Shown here: positions 1 to 64,000 of the stretch, piece by piece
Layout: each line of letters starts with the position of its first letter
How positions within the stretch are numbered: the stretch's first letter is position 1
Source of the DNA: Actinomycetota bacterium
GTDB lineage: Bacteria > Actinomycetota > Acidimicrobiia > IMCC26256 > PALSA-555
Length of the DNA: 64,000 nt
Assembly: GCA_016870355.1 (NCBI GenBank)
Contig: VGBR01000001.1
Span: forward strand, 121,574-185,573
Reading direction: 5' to 3'
Translations under genes and position numbers: made by a program
The notes under the pieces: model-generated
What the model saw: the letters and a program-made list of their open reading frames with translations, nothing else
Databases searched by the model: none
What the model was told of the DNA's origin: nothing

Positions 1-51
1 CGACTAGTTTCCTGCAGCCGAGAGTTCGCCTGAGAGGGAGCCACTTCCGAG

Positions 52-2379
<2,328 letters not shown>

Positions 2380-2384
2380 GCGCT

Positions 2385-2410
2385 TCCCGATCGACGCAGA
2401 TCAATCGGGA
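2385..2410. terminator. putative bidirectional terminator between hppA and dedA
   Basis: Seven-base inverted repeat, TCCCGAT (2385-2391) and ATCGGGA (2404-2410), with a 12-nt loop. It fills the gap between the two convergent genes. The stem is short and there is no T run, so the assignment rests mostly on position. Confidence 0.35.
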
Positions 2411-3133
2411 TCAGTCGTCGGAGTCGAGGATCTCCGAGAGCTCTTCGGCTTCGGCTTCCGCCGCAGCGGGTGGCAGTGGGTCGGCGTCGATCTTTCGTGC
2501 CTTGCGCCATTCGAGGACGACGGGGATGAACGACACGACGACGATCCCCGCGATTATCGGCAACAGGAGCTTGTCGATGTTCTCGTCCTTGTCGAGGCCG
2601 AGCTCTTCGCCGAGCGCGTAGCCGAGCATCGTGATGCCTACCGCCCACAGCAGCGCACCGATGACGTTGAAGCGCAGGAACGTCTTTCGTGGCATCTCGC
2701 CGACGCCGGCGAGCGTCGGTGCGAACGTCCGCACGATCGGCACGAAGCGGGAGATCACGATGGTCTTCGGGCCGTGCTTCTCGAAGAAGCTGCGCGTGCG
2801 TTCGACGTACTCCTGCTTGAAGATCCTCGATTCCTGCTTGTTGAACAGCCGCGGGCCGAGCCGCTTGCCGATCGTGTAGCCGGTCTGATCGCCAACCACC
2901 GCGGCGACGAAGCACCCGACCACCAGCAAGATGATGTCGAGCTTGCCGCCGCCGGCAAGCACGCCCGCAGTGAAGAGCAACGAGTCGCCGGGCAGGAAGA
3001 AGCCGATCAGCAGCCCGGTCTCGGCGAACACGATGAGCCACAACACGATCTCCGCGTACGGACTCAATGACTCGACGATCTCGTTCACATCGATGCCGAA
3101 AAGGCCGAGAACACTGGGATGCACGGCGCGCAT
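2411..3133 (-). CDS. DedA family integral membrane protein
   Basis: 240-residue DedA (VTT-domain) protein of the inner membrane. Homologues are linked to lipid carrier recycling and membrane homeostasis; no substrate can be assigned here. The family hallmarks are present: an N-terminal glutamate segment ending GFFLPGDSLL (about residues 44-53), then VPIVRTFAPTLAGVGEMPRK with the conserved Arg and Gly, and a following NVIGALLWA segment. Several hydrophobic helices occur, and the C-terminal tail is acidic (EAEAEELSEILDSDD). It is divergent from topA; the 154-bp gap between the two starts must hold both promoters. The start was taken at the first ATG (3133), which precedes the hydrophobic N-terminus. 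Confidence 0.88.
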   Translation of the reverse strand: MRAVHPSVLGLFGIDVNEIVESLSPYAEIVLWLIVFAETGLLIGFFLPGDSLLFTAGVLAGGGKLDIILLVVGCFVAAVVGDQTGYTIGKRLGPRLFNKQESRIFKQEYVERTRSFFEKHGPKTIVISRFVPIVRTFAPTLAGVGEMPRKTFLRFNVIGALLWAVGITMLGYALGEELGLDKDENIDKLLLPIIAGIVVVSFIPVVLEWRKARKIDADPLPPAAAEAEAEELSEILDSDD

Positions 3134-3287
3134 GGTAGACGGCGAACTGCGTCACACTCGGGACGCGCTTGACGCAGACGGTGTGAATCTGCACACAGTC
3201 TCGGCCCAAATGCACCGAAAGACGGGTATCAGCGGTCACACTTGACCGCCTACGCGCGCCAGACCAAGCGGAGGAAAGAACAGACAC

Positions 3288-6116
3288 GTGCCCAAGCCAC
3301 TCGTGATTGTGGAGTCACCAGCGAAGGCGAAGACCATCGAAGGTTTCCTTGGTCGCGACTCCGTGCGCGTCATCGCGAGCTACGGCCACGTGCGTGACCT
3401 CCCGAGCAGCGCGAAGGAAGTGCCGAAGACCGTCAAGAACAAGGACGTGCGGCGCCTCGGCATCGACGTCGAAGACCACTTCAAGCCGCTCTACGTGGTG
3501 CCGGACCAGAAGAAGGAGCGCGTGAAGGCGCTCAAGGACGCGCTGGCCGACGCCAGCGAGGTCTACCTGGCCACGGACGAGGACCGTGAGGGTGAGGCGA
3601 TCTCGTGGCACGTGCTCGAGGTGCTCAAGCCCTCGGTGCCGGTGAAGCGGATGGTGTTCCACGAGATCACCGAGGCCGCCATCACTGCCGCCCTCGACGA
3701 CTGGCGCGAGCTCGACATGAAGCTCGTGGAGGCGCAAGAGGGACGGCGCATCCTCGACCGGCTGTTCGGCTACGAGATGTCGCTCGTGGCTCGGCGTCGG
3801 GCGGGCGGCGCCGTCTCGGCGGGCCGCGTGCAGAGCGTCACGGCCCGACTCGTTGTAGAGCGGGAGCGGGCGCGGATGGCGTTCCGCGCCGCCACCTACT
3901 GGGACCTCGCCGGCACCTTCCGTCCCACGCAGGTCCGGGAGTCGGCCGGCGACGAGCTCTCGTCGCCGGAGTTCCCAGCCACGTTGTTCAGCGTGGACGA
4001 TCGGCGCTTGGCGACCGGCAAAGACTTCGACGCGGCGACCGGAGCGCTCGCGGACGGCGTCGCGGTCACGCTGCTCGACGAAGCGAGCGCCACGAAGCTC
4101 AAGGAGCAGCTCACCGACGCGAGCTTCACGGTCGGATCGGTCGAGACCAACGCGGTGACCGAGCGCCCCAAGCCGCCGTTCACCACGTCGACGCTTCAGC
4201 AGGAGGCCGCCCGCAAGCTCAACTTCAGCGCGGCCCGGGCGATGTCGGTCGCGCAGACGCTCTACGAGAACGGTTACATCACCTACATGCGCACCGACTC
4301 GACGAACTTGTCGGGCGAGGCGCTCACCGCGGCACGTCGTCGCATCGACGCGATGTACGGCCGGGAGTACCTGCCGGCCGAAGCGCGCGTGTACCGGAGC
4401 AAGGTCAAGAACGCACAGGAGGCGCACGAGGCGATCCGTCCCGCGGGGGATGCGATGCGCCCGCTCGACGAGGTGGCGGCCACGATCGACGCCGATCCCG
4501 AGATCAAAGTCGCGAAGTCCGACGCCAAACGGCTGTACGAGCTGGTCTGGATGCGAACCGTGGCTTCACAGATGGCCGATGCACGCGTGCAGCGCGTTAC
4601 CGCGCGCCTGCACACTTCGGTGAGCGAGCCCGACGGGTCGAACGTGCCGGTGGTGTTCACCGCCACCGGCCGAACGATCGAGTTCCCCGGCTACCTGCGC
4701 GCCTATGTGGAGGGTGCGGACGATCCCGACGCCGAGCTCGAGGACCGCGAAGCGATCTTGCCGCCGCTCGAGGAAGGTGACGTGCTGGAGTGCATCGACG
4801 TGCAGCCGGCCGGCCACACCACGCAACCGCCGGCGCGCTACACCGAGGCAAGCCTCGTCAAGGAGCTCGAAGAGCGCGGCATCGGACGCCCGTCCACGTA
4901 CGCGTCCGTCATCGACACGCTGCTGCGGCGCTACTACGTGTGGAAGAAGGGCACCGCGCTCGTGCCGTCATGGACTGCGTTCGCGAAGCAGCAGCTCTTC
5001 GAACGCCACTTCCCTCACCTCATCGACTACGAGTTCACCGCCACGATGGAAGAGGCGCTCGACGGGATCGCGCGTGGTGAAGGCGAAGCCGAGAAGTGGC
5101 TGCACACGTTCTGGTTCGGCAACGGCGAGGCTGGGCTGCGCGATCTGATCGACGACGACCACCTCGCCACGATCGATCCAGCGGTCGTGAACGCGGTGTC
5201 CATCGGCCACGACGCGCAAGGTCGCGAGCTCATCGTCCGCGTGTGGAACAACGGCGCCAGCATCCAGCGCGGCGACGACAAGGCGCCGGTGCCCGTCGAC
5301 CTTCCACCCGACGAGCTGACGATCGCGTGCGCGGAAGAGCTGATCGAGCGCGGCTCGGGTGGGCCGCGCGCGCTCGGGAACGACCCCGACACCGGCATGC
5401 CCGTGCTCGCGCTCACCGGTCGCTACGGCCCGTTCGTACAGCTCGGTGAGATGGAAGAGGGCTCCAAGGACAAGCCGAAGCGAGCCTCGCTGTTCTCGAG
5501 CATGCAGCCCGACACGGTGACACTCGACGAGGCGCTCGCGCTGCTCGCGTTGCCACGGGTCGTCGGTCAGTCCGACGGCGTCGACGTCGAAGCGCTCAAC
5601 GGTCGGTACGGCCCATACCTCAAGAAGGGCGACGACAGTCGGAGCCTCGACAGCGAGGAAGAGCTCTTCACGGTCACGATCGAGCAGGCCGAGGCACTGT
5701 TCGCGGAGCCAAAGCGGCGCCGTGGCCGAGCCGCGAAGCCGCCGATCGCGGATCTCGGTCCCCACCCCGAGCACGGCAAGAAGGTGCGTGTGCTCGACGG
5801 GCGATTCGGTCCCTACGTGACCGACGGGACCATCAACGCGACGGTGCCGCGCGGTGTCGAGCCGGCAGAGATCGACATCGACCAGGCCGTCGAGCTGTTG
5901 CGCGAGCGCGAGGCGCGCGGTCCGGCCCAGAAGCGGCCAGCAAAGCGTTCGGGTCCGCCCAAGACGACGACGCGCGTCGTCAAGAAGGGCACCAGCAAGC
6001 GCGCGAAGGCCGCCAAGAAGAAGGTTGCCAAGAAGGCACAGGTCGCAGCGGCAACGCCCTCGAATGATGGGCCCGCAACTGATGAGTCACCCGCGGAGAC
6101 CGAACCTCTAGCCTGA
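3288..6116 (+). CDS. topA: DNA topoisomerase I (type IA)
   Basis: 942-residue type IA topoisomerase that relaxes negative supercoils. It opens with a Toprim domain (VIVESPAKAKTIEGFLG at residues 6-22; TDEDREGEAISWH near 95). The catalytic tyrosine is Tyr333 in GYITYMRTDST. The C-terminal part has no cysteine zinc fingers; instead it holds repeats built round GRYGPFVQLG, GRYGPYLKKG and GRFGPYVTDG, as is usual in actinobacteria. From about residue 875 follows a Lys/Arg/Ala-rich tail (PAKRSGPPKTTT, KRAKAAKKKVAKKAQ). The GTG start is preceded by GGAGG at 3270-3274. It is the first gene of a packed unit running through the MFS gene, tmk and holB. Confidence 0.97.
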   Translation: MPKPLVIVESPAKAKTIEGFLGRDSVRVIASYGHVRDLPSSAKEVPKTVKNKDVRRLGIDVEDHFKPLYVVPDQKKERVKALKDALADASEVYLATDEDREGEAISWHVLEVLKPSVPVKRMVFHEITEAAITAALDDWRELDMKLVEAQEGRRILDRLFGYEMSLVARRRAGGAVSAGRVQSVTARLVVERERARMAFRAATYWDLAGTFRPTQVRESAGDELSSPEFPATLFSVDDRRLATGKDFDAATGALADGVAVTLLDEASATKLKEQLTDASFTVGSVETNAVTERPKPPFTTSTLQQEAARKLNFSAARAMSVAQTLYENGYITYMRTDSTNLSGEALTAARRRIDAMYGREYLPAEARVYRSKVKNAQEAHEAIRPAGDAMRPLDEVAATIDADPEIKVAKSDAKRLYELVWMRTVASQMADARVQRVTARLHTSVSEPDGSNVPVVFTATGRTIEFPGYLRAYVEGADDPDAELEDREAILPPLEEGDVLECIDVQPAGHTTQPPARYTEASLVKELEERGIGRPSTYASVIDTLLRRYYVWKKGTALVPSWTAFAKQQLFERHFPHLIDYEFTATMEEALDGIARGEGEAEKWLHTFWFGNGEAGLRDLIDDDHLATIDPAVVNAVSIGHDAQGRELIVRVWNNGASIQRGDDKAPVPVDLPPDELTIACAEELIERGSGGPRALGNDPDTGMPVLALTGRYGPFVQLGEMEEGSKDKPKRASLFSSMQPDTVTLDEALALLALPRVVGQSDGVDVEALNGRYGPYLKKGDDSRSLDSEEELFTVTIEQAEALFAEPKRRRGRAAKPPIADLGPHPEHGKKVRVLDGRFGPYVTDGTINATVPRGVEPAEIDIDQAVELLREREARGPAQKRPAKRSGPPKTTTRVVKKGTSKRAKAAKKKVAKKAQVAAATPSNDGPATDESPAETEPLA

Positions 6117-6123
6117 CCCGCGC

Positions 6124-7581
6124 GTGAGCGAGGACCAACCGGCTCCCTTCATCCCTCCGCACGTCGAGGACGAGACATCGGTCGCCCCGATCGGGCGCGT
6201 GTTCGGCACGCGCGAGTACTTCCGTTTGTGGATCGCGCAAGCGGTGTCGAGCATCGGCGACTGGATCGGCTTCTTGGCCATCCTCTCGATCGTCTCGCGC
6301 ATCTCCGACTCGGCCGCTGCGGTGAGCCTCGTGATGCTGGCGCGCGTTGTCCCCGGGTTCTTCCTCGCCACGATCGGTGGGGTGCTCATCGATCGGGTCG
6401 ACCGCCGCAAGGTGATGGTGTTCTGCGACCTCGGACGCGCCGGACTCCTTGCGCTGCTGCCCTTCGTCGAGACCGTGCTCGGGCTGGTGCTGATCTCGCT
6501 CGGGATGGAGATCCTCACGTTGCTGTGGGGACCGGCCAAGGACGCGTCGGTACCGAACCTGGTGAACAAGGAGCACCTCACCTCGGTGAACACGATGACG
6601 CTCATCGCCACCTTCGGGAGCATCCCCGTCGCGACAATCCTCTTCTCTTCGTTCGCTGCGCTGGCGTCGTTCCTCGGTGACTTCGATGCGCTCTCTGGTC
6701 TCGACCTCGACCAAGAGGCGTTGGCGCTCTATGTCGACGCGATCTCGTTCCTCGTCTGTGCCGCCATCGTGTGGCGACTCCCGATCCCGCACGGCCACAC
6801 GACGCAGAAGAAGCGGCTCCCTTGGTCGCCGTCGGCAGGCGACGACTCCTCCTCCGGGGGTCGGCAGAGCCGCCCCCTTCGGCGCGTCGACTGGCTCCAG
6901 ACCGTGCACGAGATCCAGGAGGGCTTGAAGTTCATCGCAGGGCACCCGCGCGTGCGCGGCGTCATCCTCGGGCTCGCCGTCGGCCTCGTTGGCGCGGGTG
7001 CGATGGTCCCCCTGGGACCGGTCTTCGCACGTGAAGGCCTGGGTGGTGACAGCGCGACCTTCGGCGTGTTGATGACTGCGCTCGGCCTCGGCGCGGCCGT
7101 GGGTGTGATCGCGCTGCTCACGTTCCAACGCCGGCTGCCGCGCGAGACTGTGTTCGAGTTCGCAGTCATGGGCACCGGCCTGTTCCTGATCCTCGGTGTC
7201 GCGTTCTCGTCACTCGGCCCATCCGCGTTCGCGATCGCATTCGTCGGTGCCTGCGCGGGCACGTCGTACGTGACAGGGTTCACGACGCTCCAGGAGCGCG
7301 TGCACGACGAGCTACGAGGACGGACCTTTGCCACCTTGTACACGGTGATCCGGCTCTGCCTGTTCTTGTCGCTGGTGATGTCGCCGTTGTTCGCGGATCT
7401 CTTCGAGTGGATCGTGGAACAGGTGGCTGACAACCCGAGCGTGAGGATCGGTGACAGCAAGTACACCTTCGCTGGTTCGCGGCTCGCGCTGTGGGGCGGC
7501 GGGCTACTCACGCTCATCGGCGGCCTCTGGGCGCGCCACTCGGTGATCCGCGCGGAGCGCCGCGCCGCGGAGGCAACGTGA
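6124..7581 (+). CDS. MFS transporter (EntS/MFS_3-like exporter)
   Basis: 485-residue major facilitator superfamily protein with about 12 hydrophobic segments. The N-terminal half carries LWIAQAVSSIGDWIG and the loop GGVLIDRVDRRKVMV, which is the family's helix 2-3 motif. The pattern resembles the MFS_3/EntS exporter group, but the substrate cannot be told. The central loop (about residues 230-260) is hydrophilic and Ser/Arg-rich. The GTG start lies 7 nt after the topA stop, and TAGCCT at 6109-6114 stands 9 nt before it, so an extra promoter inside the end of topA is possible. The gene overlaps tmk by 4 nt. Confidence 0.85.
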   Translation: MSEDQPAPFIPPHVEDETSVAPIGRVFGTREYFRLWIAQAVSSIGDWIGFLAILSIVSRISDSAAAVSLVMLARVVPGFFLATIGGVLIDRVDRRKVMVFCDLGRAGLLALLPFVETVLGLVLISLGMEILTLLWGPAKDASVPNLVNKEHLTSVNTMTLIATFGSIPVATILFSSFAALASFLGDFDALSGLDLDQEALALYVDAISFLVCAAIVWRLPIPHGHTTQKKRLPWSPSAGDDSSSGGRQSRPLRRVDWLQTVHEIQEGLKFIAGHPRVRGVILGLAVGLVGAGAMVPLGPVFAREGLGGDSATFGVLMTALGLGAAVGVIALLTFQRRLPRETVFEFAVMGTGLFLILGVAFSSLGPSAFAIAFVGACAGTSYVTGFTTLQERVHDELRGRTFATLYTVIRLCLFLSLVMSPLFADLFEWIVEQVADNPSVRIGDSKYTFAGSRLALWGGGLLTLIGGLWARHSVIRAERRAAEAT

Positions 7582-8189
7582 GCGGGCCGCGCTTCATCGT
7601 GCTCGAAGGCGGCGACGCGACGGGCAAGAGCACGCAGGTCGAGCGACTCGCCGCCCGACTGCGCGAACGCGACCTGCAAGTCGTCACGAGCTTCGAGCCC
7701 GGGGCAACGCCGCTCGGTCGACGAGTGCGCGAGCTGTTGCTGCACGGTGAAGACGCCGTCGACCCCATTGCCGAGGCGTTGTTGATGGCAGCCGACCGCG
7801 CCCAGCACGTCGCCGAAGTCGTTCGACCGACGCTCGCGAGCGGAGCCTGGCTCGTGTCCGACCGCTTCGTGCCGTCATCGCTCGCGTACCAAGGAGTCGG
7901 GAGGGGACTCGGAGTCGCGGAGGTCGAGCAGCTGAACCAGCTCGCGACGGCCGGCATCGAGCCCGACCTCGTGATCGTGCTCGACCTCTCTCCCGATGCT
8001 GCACGCACGCGCATTGGAACCGGTCGCGATCGGCTCGAAGGAGAGCACGACGCGTTCGCGCTCGCAGTGCACGAGGGCTATCGAGATCTCGCCCGCGCCC
8101 GGGGCTGGGTGCTCGTCGATGCCGATCGATCGCCCGACGAGGTGGCGGACGAGATCTGGTCGGTCGTGTGCGATCGTTGCGACCTGTGA
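7578..8189 (+). CDS. tmk: thymidylate kinase
   Basis: 203-residue dTMP kinase making dTDP for DNA synthesis. The P-loop reads EGGDATGKST at residues 9-18. The DR motif is VSDRFVPSSLAYQG, in which the second position is Phe, and the lid-region arginines follow in RTRIGTGRDRLE. The start is GTG at 7578, chosen because it overlaps the stop of the MFS gene (GTGA) and has GGAGG 4 nt upstream; an earlier in-frame start would add an Arg/Gly-rich stretch unlike the family. The next gene, holB, overlaps by 4 nt in the same way, so the two are translationally coupled. Confidence 0.95.
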   Translation: MSGPRFIVLEGGDATGKSTQVERLAARLRERDLQVVTSFEPGATPLGRRVRELLLHGEDAVDPIAEALLMAADRAQHVAEVVRPTLASGAWLVSDRFVPSSLAYQGVGRGLGVAEVEQLNQLATAGIEPDLVIVLDLSPDAARTRIGTGRDRLEGEHDAFALAVHEGYRDLARARGWVLVDADRSPDEVADEIWSVVCDRCDL

Positions 8190-9298
8190 GCACGACCGTC
8201 GCCGAACCCTGGACTCATCTCGTCGGACAGGAGCGCGCCATCGCGCGCATGGAGCGCGCCGCGGAGCGGCCGGTGCACTCGTACCTGCTCGTCGGGTCCA
8301 AGGGCGCCGACCTCTTGATGGCTGCGCGCTGCTTTGCCAGCGTGCTCATCTCTGCCGACCGCGACCCACGAACCACGGAGCTCGTGCTCAAAGGTGTGCA
8401 CCCCGACGTCGTGGAGTTCGAGCCGGAGTCCACCGTCATCTCGGTTGCGCAGGGCAAGGAGATCGTGCGCGAGGCCTGGGCGAGCCCGATCGAGACGTCG
8501 TCGGTGCGCAAGGTGCTGCTCGTCCTCGAAGCCGAACGGCTCAAGCTTGAAGCGGAGAACGCGTTGTTGAAGACGTTCGAGGAGCCACCGGCGAGCACGG
8601 TGATCGTGCTCGTCACGTCGGCGCCCGACGACCTCCTCGACACGACGCGCTCGCGCTGTCAGCGGATCCAGCTCGCCCCACTCGACGAGGCCGCGATCAC
8701 CGCGGCACTCACCGCGAACGGTGTAGGTGCCGATACAGCCGCGCTCGCAGCCCGTCTTGGTGGCGGACAGCTCGGTCGGGCCCGTGCGCTTGCAAGCGAT
8801 CGCCGCGCGCTGCGGGAGGCGTTCGTGGCCGCGTCGGCAGACGTTGACGGGAAGGGCGCGACGGCAGCGCAGGTCGCCGAGCGTCTCAGCGCCGCGGTCC
8901 GAGAGGCGATCGCGGCCGTCAAGACCCAGCACGAGGCCGAGCTCGAAGAGTTCGACGCGGCCGCCAACGAAGCGGGCTACCTCCCGCGCGAGGTCACTCG
9001 GCAACGCAAGCGCATGACCACGCGCCACCAGCGCCATGAACGGATGGCGCGGCGTGAGGCGATCGTGGAGGGCGTCACTGCCCTCGAAACCGTCTATCGA
9101 GACGCATTGGCCGGATCTAAGGCGCCGCTGCGCAACCTCGATCGCACCCCAATCCGGGTCGAAGCCCGCGCCGCCGATCGCGCGCTCGAGGCATGCCGCG
9201 CCGCGCGCGACTCGCTCGAGCACAACCCGAACGAAGGGCTGCTCCTCGAACGTCTCGTCCTCCAACTTCCCCCAGGAGCCCCAACACCCGCTCGGTAG
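8186..9298 (+). CDS. holB: DNA polymerase III delta' subunit
   Basis: 370-residue clamp-loader subunit. The AAA+ fold is recognisable from WTHLVGQERAIARM at the N-terminus, EAENALLKTFEEPP and the SRC motif DTTRSRCQRIQL. The Walker A loop is degenerate (GSKGADLLM, no GKT), as expected for delta' rather than DnaX. The C-terminal half is helical and ends in a collar-like region. The GTG start at 8186 overlaps the tmk stop (GTGA); a GTG 18 nt upstream is less likely. The gene ends 13 nt before tRNA-Thr(CGT). The tmk-holB order is common in bacteria. Confidence 0.93.
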   Translation: MSTTVAEPWTHLVGQERAIARMERAAERPVHSYLLVGSKGADLLMAARCFASVLISADRDPRTTELVLKGVHPDVVEFEPESTVISVAQGKEIVREAWASPIETSSVRKVLLVLEAERLKLEAENALLKTFEEPPASTVIVLVTSAPDDLLDTTRSRCQRIQLAPLDEAAITAALTANGVGADTAALAARLGGGQLGRARALASDRRALREAFVAASADVDGKGATAAQVAERLSAAVREAIAAVKTQHEAELEEFDAAANEAGYLPREVTRQRKRMTTRHQRHERMARREAIVEGVTALETVYRDALAGSKAPLRNLDRTPIRVEARAADRALEACRAARDSLEHNPNEGLLLERLVLQLPPGAPTPAR

Positions 9299-9311
9299 AC
9301 TTCGCGGTCCC

Positions 9312-9384
9312 GCCGGGGTAGCTCAGTCGGTAGAGCAGCTCACTCGTAATGAGCAGGCCAGGGGTTCGAGTCCCCTCCCCGGCT
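9312..9384 (+). tRNA. tRNA-Thr, anticodon CGT
   Basis: Full cloverleaf of 73 nt. Acceptor GCCGGGG (9312-9318) pairs with CCCCGGC (9377-9383), discriminator T. D arm is GCTC/GAGC. Anticodon stem GCTCA/TGAGC encloses the loop CTCGTAA, giving anticodon CGT, which reads ACG. T stem AGGGG/CCCCT holds TTCGAGT. The 3' CCA is not encoded. Confidence 0.97.
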
Positions 9385-9429
9385 CCCCTTCATCTCCAAG
9401 CCCGGCCGGGTGCGCGGGAATCCCGAAGA

Positions 9430-10791
9430 ATGCGCGCGTCCCGTGCGGGGTTGGTCAGGGCAGCTACCAGTAAGCGGTGCCCTTCGTCGTCCGTCGGGCT
9501 GGGGGCGACGAACACTCGCGCTGCCCACCAGGGAGACTTCCGCAGGAGCGGCAAGGAGGTCTTCAAGTCGGCCAAGGACGGCCAGAAGCTCAAGGTCGGC
9601 GACACGGTCCAGACCGACGCGACGGGCTTCGCGCAGGTCAACTACACCGACGACGGCGAGTCGTTCACGCGTCTCGACGTGAACACCACGTTCACGATCG
9701 AGAGCCTCACCGACGAAGAGGGCAACCGGAAGATCAAGGGCACCGTCGAGTCGGGTCAGACCTGGAATCGCACGAGCGCGCTCACCGAGAACGAGACGTT
9801 CGAGCAGGAAGGTGCCGGTGCGACCGCCGCAGTCGCCGGCACCGCGTTCCTCGTGTCCTGTGTGACCGCCACCAACTGCACCTTCACGTCGATTGTCGAC
9901 GGCATCCAGCTCACCACGGTCGACGGCGAGGTGCAGCTGCTCGACCCGCTCGAGCAGTGCGACTCGGCCGAGATCGTCACCGACGATGACGCCGACCTGT
10001 GCGCCAACGTCGAGCACCCTCGACGCGATCCTCGCCAACGCGTGGATCCTCGAAAACCTCTTCCTCGACGGCACGGCGGGCTTCGAGGGGATCATCGTCG
10101 TCGAGGAGGCCGAGGTCACCTCGCTCACCCCGACCGAGTCGACTCCCGCTGGTGGCGGCGGAGGGGAAGAGCCCCCGCCGTCTACACCCCCGCGAACGGG
10201 CCCCCGGTGATCGACGCCAACGCGGTGAACATCGTCACGGCCGACGGTCAGACACCCGGCGCGACCACGGGTCCGAACACGATGGTGATCTCGCAGGACG
10301 AGGTGAGGTCCGTGACCTTCACGCTGCAGGTCACCGATCCCGAGGGCGACCCGTACTGGATCGTGTTCACCGCGCTGCCGAATCCTTCGTTCGGTCGCCT
10401 CTTGCTGAGCTCGACTCCGGTGGTCATCGGCACCAACTACAACGCGACTGACGTGTTCACGTTCGACCCTGTGCAGTTCGAGCCGACGTGCAACGGGACG
10501 AACGTCGTCATGTCGGACTGCTTCACGAACGGCACGGCGGAGGCGCAGTCCAGCCCCGACGATCTGGCCCAAGGTGGCGGGGCACAGCCTTACCCGAGCA
10601 CGCCGTTCGACAACGGTGACGGCACGGTGCGCTGGCAGGACTCCTTCACCTTCAAGGCGGTGCAGCAGGACACCCCGAGCGAGTCGGCGCCCGCGACCGT
10701 CACGGTCGAAGCGGTCGAGGACATGTGCAACCCCGGGAACGAAGGAACCCGGACGGCGAACATTGTCGTCTCGTCGTGCCCACGCGCATGA
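9430..10791 (+). CDS. FecR-domain surface protein gene, apparently frameshifted
   Basis: The frame is open throughout, but three segments behave differently. Residues from about 9550 to 10010 form a FecR-like domain (KVGDTVQTDATGFAQVNYTD, then GAGATAAVAGTAFLV). Between about 10010 and 10195 this frame turns Arg/His-rich, while the +1 frame reads sensibly (LDAILANAWILENLFLDG, IIVVEEAEVTSLTPTEST, then a Gly/Pro linker). After a C run near 10190 the original frame again makes sense, giving an Ig/cadherin-like part (SVTFTLQVTDPEGDPYWIVF) ending in a Cys-rich tail. Two compensating indels explain this. No signal peptide is visible before the FecR domain, so the 5' end is probably lost or shifted too; the ATG at 9430 is only the first one after the tRNA. 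It may be a decaying gene or contain sequencing errors. Confidence 0.55.
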   Translation: MRASRAGLVRAATSKRCPSSSVGLGATNTRAAHQGDFRRSGKEVFKSAKDGQKLKVGDTVQTDATGFAQVNYTDDGESFTRLDVNTTFTIESLTDEEGNRKIKGTVESGQTWNRTSALTENETFEQEGAGATAAVAGTAFLVSCVTATNCTFTSIVDGIQLTTVDGEVQLLDPLEQCDSAEIVTDDDADLCANVEHPRRDPRQRVDPRKPLPRRHGGLRGDHRRRGGRGHLAHPDRVDSRWWRRRGRAPAVYTPANGPPVIDANAVNIVTADGQTPGATTGPNTMVISQDEVRSVTFTLQVTDPEGDPYWIVFTALPNPSFGRLLLSSTPVVIGTNYNATDVFTFDPVQFEPTCNGTNVVMSDCFTNGTAEAQSSPDDLAQGGGAQPYPSTPFDNGDGTVRWQDSFTFKAVQQDTPSESAPATVTVEAVEDMCNPGNEGTRTANIVVSSCPRA

Positions 10792-10809
10792 CGGTCTCGG
10801 AACCGATGG

Positions 10810-10837
10810 TTGAACCGTCCTAGGCGGGCGGTACTCT
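10810..10837 (+). promoter_or_regulatory. promoter of the ECF sigma factor gene
   Basis: TTGAAC (10810-10815), 16-bp spacer, TACTCT (10832-10837), then 7 nt to the ATG at 10845. Transcription would begin at or within a nucleotide or two of the start codon. Confidence 0.55.
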
Positions 10838-10844
10838 CGGCTTC

Positions 10845-11450
10845 ATGGCCGACCAAGCGCGCTTCGCGGAGCTCGCGATGCCCTACATGGACGCGCTCTA
10901 CTCGGCCGCGCTCCGGATGACGCGCAACCCTGCGGACGCCGAAGACGTCGTCCAGGAGACGTACCTGCGCGCGTACCGCGGCTTCGGTGGCTTCAAAGAA
11001 GGCACGAACCTGAAGGCGTGGCTCTACAAGATCCTCACCAACACGTTCATCAACACCTACCGGGCGAAGAAGCGCCGTCCGGAGGAGACCGAGTTCGACG
11101 ACGTCGACGAGTTCGCCATGTACGGCCGCATGCGCGGCCTGGAGGCCGCCAACGCGGGGCGGACGCCCGAGACAGAGGTGCTGGAGCAGATGCCCGACGA
11201 GGTCGTCAAGGAAGCGCTGGAGTCGCTGCCCGAGCAGTTCCGTATGGCCGTCTTGCTCGCCGACGTCGAAGGCTTCTCCTACAAGGAGATCGCCGACATC
11301 ATGGAGGTGCCGATCGGCACCGTCATGAGCCGTCTCCACCGCGGAAGAAAGCAGCTCCGGGATCGGTTGTCGGAGTTCGCCAGAGACCGAGGGCTGCTTC
11401 CCGACGCTCCGTCCGATTCCACCCCCGAGCCCGCGCCCACCAGCGCCTGA
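10845..11450 (+). CDS. ECF RNA polymerase sigma factor (SigH/SigR-like)
   Basis: 201-residue ECF sigma factor. Region 2 spans about residues 8-80 ([20 protein letters not shown], then [20 protein letters not shown]). Region 4 lies near 125-180 ([40 protein letters not shown]). Region 2 and the neighbouring ZAS anti-sigma factor match the SigH/SigR (ECF12) type, which answers thiol-oxidative stress in actinobacteria; that regulon is an inference from family knowledge. The anti-sigma gene follows after 14 nt. The gene has a recognisable housekeeping-type promoter with a probable leaderless start. Confidence 0.9.
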
Positions 11451-11464
11451 CGAGGATCGCACCG

Positions 11465-11773
11465 ATGGACCACTGCCAGAAGGCGTTCCATCGCATGCAG
11501 CACTATCTCGACGGCGAGCTGCGCGTCTGGCGGCGATGGAGCGTGCGACGGCACATCCGGCGCTGTCCGCCGTGTGCTGACGGGTTCGTCTACGAGATCG
11601 AGTTCCGCCAGGTCATCGCGACACGATGTCGTGACGAGATGCCCGACGATCTCAAGCGCCGCATCGTCAGCGCCCTAGGCTGCGAGGGAGCAGAGCAGAC
11701 GCAGCGCAGCGCTGGTCGGACGACTGGGAGCGCGGAGCGAAGTCGACCAGGGGTGGAGGAAGGACTCACGTGA
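11465..11773 (+). CDS. zinc-associated anti-sigma factor (RsrA-like)
   Basis: 102-residue protein with the ZAS signature: Cys4 and the downstream HIRRCPPC motif (HxxxCxxC, residues about 29-37). In RsrA-type proteins these residues bind zinc, and oxidation of the cysteines releases the sigma factor. There is no transmembrane segment, so it acts in the cytoplasm. The C-terminal third, after about residue 75, is Ser/Arg/Glu-rich and unlike the family core. The ATG at 11465 gives the family's usual length; upstream codons in this frame read into the sigma gene. Position directly after the ECF sigma gene makes a cognate pair very likely. Confidence 0.85.
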   Translation: MDHCQKAFHRMQHYLDGELRVWRRWSVRRHIRRCPPCADGFVYEIEFRQVIATRCRDEMPDDLKRRIVSALGCEGAEQTQRSAGRTTGSAERSRPGVEEGLT

Positions 11774-11916
11774 TCTTTGCCGACGACCAGTTCAAGTGGT
11801 TCTTCTGGCTCGCGCCGATCCTGATGGTCGTGAGCATCTTCACGATCTTCGGTCTCTTCGGGGGCTACATCCGCAAGGTCCTGATTCCCAAGCACCGAGG
11901 CCGGCGAGTCGAGTGA
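11770..11916 (+). CDS. small single-span membrane protein
   Basis: 48-residue peptide that begins at a GTG overlapping the anti-sigma stop (GTGA) and ends overlapping the next start (GTGA). It reads an acidic-aromatic N-terminus (MIFADDQFKWFFW), one hydrophobic helix (about residues 10-32) and a basic tail (KVLIPKHRGRRVE), so it would sit with its tail in the cytoplasm. The two coupled junctions argue that it is a real gene. Function is unknown; it may be a helper of the sigma/anti-sigma pair or of the following protease. Confidence 0.6.
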   Translation: MIFADDQFKWFFWLAPILMVVSIFTIFGLFGGYIRKVLIPKHRGRRVE

Positions 11917-12992
11917 CCGCCCCGGCGCTCGCCGCTTCGCCGGCGACTGCCGACGCAGTCGACTGGGCGTTGGCGGCGCACGTTGCCCGCCGCGTCGCTG
12001 GGCGCGATGCCCTGGCTGGCTCCTATCTCGCAGCGTCGCTCGACGACGACTTCGCCGAGGTGACAGCGCAGGCCGAGCAGCTGGTCGCTGAGCACACCGG
12101 ACTGCGCACGGTCGGCACGGCACGCGCGGCCGTCGTGAACCGTCAAGGTTGGGTCGACGCGAACGTGTCGTCGATGCGTCACCTCGTCGGCCCGCTCACC
12201 GAGCGCATGGGCGCGCGGATGCTGAAGTCGCCAGTAGGTGGCGTCGGCCGACGCGTGGCGGCCACCGAGCTCGGGATGCTCCTCGGTTGGTTCGCACAGC
12301 GAGTCCTCGGCCAATACGACCTGCTGGTCCCCGACGACGACGGCAACCTCGACGACGACACCGTCTATTACGTAGGCGCGAACGTGCTCGCGCTCGAGAA
12401 GCGGTTCGCGTTCCGCCCACGCGACTTCCGCCTGTGGATCGCCATCCACGAGGTCACGCATCGGGCGCAGTTCACCGCAGTCCCGTGGATGCGCGACTAC
12501 TTCCTTGGTCTCGTCAAGCAGGCACTGTCGACGGTCGACGCCGACCCGCGTCGCGTCGTGCGCGCGATCCTGCGTGCCGTCGACGAGCTCCGAAACGGGA
12601 AGAATCCGCTCGACGAAGGCGGGATTGTGGGTCTGCTCGCGACCGACGAGCACCGCGGTGTACTGAGCCAGGTGCAAGCGCTGATGTCGGTGCTCGAGGG
12701 CCACGGCAATCGAGTGATGAACGAGCTCGGACGCGTCCATGTCGATGGACAAGCCCGCATGGCCAACGTGCTCCACGCCCGGCGGCGCACTCAGGGCGCG
12801 AGCGGGCTGGTCCACAAGCTGCTCGGCCTCGAGACGAAGATGCGCCAGTACGAGGTAGGCGAGACCTTCATCGAGGCGATCGAGCGCGAAGCCGGGTCCC
12901 ATGCACTCGATCCCGTCTGGCGCGGACCCGAGAACCTGCCGACCCTCGACGAGCTCGCGAGTCCGAGCACATGGCTGGCGCGCGTCGCGTGA
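11913..12992 (+). CDS. DUF2342 zinc-dependent metalloprotease-like protein
   Basis: 359-residue protein of the actinobacterial DUF2342 family (often named coenzyme F420 biosynthesis-associated protein). The zinc-protease signature HEVTH occurs in IAIHEVTHRAQF (near residue 185), and MRDYFLGLV follows a few residues later. No signal peptide is seen. Substrate is unknown; the F420 link in family names is based on phylogenetic profile and not on chemistry. The start is the GTG at 11913, which overlaps the preceding small gene and yields an Ala-rich N-terminus; an upstream start would read through the small gene. The 3' end overlaps tilS by 4 nt. Confidence 0.82.
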   Translation: MTAPALAASPATADAVDWALAAHVARRVAGRDALAGSYLAASLDDDFAEVTAQAEQLVAEHTGLRTVGTARAAVVNRQGWVDANVSSMRHLVGPLTERMGARMLKSPVGGVGRRVAATELGMLLGWFAQRVLGQYDLLVPDDDGNLDDDTVYYVGANVLALEKRFAFRPRDFRLWIAIHEVTHRAQFTAVPWMRDYFLGLVKQALSTVDADPRRVVRAILRAVDELRNGKNPLDEGGIVGLLATDEHRGVLSQVQALMSVLEGHGNRVMNELGRVHVDGQARMANVLHARRRTQGASGLVHKLLGLETKMRQYEVGETFIEAIEREAGSHALDPVWRGPENLPTLDELASPSTWLARVA

Positions 12993-13918
12993 ACACTGGG
13001 ATCGCGTCTGCCGGCGCGATCAACCAGTGGACCGAGCGGTTGGTAGGTCTCGACGACCTCATTGCACCCGTCATCGTGGGCTGCTCGGGGGGAGCCGACT
13101 CGCTCGCGCTGCTTGCGCTCGCTTCTGCGCGCGGTTTGGAGCCGATTGCGGTGCACGTCGACCACGGCACGCGTGCCGGGAGTGCTGCCGAAGCCGATGC
13201 AGTCGCGGTCCACGCGGAGCGACTTGGCGTCGAGTTCCACGCCGAGCGGGTCGACGTCGCGGCCGGTCCGAACTACGAAGCGCGGGCTCGTCAGGCGCGA
13301 TATCTCGCGCTTGAACAGGCGCGTGCACAACTCGGTGCATCCGCTGTGGTCGTCGGCCATACGGCCGACGACCAAGCCGAGACCGTGCTGTTGAACGTGC
13401 TGCGCGGCAGCGCCTCCGCCGGCCTTGGCGCGATGCCCGTCGTGCGTGACGGGATCGTGCGCCCGCTGCTCGAGCTGCGCCGTTCCGACACCGAGGCGGT
13501 GTGCGCGACGCTCGGTCTCACGCCGCTGCACGATCCGTCCAACGACGACGTGTCACTCCGCAGGAACTGGATCCGTCACGAAGTGCTGCCCGTGCTCTCT
13601 GCCGGAGCGGGTCGCGATCTCGTTCCGGTGCTCGCACGCCAGAGCACCGTGCTGCGCGAGGAGTCCGAGTACCTCGATGCGTTGGCTCGTGCGGCTTGGC
13701 CGTCGGATGGTGAGCGACAGGCGCGGACGGTCGCCGCCATGCCACTGGTGCTCGCCCGACGCGCAATCCGCATCTGGCTCGGCTCGCCGCCCCCATCGTT
13801 CGACGAGGTCGAGCGTGTGCTGGCGGTGGCACGTGGTGACGTGAAGGCCACCGAAGTCGCTGGCGGTCGCCGGGTCTGGCGGACGGCCGGTCACCTGCAC
13901 GCCGATCCCCGCAACTAG
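12989..13918 (+). CDS. tilS: tRNA(Ile)-lysidine synthase
   Basis: 309-residue enzyme that changes C34 of the CAU-anticodon tRNA-Ile to lysidine. The ATP-binding PP-loop is GCSGGADSLALL at residues 29-40, and later motifs include VHVDHGTRAGS and GHTADDQAETVLLNVLRG. The N-terminal catalytic domain is complete; the C-terminal part is short, as in other actinobacteria. The GTG start at 12989 overlaps the preceding stop (GTGA). The downstream partner is hpt, a pairing widely conserved, and hpt has its own leaderless-type promoter in the last codons of this gene. Confidence 0.94.
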   Translation: MNTGIASAGAINQWTERLVGLDDLIAPVIVGCSGGADSLALLALASARGLEPIAVHVDHGTRAGSAAEADAVAVHAERLGVEFHAERVDVAAGPNYEARARQARYLALEQARAQLGASAVVVGHTADDQAETVLLNVLRGSASAGLGAMPVVRDGIVRPLLELRRSDTEAVCATLGLTPLHDPSNDDVSLRRNWIRHEVLPVLSAGAGRDLVPVLARQSTVLREESEYLDALARAAWPSDGERQARTVAAMPLVLARRAIRIWLGSPPPSFDEVERVLAVARGDVKATEVAGGRRVWRTAGHLHADPRN

Positions 13919-13921
13919 GTT
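13916..13921 (+). promoter_or_regulatory. -10 box for leaderless hpt transcript
   Basis: TAGGTT, 7 nt before the GTG of hpt, straddling the tilS stop codon. One of several TANNNT boxes in this window placed 6-8 nt from a start codon. Confidence 0.45.
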
Positions 13922-13928
13922 TCGACAA

Positions 13929-14474
13929 GTGGACGGACCGGATCCGAATCTCGGCAAGGTCGTCTTGGCCGAAGACGCTCTGCAAGAACGAGTGCGCGAG
14001 CTCGGCAAGGAGATCAGCGCCGACTACTCGGACCGCGCGCCGCTTCTGGTCGGAGTGCTCAAGGGCTCGTTCATGTTCATGAGCGACCTGTCACGCGCAA
14101 TCGAGCGTCCGGTTGAGTTCGACTTCATGGCGGTGTCGTCATACGGATCGGCCACTCGCACGAGTGGCGTCGTGCGCATCCTCAAGGATCTCGATCTCGA
14201 CCTCACCGAGCGCGACGTGCTCGTGGTGGAGGACATCGTCGACTCAGGGCTCACGCTCCAGTACCTGCGCCGCAACCTGGCCGCGCGCGGACCGCGCTCG
14301 CTCGAGGTGTGCGCGCTGTTGGTGAAGGAAGGGTTGCAGAAGGCCGATCTCGATCTGCGTTATGTCGGCTTCCACATCCCACCGGAGTTCGTCGTCGGGT
14401 ACGGCCTCGACGTAGGGGAGCGATACCGCAACCTTCCCGCGGTCTACGAGTACACCGGTCCGTCACCGACCTGA
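13929..14474 (+). CDS. hpt: hypoxanthine phosphoribosyltransferase
   Basis: 181-residue purine-salvage enzyme joining hypoxanthine or guanine to PRPP. The PRPP-binding loop is LVVEDIVDSGLTLQYL (near residues 98-113), and the flexible-loop region reads FDFMAVSSYGSATRTSG. The C-terminal base-binding part VGFHIPPEFVVGYGLD is present. The GTG start has TAGGTT 7 nt upstream and no ribosome-binding purine run, in keeping with a leaderless mRNA. The tilS-hpt-ftsH order is common among Gram-positive bacteria. Confidence 0.94.
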   Translation: MDGPDPNLGKVVLAEDALQERVRELGKEISADYSDRAPLLVGVLKGSFMFMSDLSRAIERPVEFDFMAVSSYGSATRTSGVVRILKDLDLDLTERDVLVVEDIVDSGLTLQYLRRNLAARGPRSLEVCALLVKEGLQKADLDLRYVGFHIPPEFVVGYGLDVGERYRNLPAVYEYTGPSPT

Positions 14475-14525
14475 GTCGTCTCGGTGAGAAAGGGCCTCGC
14501 GGCCCCCGACTACCCTGGTGCGCCC

Positions 14526-16469
14526 GTGACCAAGCGCCGTCGCAACCTCTTGGTCTGGGCCTTCGTCGCCGTCGTCGCAGCCAGCGCGCTCGTGGTGTCG
14601 GCCAACGCCGGTTCGGACCCCGTCACCCTCTCGCTTGATGAGTTCGGCGCGCGCCTCGAGAGCGGCCGCATCGTCGATGCCACGCTCCTCGATGCCGAGC
14701 ACCTTCTCCAGGGTCACCTGGCGAACGGCGACGAGTACGAAGTCCGGTTCCCAGGCGGCTACACCGCACGGCTCACCCAGCAGATCATCGACGCCGAGAT
14801 CGGCGAGCTCCGGGTCGAGAGCCAGCAGACCAGCGTGTGGGTCGAGCTGCTGCTCAACGTGCTGCCCTTTGTGCTCATCGTTGCGGTCGTCTTGTTCTTC
14901 CTGAACCGGTCGCAAGGCGGCGGCCGTGTCATGAGCTTCGGCAAGTCGCGCGCCAAGGCGTTCGCTCAGGACCAGCCGAAGGTGACGTTCGCCGATGTCG
15001 CCGGTCTCGACGAAGCCGTCGAAGAGCTGCGCGAGATCGAAGAGTTCCTCGAGGCGCCACAGAAGTTCCACGACATCGGCGCCAAGATCCCCAAGGGCGT
15101 GCTCCTCTACGGCCCGCCGGGAACGGGCAAGACGCTCTTGGCGAGAGCCGTCGCTGGCGAAGCCGGCGTGCCGTTCTTCTCGATCAGCGGCTCTGACTTC
15201 GTCGAGATGTTCGTGGGAGTCGGCGCGTCACGAGTGCGTGATCTGTTCGACAAGGCGAAGGCGGCCGCACCCGCAATCGTCTTCGTCGACGAGATCGACG
15301 CAGTCGGTCGCCACCGCGGTGCGGGGCTCGGCGGTGGCCACGACGAGCGGGAGCAGACGCTGAACCAGCTGTTGGTCGAGATGGACGGCTTCGATCAACG
15401 CACCGGCGTGATCCTCTTGGCGTCGACGAACCGTCCCGACATCCTCGATCCGGCGCTGCTGCGCCCTGGCCGGTTCGACCGGCAGGTCGTCGTCGACCGT
15501 CCCGATCTCGAAGGTCGCAAGGCGATCCTGCGCGTGCACGCGAAGGGAAAGCCGATCGCTGAAGGCGTCGACCTCGACGTCATCGCGCGCCGCACTCCCG
15601 GCTTCACCGGTGCCGACCTCGCCAACCTGATGAACGAAGCCGCCCTGCTCGCGGCGCGCCACGGGCTCACCCTCATCGGCTTGCCGCAGCTCGAAGCGGC
15701 GAGCGAACGAGTGCTTGCCGGCCCGGAACGCAAGAGCCGTGTGATCTCCGAGCGCGAGCGCCGCGTGATCGCGTACCACGAAGGTGGACACGCACTGGTC
15801 GCGCACGCGCTGCCGAACGCCGACCCCGTGCACAAGATCTCGATCATCCCGAGGGGCCGCGCGCTCGGCTACACGCTCACGCTCCCGACCGAAGACAAGT
15901 TCTTGGTGTCGAAGAGCGAGCTCGTCGACGAACTGGCGATGCTCATGGGCGGTCGCACGGCCGAGGAGCTGATCTTCGCCGACCCCACCACCGGCGCTCA
16001 GAACGACATTGACCGCGCCACCACCGTTGCGCGACAGATGGTCACCGAGTTCGGCATGAGCGACGAGCTCGGTCCACTGCGGTTCGGGCAGCCGCACGGC
16101 GAGGTCTTCCTCGGTCGCGACTTCACCAACACGCCCGACTACTCCGAAGTGGTAGCGGCCCGGATCGACGCCGAGGTGCGCAAGCTCGTCGAGGACGCGC
16201 ACGGCGTCGCCCGCGAGATCCTGGAGGCGAACCGGGCGGTGCTCGACGAGCTGGCCGCTGAGCTCGTGGCCGACGAGACGCTCGAAGTCGAACGGGTGCA
16301 GCAGCTGTTCGTCGGCGTGCAACCCTTTGCGAGTCGAGGGAGTGGCCGCGGCGGCGGCGGCTTTGCCGACCGCGGACGCACGGCGTCGTCGCCTGCGACG
16401 GCGACCAATGAGGGTGGAGGCACCGCTGCCGCGTCCGAGAAACCGTCGAGAGGGAGACCGACGCCGTGA
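14526..16469 (+). CDS. ftsH: ATP-dependent zinc metalloprotease FtsH
   Basis: Membrane AAA+ protease for quality control of membrane proteins, about 647 residues. Two transmembrane helices flank a short extracytoplasmic domain ([17 protein letters not shown] and [18 protein letters not shown]). The AAA domain shows [29 protein letters not shown] and the second region of homology [15 protein letters not shown]. The zinc site is [10 protein letters not shown] (HExxH form). The C-terminus is Gly/Ala/Thr-rich. The start is placed at GTG 14526 (MTKRRRNLL), 9 nt after TACCCT at 14511-14516; an in-frame GTG at 14484 would add 14 residues and is possible. It overlaps folE by 4 nt. Confidence 0.95.
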
Positions 16470-17062
16470 GCGAACCGACCGACAAGATCGACAAGGGCCG
16501 GATCGAGAAGGCCGTGCGGGAGATCCTCGAAGCCATCGGCGAGGATCCCGACCGCGACGGGCTCGTGCGCACACCGGAACGGGTCGCCAACATGTACTCC
16601 GAGATCTTCGGCGGCTTGCACGACGATCCGGCGAAGCACCTGACGGTCACCTTCGAGGCCGACCACGACGAGATGGTGATGGTCCGCGACATCGCGATGA
16701 TCTCGTGCTGTGAGCACCACCTCGTGCCCATGGCCGGCAAGGCGCACGTGGCGTACATCCCAGGGCCCGACGGTCGCATCACCGGTCTCTCGAAGATTGC
16801 CCGGCTCGTCGACGGCTTCGCCCGTCGACCGCAGGTGCAGGAGCGGTTGACGACGCAGGTCGCTGACGCGTTGGTCGACGTGCTGGAGCCCGAAGGCGTG
16901 CTCGTGATGATCGAGGCCGAGCATCTGTGCATGTCGATGCGCGGCGTGAAGAAGCCCGGAGCGCTGACGGTCACCTCAGCGGTCCGGGGCATCTTCAAGA
17001 GCAACCCGGCGACCCGGGCCGAGGCCATGAGCCTCATCACCCACCCCGGAAACCGCTTGTGA
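16466..17062 (+). CDS. folE: GTP cyclohydrolase I
   Basis: 198-residue first enzyme of tetrahydrofolate synthesis (GTP to dihydroneopterin triphosphate). The zinc and active-site motif [20 protein letters not shown] is near residues 77-96, and the C-terminal [14 protein letters not shown] and HLCMSMRGV segments complete the fold; the cysteines that bind zinc are present. The GTG start overlaps the ftsH stop (GTGA). A strong hairpin begins right at the stop codon. It heads the folate genes folE, folP, folB and folK. Confidence 0.96.
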
Positions 17063-17086
17063 CGGAGGAGGCAAGCCTCCCCCGTC
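17061..17086 (+). terminator. hairpin at the folE stop codon
   Basis: GACGG-a-GGAGG (from 17061) pairs with CCTCC-c-CCGTC (to 17086) around a CAAG loop, with one mismatch. There is no T tract. A second inverted repeat, GCGGGG (17126-17131) with CCCCGC (17143-17148), follows. Either may attenuate transcription between folE and folP. Confidence 0.45.
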
Positions 17087-17200
17087 TGCCCCCTCCAACG
17101 CGACTCGGATCTCGACACTGAGGTTGCGGGGCGGCAAGGCCACCCCGCGGCGATCCTCTGGTCTTCTTCTGGCAGGAGCGCCGATACGCTGCGCTTCGCC

Positions 17201-18055
17201 ATGTTTGATTGGGATGACGTCTGTGGTGCTCGTCCGGCGGTGATGGGCATCGTGAACGTCACCCCCGACTCCTTCTCCGACGGGGGGCAGTTCCCCGACG
17301 CGGGTGCGGCGGTCGCGCACGGCCTCGAGCTTGTTGCTGCGGGCGCGGACATCCTCGACGTCGGTGGTGAGTCCACGCGCCCCGGGGCCGACCCGGTCGA
17401 CGAACGGGAAGAGCTGGAGCGGATCGAGTCGGTCGTGCGCGGGCTTGCCACGGAAGCGGGCGTGCCGGTCAGCATCGACACCACCAAGGCCGCGGTCGCG
17501 TCGGCTGCCATCGACGCGGGTGCATCGATCGTGAACGATGTGTCGGCCGGGCGCTTCGATCCAGCGATCCTCGAAGTGACCGCGGCGGCTGGTGCGGGGT
17601 ACGTCGCGATGCACATGCTCGGGGAGCCGCGCACCATGCAGTCCGATCCGCGCTACGACGACGTCGTCGCCGAGGTCGGGGCCTTCCTCGTGGCTCGTCT
17701 CGACGCGGCGCGCGAGGCGGGGATTCAAGAAGGCTCGTTGGCGGCCGATCCGGGCATCGGCTTTGGCAAGACGGCTGCGCACAACCTCACGCTGTTGGCC
17801 AGCCTCGCCGAGCTCATCAGCCTCGTCGGCGTCCCGCTCGTCGTCGGCACCTCACGCAAGCGCTTCCTCGGCGAGCTCGTACGGGGCGTGGGGGGCAACG
17901 ATGACGACCCGGCGCCGGTCGACCGTGACGACGCCACGCTCGCATCCGTCGTCTGGTCCGTCGACCGCGGTGCCCGGGTGGTGCGGGTCCACGACGTGGC
18001 TCCGGCGGCGCAGGCCGTGGCATTGCTTGACGCCATGGAGAGAGTGGCAGCGTGA
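17201..18055 (+). CDS. folP: dihydropteroate synthase
   Basis: 284-residue TIM-barrel enzyme joining p-aminobenzoate to the pterin; the target of sulfonamides. Signature motifs are MGIVNVTPDSFSDGG (near residue 13), DVGGESTRPGA and IVNDVSAG, followed by DPGIGFGKTAAHN and GTSRKRFLGEL. Length is normal. The ATG has TACGCT 10 nt upstream (17185-17190), so a promoter of its own is plausible after the hairpins behind folE. The next gene overlaps by 4 nt (GTGA). Confidence 0.95.
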   Translation: MFDWDDVCGARPAVMGIVNVTPDSFSDGGQFPDAGAAVAHGLELVAAGADILDVGGESTRPGADPVDEREELERIESVVRGLATEAGVPVSIDTTKAAVASAAIDAGASIVNDVSAGRFDPAILEVTAAAGAGYVAMHMLGEPRTMQSDPRYDDVVAEVGAFLVARLDAAREAGIQEGSLAADPGIGFGKTAAHNLTLLASLAELISLVGVPLVVGTSRKRFLGELVRGVGGNDDDPAPVDRDDATLASVVWSVDRGARVVRVHDVAPAAQAVALLDAMERVAA

Positions 18056-18600
18056 CCTCACCGGGGACGCCCCAACCGCCGCTGCGGGGTCGTTGGGCCC
18101 AGGGGCTCGAACCGCGCGGGTTCTCGTGGATCGTGACCGATCGCCTGGCTGCCTCAGAACGGCCCGGCGGCTTCGCCCGCAACCACCGCAAGGTTCGCCG
18201 CCAAGAGGAGCTGATCTGGCTCGTCGGCCACGGCTTCACCCACGTGCTGTCGCTCCTCGATTCGCCGCACAACCTCCACGCGTACGAGGAGGCCGGGCTC
18301 GCCTACGAGCACATCCCACTCGGGCGCCACGACGATCGGCCGCAGTCGCTCGAGCGCACGTTCTCGACGCTCAAGAAGTGGCTCGATGACCCGGCCGAGC
18401 GAGTGCTCATCCACCACGAAGAGTTCGGCGAACGCCTGATGGGCGTGCTCACGGGGTATCTCCTCTTCACCGGGATCGTCGCGCAAGGACCGCATGCGAT
18501 CGTGATGATGGAGAAGATCACTGGCCGTCAGCTCGGCGCGCCCGGGCGCGAGATCGTGGCCACGACCATCGACGCGGGACTCGTGCGCCCGGCAGGGTGA
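18052..18600 (+). CDS. tyrosine/dual-specificity phosphatase-fold protein lacking the catalytic cysteine
   Basis: 182-residue cytoplasmic protein inside the folate operon. The C-terminal half follows a dual-specificity phosphatase: THVLSLLDSPHNLHAYEEAG and HIPLGRHDDRPQSLE, then ERVLIHHEEFGERLMGVLTG, which aligns with the P-loop HCx5R except that the cysteine is His (H-H-EEFGE-R). The Gly and Arg of the loop are kept. The normal thiol chemistry would therefore be impossible; a pseudophosphatase or another reaction is likely. It overlaps folP (GTGA) and stands 9 nt before folB, so coupling to folate synthesis is suggested. No established function is known to me. The fold assignment is by motif only. 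Confidence 0.6.
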   Translation: MTSPGTPQPPLRGRWAQGLEPRGFSWIVTDRLAASERPGGFARNHRKVRRQEELIWLVGHGFTHVLSLLDSPHNLHAYEEAGLAYEHIPLGRHDDRPQSLERTFSTLKKWLDDPAERVLIHHEEFGERLMGVLTGYLLFTGIVAQGPHAIVMMEKITGRQLGAPGREIVATTIDAGLVRPAG

Positions 18601-18609
18601 CAGGTCGTC

Positions 18610-18960
18610 ATGGGTTGGATCGTGATCGCGGGTCTCAGAGAGCTGGGTGTGCACGGCGTGCTGCCCGAGGAGCAGACGCGCCCGCAGCCCTTCGAAGTCG
18701 ACGTCGAGCTCACGGTCGATCTCGCCGCAGCCTGTGAGACCGATGCGATCGAGGACACCGTCGACTACGCCGCGGTGTCGGAGGCGATCAGTCGCGTCGT
18801 GCGCACCGAGCGCTACCAGCTCCTCGAGCGCCTCGCGACCCGCATCGCCGAGGTGTGCCGGAACGACGAGCGCGTGACAGGCGTCGTCGTCACCGTGCGC
18901 AAGCTCCACCCGCCGGTGCGGGCCATGGTCGACCACGTCGCAGTCCGGATCGAACGGTGA
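18610..18960 (+). CDS. folB: dihydroneopterin aldolase
   Basis: 116-residue enzyme that converts dihydroneopterin to hydroxymethyl-dihydropterin and glycolaldehyde. The family core is clear: GLRELGVHGVLPEEQTRPQP, the acidic ELTVDLAAA strand, and the active-site region VDYAAVSEAISRVV with the later LLERLATRIAE helix and VRKLHPP. Length is typical of the octameric bacterial enzyme. It lies between the phosphatase-fold gene and folK; the palindromic repeat A occupies the short space before folK. Confidence 0.93.
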   Translation: MGWIVIAGLRELGVHGVLPEEQTRPQPFEVDVELTVDLAAACETDAIEDTVDYAAVSEAISRVVRTERYQLLERLATRIAEVCRNDERVTGVVVTVRKLHPPVRAMVDHVAVRIER

Positions 18961-18967
18961 CCCTGCA

Positions 18968-19025
18968 GCGGGTTTTCGGCACGCTGGTTGTTGCACTGCA
19001 ACAGTGAACGTGCCGAAAAGCCCGC
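18968..19025. repeat. dispersed palindromic repeat, copy A
   Basis: Outer arms GCGGGTTTTCGGCACG and CGTGCCGAAAA-g-CCCGC pair over 16 bp with one bulge; an inner palindrome TGTTGCA-c-TGCAACA sits in the loop. It lies exactly between the folB stop and the folK start. Copies B, C and D share the arm CGGCACG and the A/T run. Confidence 0.85.
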
Positions 19026-19027
19026 GG

Positions 19028-19501
19028 GTGACGAGGGCGTACCTCGGGATCGGGTCGAACCTCGGGGATCGGCTCGCGCACCTTCAGTCGGCCGTCGACG
19101 GGCTCGCCACGACGGACGGAATCGATGTGGCGGGCGTGTCGGGTGTGTACGCGACTGACCCTGCAGGCGGGCCCGAGCAGGGCGAGTACCTGAACGCGGT
19201 GGTGGCTGTCGAGACCGAGCTGAGCGCGCGCGACCTGCTGGGCGTGGCGCACCGACTTGAGAACGAGGCGGCACGCGTTCGTGGGGAACGGTGGGGGCCG
19301 CGAACGCTCGACGTCGACGTGCTCGTGGTCACGGGCGAAGAGGTCCACGAGCCCGACTTGGAAGTGCCGCATCCACGGATGTGGGAGCGAGGCTTCGTGA
19401 TGGCACCGCTCGGTGACCTGGACCCCAACGCCCGCTCTCACGAGCCGCCGGGCGGCTGGCCCGGCGTGCGGACGACCGATCTATCCTTGAAGTTGCCGTA
19501 G
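19028..19501 (+). CDS. folK: 2-amino-4-hydroxy-6-hydroxymethyldihydropteridine diphosphokinase
   Basis: 157-residue pyrophosphokinase activating the pterin for dihydropteroate synthase. Motifs include AYLGIGSNLGDRLAHLQ at the N-terminus, GPRTLDVDVLV (the magnesium/ATP-binding RxxDxDxL) and VPHPRMWERGFVMAPL. Start: GTG 19028 gives MTRAYLGIGSN, the usual family N-terminus. A GTG at 19004 is in frame but lies within the palindromic repeat and would add eight residues coded by the repeat. It completes the folE-P-B-K set. Confidence 0.93.
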   Translation: MTRAYLGIGSNLGDRLAHLQSAVDGLATTDGIDVAGVSGVYATDPAGGPEQGEYLNAVVAVETELSARDLLGVAHRLENEAARVRGERWGPRTLDVDVLVVTGEEVHEPDLEVPHPRMWERGFVMAPLGDLDPNARSHEPPGGWPGVRTTDLSLKLP

Positions 19502-19522
19502 AGCCGAGGCGAGGATCAGCGC

Positions 19523-19537
19523 CGCAGGTACCCTGCG
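19523..19537. promoter_or_regulatory. CGCAGG-TAC-CCTGCG palindrome upstream of the pantothenate genes
   Basis: Perfect 6-bp arms around TAC, sequence CGCAGGTACCCTGCG. The same core recurs at 24161-24181 ahead of coaX. It contains TACCCT, a good -10 box, so it could be an operator over a promoter, or a hairpin. The rest of the 141-bp gap before 19643 is GC-rich and holds no gene. Confidence 0.4.
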
Positions 19538-19642
19538 CCGCCCGAGCCGGGGCCGAGCGGCCCGGCGCCGCCAAGGCGCCAAGAGCCGAGAGTAGGTACC
19601 CGGACCGGCACCCCGCACGGGGGCTGGATCGGAGGGTTGCCA

Positions 19643-20443
19643 GTGGACATCGCGCTCGTCGGCCCAGGTCGGGCCGGGACAGCCGTTGCGCTCGCGTGTG
19701 TCGCCGCGGGTCATCGCGTGGTTGCCGTTGCGGGCCGCACCCCCGACGCGGAGTCGACGCGCATCGCCGCGGCGCGGTTCGAGGCACGCGTCGTGCCCGT
19801 GCAGTTCGCTGGTCGCGGCGCGCGACTCGTGCTCATCGCCACTCCGGACGACGCGATCGAAGCCACTGCCGCGGCGCTCGCTCAATCGCTCGAGCCAGAG
19901 GCGCTGGTCGTCCACCTCTCCGGTTCGCATGGGCTCGCCGCGCTCGCATCGATCACTGCCACCCGCTCCGACGTCGCGGTGGGTGCAGTGCATCCACTCC
20001 AGACGTTGCCATCGCCGGATTCGTCGCTCGCCGGTGCCTGGGCCGCCGTTGCGGGTCCTGCCGAAGTCACGGATCTGGCCGCGACGATCGGCCTGCGCCC
20101 GTTCACCGTGGACGACGCGTGCCGCGCGACGTACCACGCGGCGGCAGTCGTCGCCTCGAACCATGTCGTTGCGCTGATAGGTCAGGTCGAACGGCTGGCT
20201 TCGGCGGCAGGTGCGCCCTTCGAGGCGTTCGAGCCGCTCGCTACCGCCGCGCTCCAGAACTCGTTCGCGCAGGGACCGAAAGCTGCCCTCACAGGCCCGG
20301 TCGCGCGGGGAGATGTCGAAACGGTACGGAGGCATCTGGCGTCGATTCCTAGCGACGAGCAAGCCGCGTACCGCGCCCTCGCATCGGCGGCCCAACGGCT
20401 CACCGGTCGTGACGCGAGCGAGCCGAGTGAGGTGCTCGGATGA
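19643..20443 (+). CDS. Rossmann-fold/DUF2520 oxidoreductase-like protein
   Basis: 266-residue protein with an N-terminal dinucleotide-binding fold (MDIALVGPGRAGTAVALAC, GxGxxG-type) and a C-terminal DUF2520 helical domain (YHAAAVVASNHVVALIGQVE). It belongs to the F420/ketopantoate-reductase-like clan, and members often precede panC. That placement suggests a role in pantothenate synthesis, perhaps as a ketopantoate reductase, but this is not proven. Start: GTG 19643 with GGAGG at 19631-19635 (7-nt spacing) is preferred over the TTG at 19637. Its stop overlaps the panC start (ATGA). Confidence 0.82.
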   Translation: MDIALVGPGRAGTAVALACVAAGHRVVAVAGRTPDAESTRIAAARFEARVVPVQFAGRGARLVLIATPDDAIEATAAALAQSLEPEALVVHLSGSHGLAALASITATRSDVAVGAVHPLQTLPSPDSSLAGAWAAVAGPAEVTDLAATIGLRPFTVDDACRATYHAAAVVASNHVVALIGQVERLASAAGAPFEAFEPLATAALQNSFAQGPKAALTGPVARGDVETVRRHLASIPSDEQAAYRALASAAQRLTGRDASEPSEVLG

Positions 20444-21348
20444 TCGTGCTGGAACGGATTGCGGCCGTGCGCGCCCGTTGCGACGAAGCCGTGCGAGCCG
20501 GCAAGTCGGTGGGGCTCGTGCCGACGATGGGCTACCTGCACGAGGGTCACCGCACACTGATGCGCGCGGCGCGCGCGGAGAACGACCTAGTCGTCGTCAC
20601 GCTGTTCGTGAACCCGACACAGTTCGGGCCGAACGAGGATCTCGCGTCCTACCCGCGCGATCCGGAAGGTGACGCGCGCGTGGTCACCGAGGAAGGCGTC
20701 GACGTGCTGTTCGCACCGTCGGTGGCGGAGATGTACCCCCGTCCGGGCCTGACGCACGTCACCGTCGACGAGGTCACGGACGGGCTCTGTGGTGCGTCGC
20801 GACCACACCACTTCGTTGGGGTCGCGACCGTGGTTACGAAGCTCTTCTCCATCGTCGGGCCGTGCACGGCGTACTTCGGCAAGAAGGACTTCCAGCAGCT
20901 CGTGGTCGTCCGTCGACTCGTCGAGGACCTCAACCTGCCCATCACGGTCGTCGGCGTGTCGACCGTCCGTGAGCCCGATGGGCTCGCGCTCTCGAGCCGC
21001 AACGCGTATCTCGCGCCCGACGACCGCCCTGCTGCGACCGTGCTCTATCGCGCTCTCGAATGTGCGATCGCCACGGTGAAGGAAGGGGAGCGAGACCCGG
21101 TCGCGGTCCGCGCCGCGGCGGTCACACTGGTCGAACGTGAGCCGCTTGCCCAGTTCGACTACCTCGAAGTTCGCCGAGCCGACGATCTTGCCGAGGTCGA
21201 GCACCTCGACGACGGCGTGGAGCACGTGATCGCGCTGGCCGTCTTCCTCAACACGACCCGACTCATCGACAACGCCACGTTCACCGTGGACGGTGCCGCC
21301 GTCCACTACGACCTGCCCGGGCGTTCACCCGTGGCACAGGAGCACTGA
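20440..21348 (+). CDS. panC: pantothenate synthetase
   Basis: 302-residue ATP-dependent ligase joining pantoate and beta-alanine. Signatures are GLVPTMGYLHEGHRTLMRAA (HxGH nucleotide motif), VTLFVNPTQFGPNEDL, YFGKKDFQQLVVVRRLVEDL and the KMSKS-like LSSRNAYL. Full length. The ATG overlaps the stop of the DUF2520 gene, and panD follows 5 nt after the stop, so the three genes form one translational unit. Confidence 0.96.
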   Translation: MIVLERIAAVRARCDEAVRAGKSVGLVPTMGYLHEGHRTLMRAARAENDLVVVTLFVNPTQFGPNEDLASYPRDPEGDARVVTEEGVDVLFAPSVAEMYPRPGLTHVTVDEVTDGLCGASRPHHFVGVATVVTKLFSIVGPCTAYFGKKDFQQLVVVRRLVEDLNLPITVVGVSTVREPDGLALSSRNAYLAPDDRPAATVLYRALECAIATVKEGERDPVAVRAAAVTLVEREPLAQFDYLEVRRADDLAEVEHLDDGVEHVIALAVFLNTTRLIDNATFTVDGAAVHYDLPGRSPVAQEH

Positions 21349-21353
21349 CGCGC

Positions 21354-21716
21354 ATGCACCGCATCATGATGAAGTCCAAGATCCACCGCGCCACCGTCGT
21401 TGGTGCCGATCTCAACTACGTGGGGTCGATCACGCTCGATCCCGCTCTGATGGAGCTGGTCGACAGCGTCGAGCACGAGCAAGCCCACGTGCTCGACATC
21501 GACAACGGCGCGCGGTGCGAGACGTACGCGATCACCGGTGGACCCGGTGACGTGATCGTGAACGGCGCGGCCGCTCGGCTCGTGCACAGGGGCGATAGCG
21601 TGATCGTGATCAGCTACGCGCACTACGACGAAGTCGAGATGGCGCGCTACGCGCCGAAGGTCGTGCACATGGACGAGCAGCACCGACCCGTGAGTCCTGA
21701 GCTGCGCGCAATCTAA
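21354..21716 (+). CDS. panD: aspartate 1-decarboxylase proenzyme
   Basis: 120-residue pyruvoyl enzyme making beta-alanine from aspartate. Self-cleavage would occur at the Gly-Ser of NYVGSITLDPAL (near residues 24-25), producing the pyruvoyl group on the beta chain. KSKIHRATVVGADLNY before it is the family N-terminus. The C-terminus HMDEQHRPVSPELRAI is ordinary. A TAATCT box made by the stop codon region serves the next gene, nadB. Confidence 0.95.
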   Translation: MHRIMMKSKIHRATVVGADLNYVGSITLDPALMELVDSVEHEQAHVLDIDNGARCETYAITGGPGDVIVNGAAARLVHRGDSVIVISYAHYDEVEMARYAPKVVHMDEQHRPVSPELRAI

Positions 21717-21725
21717 TCTCTTGTG

Positions 21726-23291
21726 ATGTACGACCTGCTCGTGCTCGGGGGTGGCGTCGCGGGGCTGTCCGCTGCCGTGCGCGCCGCGCAGCACGGCAAG
21801 TCGGTCATCGTCGTCACCAAGGACGTGCTCGGCGCGTCGGCTACGCAGTACGCGCAAGGTGGTGTGGCCGCAGTCCTGGAGCCTGACGTCGATACTCCCG
21901 ACGCTCACTTCGATGACACGATCACTGCCGGGGTGGGCCTGTGCGATCGCGAGGCCGTCCAGGTGCTCGTTCGCGAAGGGCCCGATCGAGTTCGCGAGCT
22001 GATCGCCCTCGGTGCCGAGTTTGACCGAGAGGGCGCCGGCTACGCACTCACTCGGGAAGGCGGTCACTCGGCGCCGCGCATCCTCCATGCCGGCGGCGAC
22101 GCAACCGGTGCAGAAGTCGAGCGTGCGCTCGTGGCCGGGGTTCGCGAGACCGCCGCCGAGATCCGCGAACGATGGTTCGCACTCGCGGTGCTCGCCGACA
22201 AGTCGAGTGGGCGTGCCGCCGGCATCGCCGCGCTCGATCCGTCCGGCAACGCGCACGAGATCGAAGCACGGCACACGATCATCGCCACGGGAGGTGCCGG
22301 TCAGTGCTTCGCCGTCACGACCAATCCCACGCTCTCCACGGGAGACGGCACGGCGATGGCGCTGCGCGCCGGGGTTGCGGTGGCCGACGTGGAGTTCATG
22401 CAGTTCCACCCCACGGCCCTCCATCACCCCTCGATGCCGAGGCCTCTGCTGTCGGAAGCGCTGCGGGGTGAAGGTGCGGTCCTGCGCGACGAAGAAGGCG
22501 TCGCGTTCATGGCAGACGAGCACCCCCTGGCCGATCTCGCGCCCCGCGACGTGGTTGCACGCACGAGCGCGCGTCGACTCGTCGACCGCGGCTTGGAGCA
22601 CCTCTGGCTCGACGCCACGACGATCCCAGACTTCGAACGACGCTTTCCGACCATCTGGCGCGCCTGCACCACGATCGGGCTCGACCCGTCCAAGGACTGG
22701 CTGCCGTGCGCGCCCGCGGCCCACTACGTGTCGGGCGGCGTCTGCACCGACCTCGACGGCGCAACGTCGATGCCGGGGCTCTGGGCCTGCGGCGAGACCG
22801 CGAACTCGGGTGTGCACGGCGCGAACCGTCTCGCGTCGAACTCGCTGCTTGACGGTTTGGTGTTCGGCTCGCGCATCGTGGACGCGATCGAGCACGGCAA
22901 GGACGGTCCCGACCCGACCGGCGTGCTGCTCGACTACCCCGGCCGTGAGTTCTCCGGCTTCGAGACGATCCGTGAGGTCGGTGATGTGGCTCGCGAGTCA
23001 ATCCAGCAGCTCATGACGAGCTACGCCGGCGTGCTGCGTGACCGCACAAGCCTGCGCCACGCCCTGGATGTGCTCAACGAGATGCCGTGGCCTCGCAACC
23101 CTGAGGTCGCGAACCTCCACCGCGTGAGCACTGCGCTGGTGCAGGCCGCGTTGGCCCGCGAGGAGTCGCGCGGTACGCACACACGTCTCGATTTCCCGGA
23201 GATGTCCGATGCGTTCGTCGGTCGCTTCTTCTTCAACATCGATCCCGAGAAGCCCGTCTTCGTGCCGTTGCACGAAACGGTGTCGGCATGA
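21726..23291 (+). CDS. nadB: L-aspartate oxidase
   Basis: 521-residue FAD enzyme oxidising L-aspartate to iminoaspartate, the first step of de novo NAD synthesis. The FAD-binding motif LVLGGGVAGLSAAVRAA is at residues 5-21; later SATQYAQGGVAAVL, the active-site stretch FMQFHPTAL and the GANRLASNSLLDGLVFG motif agree with succinate dehydrogenase/NadB flavoproteins. Start: ATG 21726, 6 nt after TAATCT (21714-21719); the GTG at 21723 is also in frame. nadC overlaps by 4 nt. The quinolinate synthase gene nadA is not in this window. Confidence 0.95.
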   Translation: MYDLLVLGGGVAGLSAAVRAAQHGKSVIVVTKDVLGASATQYAQGGVAAVLEPDVDTPDAHFDDTITAGVGLCDREAVQVLVREGPDRVRELIALGAEFDREGAGYALTREGGHSAPRILHAGGDATGAEVERALVAGVRETAAEIRERWFALAVLADKSSGRAAGIAALDPSGNAHEIEARHTIIATGGAGQCFAVTTNPTLSTGDGTAMALRAGVAVADVEFMQFHPTALHHPSMPRPLLSEALRGEGAVLRDEEGVAFMADEHPLADLAPRDVVARTSARRLVDRGLEHLWLDATTIPDFERRFPTIWRACTTIGLDPSKDWLPCAPAAHYVSGGVCTDLDGATSMPGLWACGETANSGVHGANRLASNSLLDGLVFGSRIVDAIEHGKDGPDPTGVLLDYPGREFSGFETIREVGDVARESIQQLMTSYAGVLRDRTSLRHALDVLNEMPWPRNPEVANLHRVSTALVQAALAREESRGTHTRLDFPEMSDAFVGRFFFNIDPEKPVFVPLHETVSA

Positions 23292-24187
23292 CGAGCGAGT
23301 ACGACCCTCCGATCCAGGCGGTGCGCGACGCCGTCGCTCGCGCGCTGGCCGAAGACCTGGGCCCTGTCGGCGACATCACTGCCGCGCTCCTTCCCGAGTC
23401 AGCGCAGGGCGCGGTGACGTTGGTCGCGCGGGCCGAGGGTGTGATCGCAGGTACCGCCTGTGTGCGCGAGACCTACGCGCAGCTCGACAAGCGGGTCGAG
23501 ACCGCGTGGAACCTCGACGACGGCGGGGCCGTCGAACCCGGTGCAACGATTGCCACGATCGATGGCGCGCTGCGGTCGGTGCTCACCGGCGAGCGGACCG
23601 CCCTCAACTTCCTGTGTCACCTTTCGGGAGTGGCCACTCTGACGCGTCAGTTTGTGAGATCGGTCTCAGGCCGCGCGCAGATCTGGGACACCCGCAAGAC
23701 GCTGCCGGGGTTGCGCGCCCTGGAGAAGGCGGCCGTGCGGGCTGGCGGCGGCGTGAACCACCGAGGTTCGCTCTCGGACATGGTGCTGGTGAAGGACAAC
23801 CACCTCGGCGCCCTCGGTGTGACCGGCGCAGTGAAGCAGGCTCGTGAGATGTGGCCGGGCCGACGGGTGGAAGTCGAGTGCGACCGCGCCGAGCAAGTGC
23901 AGGAGGCGCTCGCGGCCGGTGCCGACATGGTGATGCTCGACAACATGACACCGGAGAGCGCGGCCGAATGCGTGCGCCTGGTGCGTGAGAGCGCGCGGCC
24001 CGAGACGCTTGTGGAGATCTCCGGAGGGGTCACGCTCGAGAACGCCGGCGACTACGCCGCGACGGGTGCCGATCTTCTCTCGACCAGCGTCATCACGCAG
24101 TCGGCGCCCGCGTTGGACATCGGCCTCGATCTGGCGCCCAGGGCGAACGTCCCAAAGGGCGGCCGCAGGTACCCTGCGGCCGAGTGA
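23288..24187 (+). CDS. nadC: nicotinate-nucleotide pyrophosphorylase (quinolinate phosphoribosyltransferase)
   Basis: 299-residue enzyme converting quinolinate and PRPP to nicotinate mononucleotide. Diagnostic motifs are DTRKTLPGLRALEKAAVRAG (near residue 135), NHRGSLSDMVLVKDNH and DMVMLDNMTPE, followed by VEISGGVTLEN. The ATG overlaps the nadB stop (ATGA). The last codons contain the long palindrome shared with the 19.5-kb site. Downstream, coaX begins after 29 nt. Confidence 0.96.
   Translation: MTSEYDPPIQAVRDAVARALAEDLGPVGDITAALLPESAQGAVTLVARAEGVIAGTACVRETYAQLDKRVETAWNLDDGGAVEPGATIATIDGALRSVLTGERTALNFLCHLSGVATLTRQFVRSVSGRAQIWDTRKTLPGLRALEKAAVRAGGGVNHRGSLSDMVLVKDNHLGALGVTGAVKQAREMWPGRRVEVECDRAEQVQEALAAGADMVMLDNMTPESAAECVRLVRESARPETLVEISGGVTLENAGDYAATGADLLSTSVITQSAPALDIGLDLAPRANVPKGGRRYPAAE
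24161..24181. promoter_or_regulatory. GGCCGCAGG-TAC-CCTGCGGCC palindrome before coaX
   Basis: Perfect 9-bp arms around TAC, at the end of nadC and 36 bp before coaX. The inner 15 bp equal the palindrome at 19523-19537. TACCCT (24170-24175) could be a -10 box for coaX. Confidence 0.4.
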
Positions 24188-24216
24188 GCTCCCGAATGTT
24201 GAAGGTCTGAGGTTCC

Positions 24217-24981
24217 ATGCTGCTGTGCATTGACGCCGGGAACACCCAGACCGTCATCGGCCTGTTCAACGAGGCGACGCTCGCCGACCACTGGCGGATC
24301 GCGTCTGTCGCTGATCGCACGGCTGACGAGTTCGCGCTGATGTTCCAGCAGTTCCTCGGCTTCCACGGCTTCTCGTTCGAGTCCCAGATCAGTGGTGTCG
24401 CGATCTCGTCGGGTGTCCCGAGGGTGACGACCGAGCTGCGGGACATGTGCGACCGGTACTTCGGGTTCGCCGCGCTCGTGCTCGAGCCCGGGGTTCGCAC
24501 GGGGATGCCGATCCTCTACGACAACCCCAAAGAGGTGGGTGCCGACCGCATCGCGAACGCCGTCGCGGCGTACGACCAGTACGGAGGACCGTCGATCGTC
24601 GTCGACTTCGGGACTGCCAACACGATCGAGGCGATCAGCGCCGAAGGTGAGTACCTCGGCGGCGCGATCTTCCCCGGCATCGAGATCTCCATGGACGCGC
24701 TGTTCGAGCGCGCCGCCGCGCTGCGGCGAGTCGAGCTCGTCGAGCCGCGCAACGTGATTGGGAAGTCGACGGTCGAGTCCATCCAGTCGGGCGCGGTGTA
24801 CGGCTTCAGCGGTCAGGTCGACGCGCTCGTGGAGCGGTTCCAGAAAGAGCTGGGGGAGTGCTCGGTCGTCGCGACCGGTGGGCTCGCCGAGCCGATCATC
24901 CCGCACTCCAAGACGATCCAGCACTACGAGCCCTGGCTCACGCTCCACGGCCTGCGAATCATCTTCGAGCGCAACCAGTGA
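24217..24981 (+). CDS. coaX: type III pantothenate kinase
   Basis: 254-residue first enzyme of coenzyme A synthesis from pantothenate. ASKHA-fold motifs are visible: LLCIDAGNTQTVIGLF at the N-terminus (phosphate 1), GADRIANAVAAYDQYGGP, VVDFGTANTIEAISAEG (phosphate 2) and CSVVATGGLAEPI. Type III kinases need a monovalent cation and are not inhibited by CoA, as a family property. The ATG at 24217 is 29 nt after nadC. Its stop overlaps the lysS start (GTGA). Confidence 0.95.
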   Translation: MLLCIDAGNTQTVIGLFNEATLADHWRIASVADRTADEFALMFQQFLGFHGFSFESQISGVAISSGVPRVTTELRDMCDRYFGFAALVLEPGVRTGMPILYDNPKEVGADRIANAVAAYDQYGGPSIVVDFGTANTIEAISAEGEYLGGAIFPGIEISMDALFERAAALRRVELVEPRNVIGKSTVESIQSGAVYGFSGQVDALVERFQKELGECSVVATGGLAEPIIPHSKTIQHYEPWLTLHGLRIIFERNQ

Positions 24982-26495
24982 GCGAGGAGCCGCAGGACGA
25001 ACGGTCGCGGCGGATCGCGAAGGTCGACGCGCTGCGCGCCGGTGGGACGGATCCGTACCCGGTGCGGTTCGACCGGACGCACACGGCCGCCGAAGCACAC
25101 GAGCGCTGGGGGAGCATCGAGGCCGGCGCGGAGACCTCGGACGAGGTGCGAATCGCCGGTCGTCTTCTGCTGCTCCGACGTCAGGGAAAGCTCACGTTCG
25201 CGACCCTTCGTGACGGGAGCGGCGACATCCAGCTGTTCGTTTCGCGCGACGCCGTCGGTGAGGACGCGCATGCCGCCTTCGACGACCTCGACCGGGGTGA
25301 CTGGGTCGGGGCCACAGGAACCGTCATGAAGACGAGGAAGGGCGAGCTCTCGGTAAGGGTTGATGGATTCACCCTCCTCTCCAAGGCGCTGCGCCCCTTG
25401 CCCGAGAAGTGGCACGGGCTGAGCGACGTCGACACCCGCTTCCGGCAGCGGTACGTCGACCTCATCGCGAACGACGACGCGCGGCGGGTGTTCGAGATCC
25501 GCTTTGCCGTCATCGCCACGATCCGACGGATGCTCACCGAGCGCGGGTTCGTCGAAGTCGAGACGCCAGTGCTGCACGCGCAGGCCGGCGGCGCGGCGGC
25601 GAAGCCGTTCGAGACGTTCCACAACGCGCTCGACATGCCGCTCGTGCTGCGCATCGCGCTCGAGCTGCACCTCAAGCGTCTCCTCGTGGGTGGACTCGAG
25701 CGCGTCTTCGAGATCGGGCGCGTGTTCCGTAACGAAGGGCTGGGCACTCGCTACAACCCCGAGTTCACGATGCTCGAGCTGTATCAGGCGTTCGCGGACT
25801 ACACCGACATGATGACGCTCACCGAGGAGCTCGTTGCCGAATGCGCGCGCGTCGCAATCGGCACCACCACAGTCGAGGTCGACGGCACAACCATCGACCT
25901 TGCGCCACCGTGGCCGCGCCGTCCGATGCTCGAGCTCATCAAGGAGCACGCCGGCGTCGACGTGCACCCGTCGCAGCCTGTCGAGGATCTCGAGCGCGCG
26001 TGCGACGACGCGAACGTGCCGCACGAACCGGGATGGGGACCGGGCAAGCTCGTGCTCGAGCTCTACGAGAAGACCGTCGAGCCCAACCTGGTCGGTCCGG
26101 TGTTCGTCACCGACTACCCACGCGAGGTGTCACCGCTGGCGCGGGTGCATCGCGACGACGACGCGCTGGTCGAGCGGTTCGAAGTCGTGGCGTTGCGCCG
26201 AGAGCTCGCGAATGCCTTCAGCGAGCTCAACGATCCCATCGACCAGCTCGAGCGTTTTGAAGCGCAAGACAAGCTCGCGGCGTTCGGCGACGAGGAAGCC
26301 CATGGCGTCGACGAGGACTACGTGCGGGCGCTGGAGTATGGCCTGCCCCCGTGCGGGGGGCTGGGGATCGGCGTCGACCGCCTCGTGATGCTCATCGCTG
26401 GCGTGACCACGATTCGGGAGGTGATCCTCTTCCCCCATCTGCGGCCGGAGGCCGGGCATGATGAAGGGGCGGGAGGGGCAGAAACAACCGCATGA
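24978..26495 (+). CDS. lysS: lysyl-tRNA synthetase, class II
   Basis: 505-residue class II synthetase. An OB-fold anticodon-binding domain (VRIAGRLLLLRRQGKLTFAT) comes first. Motif 2 is RVFEIGRVFRNEGLGTRYNP, and motif 3 is GGLGIGVDRLVMLIAG near the C-terminus. Length is standard for LysRS-II. The start at GTG 24978 overlaps the coaX stop (GTGA). The tail after motif 3 is short and acidic. The next gene overlaps by 4 nt (ATGA). Confidence 0.96.
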   Translation: MSEEPQDERSRRIAKVDALRAGGTDPYPVRFDRTHTAAEAHERWGSIEAGAETSDEVRIAGRLLLLRRQGKLTFATLRDGSGDIQLFVSRDAVGEDAHAAFDDLDRGDWVGATGTVMKTRKGELSVRVDGFTLLSKALRPLPEKWHGLSDVDTRFRQRYVDLIANDDARRVFEIRFAVIATIRRMLTERGFVEVETPVLHAQAGGAAAKPFETFHNALDMPLVLRIALELHLKRLLVGGLERVFEIGRVFRNEGLGTRYNPEFTMLELYQAFADYTDMMTLTEELVAECARVAIGTTTVEVDGTTIDLAPPWPRRPMLELIKEHAGVDVHPSQPVEDLERACDDANVPHEPGWGPGKLVLELYEKTVEPNLVGPVFVTDYPREVSPLARVHRDDDALVERFEVVALRRELANAFSELNDPIDQLERFEAQDKLAAFGDEEAHGVDEDYVRALEYGLPPCGGLGIGVDRLVMLIAGVTTIREVILFPHLRPEAGHDEGAGGAETTA

Positions 26496-27463
26496 AAGTG
26501 CTGGTCACGGGCATGGGCGGTGTCCTGGGCACGAAGGTCGCCCAGATGCTGGAAGCGCGCCCCGGCATCAACGAGGTCGTGGGGTGCGACTTCGTGCCGC
26601 CCAGAAGGCGGCTGCACCGGGCCACGTTCACCCGGATCCACCCCGAGGATCGTGACCGGCTGACCGACTACGTCACCGACTTCGCGCCCGATGCCATCGC
26701 GCACATGGGCGTCTACGAGCCCGACGCCCGCATGGGCCCCGCCGAGGCAGCGCGGGCCACCGAGACCTGCACCGTGGCCGCGCTGGGTGCGGCCGCTCGC
26801 GCCGGAAACCTCCAGCGGATCGCGCTGCGCAGCGGGCTCGAGGTCTACGGCCGCGGGCATCGTCACCCGAAGATGCCTGACGAGCGCGCGCCGCTCGCGC
26901 CCACGACTCATTACGGCCGGATGCTGCTGGAGGTTGAGGCGATCGCCTCAGACCTCGCGCGCCGTGAGGACATCACCGTCTGCGCGTTGCGCTACGCGAT
27001 CGTCGCGGGTTCCCACGCGCCGTGCCCGTTCGCGCGCATGCTGCGCTTGCCGGCTGTGCCGGTCCCCGCATTCGCGGATCCTCCGTTCGCGCTTCTCGAT
27101 CACGACGACGCGGCCCACGCGATGGTCGAAGCCATCGTGCGCGCGTACGACGGCCCGCTGAACGTCGTTGGTCCAGGCGCGTCGAGCCCGTGGCAAGCGG
27201 TGCGGCTCGGAGGTCGGTTGCCTGTACCGGTGTTCGGTCCTGGATGGCCGGTCGCGCGCCGCATGGTCGAGCTCGCGGGCGCGCCACTTCCCGACCACGT
27301 CGAAGAGGTGTTCCACCGTGGGCGGGCGGGTGACGGAAGCCTCGCGAGAGAGGTTCTCGACCTCGGCGTCATGCACCCGACGCAAGAAGTGCTCGCGGAT
27401 GTGTTCGACTGGGCGACCGTGACACCCATCACCGACGCTTCACGCGCGTCGGAGATCGCATGA
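26492..27463 (+). CDS. extended SDR (NAD-dependent epimerase-like) without the catalytic lysine
   Basis: 323-residue protein with an N-terminal nucleotide-binding motif VTGMGGVLGTKVAQML (GxxGxxG). The position of the SDR active site reads THYGRMLLEVEA: the Tyr is present but the Lys of YxxxK is replaced by Leu. SGLEVYGRG supplies the usual upstream Ser region. It may be a reductase/epimerase with altered chemistry, or a binding protein. It overlaps lysS (ATGA) and begins a packed cassette with an acyltransferase-like protein, a hydrolase and a lipoprotein; GGGAGGGG lies about 15 nt upstream of the ATG. Substrate unknown. Confidence 0.78.
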   Translation: MKVLVTGMGGVLGTKVAQMLEARPGINEVVGCDFVPPRRRLHRATFTRIHPEDRDRLTDYVTDFAPDAIAHMGVYEPDARMGPAEAARATETCTVAALGAAARAGNLQRIALRSGLEVYGRGHRHPKMPDERAPLAPTTHYGRMLLEVEAIASDLARREDITVCALRYAIVAGSHAPCPFARMLRLPAVPVPAFADPPFALLDHDDAAHAMVEAIVRAYDGPLNVVGPGASSPWQAVRLGGRLPVPVFGPGWPVARRMVELAGAPLPDHVEEVFHRGRAGDGSLAREVLDLGVMHPTQEVLADVFDWATVTPITDASRASEIA

Positions 27464-27499
27464 CGGGCGGCGAGCGCGCCAACGCGGGAGGTTGCGTAG

Positions 27500-28183
27500 A
27501 TGCGTGCTGAGGTCGCGGCCGCACCGAACTACGGGATCGACGCGGACCGCGTGTTGGGACTGGACGCACCACTCGCGGCGCTGCGCCGCCGTTTCGACGG
27601 GCGCTATGCCGTCGACGAGCTCGGTGCCGATGCGCACCTCATGGACGTGCTTGCACCGCTCGGTGCACCGATCCGCGTGGAGGTCGAGCACGCCGAGAAC
27701 CTGCCCAAGGTCGGACCCGCGCTCCTCGTGGCGAACCGCAGCTTTGGGCTCATCGAACCCGTCGTGCTGGTGCTTGCGGTGCGCAGGGCCACTGGGCGAC
27801 GGCTGCGCGTCGTCGGCGCACCCAACATCCCGGTTCTCGGCACCGTGATGAACAAGCTCGGCGCGATCGGCTCTCGCGTGAGCGACGTCGCCTCGCTGCT
27901 CCGTGCCGGGCACTTGGCTGCCGCCCCGCTCGCACCCACGTGGCTGCGCACCGAAGCCGGCCGCCCACCTCGAGGCTTGGTGGCGGCGACGCTCGGATTC
28001 CCGGTGATCCCCGTTGCCGTGCGCGCCGGCGGACCCTTGGGGTTGCCGCTGCGTCCATGGCGCGTCGTGGTTGGTGAGCCGCTGCTCCCGCCGGCCGGCA
28101 CCGAGGCCGACGACCAGCTAGCCGCAGCCGAGATCTCCGAAGCGGTGCGCGACGCCGTGCACGAGCTGGTGCAGCACAGCTGA
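27500..28183 (+). CDS. acyltransferase-fold protein (PlsC-like, degenerate HX4D)
   Basis: 227-residue protein resembling glycerophosphate acyltransferases: ALLVANRSFGLIEPVVLVLA sits where the catalytic HX4D box is expected, GAPNIPVLGTVMNKLGAIGS occupies the next block, and PVIPVAVRAGGPLGLPLRPW fits the later strand. The catalytic His and Asp are replaced (N-R-SFGLI-E), so activity is doubtful. No transmembrane helix is evident. GGGAGG at 27486-27491 precedes the ATG. The stop overlaps the next start by one nucleotide. The family call is by pattern only; a lipid role is an inference. Confidence 0.6.
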   Translation: MRAEVAAAPNYGIDADRVLGLDAPLAALRRRFDGRYAVDELGADAHLMDVLAPLGAPIRVEVEHAENLPKVGPALLVANRSFGLIEPVVLVLAVRRATGRRLRVVGAPNIPVLGTVMNKLGAIGSRVSDVASLLRAGHLAAAPLAPTWLRTEAGRPPRGLVAATLGFPVIPVAVRAGGPLGLPLRPWRVVVGEPLLPPAGTEADDQLAAAEISEAVRDAVHELVQHS

Positions 28184-29007
28184 TGCGCACCGCCACCGCC
28201 CGCGACGGCATGGAGATCGCGTATCACGTCTTCGGTCGCGCCCAAGGCGAGCCCTTGCTGATGGTGCAGGGTCTCGGCGCCGACTCTCGCGGGTGGGCGC
28301 TGCAGCGCGTCCCGTTTGGACGACGCTTTCGGTGCATCGCGGTCGACAACCGCGGCGTCGGTGGCAGCGCGGGAGCACCGCGTCCGTACTCCCTCGTGGA
28401 GATGGCCGAAGACGCCGTCGCCGTGCTCGATGCCGAAGGCATCGAGAGCGCGCACCTCATGGGCGCGTCGATGGGCGGCGCGATCGCCCAGTTCCTCGGG
28501 GTGGAGCACTCAGAACGGGTGCGATCACTCGTGCTCGCCTGCACGGCGTGCAAGCACCACGACTGGCGCCGCGAGCTGCTTCAGGAGTGGGCGGACGCAG
28601 TGCAGGAACGAGGGATGTCGGCACTCGCGAGCGACGGCCTGCACTGGCTCGTAGGTCCGCGGCTCCGGCGCCGGTTCGGCGGCTGGCTCAACCTGATGGC
28701 GCGGGTGCTGCTCCAGGCGAGTCCCGCCGCGTTCGTCGGTCAGGTTGCCGCGATCCTCGATGCACCCGACGACGTTCGCTTCGAGCTCTGTCGCGTCGAC
28801 GTGCCCGCGCTCGTGATCACCGGCAGCCAGGATCTGCTCACGCCGATGGGCGATGCCGAAGAGCTCACCGAACTGATCCCGAATGCCACGCTGTTCGAGC
28901 TCACAGGTGCGGGGCACGCACTGATGGTTGAGGCACCCAACGCGTACAACGCGGCCGTGCTCGGCTTCCTCAAGGAACAGACGGCACCGACCCAGCTCGC
29001 GTCGTGA
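28183..29007 (+). CDS. alpha/beta hydrolase
   Basis: 274-residue alpha/beta hydrolase. The oxyanion region is LLMVQGLGADSRGW, the strand before the first helix is AVDNRGVGGSAG, and the nucleophile elbow is LMGASMGGAIAQ (Ser near 96). The acid is within VITGSQDLLTP and the histidine within LTGAGHALMVEAP. All triad residues are thus visible. The closest pattern is the lipase/haloperoxidase-like group of single-domain hydrolases. It overlaps the preceding gene by one nucleotide and the following lipoprotein gene by four, so the products are probably made together. Substrate unknown. Confidence 0.88.
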   Translation: MRTATARDGMEIAYHVFGRAQGEPLLMVQGLGADSRGWALQRVPFGRRFRCIAVDNRGVGGSAGAPRPYSLVEMAEDAVAVLDAEGIESAHLMGASMGGAIAQFLGVEHSERVRSLVLACTACKHHDWRRELLQEWADAVQERGMSALASDGLHWLVGPRLRRRFGGWLNLMARVLLQASPAAFVGQVAAILDAPDDVRFELCRVDVPALVITGSQDLLTPMGDAEELTELIPNATLFELTGAGHALMVEAPNAYNAAVLGFLKEQTAPTQLAS

Positions 29008-29666
29008 CCCGCCGCTCGCTGCGAGCACTCGCGATCGGGTGCTCCGTCGTGGCTCTCAGCGCGTGCGGCAGCAGCACCACTGCAGACAAGTCGACCGCGA
29101 CAACGTCGACCACTGCTGCGGACGCACCTCGGGTGCTCGTCCTTGGGGACTCGAACCTCTTCGAATCAGCGGCCGAGGTCGACGCAGCATTGCGGACCGT
29201 GGGCACGGAACCGACGTTGAGAGGAGTGATCGGCTTCGGGGTGAGCCAGCTCGACTTCTGGCGCGAGGAGATCGCGAAGGTGCTCGCGCCGCAGGACGTC
29301 GTCGTCGTGGGTCTGGGCACGAACGATGCGATGAACGATGAGAACGTGGAGCAGTTCCCGTCGCGCCTCGACACGTTCATGGAGCTGTTCGGCGACCGAC
29401 CGGTGATCTGGATCACGCACGTCGACGTGCGACCCGGAGCACCCGTCGACGCAGGCCGCACGGTGAACGAGCACATCCGCGCCGCGGCGGAGCGATGGCC
29501 GAACCTGACGGTGCTCGACTTCACCGAGTACATGGACGCCGATCCCGCGATCCTCCACGCCGATGCGCTGCACTTCAGCCCACATGGCCGAGAGGTCTAC
29601 GCACAGGCCATCGCGGCAGCCACGTCGGAAGTTCTCGGCACGCTGGTTGGTACAGAGCAACGGTGA
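29004..29666 (+). CDS. SGNH/GDSL hydrolase lipoprotein
   Basis: 220-residue exported protein. The N-terminus is a lipoprotein signal (basic RRS, hydrophobic LAIGCSVVA, lipobox LSAC), followed by a Ser/Thr-rich linker. The SGNH blocks are VLVLGDSNLF (block I, Ser), VVVGLGTNDA (block III, Asn) and the C-terminal DALHFSP (Asp-x-x-His). It would be anchored on the outer face of the cell membrane and act as an esterase on a cell-surface substrate. The final codons (LGTLVGTEQR) are supplied by palindromic repeat B, so the repeat has replaced or extended the natural C-terminus. Confidence 0.88.
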   Translation: MTRRSLRALAIGCSVVALSACGSSTTADKSTATTSTTAADAPRVLVLGDSNLFESAAEVDAALRTVGTEPTLRGVIGFGVSQLDFWREEIAKVLAPQDVVVVGLGTNDAMNDENVEQFPSRLDTFMELFGDRPVIWITHVDVRPGAPVDAGRTVNEHIRAAAERWPNLTVLDFTEYMDADPAILHADALHFSPHGREVYAQAIAAATSEVLGTLVGTEQR

Positions 29667-29684
29667 GCGTGCCGAAAAGCCCGC
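29632..29684. repeat. dispersed palindromic repeat, copy B
   Basis: CGGCACGCT (29636-29644) pairs with AGCGTGCCG (29666-29674), flanked by TT-C-T and AAAA, and then GCCCGC. The loop GGTTGGTACAGAGCAACGG matches that of copy A at most positions. It overlaps the end of the lipoprotein gene and includes its stop codon. Confidence 0.8.
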
Positions 29685-29701
29685 GCGGGTGACCGCGAGC
29701 G

Positions 29702-30679
29702 CTACGAGTCGCGGCTGACGAGGCCCTCGACGAGGCGGTCGAGTCCGGCGGTGACCTGCGGATCGAGGTGCTCGGCACCAGCAAGTGCCTCGCGAGCCTT
29801 GGTTGCGTGGTCGTGCGCGACGTCGAGCGCGCTCGGCACCGCGCCGTCCGACGTCGCAAGCGCGCGCGCTTCGGCGAGACGCGCGGGGTCCATCGGCGCA
29901 CCGAGCATCGATCGCAGCGGCTCGCACGTGTCGATCGCGTAGATCACCGGCAGTGTGTAGATCCCCTCGGCCAGATCCTGGCCCGAAGGCTTTCCGAGCA
30001 CCTCGTCGGTGGCCGTGAGGTCGAGGCAGTCGTCGACGATTTGGAAGCACATGCCGAGGTGGTGTCCGTAGCGAGTGAGCGCGTCGAGCGTCGGCTCGTC
30101 GACCCCGCTCACCATCCCCCCGATGCGGCACGCGGTAGCGAACAGCGACGCGGTCTTGCCCTCGATCGTGGACTGGTAATCCTCCTCGGAGCGTGCCACG
30201 TCGTACAGGTGCTGGAGCTCGTTCACCTGGCCCCGGCACAGCTCCCCGATGGTGTCAGCGAGGAGCGCGGCGACGTCAGCACCGAGTGACGCGGCGAGCG
30301 ACGACGCGCGAGCGAGGAGGTAGTCGCCCGAGAGGATCGCGACGATATTGGACCAGCGAGCGTTCACGCTCGGCACGCCGCGCCGGGTCTCGGCCTCGTC
30401 GATGACGTCGTCGTGGTACAGCGAGCCCAGGTGGACGAGCTCGCACGCCACCGCGCCCGTCACGGCTTCGTCGCTCGTGGGTCGCGTGCCCGTGGAGCTT
30501 GCGTACGCGGCACACAACGTGAGCGTGGGGCGGATTCGCTTACCACCCGCGGTGACCAGGTGTGACGCGACCTCGCCGAGGAAGCGATCGGGGTGACGAA
30601 CGGACTCCTGGAGACGGGCCTCCACGCGAGCCAAGTCGTCGGCCAGCGGTGCGAGCTCGAGCGCCTCGGCCGCTCTCAT
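29702..30679 (-). CDS. polyprenyl diphosphate synthase
   Basis: 325-residue trans-prenyltransferase. The first aspartate-rich motif is YHDDVIDEAETRRG (DDxxD) and the second is FQIVDDCLDLTATDEVLGKP (DDxxD). GGKRIRPTL near the N-terminus binds the pyrophosphate. Chain length is not certain; the pattern suits a heptaprenyl/octaprenyl-type synthase for menaquinone side chains. Start: ATG 30679, with TACCGT on the minus strand 7 nt upstream (plus coordinates 30687-30692), supporting a leaderless mRNA; a GTG at 30703 is also in frame. It runs toward the lipoprotein gene and is divergent from clpC. Confidence 0.9.
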   Translation of the reverse strand: MRAAEALELAPLADDLARVEARLQESVRHPDRFLGEVASHLVTAGGKRIRPTLTLCAAYASSTGTRPTSDEAVTGAVACELVHLGSLYHDDVIDEAETRRGVPSVNARWSNIVAILSGDYLLARASSLAASLGADVAALLADTIGELCRGQVNELQHLYDVARSEEDYQSTIEGKTASLFATACRIGGMVSGVDEPTLDALTRYGHHLGMCFQIVDDCLDLTATDEVLGKPSGQDLAEGIYTLPVIYAIDTCEPLRSMLGAPMDPARLAEARALATSDGAVPSALDVAHDHATKAREALAGAEHLDPQVTAGLDRLVEGLVSRDS

Positions 30680-31064
30680 GCCCCTCACGGTACGCAGCAC
30701 CACCGCATTTCACCAACCGGAGCAGGCGTTTGATGGGGCGTAGGCGTTCGGTGTGGCGTGCCGCCCGAACGCCGGCGGAGCCGGAGCTTGCGAAGGCGAC
30801 CAGAGATGTGTGCCTCCCGAACGTCTGGCGGAGCCGGAGCTTGCGGAGGCGACCAGAGATGCGGGAACAATCCTCGGTCCGCCGACGCTGAGAATCCGCA
30901 GAGCCCCTTTCGTGAGGGCACGGATGTGCCGATGTGTGACGCGAAAGCGGCGTTCAGAGCGAAGGGGTCCATGAGACCCCGATGGGTACACTGAGGTCCC
31001 AACCCGAACCCTTGCAGCAGCAACGGATCGGGGCGGTGCCCCCCGACAAGGAAGGTCCACCAGG
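30680..31064. other. non-coding region between the prenyl synthase and clpC
   Basis: 385 bp without a convincing gene. It contains the minus-strand promoter of the prenyl synthase, a perfect 9-bp hairpin GGCGTTCGG/CCGAACGCC (30743-30751 and 30765-30773), a 50-bp direct repeat in two copies, and, near clpC, TACACT (30987-30992) as a possible -10 box. Several overlapping short frames occur in the direct repeat, but none has a supported start. Confidence 0.6.
30758..30860. repeat. two tandem direct copies of a ~50-bp unit upstream of clpC
   Basis: Copy 1 (30758-30807) and copy 2 (30810-30860) share CGGAGCCGGAGCTTGCG and GGCGACCAGAGAT with a few substitutions. The origin is probably a local duplication. 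No function is evident; it lies within about 200 bp of the putative clpC promoter. Confidence 0.75.
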
Positions 31065-33563
<2,499 letters not shown>

Positions 33564-33588
33564 TCGGCGCGCGCTCGGCGCGCGTCGA

Positions 33589-33594
33589 TAGCGT
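33589..33594 (+). promoter_or_regulatory. -10 box for the LppM-like gene
   Basis: TAGCGT, 6 nt before the proposed ATT start codon at 33601. The spacing equals that of other leaderless-type genes in this window. Confidence 0.4.
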
Positions 33595-33600
33595 CCGACC

Positions 33601-34548
33601 ATTCGCTGTCGCCACGCGCTCGCGCTCCTGCTGATCGTCGGGATCCTCACCGGCTGCACGGTGAGCGCGACCGTCGACGTGCGCATCCGCGAGAACGGCT
33701 CGGGCGTGGTGCGAGTGCTCGTCGAGATCGACGCGTCGGCGCTGAAAGCCGTCGAGTCGGGTGGAGTGCCACTCGAGCAGGCGGTGCGCCTCGATGACCT
33801 CACCAGCGGGGGGTGGGACGTCGGACCCTGGGTGCGCGCGGAGGACGGCTCCGCGACGATCACGCTCGCCAAGCCGTTCGACGCCGTCGAGCAGGTCGCC
33901 GACATCGTCACTGAAGGTGGCGGCCAGCAAGGACCGCTGCGCGAGGTCGAGGCAACCCGCGAGTCTGGGTTCCTCGCTACCGAGTACTCGCTGACCGGCG
34001 ACATCGATCTCGAGAGCGTGACCACCGGCCTCCAGAACGATCCCGAGCTGCTCGCCAACCTGACCGCGCAGAGCGTCGACCCGGCGGTGATCGACCAGCA
34101 GCTGCTCGCGCAGGTGAAGGCGTCGTTCGCACTCGACGTCGTCGCGCGACTGCCGGGCTCGCCGGCGCAGCGCACGAACGCGAAGCCAGGCGCGGTGACG
34201 TCGATCAGCTCAACGGCGAGTGTGCGCAACTCGACCCGCTTGCTGTTCTTGGGGGCGGCGGCCCTGCTCGCACTGCTCGCGATCGTGCTGTGGTTCTGGC
34301 GGCCGCGGAAGAAGCGCCCCAAGCCCACGCCACGCACGAAGCCCGGTCCCCGCGGCGGACCACCGCGTCAGCGCGTCCCACGTCCGCACCTGCCCGAGCA
34401 CATGCCCCGCCCACATCTACCCGAGCACATGCCGCGGCCGCACTTGCCCGAGCACCTGCCGCACCCGCATCTTCCCCGACGTTCACGTCCCGACGGACCA
34501 CCACCTCCACCAAGGAAGCCGCCGATGATCCCGCCGGGGATGACCTAG
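33601..34548 (+). CDS. LppM-like lipoprotein (DUF3153) with a proposed ATT start
   Basis: 315-residue protein if begun at ATT 33601: the N-terminus is then a textbook lipoprotein signal, RCRHALALLLIVGILTGC, with the lipobox LTGC. The first GTG (33661) starts after that cysteine and would leave no signal. TAGCGT stands 6 nt before the ATT, and an in-frame stop lies 12 nt upstream. The exported domain (SGVVRVLVEIDASALKAVES) resembles mycobacterial LppM. A transmembrane helix (LLFLGAAALLALLAIVLWFW) follows near residue 226, then a basic cytoplasmic tail. The tail holds 9-residue repeats (RPHLPEHMP). The family call is moderate; the start is an inference. Confidence 0.68.
   Translation: MRCRHALALLLIVGILTGCTVSATVDVRIRENGSGVVRVLVEIDASALKAVESGGVPLEQAVRLDDLTSGGWDVGPWVRAEDGSATITLAKPFDAVEQVADIVTEGGGQQGPLREVEATRESGFLATEYSLTGDIDLESVTTGLQNDPELLANLTAQSVDPAVIDQQLLAQVKASFALDVVARLPGSPAQRTNAKPGAVTSISSTASVRNSTRLLFLGAAALLALLAIVLWFWRPRKKRPKPTPRTKPGPRGGPPRQRVPRPHLPEHMPRPHLPEHMPRPHLPEHLPHPHLPRRSRPDGPPPPPRKPPMIPPGMT
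34381..34480 (+). repeat. 27-bp in-frame tandem repeats (RPHLPEHMP)
   Basis: Three full units at 34381-34407, 34408-34434 and 34435-34461 and a partial fourth. They encode a proline/histidine-rich tail after the membrane helix. Synonymous differences between units show the duplication is not recent. Confidence 0.85.
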
Positions 34549-34586
34549 AGCGCCAGCCGACGGGACGCGCATGCCAGGATGCCAGC

Positions 34587-34949
34587 GTGCGGTTCGTCTG
34601 GGTCGGGCTTGCTGGAGCCGCCGGTGCGGTGACCCGCTACTCGATCGGCATGCTCATCGGAGTGGAACGGTTCCCGTGGGCCACCTTGCTGATCAACGTC
34701 ACGGGCTCGTTCGCGCTCGGATTCGTCCTCACGTTCTTCACCGAGCGGCACTTGTCGCCCACGGTCTCGGCGGCGATCAGCGTCGGGTTCCTCGGCGCGT
34801 ACACGACCTATTCGACGTTCGCGTGGGAGGGCTTCGTCCTCGGACGCACGCACCGCGTCGGCACCGCCGCCATCTACGTGGCGGTGTCGATCGTCGGTGG
34901 GCTCGCGGCCGCCTGGGGCGGGTATCACCTGGCCCGATCGGCGGCGTGA
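34587..34949 (+). CDS. crcB: fluoride ion transporter CrcB/Fluc
   Basis: 120-residue membrane protein with four hydrophobic helices. The channel motifs are present: GAVTRYSIG at the N-terminus, LLINVTGSFALGF (conserved Asn) and GFLGAYTTYSTFAWE (G-x-TTFSTF box). Such channels export fluoride as dimers. The start is the GTG at 34587, which gives the usual family N-terminus (MRFVWVGLAG); longer frames upstream read into the previous gene. Only one copy is present; some bacteria have a pair of half-channels. Confidence 0.9.
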   Translation: MRFVWVGLAGAAGAVTRYSIGMLIGVERFPWATLLINVTGSFALGFVLTFFTERHLSPTVSAAISVGFLGAYTTYSTFAWEGFVLGRTHRVGTAAIYVAVSIVGGLAAAWGGYHLARSAA

Positions 34950-34994
34950 GGAGCGGTTCAGCAACCTCTCAGGCATCCCGGCGAGACTTCACCA

Positions 34995-35678
34995 ATGCGG
35001 GTGCTGGTGGTCGACGACGACCGGGCGGTGCGTGAGTCGATCGAGCGCGCGCTGCATCTGGAGGGCTACGAGGTCGACCTCGTGGGCACGGGAGAAGGCG
35101 CGCTCGATGCGCAGCGCGAGCGGGCCGCCGACGCCATCGTGCTCGACCTCCGCTTGCCCGGCGTCGACGGCATCGAGGTGTGCAAGCAGCTGCGCACACG
35201 CGGTGACCGCACCCCGATCCTGATGCTCACCGCTCGCGACGCGGTCGACGACCGGGTCGAGGGTCTCGACGCCGGCGCGGACGACTACGTCGTGAAGCCG
35301 TTCGCGCTGAAAGAGCTCCTGGCCCGGCTGCGTGCGCTCCTGCGCCGCAACGGCCATGACCAAGGTGACGGGAGCGACGCCGTCCTCAGCTACGCGCACC
35401 TGTCGCTCGATCCGGGCCCGCGCGAGGTTCGCTGCGGCGATCGAGTGCTCGAGCTGACTCGCACCGAGTTCGCGCTGCTCGAGCTGTTCCTCGAGAATCC
35501 CAGGCAGGTGCTGGAACGCGGCGTGATCTTCGATCGGGTGTGGGGCTACGACTTCGGCCCGGCGTCGAACTCGCTCGAGGTCTACATCGGCTACCTCCGG
35601 CGCAAGACCGAGGCCGACGGCGAACCGCGCCTCATCCACACGGTGCGCGGCATCGGGTACCAGCTGCGCGAGTCGTGA
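34995..35678 (+). CDS. OmpR-family response regulator
   Basis: 227-residue two-component regulator. The receiver domain (residues 1-115) has the acidic pair in LVVDDDRAV, the phosphorylation Asp in [11 protein letters not shown] and the Lys in [14 protein letters not shown]. The winged-helix DNA-binding domain (about 130-227) shows [14 protein letters not shown] and [19 protein letters not shown]. It resembles MprA/PrrA-type regulators of actinobacteria. The gene overlaps the histidine kinase gene by 4 nt. No target sites can be named from the sequence. Confidence 0.93.
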
Positions 35679-37063
35679 CCCTGCGCACCCGGCTCGTGCT
35701 CGCAGCGGCGATGGCCGCGGCGCTCGCGGCGCTCGCTGTCGCCGCATTCGCATACAACGCGACCGACCAGGAGCTGCGCGACAACATCGACCAGAGCCTC
35801 GAGGATCGTGCCGCGCAGCTGGTGAGGCTGCGGGAGGCGCGCCGGCCGGGCGCACCGGACCGCATCCCACCCCCGGCGCTCGGCGCCGCCGGTGGCTACG
35901 CGCAGCTCGTCGACGAGAACGGCGACGTCGATGTGTCGATCGGCGTCGGTGGACCGTTGCCAGTCACGGATGCGGCGCGCGCCGTCGCAAGCGGCGAGCG
36001 AGACGACTTCTTCTCGAACGTCGACGTCGACGGCACCGCGCTGCGCGTCCTGACGATCGCATGGACCGAAGGAAATGCGCTGCAAGTCGCCCGCCCGCTG
36101 AGCGAGGTGGACGACGTGCTGTCAGGCCTCGTGTGGCTGCTGCTTGCCGCTGCGGTCGTGGGGGTGATCGTGGCCGGGGTCCTCGCGCTGCTCGCGGCGC
36201 GGGCGACGCTGCGACCAGTGCACCGACTCACCGAGACGGTCGAGGACGTCACCGCGACCGGCGACCTGTCGCGGCGGGTCGATCCCCACCTCTCTGGCGA
36301 CGACGAGCTCGCTCGGCTCGCCTCCAGCTTCAACGCAATGCTCGCGGCGCTCGACGACTCGGTGACCGCGCAACGTCGGCTCGTCGCGGACGCGTCGCAC
36401 GAGCTGCGCACACCGATCACGAGCCTGCGCACGAACATCGAGGTCCTTGCCCGCGAGGGTGAGCTCGACGCCGCCGACCGCGAGCGGCTGCGTGAGGACA
36501 TCGACGGGCAGCTCGTCGAGCTGAGCGCACTCGTGGGTGGCGTCATCGACCTCGCGCGCGGCGAGGAGCCGGCGCAGCACGTCGAGACGGTTCGCCTCGA
36601 CGAAGTGGTGGCCGAGGCAGTGGAGCAAGCGGAGTTCCACTGGCCCGACGTCCGCTTCGAGACGGATCTCGACGCCACGGTCGTCACCGGGGAAGCCGAC
36701 CGCATCGGCCTCGCCGTCACCAACCTCCTCGACAACGCCGGGAAGTGGAGCCCTGACGGCGCGGCCGTGGAGGTCGTGGTGCGGGGCACCGAAGTCTCGG
36801 TGCGCGACCACGGCCCGGGCGTCGATCCCGTTGACATGCCCTTCGTGTTCGATCGCTTCTGGCGATCGCCGGCAGCCCGCGGCTTGCCCGGATCGGGGCT
36901 CGGGCTCGCGATCGTGCGGCAGGTGGCGGAGGCGCATGGCGGCTCGGCGTCGGTCGAGGCCGCTGCGGGTGGAGGCGCACGCTTCCGGGTGCGCTTCATC
37001 GCGGCGCACGGTCGAGCGGCAGGCGCGCGAGGCCGCGATTCTCGCGGCAAGATTCACGGGTGA
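35675..37063 (+). CDS. sensor histidine kinase (MprB-like)
   Basis: 462-residue membrane sensor kinase. An N-terminal helix ([20 protein letters not shown]), a roughly 110-residue extracytoplasmic sensor, a second helix ([20 protein letters not shown]), a HAMP linker ([20 protein letters not shown]), then the phospho-acceptor H-box [18 protein letters not shown]. The ATPase domain has the N-box [22 protein letters not shown] and the G-box [11 protein letters not shown]. The GTG start overlaps the regulator stop (GTGA), so the two are cognate. The extracytoplasmic sensor gives no hint of the signal. Confidence 0.93.
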
Positions 37064-38013
37064 GCGACGCCGGACGAGTGATCGGCGACTACGGGTTGGA
37101 CACCCCGCGCCTCACTCGCAGCCTCGGCTTCATCATCGCCGGCGCGTTGTGTGTCACCGTCGTTGCCGGGATCGTCGACGAAGTGCCCGTGATGGGCGGA
37201 GCGTTCGCGGTGGCGGTCATCACGTCCACCGTCGGACTGGTGATGGTCCGGTCGAGCAGGGTGCACAAGGTTCGCGAGCGCAGCCGGCTCGTCGATCGGC
37301 TCGCGCTCGAAGGCAACGAGCGCGAGCTCGATGTCGGATCGGGACGCGGCCTGCTGTTGCTGGAAGTGGCCCGTCGGCTCGACGTGCGCGGCCACGCGGT
37401 CGGAATCGACGCGTGGCGGGGGCGCCGGGGCGTCGAGGACGAAGAGACCCTGTTCATCAACGCGGCCGCAGAAGGCGTCGAGCGCTTCGACCTGGTGAGT
37501 GCCGACGTGCTGCGGCTTCCGTTCCGGGACGGCGCCTTCGATGCAGTCGTCTCGGGGTTGGCGCTGCACCACGTGACCGGCTTCGGCTCGCGCGTGCACG
37601 CGGTGCGCGAGCTCGCTCGCACGCTACGGGTCGGCGGGAAGGTCGTCCTCATCGACCGCCATCACTCGCGTACGTATGTGGACGCATTGCGGGCGTCGAA
37701 CTTCATCGACGTGGGTCGATCGCGCCGGCTCTGGCGACTCCTCCCGCCCGCGCGCTACGTCGGGGGCGCGAAGGCGCGGGTGTACCAGCGTGCGCTCGTA
37801 CCCGTCGACGAGCCTGAGCTGCCACTCGGCGAGCCCGATGACGCGACGGACGCGTTCGAAGACGTCGATGACAGCGCCGACGACGTGATCGACGTCACCG
37901 ACATGGAACCGGACCCCGACGAGGATCACGCTCCACCACTCGACGTGGTCGAGGACACCGACGAGCCCAAGCAGCTCTCGTTGCGGGAGACCCAGCCCGC
38001 GGCCAACGTCTGA
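37060..38013 (+). CDS. membrane-anchored class I SAM-dependent methyltransferase
   Basis: 317 residues. Two N-terminal membrane segments (GFIIAGALCVTVVAG and FAVAVITSTVGLVMV) precede a Rossmann methyltransferase domain: motif I is ELDVGSGRGLLLLEVA, and later motifs are LVSADVLRLPFRDGAFDAVV and LRVGGKVVLIDRHH. The C-terminal 70 residues are strongly acidic (Asp/Glu-rich). The product would face the cytoplasm at the membrane. The substrate is unknown. The GTG start overlaps the kinase stop (GTGA), suggesting co-expression with the two-component system. Confidence 0.82.
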   Translation: MSDAGRVIGDYGLDTPRLTRSLGFIIAGALCVTVVAGIVDEVPVMGGAFAVAVITSTVGLVMVRSSRVHKVRERSRLVDRLALEGNERELDVGSGRGLLLLEVARRLDVRGHAVGIDAWRGRRGVEDEETLFINAAAEGVERFDLVSADVLRLPFRDGAFDAVVSGLALHHVTGFGSRVHAVRELARTLRVGGKVVLIDRHHSRTYVDALRASNFIDVGRSRRLWRLLPPARYVGGAKARVYQRALVPVDEPELPLGEPDDATDAFEDVDDSADDVIDVTDMEPDPDEDHAPPLDVVEDTDEPKQLSLRETQPAANV

Positions 38014-38136
38014 CGCGTCTGACGCACGACGACCACCGACCGCAGTCAGCTGCGGTGCGGGTTGTCCCGTTCTCTGGGGTGGATTCGCACGTGCAGGGGT
38101 AACGTGGCGCACTCGCGAGATCGGTTCACGCGCGAA

Positions 38137-38157
38137 CCGTGAGCCCGACCCTCACGG
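38137..38157 (+). promoter_or_regulatory. hairpin just upstream of disA
   Basis: CCGTGAG (38137-38143) pairs perfectly with CTCACGG (38151-38157) around CCCGACC; it ends 10 nt before the ATG, preceded by a smaller GGTTC/GAACC repeat. There is no T run. It could limit ribosome access to disA. Confidence 0.35.
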
Positions 38158-38167
38158 GACACTTCTC

Positions 38168-39241
38168 ATGCCAGCCCCGCCGAGATCCGAAGCATTGCTG
38201 GCGGCCCTCCGCCTCGTCGCGCCGGGTACGCAGCTCCGAGACGGCATCGAGCGCATCATCCAGGCACGGATGGGTGCGCTCATCGTCGTGGGCGCCGGTC
38301 CCGACGTGCTGTCGGTGTGCTCCGGCGGCTTCTTGCTCGACGCCGAGTTCACTCCTCAGCGGCTCTCGGAGCTGGCGAAGATGGACGGCGCCATCATCCT
38401 CACCGGCGACTGTCAACGCATCGTGCGGTCGAACGTGCACCTCGTGCCCGACCCGAACATCCCGACGTCGGAGACCGGCACTCGTCACCGCACGGCGGAG
38501 CGCGTTGCCCGTCAGATCGACGTGCCGGTCCTCACCGTGTCCGAGGACCGCAGCGAGGTGGCAATCCACGCGAGTGGCATGAAGCGGGCGATCGAGCCGA
38601 CACCTCGGGTTCTCGCGCGGGCCGACCAGGCGCTCCAGATCCTCGAGCGCTACAAGGCGCGCCTCGACGCGGTCAGCGGCTCGCTGTCGGCGCTGGAGGT
38701 GGAGGACCTCGTCACCGTGCGCGATGTCGCCACCGTGTTGCAGCGCGCGGAGATGGTGCGGCGCATCGCCGAGGAGATCGAGGGGTACGTGATCGAGCTC
38801 GGTGCCGACGGTCGACTCGTCATGCTCCAGCTCGACGAGCTCATCGGCGGGGTCGAGGACGATCGTCGTCTTGTCGCGAAGGACTACTACTCGTCCGCTC
38901 CCGATTGGGAGCTCGTGAACGTCATGGCCCGGTTGGCCGGACTCGACGACGACACGCTGCTCGACCTCATCGAGGTGGCGAAGGTGCTCCACCTTCCGAG
39001 CAACATCGGCCTCGACGGAGCGGTCCAACCGCGCGGGTTCCGACTGCTGCACAAGATCCCGCGCCTGCCGGAAGTCGTGTCCGATCACGTCGTCGACCGG
39101 TTCAGCAACCTTCAGAAGATCATGCGGGCGAGCGAGACCGACCTCGTGCAGGTCGAAGGCGTTGGCGATGCACGCGCCAAGGCGATCAAGGACGGGCTCG
39201 CCCGTCTGGCCGAGACGAGCATCCTCGAGCGCTACACCTGA
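38168..39241 (+). CDS. disA: DNA integrity scanning diadenylate cyclase DisA
   Basis: 357-residue protein making cyclic di-AMP from ATP while it scans DNA. The DAC domain shows the catalytic motifs KMDGAIILT (DGA, near residue 76) and SETGTRHRTAERVARQ (RHR). A central helical spine follows, and the C-terminus carries a helix-hairpin-helix DNA-binding domain (VQVEGVGDARAKAIKDGLAR). The ATG has no purine-rich site upstream; two small hairpins lie in the leader. It is the only c-di-AMP gene seen here; no phosphodiesterase is in the window. Confidence 0.96.
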   Translation: MPAPPRSEALLAALRLVAPGTQLRDGIERIIQARMGALIVVGAGPDVLSVCSGGFLLDAEFTPQRLSELAKMDGAIILTGDCQRIVRSNVHLVPDPNIPTSETGTRHRTAERVARQIDVPVLTVSEDRSEVAIHASGMKRAIEPTPRVLARADQALQILERYKARLDAVSGSLSALEVEDLVTVRDVATVLQRAEMVRRIAEEIEGYVIELGADGRLVMLQLDELIGGVEDDRRLVAKDYYSSAPDWELVNVMARLAGLDDDTLLDLIEVAKVLHLPSNIGLDGAVQPRGFRLLHKIPRLPEVVSDHVVDRFSNLQKIMRASETDLVQVEGVGDARAKAIKDGLARLAETSILERYT

Positions 39242-39247
39242 TCTGCC

Positions 39248-39988
39248 GTGGCTGAGCTGCACGAGGGCCATCGCGACGCGGCGATCGAGCGGATCACCAT
39301 CACCGGTGTCGACGGCGCGAAGGTCGACGCAATACACGCGGCACCGCTCGATGGGATCGCGGACGCGGGCATCGTGTTGCACCCCGACATCATGGGGGTG
39401 CGGCCGCTGTTCGACGATCTGTGTCGTCGACTGGCCACGCACGGATACGCCGTGTGCGCGCCGGAGCCGTTTGCACGCGCCCCCGACGACGTTCGCAACG
39501 CGGAGGATCCGACGACGCGCATGGCGTACGTCTCCGAGCTCGACGACGATCTCCAGCTCGGCGATCTCACGCGTGCGGGTGACTACCTCGAGGAGCGTGA
39601 CGGGGTGTCCGACGTGTCGGTGCTCGGCTTCTGCATGGGCGGCATGCAGACGCTCAAGGCCGCGGCGACCGCAGAGTTCGAGCGTGCGGTCGCGTTCTAC
39701 GGGATGATCCGACTCCCGCAGGACTGGCGGGGTCCGCGACTGCGTGAGCCGCTCGCCACCGCGAAGGACGTCTGCGCCACGCTCGCCTTCTTCGGCGGTG
39801 ACGATCCGTGGACGCCCGAAGCCGACATCGACGCGCTCCGGCGGACGTGGAGCTCACGGCCCGACTGCGAGATCGTCGTCTACCTCGGTGCCGACCACGG
39901 GTTCGTGCACGCCCCCGAGCGCCCCGCCCATCGCCCCGACGCCGCCGCCGACGCCTGGCACCGCACCCTCGAGTTCCTGTCGGAGTAG
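39248..39988 (+). CDS. dienelactone hydrolase family protein
   Basis: 246-residue alpha/beta hydrolase of the dienelactone hydrolase family. The nucleophile elbow is VLGFCMGGMQTL with Cys as nucleophile, as in true dienelactone hydrolases; the Asp is in FFGGDDPWTPEAD and the His in YLGADHGFVHAP. It may cleave lactones or other esters; the natural substrate is unclear because no aromatic-degradation genes lie nearby. The GTG start is 7 nt after disA. Repeat C starts at its stop codon. Confidence 0.9.
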   Translation: MAELHEGHRDAAIERITITGVDGAKVDAIHAAPLDGIADAGIVLHPDIMGVRPLFDDLCRRLATHGYAVCAPEPFARAPDDVRNAEDPTTRMAYVSELDDDLQLGDLTRAGDYLEERDGVSDVSVLGFCMGGMQTLKAAATAEFERAVAFYGMIRLPQDWRGPRLREPLATAKDVCATLAFFGGDDPWTPEADIDALRRTWSSRPDCEIVVYLGADHGFVHAPERPAHRPDAAADAWHRTLEFLSE

Positions 39989-40044
39989 CGGGTTCTCGGC
40001 ACGTTCACTGTTGCAGTGCAACAACCAGCGTGCCGAAAACCCGG
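39988..40044. repeat. dispersed palindromic repeat, copy C (inverted)
   Basis: Arms CGGGTT-c-TCGGCACG (from 39989) and CGTGCCGA-a-AACCCG (to 40043). The 22-nt loop is the exact reverse complement of the loop in copy A, so this copy lies in the opposite orientation. It fills the gap between two convergent genes. Confidence 0.85.
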
Positions 40045-40056
40045 GTCAGGACTCGG

Positions 40057-40734
40057 TCAGAGGCTGGCGCGGTCCTCGAGGGACTGGCGGTCGAGGATGC
40101 GGTAGTTGCTGCGGCCTTCGATCTCGAGCCAGCCGAGCTTCACGAACAACGAGATCGCCTTGTTCACCCGCTCGCGGCTGGCGCCCACCATGGCGGCCAG
40201 CTCCTCCTGTGTGACGGGCAGCGTGAAGCGCGCATCGGCACCGGCGAGGTCGAGCAGTCGCTTGGCCGTGCGCGCCGGCACGTCGAGGAACACTGCATCC
40301 GCGAGCGCGACGTCGGTTGCCCGCAGTCGCTGGACGAGCAGCCGCACGATCACCCACAGCAGCTCGGGCCGCTCCTTCAAGACGGCGCGCACCGGCGCGT
40401 AGCTGAGCTCGACGACCGTGGTGTCGGTGAGCGCCCGGGCGTCGGCACTGCGCGGCGCGTCGTCGAACAGCGGCAGCTCGCCGAACAAGCCGCCCTCTTC
40501 CAGCACGGCGAGGACGGTCTCGCGGCCGTCGCTCGAATGCGTCGCCATCGCCATCCGACCGTCGCGGATCACGTAGAGCGCGTCGGACACGTCACCTTCG
40601 TGGAACAGCACTTCGTTGCGCGAGAGCGATCGCACCGTGGCGTGCTCGCGGAGCGCTTCGAGCACTTCCGCGGGCAGCGGGGCGAAGAGATCGGTCGACT
40701 CGATCCCGGAGGTGTCGAGCACGCTCTGCTTCAC
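40057..40734 (-). CDS. Crp/Fnr family transcriptional regulator
   Basis: 225-residue cyclic-nucleotide-type regulator. The N-terminal cNMP domain has VLFHEGDVSDALYVIRDGRM and FGELPLFDDAPRSADARA (phosphate-binding cassette GEL...RSA). The C-terminal winged helix is LPVTQEELAAMVGASRERVN followed by LEIEGRSNYRILD. The retained Arg and Ser in the cassette suggest that cAMP could bind. Start: GTG 40734, with GGGAG 7 nt upstream, gives the length of mycobacterial Crp; ATG 40821, with GAAAGG upstream, would add 29 residues and is an alternative. It is divergent from carD. Confidence 0.9.
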   Translation of the reverse strand: MKQSVLDTSGIESTDLFAPLPAEVLEALREHATVRSLSRNEVLFHEGDVSDALYVIRDGRMAMATHSSDGRETVLAVLEEGGLFGELPLFDDAPRSADARALTDTTVVELSYAPVRAVLKERPELLWVIVRLLVQRLRATDVALADAVFLDVPARTAKRLLDLAGADARFTLPVTQEELAAMVGASRERVNKAISLFVKLGWLEIEGRSNYRILDRQSLEDRASL

Positions 40735-40894
40735 GGGCGAGCTCCCGTCTGTCGGTTCCACGGCACGACCCCCCGGCGCTGTGCGCGTCCACCCTTTGTA
40801 CACGGTGCTGCGCCTCGCCATCGAAAGCCTTTCGTCGAAACGGCACCTCCAAAGAGCACAAGCGCTCACGGCGAGAGCGGCGCAAGGTGTCTGG

Positions 40895-40900
40895 TACAAT
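40895..40900 (+). promoter_or_regulatory. -10 box of carD
   Basis: TACAAT, 47 nt before the carD ATG. A GAGGAG ribosome-binding site stands just before the gene, so this is a normal leadered transcript. Confidence 0.5.
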
Positions 40901-40947
40901 TGGTGTCTTCCCCCTTCCGGTTCACGTTCTTTCGCGCGAGGAGTCCC

Positions 40948-41580
40948 ATGTCGTTTGCCGTCGGTGACAAGGTCGTCTACCCGCACCACGGTGCGGCGAT
41001 CATCGAGGGCAAGGAGAAGCGGCCCTTCGACGGGAAGAAGGCCGACTACTTCGTGCTGCGCATCACCTACGGCGACCTGAAGGTATCGATCCCGGTCGAG
41101 AAGGCCGACGAGATCGGCTTGCGCGACGTCATCAACGACGAAGAAGTGGAAGAGGTGTTCGCCGTCCTTCGCAAGAAGGAAGCACGGATGCCCACCAACT
41201 GGTCGCGTCGCTTCAAGAACCACGTCGAGAAGCTGAAGAGCGGTGACATCTACCAGGTGGCCGAGGTCGTGCGGAACCTGTCGCTGCGCGAGGCCGACAA
41301 GGGCCTCTCCGCCGGTGAGAAGCGCATGCTCGCCCGCGCTCGTCAGATCCTCGTGTCGGAGCTCACGTTCGCGCTGAACGTCGACGAGGAGACGGCTGAG
41401 TCGCGTCTCGACGACGTGCTCGCGGGCCGAGACGTCCCGATTCCGCCGCGCAAGAAGGCCGCGAAGAAGACGAGCAAGTCGCTCACGGGCAAGAAGGCGG
41501 TCGCGAAGAAGGCACCGGCCAAGAAGGCGCCGGCGAAGAAGGCGCCGGCGGAGAAGGCCGTCGCCGCCAAGAAGCGCTAG
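40948..41580 (+). CDS. carD: CarD-family RNA polymerase-binding regulator with lysine-rich tail
   Basis: 210-residue transcription factor that binds RNA polymerase beta and stabilises open complexes at rRNA and other promoters. The RNAP-interaction domain is AVGDKVVYPHHGAAIIEGKE through about residue 55; the C-terminal DNA-binding helical domain includes NWSRRFKNHVEKLKSGDIYQ. Typical CarD proteins end near residue 160. Here about 45 further residues are almost all Lys, Ala and Pro (KKAPAKKAPAKKAPAEKA), resembling histone H1 tails. GAGGAG precedes the ATG. The following order ispD-ispF-cysS is a conserved actinobacterial block. Confidence 0.95.
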   Translation: MSFAVGDKVVYPHHGAAIIEGKEKRPFDGKKADYFVLRITYGDLKVSIPVEKADEIGLRDVINDEEVEEVFAVLRKKEARMPTNWSRRFKNHVEKLKSGDIYQVAEVVRNLSLREADKGLSAGEKRMLARARQILVSELTFALNVDEETAESRLDDVLAGRDVPIPPRKKAAKKTSKSLTGKKAVAKKAPAKKAPAKKAPAEKAVAAKKR

Positions 41581-41595
41581 CGGCGCTACGCCGGC

Positions 41596-42231
41596 GTGGA
41601 GCGCACCTCGGCGATCGTCGTCGCCGGTGGGCGCGGCGACCGGTTCGGAGCACCCAAGCAGTTCTCGACCGCGGCAGGCGCCCGGCTTGTGGATCACGCA
41701 GTGGCCGCCGCCGCGGCCGTCTGTCACGAGGTTGTCGTCGTGCTCCCAGCTGGTGCGGCGTGGGATGGTGCCCCCGTGCACGCAGCGGTGGCCGGCGGCG
41801 CGACTCGAGCCGAGTCGGTGCGGGCGGGGCTCGCCGCGATCTCGGATGACGCCGACATCGTCGTGGTCCACGACGCGGCCCGACCGCTCGCCACACCCGA
41901 GCTGTTCGAGCTGGTGATCGACACCGTGCGCGCCGGCGCCGACGGCGCGATCCCCGCACTCGAAGTCGCCGACACGCTCAAGCGCGTCGACGGTGACCGC
42001 GTGGTCGACACGGTCGATCGCGACCATCTCGTCGGGGTCCAGACACCACAGGCGTTCCGCGCCGAGGCGCTCCGCGCCGCGCACGAAGGTGGTGGCCACG
42101 CGACCGATGACGCTGCGCTCGTCGAAGCCACCGGCGGAAAGGTCGTCGTGGTAGCGGGCGACCCACGCAACCTGAAGGTCACGACAGTCGCCGACCTGAC
42201 GCTGGCCACCACGCTGCTGGAGCCGCGATGA
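41596..42231 (+). CDS. ispD: 2-C-methyl-D-erythritol 4-phosphate cytidylyltransferase
   Basis: 211-residue enzyme of the MEP isoprenoid pathway, forming CDP-methylerythritol. The nucleotide loop is IVVAGGRGDRFGAPKQF (residues 6-22), and later motifs are VVVHDAARPLATPELF and VGVQTPQAFRAEALR. It lies 15 nt after carD; GTG is the start. The stop overlaps ispF by 4 nt (ATGA), so the two enzymes of the pathway are coupled. Confidence 0.95.
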   Translation: MERTSAIVVAGGRGDRFGAPKQFSTAAGARLVDHAVAAAAAVCHEVVVVLPAGAAWDGAPVHAAVAGGATRAESVRAGLAAISDDADIVVVHDAARPLATPELFELVIDTVRAGADGAIPALEVADTLKRVDGDRVVDTVDRDHLVGVQTPQAFRAEALRAAHEGGGHATDDAALVEATGGKVVVVAGDPRNLKVTTVADLTLATTLLEPR

Positions 42232-42728
42232 GCTCCGGACTGCGTGTGGGCCTGGGCTTCGACGTGCACCCGTTCGCTCCTGACCCTTCTGAAGGGGATC
42301 GCCGACTGGTGCTCGGTGGCGTCACGATCGACGGCGCGCCCGGACTCGCCGGTCACTCCGATGCCGACGTTGCCGCGCATGCCGTCGCCGACGCGCTGCT
42401 CGGCGCTGCCGGATTGCCTGATCTCGGCACCCTGTTCCCCGCGTCCGACGCTCAGTACGCTGGCTCGTCGTCGATCGAACTCCTGCGCGAGATCGTCGCG
42501 AAGGTGCGGAGCGCGGGCTGGACTGCAACGAACGTCGACCTGGTCATCGCGGCCGAACGTCCGAAGCTCGCGGACCACATTGGCGCGATGGGCGCGTGCC
42601 TGTCCGACGCAGTGGGCGCGCCAGTGAACGTGAAGCCAAAGCACGCCGAAGGCGTCGGCGCGGTCGGTCGGGGCGAAGGCATCGCGGCGTGGGCCGTCGC
42701 ACTGCTCGAATCGTCACCACCCGCCTGA
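42228..42728 (+). CDS. ispF: 2-C-methyl-D-erythritol 2,4-cyclodiphosphate synthase
   Basis: 166-residue trimeric enzyme closing the cyclic diphosphate of the MEP pathway. Metal ligands lie in GLGFDVHPFAPDPSE (DxH) and in LAGHSDADVAAHAVADALLG. The C-terminal segment AVGRGEGIAAWAVALL is normal. The ATG overlaps the ispD stop. The next gene, cysS, begins 23 nt later with its own TACCCT box. Confidence 0.95.
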   Translation: MSSGLRVGLGFDVHPFAPDPSEGDRRLVLGGVTIDGAPGLAGHSDADVAAHAVADALLGAAGLPDLGTLFPASDAQYAGSSSIELLREIVAKVRSAGWTATNVDLVIAAERPKLADHIGAMGACLSDAVGAPVNVKPKHAEGVGAVGRGEGIAAWAVALLESSPPA

Positions 42729-42739
42729 ACCCTGCTGTC

Positions 42740-42745
42740 TACCCT
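42740..42745 (+). promoter_or_regulatory. -10 box for leaderless cysS transcript
   Basis: TACCCT, exactly 6 nt before the cysS ATG; there is no ribosome-binding purine run. It supports the start at 42752 and not the upstream in-frame starts within ispF. Confidence 0.5.
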
Positions 42746-42751
42746 CTTGCG

Positions 42752-44122
42752 ATGACCGTGCGCGTCTACGACACGATGCAGCGGGCAAAGGTCGAGCTCG
42801 CACCGCGTGAGCCCGGCAAGCTCGGGATCTACGTGTGCGGTCCAACGGTCTACGACGTCCCTCACGTGGGTCATGGCCGCACCGCGGTGGTGTTCGATGT
42901 CGTGCGTCGGTATCTCGAGTGGTCGGGCCTCGACGTGCGCTTCGTGTCGAACGTGACCGACGTCGAGGACAAGATCATCGCCCGGGCCGCCGAGGCCGGG
43001 AGCACGGAACCCGAGCTCGCCAAGAAGTTCGAGGCGATCTACTGGGAGCAGCTCGATCGCGCTGGCGTGCGACGCCCCGACCACATGCCGCACGCGACGG
43101 AGTACATCGACGGCATGGTGGCGCTGATCGGCGAGCTCCTCGCGACTGGGCATGCGTACGAAGTTCCTGGGAAGGGCGTGTACTTCGACGTGCCGTCGTT
43201 CCCGTCATACGGCGCGCTCCCGCACCTCACGATCGAGCAGCTGATGGAGTCGGCTGGCTCGCGCGTCGACATCGACGAAGAGAAGCGGAACGCCGTCGAC
43301 TTCGCGCTCTGGAAGGCCGCGAAGCCGGGCGAGCCAGTGTGGGACTCACCCTGGGGGCAGGGACGTCCGGGTTGGCACATCGAATGCTCGGTGATGTCGC
43401 TCGATCTGCTCGGAGAAGCCTTCGACCTTCATGGCGCGGGCGACGATCTCGCGTTCCCGCATCACGAGAACGAGCGCGTCCAAGCCGAAGCTGCGGGCCA
43501 TCCGTTCGCGCGCGCGTGGATGCACTCCGGGATGGTGCAGATCGGCGGCGAGAAGATGGCGAAGTCGTTGGGCAACTTCACCACGCTCGAAGATGCGCTC
43601 GACGCCCACGGCGGACGCGCGTTCCGCATGGCAGTGCTTCAAGCGCACTACCGCAAGGCGGTGGAGCTGGGTGACACTGAGCTCGAAGCGGCTGCGACGG
43701 CCGTTGCCGGCCTCGATGCTTTGGCCCGTCGCGCTGCGAGTGCTGGCATCAATCCCGCCAATGCCAGCATCGACGATGGCGTGGCGCAGAAGTTCCGCGA
43801 TGCGATGGACGACGACTTCAACACCCCCCAAGCGGTTGCGGCCATCTTTGAAGCGGTGAAGCGGGCAAACGCCGCGATCGATGGTGGCGACGACGCAACC
43901 GCGGCGTCGCTTCTCGCCACGGTGAACGAGCTCACCGGCGCGCTCGGTCTCGACGTCGACGCGGGCACCGGCGAGGATGCCGAGATCGACGCGCTCATCG
44001 CGCAGCGTGATGAAGCACGCGCGAGCAAGGACTTCGCGACCGCCGACCGTCTCCGCGACGAGCTGACCGCACGAGGTATCACACTCGAGGACACTCCCAG
44101 CGGCACCATCTGGCACCGCTAA
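42752..44122 (+). CDS. cysS: cysteinyl-tRNA synthetase
   Basis: 456-residue class I synthetase. The HIGH motif appears as PHVGHGRTA, KMSKS as EKMAKSLGN; zinc ligands occur in GIYVCGPTVYD, GWHIECSVMS and FPHHENERVQ. The anticodon-binding C-terminus is helical. Full length. The ATG at 42752 is supported by the TACCCT box 6 nt upstream. The rlmB-like gene begins 4 nt after the stop. Confidence 0.96.
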   Translation: MTVRVYDTMQRAKVELAPREPGKLGIYVCGPTVYDVPHVGHGRTAVVFDVVRRYLEWSGLDVRFVSNVTDVEDKIIARAAEAGSTEPELAKKFEAIYWEQLDRAGVRRPDHMPHATEYIDGMVALIGELLATGHAYEVPGKGVYFDVPSFPSYGALPHLTIEQLMESAGSRVDIDEEKRNAVDFALWKAAKPGEPVWDSPWGQGRPGWHIECSVMSLDLLGEAFDLHGAGDDLAFPHHENERVQAEAAGHPFARAWMHSGMVQIGGEKMAKSLGNFTTLEDALDAHGGRAFRMAVLQAHYRKAVELGDTELEAAATAVAGLDALARRAASAGINPANASIDDGVAQKFRDAMDDDFNTPQAVAAIFEAVKRANAAIDGGDDATAASLLATVNELTGALGLDVDAGTGEDAEIDALIAQRDEARASKDFATADRLRDELTARGITLEDTPSGTIWHR

Positions 44123-44126
44123 CGGG

Positions 44127-44885
44127 ATGAGCGCGCCAAAGGCTCGTGGCGGCTTGGGTGGGGACCGGGTGCCAGGGCGACGCGCGGTGCGCGAGCTGCT
44201 CGTCGCAGGCAAGCGCGCCGTGCGCACCGTGTGGATCGCACGCAGCGCGGACCCCAGCCCGGTGCTCGAGGAGATCGCGTTCCTCGGCGCAGAGGCAGGC
44301 GCCCAGGTTCGCTACGTCGACAGCGAGAAGGTCCGTGCCGAGGCGCGCACCGAAGCACCGCAGAAGGTCGTCGCGCTCACGGACCCCGTGGAGGCGACCC
44401 CACTCGAGGAGCTCGTCACCGGGCCGCGACCGTTCCTCGTGGTGCTCGACGGTGTGACCGATCCGCGCAACCTCGGCGCCGTGCTCCGCGTCGCCGAGAG
44501 CGCCGGCGCCACCGGGGCCGTGGTGCCGAAGCACCGATCGGCCTGGCTCACCCCGGCCGCGGTGAAGGCGGCCGCCGGTGCGGTGGAGCATCTCCCAATC
44601 GCGATCGTCGGGGGCGTGCCCGCCGCGCTCGAGCAGATCGCGCGCGCCGAGGTGTGGACGGTCGGCCTCGACGCCGAGGGGTCCACCTCCGTCTTCGAGC
44701 TGACCGTTGCCGACGCACCGGTCGCGCTGGTGCTCGGCGCGGAGGGCACCGGACTGTCACGACTCGCCGCGCAGCGGTGTGACGTGCTCGCGGCGATCCC
44801 GCGCCACGGTCAGATCGAATCGTTGAACGTCGCGACCGCCGCGGCGATCGCATGCTTCGAGTTCGCGCGCCGACGCTCCCGGTAG
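44127..44885 (+). CDS. rlmB: 23S rRNA 2'-O-methyltransferase RlmB-like (SpoU family)
   Basis: 252-residue SPOUT-fold methyltransferase. The N-terminal substrate-binding domain starts GGDRVPGRRAVRELL. The trefoil-knot motifs are VVLDGVTDPRNLGAVLRVAE, LVLGAEGTGLSRL and IPRHGQIESLNVATAAAIA. This matches RlmB (guanosine-2251 in E. coli numbering) rather than the plain TrmH group; exact target nucleotide is inferred. It stands 4 nt after cysS, the usual actinobacterial pair, and is followed by tRNA-Thr(TGT). Confidence 0.92.
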   Translation: MSAPKARGGLGGDRVPGRRAVRELLVAGKRAVRTVWIARSADPSPVLEEIAFLGAEAGAQVRYVDSEKVRAEARTEAPQKVVALTDPVEATPLEELVTGPRPFLVVLDGVTDPRNLGAVLRVAESAGATGAVVPKHRSAWLTPAAVKAAAGAVEHLPIAIVGGVPAALEQIARAEVWTVGLDAEGSTSVFELTVADAPVALVLGAEGTGLSRLAAQRCDVLAAIPRHGQIESLNVATAAAIACFEFARRRSR

Positions 44886-44909
44886 CCTTGACGTCGCGTC
44901 ACCACACGC

Positions 44910-44982
44910 GCCGGGTTAGCTCAGTTGGTAGAGCACTGCTCTTGTAAAGCAGATGTCGTCGGTTCGATCCCGACACCCGGCT
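44910..44982 (+). tRNA. tRNA-Thr, anticodon TGT
   Basis: 73-nt cloverleaf. Acceptor GCCGGGT (44910-44916) with ACCCGGC (44975-44981), discriminator T. Anticodon stem CTGCT/AGCAG holds the loop CTTGTAA, so the anticodon is TGT (reads ACA and, by wobble, ACG). T stem GTCGG/CCGAC. CCA is not encoded. Differs from tRNA-Thr(CGT) in its anticodon arm. Confidence 0.97.
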
Positions 44983-45080
44983 CCACGCCCGTGCAGGTCA
45001 CAGGCTTGCACCGCCATTGCATTGACTCCCCCCCGCTCGTTGTAGAAGACCGTGGGGTCCCGTCATAGGGAGGCGGGGAA

Positions 45081-45479
45081 ATGGTTCGTTCGATCGCGCA
45101 TCGATCGCAGGTTCGTGGTGCAGCGGCGCTTTGCGTGGTGATCGTTGCGCTCTGGGCGGGGGTCGGGCAGGGAGGCGCGGGGACCCTTCCAACAACCATC
45201 ACTTTCCAGCCTCCCTCCGGCCCGGGAACGCTGACGTCCGTCTTCGCCGCGACCGCGCGTCTCAACATTCGTCTCAAAGAGGTGGGGTTCGCGCAACGCC
45301 AGGAAGTCCAATGCGTGCGCGCGGAGCCGAGTTTGCAAGGGTTGTGGTCACGGAAGGACACCGCTTCCCACGCCTTTCCTTGCCATCAACCTCGTGGAGC
45401 CGTCTGGCCATGCCACGCAGCAGCGCTTCGCGGATGGCGAGTGAGTCACCCAGCACTTGGCGGAAGGCGTCGCGGCTGA
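45081..45479 (+). pseudogene. 5' remnant of an exported-protein gene
   Basis: A clear start: GGGAGGCGGGG precedes the ATG, and the first 34 residues are a signal peptide (VRGAAALCVVIVALWAGVGQ). A plausible exported stretch follows (TLPTTITFQPPSGPGTLTSV). From about 45290 the frame merely runs antisense over a cNMP-binding gene and reads Trp/His/Arg-rich. The native gene therefore seems to be cut off at about residue 70. Nothing indicates its function. It lies 98 bp downstream of tRNA-Thr(TGT). Confidence 0.5.
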
Positions 45480-45800
45480 GGCCGATCGTCGTTGCGGGCG
45501 ACGTCGCCGTGCCGGTGGCGTTGCGTGGTGCGGGGTCGAACAGCGCGAGCTCGCCGAAGTACGCACCGGCGTCGAGTGTTGCCACCACATCGCCGCCCCT
45601 GCGCACGATCGCGTCACCTGGTGCGAGCACGAAGAACTCCTCGCCGGCATCGCCTTCATGCAGGATGTCATGCCCGCGGCCCACTGCTTCGGTGTGGCGA
45701 GGTTCGCGACCTCTTCGAGGTCCTGCGCGGTGCATGCGCTGAACATCGGCACCTGTGCGAGGTACATCAGGTACACGCCTCGGTCGTAGCCGCTCGACAT
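45274..45800 (-). pseudogene. frameshifted cyclic-nucleotide-binding-domain protein
   Basis: Read from 45800 downward the gene starts MSSGYDRGVYLMYLAQVPMF and ATPKQWAAG in one frame; the match then continues in another frame as HDILHEGDAGEEFFVLAPGD, TLDAGAYFGELALFDPAPRN and LLRGMARRLHEVDGKE. A single lost base near 45670-45680 explains the change. Joined, it is a compact Crp-like cNMP domain without a DNA-binding domain, similar to other small regulators of actinobacteria. The 3' end runs over the truncated exported-protein gene. It could be real decay or a sequencing error; the joined protein is otherwise well conserved. Confidence 0.6.
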
Positions 45801-45898
45801 GTGTTGCTCCCGGGGTCTGAGTGGCACGCATCGTGGTCCTGGGGTCATCTGTGGATATCCGCGGACTTGTCACACCCAGCGGCCATACTCGGCGACCG

Positions 45899-46156
45899 AT
45901 GGATCTCGCTGCGCGTGACCGCGCCATCCTTGATTTCGAACGCTCCTGGTGGCAGTTCAAGGGCCCAAAGGAGCAATCGATCCGCGCGCGGTTGCGAATG
46001 TCGCCAACTCGCTACTATCGACGTCTCGGCGAGCTGCTCGAAGATCCTGCCGCGCTCGCCTACGACGCCTTGACTGTGAAACGACTGCGCCGATACCGAG
46101 ATCTTCGCCGGCGAGCCCGGTTCGAAGGTCGCCGCGCCGATCCGAGGTCGCGATGA
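45899..46156 (+). CDS. DUF3263 family protein
   Basis: 85-residue protein: LAARDRAILDFERSWWQFKG, then KEQSIRARLRMSPTRYYRRL and a basic tail RRYRDLRRRARFEGRRADPR. This is the DUF3263 pattern common in actinobacteria, and the arrangement looks like a helix-turn-helix protein. It often precedes a LytR_C-domain gene, as here. The start is placed at ATG 45899; the longer frame upstream lacks conservation-like sequence. The stop overlaps the next start (ATGA). Function is not known. Confidence 0.82.
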   Translation: MDLAARDRAILDFERSWWQFKGPKEQSIRARLRMSPTRYYRRLGELLEDPAALAYDALTVKRLRRYRDLRRRARFEGRRADPRSR

Positions 46157-46629
46157 CTTCGGTCGCGCACGCCCGCGGGCGATCCGCGGGCGATCGCATG
46201 CTGCGCACCGCGGCGCGGGGCGCGATCCTCATCGGCATCGCCGTGATCATCGGCATCGTCCTGCTCCAGGTCGTCGACGATGCCGGCTCGCCGCAGGCGT
46301 CCAACAACGCTGCCGGTCGCACCACCACCACCACGGATCCCGGCGGGCTGGCCCCGCAGAGCATCACAGTGATCGTGTTCAACGCCTCGGGCCTGAGCGG
46401 TGCCGCTGGCACGCAGACGAACGAGCTCCGCGGCCTCGGCTACCTCGTGCTCGAACCAGGAAACGCCGCCAGCCAGCAGATCGGCTCGACGGTTGCGTGC
46501 CAGGCAGGCTTCGAGAAGGAAGCCGAGGCGCTCGTTGCGATCGTCGACGGCGCCGCCCTCGCTGCGTTCCCCGCACCGGTGCCCGCCGGTGCCGAGACTG
46601 CGAACTGCATCATCGTCGTCGGATCGTAG
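46153..46629 (+). CDS. LytR C-terminal-domain membrane protein
   Basis: 158-residue protein. A basic N-terminus, one transmembrane helix (GAILIGIAVIIGIVLLQVV, near residues 22-42), a Thr-rich linker and a LytR_C domain (ITVIVFNASGLSGAAGTQTN, LRGLGYLVLEPGN). The domain would lie outside the membrane, where LytR_C proteins are associated with cell-wall assembly; the precise role is unknown. The two Cys residues (ACQAGF, ANCIIV) could form a disulfide. The ATG overlaps the DUF3263 stop. Confidence 0.85.
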   Translation: MTSVAHARGRSAGDRMLRTAARGAILIGIAVIIGIVLLQVVDDAGSPQASNNAAGRTTTTTDPGGLAPQSITVIVFNASGLSGAAGTQTNELRGLGYLVLEPGNAASQQIGSTVACQAGFEKEAEALVAIVDGAALAAFPAPVPAGAETANCIIVVGS

Positions 46630-46636
46630 GGACTGG

Positions 46637-47416
46637 GTGACGCTGCGAGCGCAGCTCGCCGACTTCGTTCCCCTCGAGCATCACGCGCAGTGCGCGTTCG
46701 TCACCGACTTCGACGGCACGCTCTCGCGCATCGTCGACGACCCCGCGCATGCGGCAGCGGTCCCCGAGGCCATGGATGCCCTCCGCACGCTCGCCGCACA
46801 CCTCGGACTCGTTGCGGTCATCAGCGGGCGTCCCGTGGACTTCCTGCGCCAGCACGTGCCGATCGACAACGTGGCGATGGTCGGCCAGTACGGACTCGAG
46901 CGTCTCGTTGACGGACGGGTTGTCGTCGACCCGCTCGCACTCGAGCACGTCGACGCGATGAACGCGGCGCTCGTGGATGCCGAGCGTCACTGGCCAACCC
47001 TGCTGGTCGAGCGCAAGGGCGACATCGCGTTCGCGCTTCATTGGCGCATGACACCGGACGACGAGCCGAATCCAGACGACCTGTTGACGCTCGCACGCGA
47101 CCACGGACTCTCGGCCTTTCCGGCGAAGATGGCGTTCGAGCTACGACCGCCGGTCGCGGTCGACAAGGGTGTGGCGTTCACCGAGCTCGCGGGTGGCTAT
47201 CGCTACCGGGCGTTTGCTGGCGACGATCACAGTGACGTCGCCGTCTTCACCACCGAGTTCGATGGGTCGCGCGCTCCGGTGCGCATCGCCGTGCGATCCG
47301 ACGAGACGCCACCGCAGCTGATCGAGCTCGCGGACGTCGTTGTCGACGGACCTGAGGGCTTCGCGGCGATGTTGACGGAGCTGGCCGACGCGGTCAGCTC
47401 GAGTGCGCAGCCTTGA
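46637..47416 (+). CDS. otsB: trehalose-6-phosphate phosphatase
   Basis: 259-residue HAD phosphatase producing trehalose from trehalose 6-phosphate. HAD motif I is FVTDFDGTLSRIVDD, motif II AVISGRPVDFL, and motif IV FAGDDHSDVAVF; FELRPPVAVDKGVAF supplies the Lys of motif III. The start is GTG 46637 (MTLRAQLADFVPLE). Its 3' end overlaps that of otsA, which is on the opposite strand, by 23 bp, so the two parts of the pathway are transcribed convergently. Confidence 0.92.
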   Translation: MTLRAQLADFVPLEHHAQCAFVTDFDGTLSRIVDDPAHAAAVPEAMDALRTLAAHLGLVAVISGRPVDFLRQHVPIDNVAMVGQYGLERLVDGRVVVDPLALEHVDAMNAALVDAERHWPTLLVERKGDIAFALHWRMTPDDEPNPDDLLTLARDHGLSAFPAKMAFELRPPVAVDKGVAFTELAGGYRYRAFAGDDHSDVAVFTTEFDGSRAPVRIAVRSDETPPQLIELADVVVDGPEGFAAMLTELADAVSSSAQP

Positions 47417-48776
47417 GCTGATTGTCGAGCCAGTCGCGTGGCGTGCGCGCCGCCGACAGCTCGCGCCACCGCGCAGCGCGGCTCGCTCGCTCCGACGCCG
47501 GCATCATCAGCGCGTCGTGCAAAGCGCCGGCAGTCTGTGCGAGGTCGTAGGGATGCACAGGCAGCGCGGTCTCGTGGAGCTCGTCCCATGCGCCGGCATC
47601 GCGTGACAGGCAGAGCACGGCGTCACGCTGGTTGACGAGTGCTCCTTCCTTGGCCACGAGGTTCAACCCGTCCTTCACCGGGTTGACGAGCAGCACGTCG
47701 GTGCGCGCGAGCGCCGCGATCGTGCGGGGGTAGTCGTCGCGCAGGTCGACCACGACGGGCTGCCAGTCGTTGGTTGCCCATCGCTCGTTCACCCGCGCCG
47801 CGGCTTGCTCGACCTCGTTCGCGTACGCCATGTACTCGGGGAGCGACTCGCGCGATGAGGTGAGGCGGGCCACGAACACAACCCGCTCGCGGAGCTCGCG
47901 GTGCTCTGCGAGCAGCAGGTCGTAGGCCGCGAACCCACGCACGATGTTCTTCGACGGGTCGACCCGGTCGCTGCGAACGATCATCTGTCGATCACCGACG
48001 AGCTCGTCGAGCTCCTGTCCGGCCGTCAGCGCCGCTGGTGACTCAGCGAGCTCCGCGAGCTCGTCGGGATCGGGGCCGAGCGGCGCTACGAAGGTCCGGC
48101 AGCGCGCGTCATTGCCGAGGATCTCGCGCGCCGATGCTTCGAACGAACGCGCCCACCGCGCAGAGTGAAAGCCCGCGATCGCACCGCTCATGGACCCGCA
48201 GAGTGCGAGCGCCGCATGGTCGGGAAGCACACGGATGGAGTTGGGGCCACAGAACGGCGTGTGCGAGAAGTGCACGATGCGCAGGTCGCCCCGCTCTGCT
48301 CGCAGCATCTCAGGAACGAGCGCGAGCTGGTAGTCCTGCACGAGCACCACGTCACCTTCGCTGGCGACTTCGGCAGCCGCCTTCGCGAAGCTGCGGTTGA
48401 CCGTCTCGTACGCGGCCCAGGCTTCGGTGAACCGGTGGTCGAAGCGCGGTCGTCGCACGAGGTCGAACAACCCGTGGTGAAGGAACCACAGCGTCCCGTT
48501 CGACACGACGTCGTAGTACAGGCGGTGGAGTGCAGGGTCGTGATCCAGCAACGTGAGCGCGATTCCCGGTGCTTGCGCTTCGCCCGCCACCATGGCGGCG
48601 CGGTCGTCATCATCGTGCGCAGCCGCGATCCACGCGGCATCGGCGCCGGCGGCTCCCGAGGTGAGCAGCGGTCGGAGTGCGCTCGACACACCACCTGATG
48701 CGTGGTGCGCATCGAAGCCACCGCTGGCCGTGCGGGTGAAGCGATACGGCCCGCGGTTGGAGACGACGACGGTCAC
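47394..48776 (-). CDS. otsA: trehalose-6-phosphate synthase
   Basis: 460-residue GT20 glycosyltransferase joining NDP-glucose and glucose 6-phosphate. Motifs are VVSNRGPYRF and SGGVSSALRPL at the N-terminus, VLVQDYQLALVPEML, IVHFSHTPFCGPNS (the conserved His-Thr-Pro-Phe), VRSDRVDPSKNIVRGF and LVNPVKDGLNLVAKEGA. GTG is the start and overlaps the treT stop (GTGA), so treT and otsA form a minus-strand operon. Confidence 0.92.
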   Translation of the reverse strand: MTVVVSNRGPYRFTRTASGGFDAHHASGGVSSALRPLLTSGAAGADAAWIAAAHDDDDRAAMVAGEAQAPGIALTLLDHDPALHRLYYDVVSNGTLWFLHHGLFDLVRRPRFDHRFTEAWAAYETVNRSFAKAAAEVASEGDVVLVQDYQLALVPEMLRAERGDLRIVHFSHTPFCGPNSIRVLPDHAALALCGSMSGAIAGFHSARWARSFEASAREILGNDARCRTFVAPLGPDPDELAELAESPAALTAGQELDELVGDRQMIVRSDRVDPSKNIVRGFAAYDLLLAEHRELRERVVFVARLTSSRESLPEYMAYANEVEQAAARVNERWATNDWQPVVVDLRDDYPRTIAALARTDVLLVNPVKDGLNLVAKEGALVNQRDAVLCLSRDAGAWDELHETALPVHPYDLAQTAGALHDALMMPASERASRAARWRELSAARTPRDWLDNQLKAAHSS

Positions 48777-50047
48777 GATCGTGTGGCTGTGTGCGTCGAC
48801 TCCGCGAGGTCGTTGAACAGGGACAGCCAGTCGCGCAGCTCACGGGTCGAGAGGAAGTTCTGGCGCACGTGCTCACGACCGTGGATGCCCATCGCGTCGG
48901 CGCGCTCACCGTCGGCCAGCAGCTCGATCGTCCGCTGCGCGCACTCCTCGATCGAGTCGACCAGGAAGCCGTCCTCGCCGTCACGGATCTGGAGCTTGAT
49001 GCCGCCGGCGCGGCCACCGACGACTGGTCGGCTCTTCCACAGCGCCTCGCTCACGGTGAGGCCGAAGCCCTCGCGGAGCGACTTCTGCACGGTCACGTCG
49101 GCCATGCGCTGGAACGCGTTGATCTGCACGTTGCCGACCTGGTGCAGGTTCGACAAGAGGTGGATGTCGCGGTCGCCGCCGCGCGCCTCCTCGGTCTCCT
49201 CCCACACCCGGAACCCTTCGGGGTCGTCGGTCGCCATCGAGCCCGCGAGCACGAGCTGCGCCTCTGGGATCTCGTCGTGCACCATGCGGTAGGCCTCGAT
49301 CACGCCCACGGGGTCCTTCCACGGGTCGTATCGGCTCACTTGGCACATGATCGGCCGGTTCGGGTTGATGCCGTACTGCTTGGTGATCTCCTGGCAGAAC
49401 GGCATCGGGAGGTCCAGGTTCTTCACCGACAACGGATCGATGCACGGCGGCGCGTGCACGACGTGATCCATCTTCAACGATGGCGGCACGAACTCGGGCA
49501 TCGTCCACACCGACGCGTGGTGTTGCTCCACGAACGGGCGGAAGAACTCCCACACCGACGGGTTGGCGACCGTGAGGTCGATGTGGCAGCGCCAGATCCA
49601 GTGCGCGGGTGAGTGCGTGAGCGCGGCGTCGTGCACGAAGCTCAGGATCGCGGCGGGCTGCGGGTCGTGGACGATCACGAAGTCCCACCCGTCCTCGAGC
49701 GCGAGCGCGTTCTCGAGGTTCCGCTCGAGGTAGGTGCGCTGCATCGCCGGGTTCCACTCCACCTCGGCGCCCTGCAACGCGTTGTGCACCTGCTTGGTGA
49801 TGGCGAAGAACTCGTCGCTGCCGTGCATCACACACCACTCGGCGTCCATCCCCACCGCACGGAGCAGGGGCACGTGGGTCGCGAGCAGCTCGGCCACGCC
49901 ACCGCCATACGGGGTCGCGTTGATGTGGAGCACCCTCGACCCGCGCAGGGGTTCGGCCAGACGCGTGATCTCGGCCAGGATTTCCTCGCCGACGACCTCC
50001 GTGTAGTCCGCGAGCTCCTTCTCCAGGAGCGGGACTCGCTCGAGCAT
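48773..50047 (-). CDS. treT: trehalose synthase TreT-like glycosyltransferase (GT4)
   Basis: 424-residue GT4 enzyme. The pattern is that of trehalose glycosyltransferring synthase, which makes trehalose directly from NDP-glucose and glucose: ATPYGGGVAELLATHVPLLR, HWIWRCHIDLTVANPSVWEF, QVSRYDPWKDPVGVIEAYR and KSLREGFGLTVSEALWKSRP. Start ATG 50047, with TAGATT on the minus strand 7 nt upstream (plus 50055-50060), a leaderless pattern. It begins 18 bp from the divergent glycerate kinase. A related specificity is possible, but the trehalose neighbourhood supports this call. Confidence 0.78.
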   Translation of the reverse strand: MLERVPLLEKELADYTEVVGEEILAEITRLAEPLRGSRVLHINATPYGGGVAELLATHVPLLRAVGMDAEWCVMHGSDEFFAITKQVHNALQGAEVEWNPAMQRTYLERNLENALALEDGWDFVIVHDPQPAAILSFVHDAALTHSPAHWIWRCHIDLTVANPSVWEFFRPFVEQHHASVWTMPEFVPPSLKMDHVVHAPPCIDPLSVKNLDLPMPFCQEITKQYGINPNRPIMCQVSRYDPWKDPVGVIEAYRMVHDEIPEAQLVLAGSMATDDPEGFRVWEETEEARGGDRDIHLLSNLHQVGNVQINAFQRMADVTVQKSLREGFGLTVSEALWKSRPVVGGRAGGIKLQIRDGEDGFLVDSIEECAQRTIELLADGERADAMGIHGREHVRQNFLSTRELRDWLSLFNDLAESTHTATRS

Positions 50048-50065
50048 CGCGGCCAATCTATCGGC

Positions 50066-51097
50066 GTGCCCTTCGCAATCGTGTGTCCCGACAAGTTCCG
50101 CGGCACCCTCAGCGCTCCCGTCGCGGCCGCGGCGATGGCCCGCGGGCTCCGATCGGCGGGCGTCGAAGAGGTCCAAGAGATCCCGCTCGCCGACGGCGGA
50201 GAGGGCACCATCGACGCGCTGCTCGCAGCACGCGGCGGCGCGCTCCGCAGCGCGCGTGTGACGGGTCCGCTGGGCGATGTCGTCGAGACCGAGTACGCCG
50301 TGCTCTCCGACGGGACCGCCGTGATCGAGATGGCGCGCGCCAGTGGGATGGCGCTGGTGCCAGGGGCACGGAACGATCCGCTGCGCGCGTCGACCCGCGG
50401 GACGGGTGAGCTCATCGCGGCGGCACTGCGCGCCGGGGCCCCGCGAATCGTGGTGGGCGTCGGCGGCAGCGCCTCCACCGACGGCGGACTCGCCGCGGCC
50501 GAAGCACTCGGGTGGTCGCTGGCCGGCGCGGACGTCACGGTCGCGTGCGACGTGACCACCCCGTTCCTCGACGCGGCTGAGGTGTACGGCCCGCAGAAGG
50601 GCGCGACCGCGGCCCAGGTGGCGTTGCTCACCCGCCGCCTCGAGACGCTCGCGGGCGAGTACGCGTCGCGCACCGGGGTCGATGTCACCGAGCTCGAGGG
50701 CGCGGGTGCTGCAGGCGGACTTGCCGGTGGACTCGCCGCGATCGGTGCGCGGCTCGAACCGGGCTTCGAAGTCGTGGCCGCCGCCGCCGAGCTCGGAGGT
50801 GTGATGCAGGACGCGGACATCGTCGTCACTGGTGAGGGCAAGCTCGACCTCACGACGTTCGACGGCAAGGTCGTCGGCGGCGTGCTCGAGTGGGCCGCTG
50901 AGGAGAACGTCGAGCACCGTGCCGTGATCGTCGGTCAGGCGACCGACGAAGCGCGCGACGAGCTGTCGGTCCTCGGCGCGATCGACCTCTATGTGCTCAC
51001 CGACCGCGTGTGGCAATCCGGTGAGGCGTACAGCCGCGCCGAGCTGCTCGTCGAGGAGGCCGCGACTGAGGCTGGTCGACGCGCCCTCGGCGAATAG
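50066..51097 (+). CDS. glycerate kinase
   Basis: 343-residue glycerate kinase of the GlxK/GarK family, phosphorylating D-glycerate. Characteristic blocks are IVCPDKFRGTLSAPVAAAAM, LADGGEGTIDALLAARGG, VGVGGSASTDGGLAAAEALG and DIVVTGEGKLDLTTF. The gene is full length. GTG 50066 leaves only 18 bp to the divergent treT start, so its promoter must lie inside treT. Its neighbours favour a role in glucosylglycerate turnover (glycerate recovered as phosphoglycerate for GpgS), which is an inference from context. Confidence 0.9.
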   Translation: MPFAIVCPDKFRGTLSAPVAAAAMARGLRSAGVEEVQEIPLADGGEGTIDALLAARGGALRSARVTGPLGDVVETEYAVLSDGTAVIEMARASGMALVPGARNDPLRASTRGTGELIAAALRAGAPRIVVGVGGSASTDGGLAAAEALGWSLAGADVTVACDVTTPFLDAAEVYGPQKGATAAQVALLTRRLETLAGEYASRTGVDVTELEGAGAAGGLAGGLAAIGARLEPGFEVVAAAAELGGVMQDADIVVTGEGKLDLTTFDGKVVGGVLEWAAEENVEHRAVIVGQATDEARDELSVLGAIDLYVLTDRVWQSGEAYSRAELLVEEAATEAGRRALGE

Positions 51098-51130
51098 GTG
51101 CTGGCCCCGCATTCGAGCCGACCCACCCCA

Positions 51131-51185
51131 GGTTTTTCGGCACGCTGAACCCAACTCTGTGTTGTTGAGCGTGCCGAAAACCCGC
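51131..51185. repeat. dispersed palindromic repeat, copy D
   Basis: TTTTCGGCACGCT (51134-51146) pairs with AGCGTGCCGAAAA (51168-51180). Flanking GG/CC extend the stem past one mismatch. The loop (CCAACTCTGTGTTGTTG region) differs from copies A-C but keeps an inner CAAC/GTTG pair. It lies between two convergent genes. Confidence 0.8.
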
Positions 51186-51193
51186 TCTTGGAG

Positions 51194-52099
51194 TCAGGCG
51201 GCGGGTTCCTTGTCGAACTTCGCGCGGTAGGCGGGGATCGTGATCCACGGGGGGCGCTCGCGCGCCTCCACCGGCACCAGGACCTTGTCGTGGTGCTCGT
51301 CGAAGCGCACGAGGGTGCTCGGGAGCTCGGCGCGCCCGACGCCGACGCGGCGGAGCCCGGTGAGCAGCATTTCCATCCCCATCGGGCCGAGCTCGTCGGC
51401 TTGGCGGTTGCGGTGCTCCCGCACACCGAGGTCGGCCTGGCGGATCGCGCCGACACCGAACGCCGCGGACAGGTCGATGAGCAGCCCCAGGTCGACCCCG
51501 TAGCCCTCGACGAACGGCACGGTCTCCAAGAGCGTGCGGCGGCCGGCGTACTCACCGCCGAGCGGTTGCACGATGTGCGTGAGATGCGGGAACAACGCCG
51601 ATAGCAAGGGCCGGGTCACGAGCTCGGTGACACGTCCGCCGCCGGTGGGTCGTCCGAAGAGCGGCCGGTGGTAGTAGCCCTTGACGAACCCGACGTCGGG
51701 CTCGGTGAGCAGTGGCCCGACCAGGCGAGTCACGAAGTCGGCTTTGAAGTTGCGCACGTCCGCATCGACCCAGCAGACGATGTCGCCAGTGGCGGCGAAC
51801 AGCGACAGCCACAGTGCGTTGCCCTTGCCGCTGCCGTTGCCGGCGTCGGGGAAGATGTCGGCGACGCTGTGCACGGTCGCGCCCTCCCACCGCGCGGCCT
51901 CCGCGGTGGCGTCACGCGATCCGTCGTCGATGACGAGGATCTCGTCGACGAGCGCGACACCTTCGACGAGCTGACGGCGCACGGTCGCGACGATGTGGCC
52001 CACCGTCGCCTCCTCGTTGCGCGCGGGCAGGCACACCGAGATCATCGTGCGTTGCCTGGCCTTGAGATCGGCCAGCGCGCCCGCGTCGAGTGCCGTCAT
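51194..52099 (-). CDS. gpgS: glucosyl-3-phosphoglycerate synthase
   Basis: 301-residue GT81-type glycosyltransferase forming glucosyl-3-phosphoglycerate from NDP-glucose and 3-phosphoglycerate, the precursor of glucosylglycerate and, in mycobacteria, of methylglucose lipopolysaccharide. Motifs are VCLPARNEEATVGHIV, LVIDDGSRDATAEAAR, the metal-binding VDADVRNF and KGYYHRPLFGRPTGGGRVTE (acceptor loop). Start ATG 52099, with AGCCTA (plus 52109-52114, i.e. TAGGCT on the minus strand) 9 nt upstream. It converges on the glycerate kinase across repeat D. No GpgP phosphatase is seen here. Confidence 0.9.
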   Translation of the reverse strand: MTALDAGALADLKARQRTMISVCLPARNEEATVGHIVATVRRQLVEGVALVDEILVIDDGSRDATAEAARWEGATVHSVADIFPDAGNGSGKGNALWLSLFAATGDIVCWVDADVRNFKADFVTRLVGPLLTEPDVGFVKGYYHRPLFGRPTGGGRVTELVTRPLLSALFPHLTHIVQPLGGEYAGRRTLLETVPFVEGYGVDLGLLIDLSAAFGVGAIRQADLGVREHRNRQADELGPMGMEMLLTGLRRVGVGRAELPSTLVRFDEHHDKVLVPVEARERPPWITIPAYRAKFDKEPAA

Positions 52100-52149
52100 A
52101 GGGCTGGAAGCCTAGAGGCGACCCCGGCTATCGTTGCTCTCAGCACGCG

Positions 52150-52272
52150 CTCATCGAGAGCGGCTGAGGGACAGGCCCGTTGACGCCGCGGCAACCAGCA
52201 GCCGGAGCAATCCGGCGGCCAGGTGCCAATGCCTGCCAGGAGCGACCATGGTGGTCGAGCCTGAACGATGAG
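52150..52272 (+). ncRNA. SAM riboswitch (S-box/SAM-I clan)
   Basis: The outer helix P1 is CTCATC (52150-52155) with GATGAG (52267-52272). Between them are the conserved core blocks: GAGAGCGGCTGAGGGAC, GGCCCGTTGACGCC, GGCAACC, a P3 hairpin GCCGGA/TCCGGC and CAGGTGCCAATGCCTGCC. All fit the S-box consensus. A TATCGT box at 52129-52134 could be its promoter. Downstream are small inverted repeats (CCGCT/AGCGG; GCGCT/AGCGC) that may form the expression platform before the ribosome-binding site AAGGAG. It controls the threonine-synthase-like gene. Confidence 0.92.
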
Positions 52273-52352
52273 CCGCTGAGAGCGGTCCTCCGCTCGAGGC
52301 GCTCAGAGCGCGTCGGGAAAGCGCAATGAGCGTCGAACGAAGGAGACCGACA

Positions 52353-53591
52353 GTGACCCACGTGCAAGCGCTGCGATGCCGAGAGTGCGACCGCACCTAC
52401 GACGTCGCTCCCATCTACACCTGCGAGTGGTGCTTCGGCCCGCTCGAGGTGGCGTACGACTACGACGCCATCGCGGCCGCGGTGTCGAGGCAGTCCATCG
52501 CCGCCGGGCCCACGACGATCTGGCGCTACGCGCCGCTGCTCCCCGTCGACCCGCCCGGGGAGTCGCACCTCCCCGTGGGGTGGACCCCGCTCTTGCGCGC
52601 CGACCGCCTGGCCGCCGAGCTCGGTCTCCGCGAGGTGTGGGTGAAGGACGACACCCGCAACCCCACGAACGCGTTCAAGGACCGCGTCGTGGCGGTGGCG
52701 CTCGCCAAGGCGCTCGAGTTCGGGATGAAGACGCTGGCGTGCGCGTCGACCGGCAACCTTGCGAACGCGGTGGCCGCGCACGCGGCTCGTGCCGGGCTCC
52801 GCAGCTTCGTGTTCATCCCGTCCGATCTCGAAGCGGGCAAGGTCGTCACGACGTCGGTCTATGGCGGCACCGTCGTCGCGATCGACGGCAACTACGACGA
52901 CGTGAACCGGCTGTGTGCGGAGCTCGCCGCCGAACGGCCGTGGGCGTTCGTGAACGTGAACGTGCGCCCCTTCTACGCCGAAGGATCCAAGACGCTCGCG
53001 TTCGAGACGGCCGAGCAGCTCGGGTGGGAGACACCTGACCACGTGGTCGTGCCGATCGCCAGCGGCTCGCTGCTCACGAAGATCCGCAAGGGTTTCGACG
53101 AGCTACACGCGGTCGGTCTGCTCGACGAGAAGCCGAACGTCCGTGTGTCGGGTGCACAAGCCACAGGGTGCTCACCGGTTGCCGCCGCGTTTGCCGAAGG
53201 TGGCGACACGATCAACCCGGTGCGACCAAGCACGATCGCCAAGTCGCTAGCGATCGGCAACCCCGCCGACGGCTACTACGCGCTCGACGCGGTGCGTGAG
53301 ACGGGTGGTGGCATCGCGGCAGTCACCGACGACGAGATCGTTGAGGCGATGAAGCTCCTCGCGCGCACCGAGGGCATCTTCGGGGAGACAGCCGCAGGCG
53401 TGACGATCGCGTCGTTGAAGCGTCTCGCCGAGGAAGGCGTCGTGCGCGCCGACGAGCGGGTCGTCGCGTACGTGACCGGTCACGGGCTCAAGACCCTCGA
53501 CCCGCTTGCTCCGCACGTTGGAGTGACCGACACGATCAAGCCGACGCTCGACGCGTTTCACGCCGCGTTCCCGGACTCGGGCGAGGAGTGA
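52353..53591 (+). CDS. thrC: threonine synthase-family PLP enzyme under SAM riboswitch control
   Basis: 412-residue fold-type II PLP enzyme. An N-terminal zinc ribbon (LRCRECD and YTCEWC) is followed by the PLP-lysine motif NPTNAFKDRVVAVAL, ACASTGNLANAVAAHAARAG and a glycine-rich phosphate loop in VVPIASGSLLTKIRKG. By sequence it is threonine synthase, forming threonine from O-phosphohomoserine. The SAM riboswitch and the CysO-like sulfur carrier behind it suggest that the real product could be homocysteine from O-phosphohomoserine; this is an inference. Start GTG 52353 has AAGGAG at 7-nt spacing; an ATG at 52326 is in frame but lacks one. Confidence 0.85.
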   Translation: MTHVQALRCRECDRTYDVAPIYTCEWCFGPLEVAYDYDAIAAAVSRQSIAAGPTTIWRYAPLLPVDPPGESHLPVGWTPLLRADRLAAELGLREVWVKDDTRNPTNAFKDRVVAVALAKALEFGMKTLACASTGNLANAVAAHAARAGLRSFVFIPSDLEAGKVVTTSVYGGTVVAIDGNYDDVNRLCAELAAERPWAFVNVNVRPFYAEGSKTLAFETAEQLGWETPDHVVVPIASGSLLTKIRKGFDELHAVGLLDEKPNVRVSGAQATGCSPVAAAFAEGGDTINPVRPSTIAKSLAIGNPADGYYALDAVRETGGGIAAVTDDEIVEAMKLLARTEGIFGETAAGVTIASLKRLAEEGVVRADERVVAYVTGHGLKTLDPLAPHVGVTDTIKPTLDAFHAAFPDSGEE

Positions 53592-53654
53592 AGTGCAGCA
53601 GCTAGGCGAAGCCCGCATGCGAGCTGAACGACCCATGAAGAAGGGAGACGCGAC

Positions 53655-53951
53655 ATGAGTGTGTCGGTTCGCATCCCCACACAGCTGCGCACGTTGACGG
53701 GCGGCGCGTCGGAGGTCAGCGTCGAAGGTTCAACGGTGGCCGAGGTGCTCAAGGCGCTCGACTCCGCGCATCCGGGCTTCAACGAGCGCCTCTACGACGA
53801 GAAGGGTGCGTTGCGCAGGTTCGTGAACGTGTTCCTCGCCGAGGAAGACATCCGCTTCCTGCAAGGCGTCGACACACCAGTCGACGACGGTCAGACGCTC
53901 AGCATCGTCCCGGCGGTCGCGGGCGGTGAGGCCGCAGACACATACATGTAG
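53655..53951 (+). CDS. CysO/MoaD-like sulfur-carrier protein with a C-terminal extension
   Basis: 98-residue ubiquitin-fold protein very like mycobacterial CysO: SVRIPTQLRTLTGGASEVSV at the N-terminus, RRFVNVFLAEEDIRF and LSIVPAVAGG at the end of the fold. In CysO the di-glycine is the terminus and becomes a thiocarboxylate that donates sulfur. Here seven residues (EAADTYM) follow the GG, so they must be removed before activation. The codons are GGC GGT GAG, and one more base would give GGN-TGA, so a one-base loss of the original stop is also possible. GGGAG precedes the ATG. Its end overlaps the convergent ideR gene by 61 bp. Confidence 0.85.
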   Translation: MSVSVRIPTQLRTLTGGASEVSVEGSTVAEVLKALDSAHPGFNERLYDEKGALRRFVNVFLAEEDIRFLQGVDTPVDDGQTLSIVPAVAGGEAADTYM

Positions 53952-54586
53952 CTGGCGACGTCCGGCGGGATCGTGTGCTCGCCGGCCGCGGTGCGCACCT
54001 TCACGCCGTTGGGTCCGCGGCTCAGCACCGTGGCCGCGGCGCCGGGGATCATGCGGGAGTGCGCGAGGAGTCGCAGGCTGTCGTCGGACAGCTCGAGCTT
54101 CTCGGCGATCCGAGTGACGGTGACCGGCCCGCTCGGGGCGTCGGCGAGCGCGACCGACGGCGCGGCGGGGCTCGTGCGTCGTGAGCCGGGGATCGGGTTG
54201 CCGTGAGGGCAGGTCATCGGGTCACCGAGCAGCTCGACGAGCTTCTGCTCGACCTCGGCGGAGATCGCGTGCTCCCACCGGTCGGCCTCGCGGTGCACCT
54301 TCTCCCACTCGAGCCCGATCACATCGAGGAGCAGGCGCTCGGCGAGGCGATGCCGGCGCACCACCGTGGTGGCGAGGCTGCGGCCCTTCCCGGTGAGGCC
54401 GAGGCTGCGGTCGTCCCTCATCTCCACGAAGCCGTTGTCGACCAGCCGCCGCACCGTCTCGGACACGGCTTGCCCGCTCCGACCGAGGCGCTCCACCAAA
54501 CGGGCCCGCATGGGGGTCACCCCCTCCTCCTCGAGCTCGATGATCTGCTCGAGGTACTCCTCGGTCGTGTCGTGGAGCTCCGCCAT
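53891..54586 (-). CDS. ideR: iron-dependent repressor, DtxR/IdeR family
   Basis: 231-residue DtxR-family regulator. The winged helix is MRARLVERLGRSGQAVSETV followed by RDDRSLGLTGKGRSLATTVV; the dimerization and metal-binding region includes HRLAERLLLDVIGLEWEKVH, CPHGNPIPG and HREADRWEHAISAEVEQKLV. A C-terminal SH3-like (FeoA) domain is present, as in IdeR and unlike short MntR proteins. With Fe(II) it should repress iron uptake. An IdeR-box-like site starts one base upstream of its own ATG, so it may regulate itself and the divergent transporter. The 3' end overlaps the sulfur carrier gene. Confidence 0.9.
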   Translation of the reverse strand: MAELHDTTEEYLEQIIELEEEGVTPMRARLVERLGRSGQAVSETVRRLVDNGFVEMRDDRSLGLTGKGRSLATTVVRRHRLAERLLLDVIGLEWEKVHREADRWEHAISAEVEQKLVELLGDPMTCPHGNPIPGSRRTSPAAPSVALADAPSGPVTVTRIAEKLELSDDSLRLLAHSRMIPGAAATVLSRGPNGVKVRTAAGEHTIPPDVASYMYVSAASPPATAGTMLSV

Positions 54587-54605
54587 TCAGGTCAGGATAC
54601 CCTGA
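54587..54605. promoter_or_regulatory. IdeR/DtxR box between ideR and the iron transporter
   Basis: TCAGGTCAGGATACCCTGA agrees with 14 of 19 positions of the DtxR/IdeR consensus TWAGGTWAGSCTWACCTWA. It touches the ideR start codon on one side and includes TACCCT, the -10 box 6 nt before the transporter GTG. Iron-loaded IdeR would block both genes. Confidence 0.8.
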
Positions 54606-54609
54606 GTTC

Positions 54610-55659
54610 GTGATGTCCGGCCCGGCCGTCGTCGAGTGCCGTCGCCTGCGCAAGGGCTACGACGAGGTGCTCGCCGTCGACGACGTCGACCTCGACGTCA
54701 CCCATGGCGAACTGCTCGCCCTGCTCGGTCCGAGCGGATGTGGCAAGACGACCACCTTGCGGCTGATCGCCGGCTTCGAGCATCCCGATGCAGGCTCGAT
54801 CACCCTCGACGGCCGGTCGGTGGCCGGCAACGGCGCCTTCGTGTCGCCCGAGCAGCGCAAGGTGGGGGTGGTGTTCCAGGAGTACGCGCTCTTCCCGCAC
54901 CTCGACGTCGCGCGCAACGTCGGCTACGGCGTGCGCGACCGTGCCACACGTGAGGCGCGGGTCGCCGAGATGCTCGACCTCGTCGGCCTCGCGCCGATGT
55001 CCGAGCGCCTCCCCCACGAGCTCTCGGGTGGGCAGCAGCAAAGGGTCGCGCTCGCGCGCGCCCTCGCTCCGAGTCCGAGCCTCGTGCTGCTCGACGAGCC
55101 GTTCTCGGACCTCGACGCGTCGATGCGCGGCCAGGTGCGCGACGAGGTGCGCCAGATCCTGCGCGAAGCACACGCAACGGCGGTCGTGGTCACGCACGAC
55201 CAGGAAGAGGCGCTGAGCATCGCCGATCGCATCGCGGTGATGAACGACGGACGCATCCTCCAGGTCGATACGCCGTCGGAGCTCTATGCGAATCCCGCCG
55301 ATCGCTTCGTCGCGACGTTCGTCGGCGATGCCGACCTCATCCGGGGCGAAGCCGATGACGACGTCGCGGTCACCGCGATCGGGCGGTTGCCGCTCGCGGC
55401 CGCGGTCGATGGCGGGCCCATCGAGGTGGTGGTGCGCCCAGAGCAGGTGCGCCTGCGGCTCGACGGAGCCGGCGAAGGGGTCGTGCGCGACCTCGTGTAC
55501 TTCGGGCACGACCAGCTCGTCGCGGTGGACCTCGCCGACGGGAGCCGCATCCGCTCGCGCATGGGCCCGGGCCGGGCGTTCGAGCCGGGGGACCGCGTGA
55601 GCATCACCGTGTCCGGCGCGGCCCTCGCGTTCCCATCGGCTCAGGTCAGGTTGACCTGA
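54610..55659 (+). CDS. fbpC: ferric iron ABC transporter, ATP-binding protein
   Basis: 349-residue ABC ATPase of the Fbp/Fut iron-uptake type. Walker A is GPSGCGKTTTLRLIAG (near 41-56), the signature LSGGQQQRVALARAL, Walker B LVLLDEPFSDLDASM, and switch His TVVVTHDQEEAL-like AVVVTHDQEEALSIADR. A TOBE-like regulatory domain follows residue 240. GTG 54610 is preceded by TACCCT with 6 nt between; an ATG three bases later is also possible. It is the first gene of fbpC-fbpA-fbpB, under the IdeR box. Confidence 0.92.
   Translation: MMSGPAVVECRRLRKGYDEVLAVDDVDLDVTHGELLALLGPSGCGKTTTLRLIAGFEHPDAGSITLDGRSVAGNGAFVSPEQRKVGVVFQEYALFPHLDVARNVGYGVRDRATREARVAEMLDLVGLAPMSERLPHELSGGQQQRVALARALAPSPSLVLLDEPFSDLDASMRGQVRDEVRQILREAHATAVVVTHDQEEALSIADRIAVMNDGRILQVDTPSELYANPADRFVATFVGDADLIRGEADDDVAVTAIGRLPLAAAVDGGPIEVVVRPEQVRLRLDGAGEGVVRDLVYFGHDQLVAVDLADGSRIRSRMGPGRAFEPGDRVSITVSGAALAFPSAQVRLT
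55641..55659. promoter_or_regulatory. second IdeR/DtxR box, before fbpA
   Basis: TCAGGTCA-GGT-TGACCTGA: perfect 8-bp arms, 14 of 19 positions agreeing with the consensus. It covers the last codons of fbpC. A further half-site TGACCTGA (55680-55687) overlaps the fbpA start. Confidence 0.8.
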
Positions 55660-55686
55660 GTACCCAACTTCGGACATCCTGACCTG

Positions 55687-56712
55687 ATGACACGAACCCG
55701 GCTCCACCGCGTCCTCACCGTGGCGCTCGCCGTCATGGCCCTCACCACCCTCGCCGGACCCGCTGGCGCCGGCACGGCGGGCACGCTCACCGTGTACTCC
55801 GGGCGGACCGAGGAGCTCATCGGGCCCCTGCTCGACCAGTTCTCGGCCGAGACCGGCGTGCAGGTGGAGGCTCGCTACGGCGACTCGGCCGACCTGGCGC
55901 TGCTCATCGATGAGGAGGGCGACCAGACCCCGGCCGACGTCTTCATCTCCCAGAGCCCCGGTGCCACCGGCTACCTCGAGGGGCTCGGTCGCCTGCGCAA
56001 GATCGACGGCGACGTCCTCGACCTGGTCGTGGAGCGTTACCGCTCCGCCAACAACCGATGGACCGGTGTGTCGGGCCGTGTGCGCGTGCTCGTCTACAAC
56101 ACCGACCTGGTGAAGCCGCGTGACCTGCCCGACTCGGTGCTCGAGCTCGCGAAGCCGAAGTACGCCGACATGGTCGGGCTCGCGCCCACGAACGGCTCGT
56201 TCCAGGACTTCATCACCGCGATGCGCGAGCTCGAAGGTGAGACGAAGACCGAGAAGTGGCTCTCGGGCATGGTCGAGAACGGCGCGCGCTCGTATGCGAG
56301 CAACTCGGCGATCACCGACGCGGTGACGCGTGGCGAGATCCCGATGGGACTCGTCAACCACTACTACGCGGCACTCGCCAAGGCCGCCGACCCGTCCGCC
56401 CCGCTCGAGAACCACGTGTTCGAGGACCAGGACGTCGGCTCGGTGATCCTCGTCACCGCCGCCGCGATCATCGACCAGACCGACGATCGTGCGCTCGCCG
56501 ACCAGCTCATCGAGTTCCTGCTCTCCGAGGAGGCGCAGACGCACCTCGCCGAGGACGAGTTCGAGTACCCGCTCGCCCGCGGCGTGGAGCCGCTCGGTGA
56601 CCTCCCCCCCTTGTCGAAGGTGGATGCACCCGAGCTCGATCTCACGAAGCTCGGGGGTGGGCTGCTCCGCACCCGCGAGCTCATCGCGGAGAGCGGGCTC
56701 GAACAGGCTTGA
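55687..56712 (+). CDS. fbpA: ferric iron ABC transporter, substrate-binding protein
   Basis: 341-residue binding protein. A signal peptide (VLTVALAVMALTTLAGPAGA) ends near residue 29; no lipobox is seen, so it may be a secreted or loosely held protein. TLTVYSGRTEELIGPLLDQF starts the mature domain, and LVNHYYAALAKAA carries the adjacent tyrosines that bind Fe(III) in FbpA/FutA proteins. A downstream half-site of the IdeR operator overlaps the ATG, so transcription may respond separately from fbpC. The permease gene follows after 16 nt. Confidence 0.92.
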   Translation: MTRTRLHRVLTVALAVMALTTLAGPAGAGTAGTLTVYSGRTEELIGPLLDQFSAETGVQVEARYGDSADLALLIDEEGDQTPADVFISQSPGATGYLEGLGRLRKIDGDVLDLVVERYRSANNRWTGVSGRVRVLVYNTDLVKPRDLPDSVLELAKPKYADMVGLAPTNGSFQDFITAMRELEGETKTEKWLSGMVENGARSYASNSAITDAVTRGEIPMGLVNHYYAALAKAADPSAPLENHVFEDQDVGSVILVTAAAIIDQTDDRALADQLIEFLLSEEAQTHLAEDEFEYPLARGVEPLGDLPPLSKVDAPELDLTKLGGGLLRTRELIAESGLEQA

Positions 56713-56728
56713 TCAGCGGGCCTGACCC

Positions 56729-58357
56729 ATGACGACGACGGCGCCGGCACCAACCCCCCTGGTGTCGGCGCCGCTTGCGTCCGAACCCCGGTCGCGCGCC
56801 CCTCGGGCGCTGGTCGTCACCGGCGCGGTCGTCGCGGCGTTGTTCGCCGGACCGGTGCTGTACCTCGCGATCCGGACCGTCGGGTTCGGGGATGGCGCGC
56901 TCGACGTGCTGGGGTCGAGCGACCTGGCCGGGCCGCTCGCTCGCACCTTGCTCCTCGCCACCTCCGTGTCCGCGGCGTGCGTGCTGCTCGGCACCGCCCT
57001 CGCCTGGTTGGTGACGCGCACCGACCTCCCTGGTCGACGAGTGCTGCGCGTCGTGCTCGTGCTCCCACTCGTGATCCCGTCGTTCGTGGGTGCGTTCGCC
57101 CTCCAGGCCGCGTTCGCCAGCGGTGGGCTGCTCGATCGCCTCCTCGACTTCGGCCTTGCGCCCCGCATCGAGGGCTTCTGGGCTGCGTTCGCCGTGCTCA
57201 CGTTGCTCAGCTACCCCTATGTGTACCTGCCGGTGGCGGCGCGCCTCGCCGTGCTGCCGCCCGCGCTCGAGGAGAGCGCCCGCTCGCTCGGCCGCACGCC
57301 GATTGAGGTGTTCCGCACGCTCGTGCTCCCGCAGACGAGCGGAGCGATCGCGGCGGGAGCGCTCCTCACGTTCCTCTACTGCGTCAGCGAGTTCGGAGCC
57401 GTCTCGCTCGTGCGCTACGACACGCTGACGTTGCGCATCGAGGCCACCCGGCTGTTCGATCGTGAGACGTCGATCACGCTGAGCCTTGTCCTCGCGCTCG
57501 TCGCGCTGGTGGTGGTCACCGCCGAGCGCGCCATGGCACGCCGGCGGACGGTGATCGAGGCCGTGGGGGCCGGGCGGCGGGTGCACCAGACGCCGCTGGG
57601 TCGGTGGCGGGTGCCGGCGCTGGTCGGGGTGCTGATCCTGATGCTCGTGGCGCTCGTCGCGCCGATCACCGTGCTCGCGGAGTGGGCCGCGCGCGGCGAC
57701 AGTGGTCGCTTCGGTGTCGGCGTCGCCGACGACCTGCTCGGTCCGGTCGCGAACACCGTCGTGATCTCGGTGGTCACGGCACTCGTCGCGACCCTCGCCG
57801 TGCTCCCGATCGCTTATCTCACGGCGCGCCACCGATCGCGCGTCGGCGGCGTGGTGAACGCGCTCGTGGTGGCCGGGTTCGCGCTGCCGGGACTGGTCAT
57901 CGCGCTCGCACTCGTGTTCTGGGTGCTGGGCACGCCGGTCGTGAGCGGTCTGTACCAGAGCTTCCCGTTGCTCGTGTTCGCGTACGTCGTGCACTTCGGC
58001 GCGCAGGCGCTGCGCGCATCGCAGGTGGCGGTGAGCGGTCTGCCCGCGCGCCTCGACGATGCCGCGCGGGCGCTCGGTGCGCGGCGTTGGCGGCGCCTGC
58101 GGACGGTCGAGCTCCCGCTCATGGCGCCAGGCCTCGCCGCAGGGGCCGGGCTCGTGCTGCTCGCGACGATGAAGGAGCTGCCCGCCACGTTGCTGCTCGC
58201 GCCCATCGGGTTCGACACGCTTGCGACCCGCATCTGGAGCGCGTCGGAGACGGGTCTCATGGCGCGTGCCGGCCTCACGTCGATCGTGTTGGTCGCGCTC
58301 TCCGCCGTGCTCACCTGGGCGGTCACCATCCGGAGGATGGATCGCCTCGACCGCTGA
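56729..58357 (+). CDS. fbpB: ferric iron ABC transporter, permease
   Basis: 542-residue membrane protein with two fused BPD-type permease domains, as in FbpB. Each half carries an EAA loop: ARLAVLPPALEESARSLGRT (first) and GLPARLDDAARALGARRWRR (second). About twelve hydrophobic segments are spread across both halves. It completes the transporter and ends before a hairpin. The fused arrangement is the usual one for Fe(III) uptake of this class. The iron link is strengthened by the IdeR boxes upstream. Confidence 0.92.
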   Translation: MTTTAPAPTPLVSAPLASEPRSRAPRALVVTGAVVAALFAGPVLYLAIRTVGFGDGALDVLGSSDLAGPLARTLLLATSVSAACVLLGTALAWLVTRTDLPGRRVLRVVLVLPLVIPSFVGAFALQAAFASGGLLDRLLDFGLAPRIEGFWAAFAVLTLLSYPYVYLPVAARLAVLPPALEESARSLGRTPIEVFRTLVLPQTSGAIAAGALLTFLYCVSEFGAVSLVRYDTLTLRIEATRLFDRETSITLSLVLALVALVVVTAERAMARRRTVIEAVGAGRRVHQTPLGRWRVPALVGVLILMLVALVAPITVLAEWAARGDSGRFGVGVADDLLGPVANTVVISVVTALVATLAVLPIAYLTARHRSRVGGVVNALVVAGFALPGLVIALALVFWVLGTPVVSGLYQSFPLLVFAYVVHFGAQALRASQVAVSGLPARLDDAARALGARRWRRLRTVELPLMAPGLAAGAGLVLLATMKELPATLLLAPIGFDTLATRIWSASETGLMARAGLTSIVLVALSAVLTWAVTIRRMDRLDR

Positions 58358-58407
58358 CCGCATGCGCGTGGTGGCGAGATCATCACGCCTCCGACTGAGA
58401 TCGAGAG

Positions 58408-58424
58408 GCTCAGCGCCGCTCATC
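58408..58424 (+). terminator. hairpin after fbpB
   Basis: CGCTCAT and ATGAGCG pair over 7 bp around CGG, about 50 nt after the fbpB stop, in a GC-rich segment. It has no T run. Position suits the end of the iron operon. Confidence 0.4.
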
Positions 58425-58515
58425 GGATGAGCGCCGCTCGCCCCCCAGCTCGGGTGACTGCTCACTGCAGGCGGTTGGGATCCAGGCCAGACTTCAGGGC
58501 GACGAAGGGGGCGGC

Positions 58516-60488
58516 ATGCGCACGCGGCGGGCGGCGATCGGGGCGTGCCTGATCGTGATCGCGGCCGCCACGCCGACGGCTGCCGGTGACGACGCCGTCC
58601 GTCTGCCGAAGCCCGCACCCAAGACGTTCGAGACGGAGCTCATCAAGCGGACGCGTCCCGATGGGACGGTACCGGTGAAGGTCGCGCTCGCGGCGTTCGA
58701 AGCCGCGTTCGGCCCCCTCGATGGCGTTCGGGTCAGGCCCTTGCCCGGCAAGGGCATGAGCGATGGGACGCTGGCGGCAGAGCTCGTGTTGTTCGACGTG
58801 TGGGACGAGCTCACGCCCTCCCAGCAAGAAGCAGTCCTCGACGTGCTCACGCCACGCGACCTGCGCGAAGTGCCAACCTCCGCCGCGCCCGCGGTCGGCC
58901 GGGCCCTCCCGCGCGGCACCGACGATCTCGGAGTGACGCTTGATCGCGTGCGTGACGAGATCGCGTCGCGTCTGGGGCGGTCTCTCACGATCCCGATCCG
59001 CTACGGATTCGGCGACCCTGGCGACGACGAGGGAACCGCACGCGCCACGGCCACGCCGGCCTCGGCCGACGGCACCCCGCTCACCGCGGACGAGACGTCG
59101 CCGGTTGCGAGCTGCACGATCATGGTGCGACCGGGTGCAACGGGCACCGGTGACAGCGCGCGCGACCTGAGCATCTTCGCCCACGAGGTGTTTCACTGCT
59201 TCCAATTCGATCTGCACACGGGCGCCGAGATCATCGCGGTGCCGGATTGGGTGAGAGAGGGGCAAGCGGCCTGAGTCGGTGAGACGATCGCCGGCGGCTC
59301 GGCCGGGTCGCGTCACTGGTGGGAAGCATGGTTGCTCTACCCTCAGGCGTCGCTCTTCGTCCGTGAGTACTCCGCGATTGGGTTCTACGCGGACCTCGCA
59401 GCCAACGGGATCGATCCATGGTCCATCTTCGACGCCCAGCTCCGGACCGCGTCCGACCTCGACGCCTACGCCGCGGCACGCGCCGACACCGCCTTCCTCA
59501 CGACGATCGCCAAGGCCCTCGTGCGGGAGCGGCCGCTAGGCGACGACTGGGAGCAGACCGGGCCCGGGGTCACGGGGCACCGTGGCGCGGTGCGCATCAC
59601 CGTCACGCCGCGCACCACCGCGGCGGCCGGGACCCGTGAGCGCGGCGCGTGTGGGCTCGGCTGCGCAGGCCGGCCTGCGATCGAGCAGTCGTTTCAGCTC
59701 GAGCCGTTCTCGACCCAGCCCATCGAGCTGACGCTGTCGGGCGCGGTCGTGCAGCTCGTCACCACCGCGCCCCAGGCGGTGCTCGGCTTCGCCGACGGCC
59801 GGGAGCAGCCGCTCGCGGCGGGCGTGCCCAGGGGTTGTGCCTCCTCGCCGGTGGGTGCCTGTGCGAGGAGGGCAGCGCCCCCTTCGGCGGCGGGCTCCTC
59901 GAGATCGAGCCCGGGAGGGCCGGGCTCGCGCTCGCGAGCCCGACCGGCGGGCGGGCTACTGCGGCATTCGTCAGCGTGAGCCTCGACGAGGCGTGCGCGG
60001 CAGGCGACGGACTCGACCGCTGCCTCCTCGGTACCTGGCGCCTCGACATCGATGCATCGTTCGAGAGCCTGCGGGCGACCGCGCTCGCCGCGGGGGCCGA
60101 CACCTTCGAGCTCACCGGCACCGTGGAGGTGACCTTCGGGGACCGACTCCTCGATGCCCGGCTCGACTACCAGGCCGTGACCACCGACCTGCTCCCCGAG
60201 CCGCTCGGTCTCCTGCGCAACGAGGTGACCGCCCGGGGAACCTCGAGCGCGGCCTACACCGCCGACGGGCTCACGCTCACGGTGATCGACCCGGTGGAGG
60301 ACATCCAGATCGACTACGTCGCGACCGCGGACGGCCGACCGCTCGGCGCGGGCCCCGGCCCGAGCTCCAGCAGCGTCGCGGATCTGTTCCTCGTGCAGAG
60401 CTCCTACGCCTGTCCGTCGGCGGATCGTCTGGTGATCACCCCCCGGGTCCCCGGGGCCGCGACCTCCTCCTTCGAACGGGTGGGGTGA
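58516..60488 (+). pseudogene. decayed exported metalloprotease-like gene
   Basis: Three pieces of one gene. The first (58516-59274) begins with a signal peptide (AAIGACLIVIAAATPTAAG) and includes a zinc-protease motif, HEVFH in IFAHEVFHCFQFD; it stops at TGA 59272. The same frame continues at once (VGETIAGGSAGSRHWWEAW) to about 59835, where sense moves to another frame (LCEEGSAPFGGGLLEIE, TFELTGTVEVTFGDRLLDAR) and ends at 60488. The stop is in EGQAA-TGA-VGE, a place where TGG (Trp) would fit. So there is one nonsense codon and one indel near 59830. The joined product would be about 656 residues. Homologues cannot be named. Confidence 0.6.
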
Positions 60489-60508
60489 GCCTCGGGGCGA
60501 TCGCCGCA

Positions 60509-60535
60509 TTTGCACTCTCCCGGGGAGAGTGCCAA
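60509..60535. promoter_or_regulatory. CIRCE element 1
   Basis: TTTGCACTC, 9-nt spacer, GAGTGCCAA; matches the HrcA operator consensus TTAGCACTC-N9-GAGTGCTAA with two changes. It lies about 80 nt before groEL. Confidence 0.88.
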
Positions 60536-60543
60536 CATGGCGC

Positions 60544-62260
<1,717 letters not shown>

Positions 62261-62261
62261 G

Positions 62262-62288
62262 CACGAGGGGGGCTGCGCCCCCCTCGTG
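62262..62288 (+). terminator. 12-bp hairpin after groEL
   Basis: CACGAGGGGGGC and GCCCCCCTCGTG form a perfect stem with a TGC loop right behind the stop codon. No T tract. A second inverted repeat, CGGCGGG (62328-62334) with CCCGCCG (62346-62352), follows. Confidence 0.6.
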
Positions 62289-62375
62289 AGCTCCCCCCGG
62301 CGCGAAGTCGGGAGGTGCCCACGGTGTCGGCGGGCGGCAACGCCACCCGCCGGCGAACCAGCAGAGTCCGAGCAG

Positions 62376-62400
62376 AGAAGGGGCCTTCGGGCCCCTTCTT
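62376..62400 (+). terminator. intrinsic terminator after groEL
   Basis: AGAAGGGGCC-TTCG-GGCCCCTTCT: 10-bp perfect stem, UUCG tetraloop, then T. It is the most terminator-like structure in the window. Confidence 0.75.
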
Positions 62401-62472
62401 CGCGTCCGGGTCCGCATCTCGCCTTGTGTCCGCGGGTACAACTGCTCGATCGAAGAGCGGCGGATCTGCTCG

Positions 62473-62886
62473 GTGGTGCTCCACAAGTGGGGTGATTACA
62501 AGCCGGTCCTGCCCGCGGCCACGCTCCAGTTCCTCGACCGAGAGCCCTATCTCGATGCGGCGCGTGCGGACGCTCGAGTCCGTGACGAGATGGTCATGGG
62601 CCTCTTCGCCGACTTCGAAGCCGAGTTCCGCGAGCCCGTCCTCACCGACGTCGACCAAGAGCTCGTCACGGTCTGCCCACCGCTGATGCGCCAGATCGTC
62701 GAGCCTGAGGTGCCGCGCATCCAGCGGGCCTACGTCGAAGGCGCGTTCATGCGCCGCATGTTCCGTCTCCTCGTCGAAGGTGAAGGATGGGAAGCCGACG
62801 CGCAGGTGCGTGACGTGATGGCCCGCCACTTCCCGTTCCACCTCGTGGCCGTCGAGGCGGTCGAGCGCACGCCCGCCGAGTCGTGA
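62473..62886 (+). CDS. hypothetical protein
   Basis: 137-residue protein, cytoplasmic and helical in appearance, with no signal peptide or membrane segment. VLHKWGDYKPVLPAATLQFL begins it, and FMRRMFRLLVEGEGWEAD and ARHFPFHLVAVEAVER lie in the C-terminal half. No motif is recognised. TACAAC at 62437-62442 could be a -10 box; the GTG start lacks a clear purine run. Base composition and codon use resemble the neighbours, so it is probably a real gene. It lies between groEL and hemQ on the same strand. Confidence 0.65.
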   Translation: MVLHKWGDYKPVLPAATLQFLDREPYLDAARADARVRDEMVMGLFADFEAEFREPVLTDVDQELVTVCPPLMRQIVEPEVPRIQRAYVEGAFMRRMFRLLVEGEGWEADAQVRDVMARHFPFHLVAVEAVERTPAES

Positions 62887-62946
62887 CTCGCTTGTAGGTC
62901 TCGACCGATAAGCACGTCGCTGAGTATTTATTCACGGCGCGGCCGG

Positions 62947-62952
62947 TAGCCT
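62947..62952 (+). promoter_or_regulatory. -10 box for hemQ
   Basis: TAGCCT, 8 nt before the GTG of hemQ; no ribosome-binding purine run. The region just upstream is unusually AT-rich for this genome (GAGTATTTATTCA). Confidence 0.45.
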
Positions 62953-62960
62953 CGTAGGCC

Positions 62961-63752
62961 GTGGACACCTCCAAAGAGCGTGTGGAACCGTCGGTCGGCT
63001 GGGGGGTGCTGCACCTCTTCTATCGAGTCGACGCGGCGCGCGCCGAGCAGGAGCCCGGGGGGGCCAAGCGCGTCCTCGATGCGATCGACGGCTTCGTCGA
63101 CGACGACCACCAGGTCCTGACCTACGCCGTGCTCGGCCACAAGGCCGACCTCGGCGTGCTCGCGCTCGGGCCTGACCTGGCACGACTCCAGGCGTTCGAG
63201 CAGGAGCTGTCCCTCGCGCCAATCATCCCGACGTGGTCGTACGTGTCGTTGACCGAGCAGTCCGAGTACGGCGCGACCGAGGACGACGAGCGCAAGCGCC
63301 TCGCCGATGAAGACGAGTTGACCGACCCGGCCGAGGTCGAGGAACGACTCGTCACGTGGCGGGAGCGCATCGAGCACTACCGCGAGCAGCGGATCCACCC
63401 GCGGCTGCCGATGAAGCGAACGATCTGCTTCTATCCGATGTCGAAGCGCCGCAGCGCCGACGCCAACTGGTACGACTTGCCGTTCGACGAGCGCAAGAAG
63501 CTCATGGCCGGGCACGCGAAGGTCGGGCGCACCTACGCGGGTCGGGTGCTCCAGCTCATCACCGGCTCCACCGGGATCGACGACTGGGAGTGGGGCGTGA
63601 CGCTCCTCGCCGACGATCCCGCCGCGCTGAAGGAGATCGTCTACGAGATGCGCTTCGACGAGGTGTCGGCGCGCTTCGCCGAGTTCGGGCCCTTCTACAC
63701 GGGGCTCGTGCTGGAGCCGCGAGACGCGCTCGCGCGCATCGGCCTCGAATGA
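62961..63752 (+). CDS. hemQ: coproheme decarboxylase HemQ
   Basis: 263-residue chlorite dismutase-family protein that decarboxylates coproheme to heme b in the coproporphyrin-dependent pathway of Gram-positive bacteria. The family blocks are GWGVLHLFYRVD near the N-terminus, ICFYPMSKRRSADANWYDLP with the catalytic Tyr, and ERKKLMAGHAKVGRTYAGRV with the proximal heme His; GFTDWEWGVTL-like DDWEWGVTLLADD and YEMRFDEVSARFAEFGPFY complete it. The distal Arg of true chlorite dismutases is not evident. The last base pairs overlap the next gene (ATGA). Confidence 0.94.
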   Translation: MDTSKERVEPSVGWGVLHLFYRVDAARAEQEPGGAKRVLDAIDGFVDDDHQVLTYAVLGHKADLGVLALGPDLARLQAFEQELSLAPIIPTWSYVSLTEQSEYGATEDDERKRLADEDELTDPAEVEERLVTWRERIEHYREQRIHPRLPMKRTICFYPMSKRRSADANWYDLPFDERKKLMAGHAKVGRTYAGRVLQLITGSTGIDDWEWGVTLLADDPAALKEIVYEMRFDEVSARFAEFGPFYTGLVLEPRDALARIGLE

Positions 63753-64000
63753 CCTCAGCCTTTCACCTTGCGCATCTCAACATCGGGCGCATGCTCGCAC
63801 CCATCGGCGCGCCCGAAGTCGCCGACTTCACCGCCGCGCTCGATCCGATCAACGCGATCGCCGACGCCGCGCCGGGCTTCGTGTGGCGGCTCCAGACCGA
63901 CGAGGGCAACGCCACCGCGCTCCACGTGTTCGAGGGTGACGACCTGCTGCTCATCAACATGTCGTTGTGGGAGTCGCTCGAGGCGCTCTCGGACTTCGTC
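63749..64000 (+). CDS. DUF3291 domain protein (partial)
   Basis: First 84 codons only; the gene runs beyond the window. The sequence LAHLNIGRMLAPIGAPEVAD, INAIADAAPGFVWRLQTDEG and LLLINMSLWESLEALSDFV is the DUF3291 pattern (antibiotic biosynthesis monooxygenase-like fold). ATG overlaps the hemQ stop (ATGA), so it is cotranscribed with hemQ. Function unknown. Confidence 0.85.
   Translation, partial: MTSAFHLAHLNIGRMLAPIGAPEVADFTAALDPINAIADAAPGFVWRLQTDEGNATALHVFEGDDLLLINMSLWESLEALSDFV

Follow-up and report, generated by a model that had tools for sequence, protein, structure and literature searches.

Isoleucine codons are known as translation starts from infC, the gene for initiation factor IF3, which begins at AUU, AUA or AUC.

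In Staphylococcus aureus, cvfC1 (AUU) and ccpN (AUA) rely on extended Shine-Dalgarno (SD) sequences (PMC13009471), and in Streptomyces the sigR gene starts at GTC and is repressed by IF3 (PMC5472188). IF3 acts against non-canonical starts, leaderless mRNAs and SD-less reinitiation (PMC2268962). Two published findings count against an ATT start on a leaderless mRNA: leaderless mRNAs of Escherichia coli require AUG (Van Etten and Janssen 1998, by the account given in the review PMC9031893), and neither ATT nor ATC was enriched in Ribo-RET data from Mycobacterium tuberculosis (PMC9094748). In view of these two findings, a natural leaderless AUU gene, if true, would surprise specialists, and we found no such case in the literature among open-licence papers. 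How start codons are chosen on leaderless mRNAs is little understood; a leaderless gene with AUU or AUC, if real, would break the E. coli AUG rule and provide a simple test system for that choice.

Here we describe a lipoprotein gene that may be of this kind, in a window of 64,000 nucleotides (the whole stretch of DNA that was analysed) from G000, the genome of an uncultured actinobacterium of the class Acidimicrobiia. This genome was sampled as stretches that together cover about 1.0 Mb of 2.8 Mb.

A candidate ATT start ahead of a lipoprotein signal

The features of the gene, all on the forward strand, are as follows.

33601-33603, +, putative start codon ATT and putative transcription start (from the sequence, the ORF call and orthologs)
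33601-34548, +, lipoprotein ORF; counted from ATT as the putative start, 315 codons and a stop (from orthologs and dN/dS)
33604-33657, +, lipoprotein signal with an RCRH n-region, a hydrophobic stretch and the lipobox LTGC
33661-33663, +, GTG, the first canonical in-frame start, rejected because it lies past the invariant lipobox Cys

In the lipoprotein reading frame, positions 33589-33606 are TAG CGT CCG ACC ATT CGC, continuing TGT CGC CAC GCG CTC, and the peptide RCRHALALLLIVGILTGC is encoded from 33604, immediately 3' of ATT. The complete signal that follows ATT is IRCRHALALLLIVGILTGC; it ends in the lipobox, whose Cys codon (33655-33657) lies 18 codons after ATT. No ATG, GTG or TTG occurs in frame from the TAG at 33589 to this Cys, and the first canonical start, GTG 33661, stands two codons past the Cys codon, where the ORF call (33661-34548) begins. 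No SD sequence, and so no strong SD that might compensate for a weak codon, is seen before ATT 33601 in G000.

An initial sequence-only reading had described a complete lipobox signal in this frame, ATT as the sole codon before the basic residues, and an in-frame stop four codons upstream, and each of these points holds; the stop, TAG 33589, also forms the first three bases of a -10 box. A frameshift or hidden upstream start, named there as grounds for abandoning the idea, is not found in G000, where that TAG precedes ATT by four codons. Frameshifting or read-through from the upstream gene clpC is ruled out in G000, where the two genes use different frames and the TAG lies between them. On the best-supported reading of the sequence, ATT 33601 is the only plausible start ahead of the intact signal. 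Gene callers that admit only ATG, GTG and TTG will shorten such genes or overlook them; in this case, beginning at GTG 33661 would delete the entire lipoprotein signal.

Conservation of the gene and its product

The lipoprotein gene lies downstream of clpC in 46 of the 58 genomes of the order, and the relatives compared share about 70% protein identity or less. The lipobox Cys is unchanged in all 19 aligned orthologs. Against the same-genus genome G001, dN is 0.25 and dS 1.09 (dN/dS 0.23), and the differences fall mostly in third codon positions (58/42/120 by position). These patterns indicate that the gene is under purifying selection and that the signal is part of it. Given this dN/dS and the invariant Cys, GTG 33661 is ruled out as the start, which confirms the earlier objection that it would drop the lipobox and its Cys.

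The protein has the n-region, h-region and lipobox with invariant Cys expected of a bacterial lipoprotein, followed by a predicted extracytoplasmic domain, a C-terminal transmembrane helix and a basic tail rich in His and Pro. The structure model has a pLDDT of 89.9. Searches of Pfam, NCBIfam and the PDB, the last by sequence and by fold, gave no confident family, and a profile of the LppM/DUF3153 type (DUF3153) weakly matched one of 19 members (E=0.01). We propose that gene 33601-34548 encodes an envelope lipoprotein. The C-terminal tail, at 34360-34545 of the window, carries repeated RPHLPEHMP units and varies among same-genus orthologs.

Start codons in orthologs

An alignment of relatives, which the sequence-only reading had suggested as a check, places ATG, GTG or TTG at the equivalent position in most species, 15-30 codons ahead of the lipobox Cys, and ATC or ATT in six. 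These six of the 41 readable orthologs (a count uncorrected for kinship, G007 and G009 being close) have no canonical start and one suitably placed isoleucine codon (ATH), at the following distances before the Cys.

G000, ATT, 18 codons
G001, ATC, 30 codons
G007 and G009, ATC, 20 codons
G050, ATC, 17 codons
G023, ATC, 26 codons

Within genus g5 the exchange can be read directly, with CCC ATG GCG CGA CGG in G010 and ACG ATC GGG CGG CGG in G007 and G009; G011, of the same genus, has ATG 26 codons before its Cys. G002 and G003, which belong to the genus of the window, have GTG codons upstream in the lipoprotein gene, and the 16-nt segment holding the first of these is missing from G000 and G001. 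In the orthologs of G005 (L006) and G013 (L104), no canonical or ATH codon stands where it could serve as the start. G016 was left out of the ATH set since it has ATG and the automatic listing had mis-parsed its lipobox, and G015 gave no lipobox match in the start-codon script. The gene thus shows the features expected of an AUH start of the infC and pcnB kind: no usable canonical codon in frame, an ATH codon in the right place, and a start position conserved with canonical or near-canonical codons in relatives.

A putative leaderless promoter and the clpC boundary

Three features upstream of ATT bear on how the gene is transcribed.

31065-33563, +, clpC (Clp ATPase; Pfam Clp_N, AAA_2, ClpB_D2-small and UVR), the conserved upstream neighbour, with stop TGA at 33561-33563 (from Pfam and the ORF)
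33563-33589, +, 12-bp G+C hairpin with loop TCG, directly after the clpC stop (RNA fold of 33560-33599, -22.5 kcal/mol)
33589-33594, +, -10 box TAGCGT, sharing its TAG with the in-frame stop (scored 9.9 by the PWM at 6-nt spacing; null probability 0.001)

A -10 model was learned by EM from ATG and GTG genes in about 0.64 Mb of G000. It has the form T-A-(G/C)-n-n-T at spacings of 6-9 nt, with a peak at 6-7 nt, and applies to about 26% of 503 genes. The box TAGCGT, followed by the six nucleotides CCGACC and then ATT, reaches a score that just 0.1% of non-start positions in the vicinity of gene starts attain, and boxes this strong at leaderless spacing precede 11 of 59 window genes. The resemblance to other leaderless genes claimed in the sequence-only reading stands up to scoring. 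By the marks of a leaderless gene, the -10 box lies at the expected 6-9 nt from the start, and the start codon itself is ATT rather than AUG or GUG. Inspection of the sequence found no -35 element, which is normal here because a -35 consensus is absent across 174 strong leaderless sites of this genome.

The arms of the hairpin (33563-33574 and 33578-33589) reach into the -10 box. Inspection found no T-run after it, so it is not a classical terminator; it may nevertheless separate the clpC and lipoprotein transcripts, and it makes simple coupling of the two genes less likely. In G003 (L005) the stretch that separates the lipoprotein gene from clpC contains a tandem array with a unit of about 13 bp, CACTAGAAACACC.

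A -10 box that fits the consensus and stands at the expected distance, together with the 12-bp hairpin, supports a leaderless lipoprotein mRNA. Of the original proposal of a leaderless ATT start, the start codon is the best-supported part; the putative leaderless status has the support of the -10 spacing and the hairpin, and ATT at 33601 is known from a single MAG.

We also considered an ATT start on a read-through mRNA spanning clpC and the lipoprotein gene, with initiation by termination-reinitiation or de novo rather than on a leaderless transcript. The lipoprotein gene adjoins clpC, whose stop is 37 nt upstream of ATT, and four of the six ATH orthologs (G007, G009, G050 and G023) have their ATC without a leaderless -10 box, which makes the non-canonical starts of this family independent of leaderless mRNA; in G023 an AGGAG lies 8 nt before the ATC. 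In G000, however, ATT has no SD before it, the hairpin stands between the genes, and a consensus -10 box sits at leaderless spacing, and we regard read-through as unlikely.

Other probable ATC starts and the genome background

A further gene of the window has a non-canonical start.

62449-62886, +, gene of a protein family without a name, start ATC 62449-62451 (ATC in G000-G003 and G006, GTG in G008, ATG in G005)

Five species from two genera share this ATC, and the IEERRIC that comes after it is conserved as well. In their first seven codons, the genes of G000, G001, G002, G003 and G006 vary at synonymous third positions alone, the codons upstream are unconserved, and no in-frame canonical start lies upstream in G000 and G001. 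G008, of the same genus as G006, has GTG at the ATC codon behind nearly the same upstream sequence (GTGCACACTGGGGTC before GTG, GGTCCACACTGGGGT before ATC), and G005 has ATG there, behind TATGGT. The -10 boxes of this gene are weak by the model, so the ATC start is more secure than the putative leaderless status.

A PAS-GGDEF gene of G000 (C1:340201-341256, minus strand; L110) reads TACCGT, 7 nt, ATC. Its ortholog in G001 (L111) reads TAGCGT, 6 nt, ATC, where TAG stops the frame four codons earlier and the first dozen codons include no canonical one; CTG with GAGG upstream in G001 and GTG in G000 are possible alternative starts. The positive control, infC of this order (loci L082-L094), begins with ATA or ATC, in most cases preceded by an SD. 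Among the records compared, L033 (CAMDCC010000017.1), titled Bifidobacterium breve, groups with this Acidimicrobiia genus, and its title looks wrong.

Conservation upstream of the first canonical start proved too noisy as a screen, as antisense ORFs and upstream DNA align too, and was replaced by shared-start, coding-boundary and -10 tests. A screen of 0.64 Mb of G000, covering 582 genes whose coding signal was good, listed 27 with no canonical start near the coding boundary. Read by eye, most of these have one slightly farther off, and the clear cases left are the lipoprotein gene and two possible CTG starts. A HIT-family gene and an MFS gene (G000 C1:334251 + and C2:35857 +) seem to start with CTG, each beside a stop codon that lies upstream. 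At 6 of 41 (kinship uncorrected), the frequency of ATH starts among the lipoprotein orthologs is thus well above that of the genome at large. Taken together over 1.2 Mb, ATC and ATT show no enrichment at leaderless spacing from -10 boxes (ATC, 4 observed against 13.8 expected; ATT, 1 against 1.2), and this tally rules out general use of these codons as starts in this genome. As far as these sequences indicate, leaderless ATT and ATC starts are rare and exceptional and do not amount to a second code. For three further leaderless ATC candidates (C2:287845, C5:15187 and G001 C2:153518), nearby GTG or ATG starts were judged by eye to be the explanation.

These data also bear on whether the codon is in truth ATG (or GTG), the T of ATT being an assembly error or a minor strain variant. 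ATT is one base from ATG, it comes from one MAG and most orthologs are canonical; yet errors cannot account for every ATC seen in this role in five further genomes of the order and at gene 62449 in five assemblies, which leaves this explanation rather improbable. Since several orthologs and at least one other gene of the same genome use ATC, the ATT start is probably a real means of low expression rather than a sequencing slip.

That the gene is decaying after loss of its start, or begins at GTG 33661 as the first canonical codon or at a CTG inside the signal, is very improbable, as the invariant Cys and lipobox precede the GTG, the ORF is intact with dN/dS of 0.23, and a CTG start would strip the charged n-region.

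A model for weak initiation

Building on the observed anatomy of the locus, its conserved signal, the lack of a canonical start, the recurrence of ATH codons in orthologs and the promoter match, we favor, with some confidence, a leaderless mRNA on which AUU initiates weakly, giving low output that is probably sensitive to IF3. RNA polymerase would use the -10 box just past the clpC hairpin, and the transcript would begin at or very near A33601. A 70S ribosome would then place initiator fMet-tRNA on the AUU at the 5' end, with pairing at two of the three bases and a mismatch at the third. Because of this third-base mismatch initiation should be weak, and the lipoprotein would therefore be made at a low level; repression by IF3 would be expected, as for infC with AUU, AUC or AUA and for Streptomyces sigR with GTC. 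Since IF3 acts on both features, a leaderless AUU gene should be doubly IF3-sensitive and weakly expressed. The transcription start, fMet at AUU, the low output and control by IF3 are what we infer. A more tentative and rather doubtful extension is that in this Acidimicrobiia lineage the lipoprotein gene, gene 62449 and the PAS-GGDEF gene form a leaderless AUU/AUC set that, with infC, is co-tuned by the level of IF3.

Comparison with known systems

The lipoprotein gene resembles infC in its isoleucine start codon, which in infC of this clade is ATA or ATC. In contrast to infC, which has a strong SD (GAGGTGAT), it has no SD and looks leaderless. With pcnB of E. coli (AUU) and cvfC1 and ccpN of S. 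aureus it would share a weak start, outside infC, that holds expression low (PMC13009471); the S. aureus genes, however, have extended SDs, and none is seen before the lipoprotein ATT. Streptomyces sigR is likewise an actinobacterial gene whose non-canonical start holds expression low, although that start is GTC, not ATT, and the word leaderless does not occur in PMC5472188. Mycobacterial leaderless genes, a class common in the phylum, are alike in that the transcript is expected to begin at the start codon; their starts are RUG (AUG or GUG), whereas those considered here would be AUU or AUC (PMC9094748).
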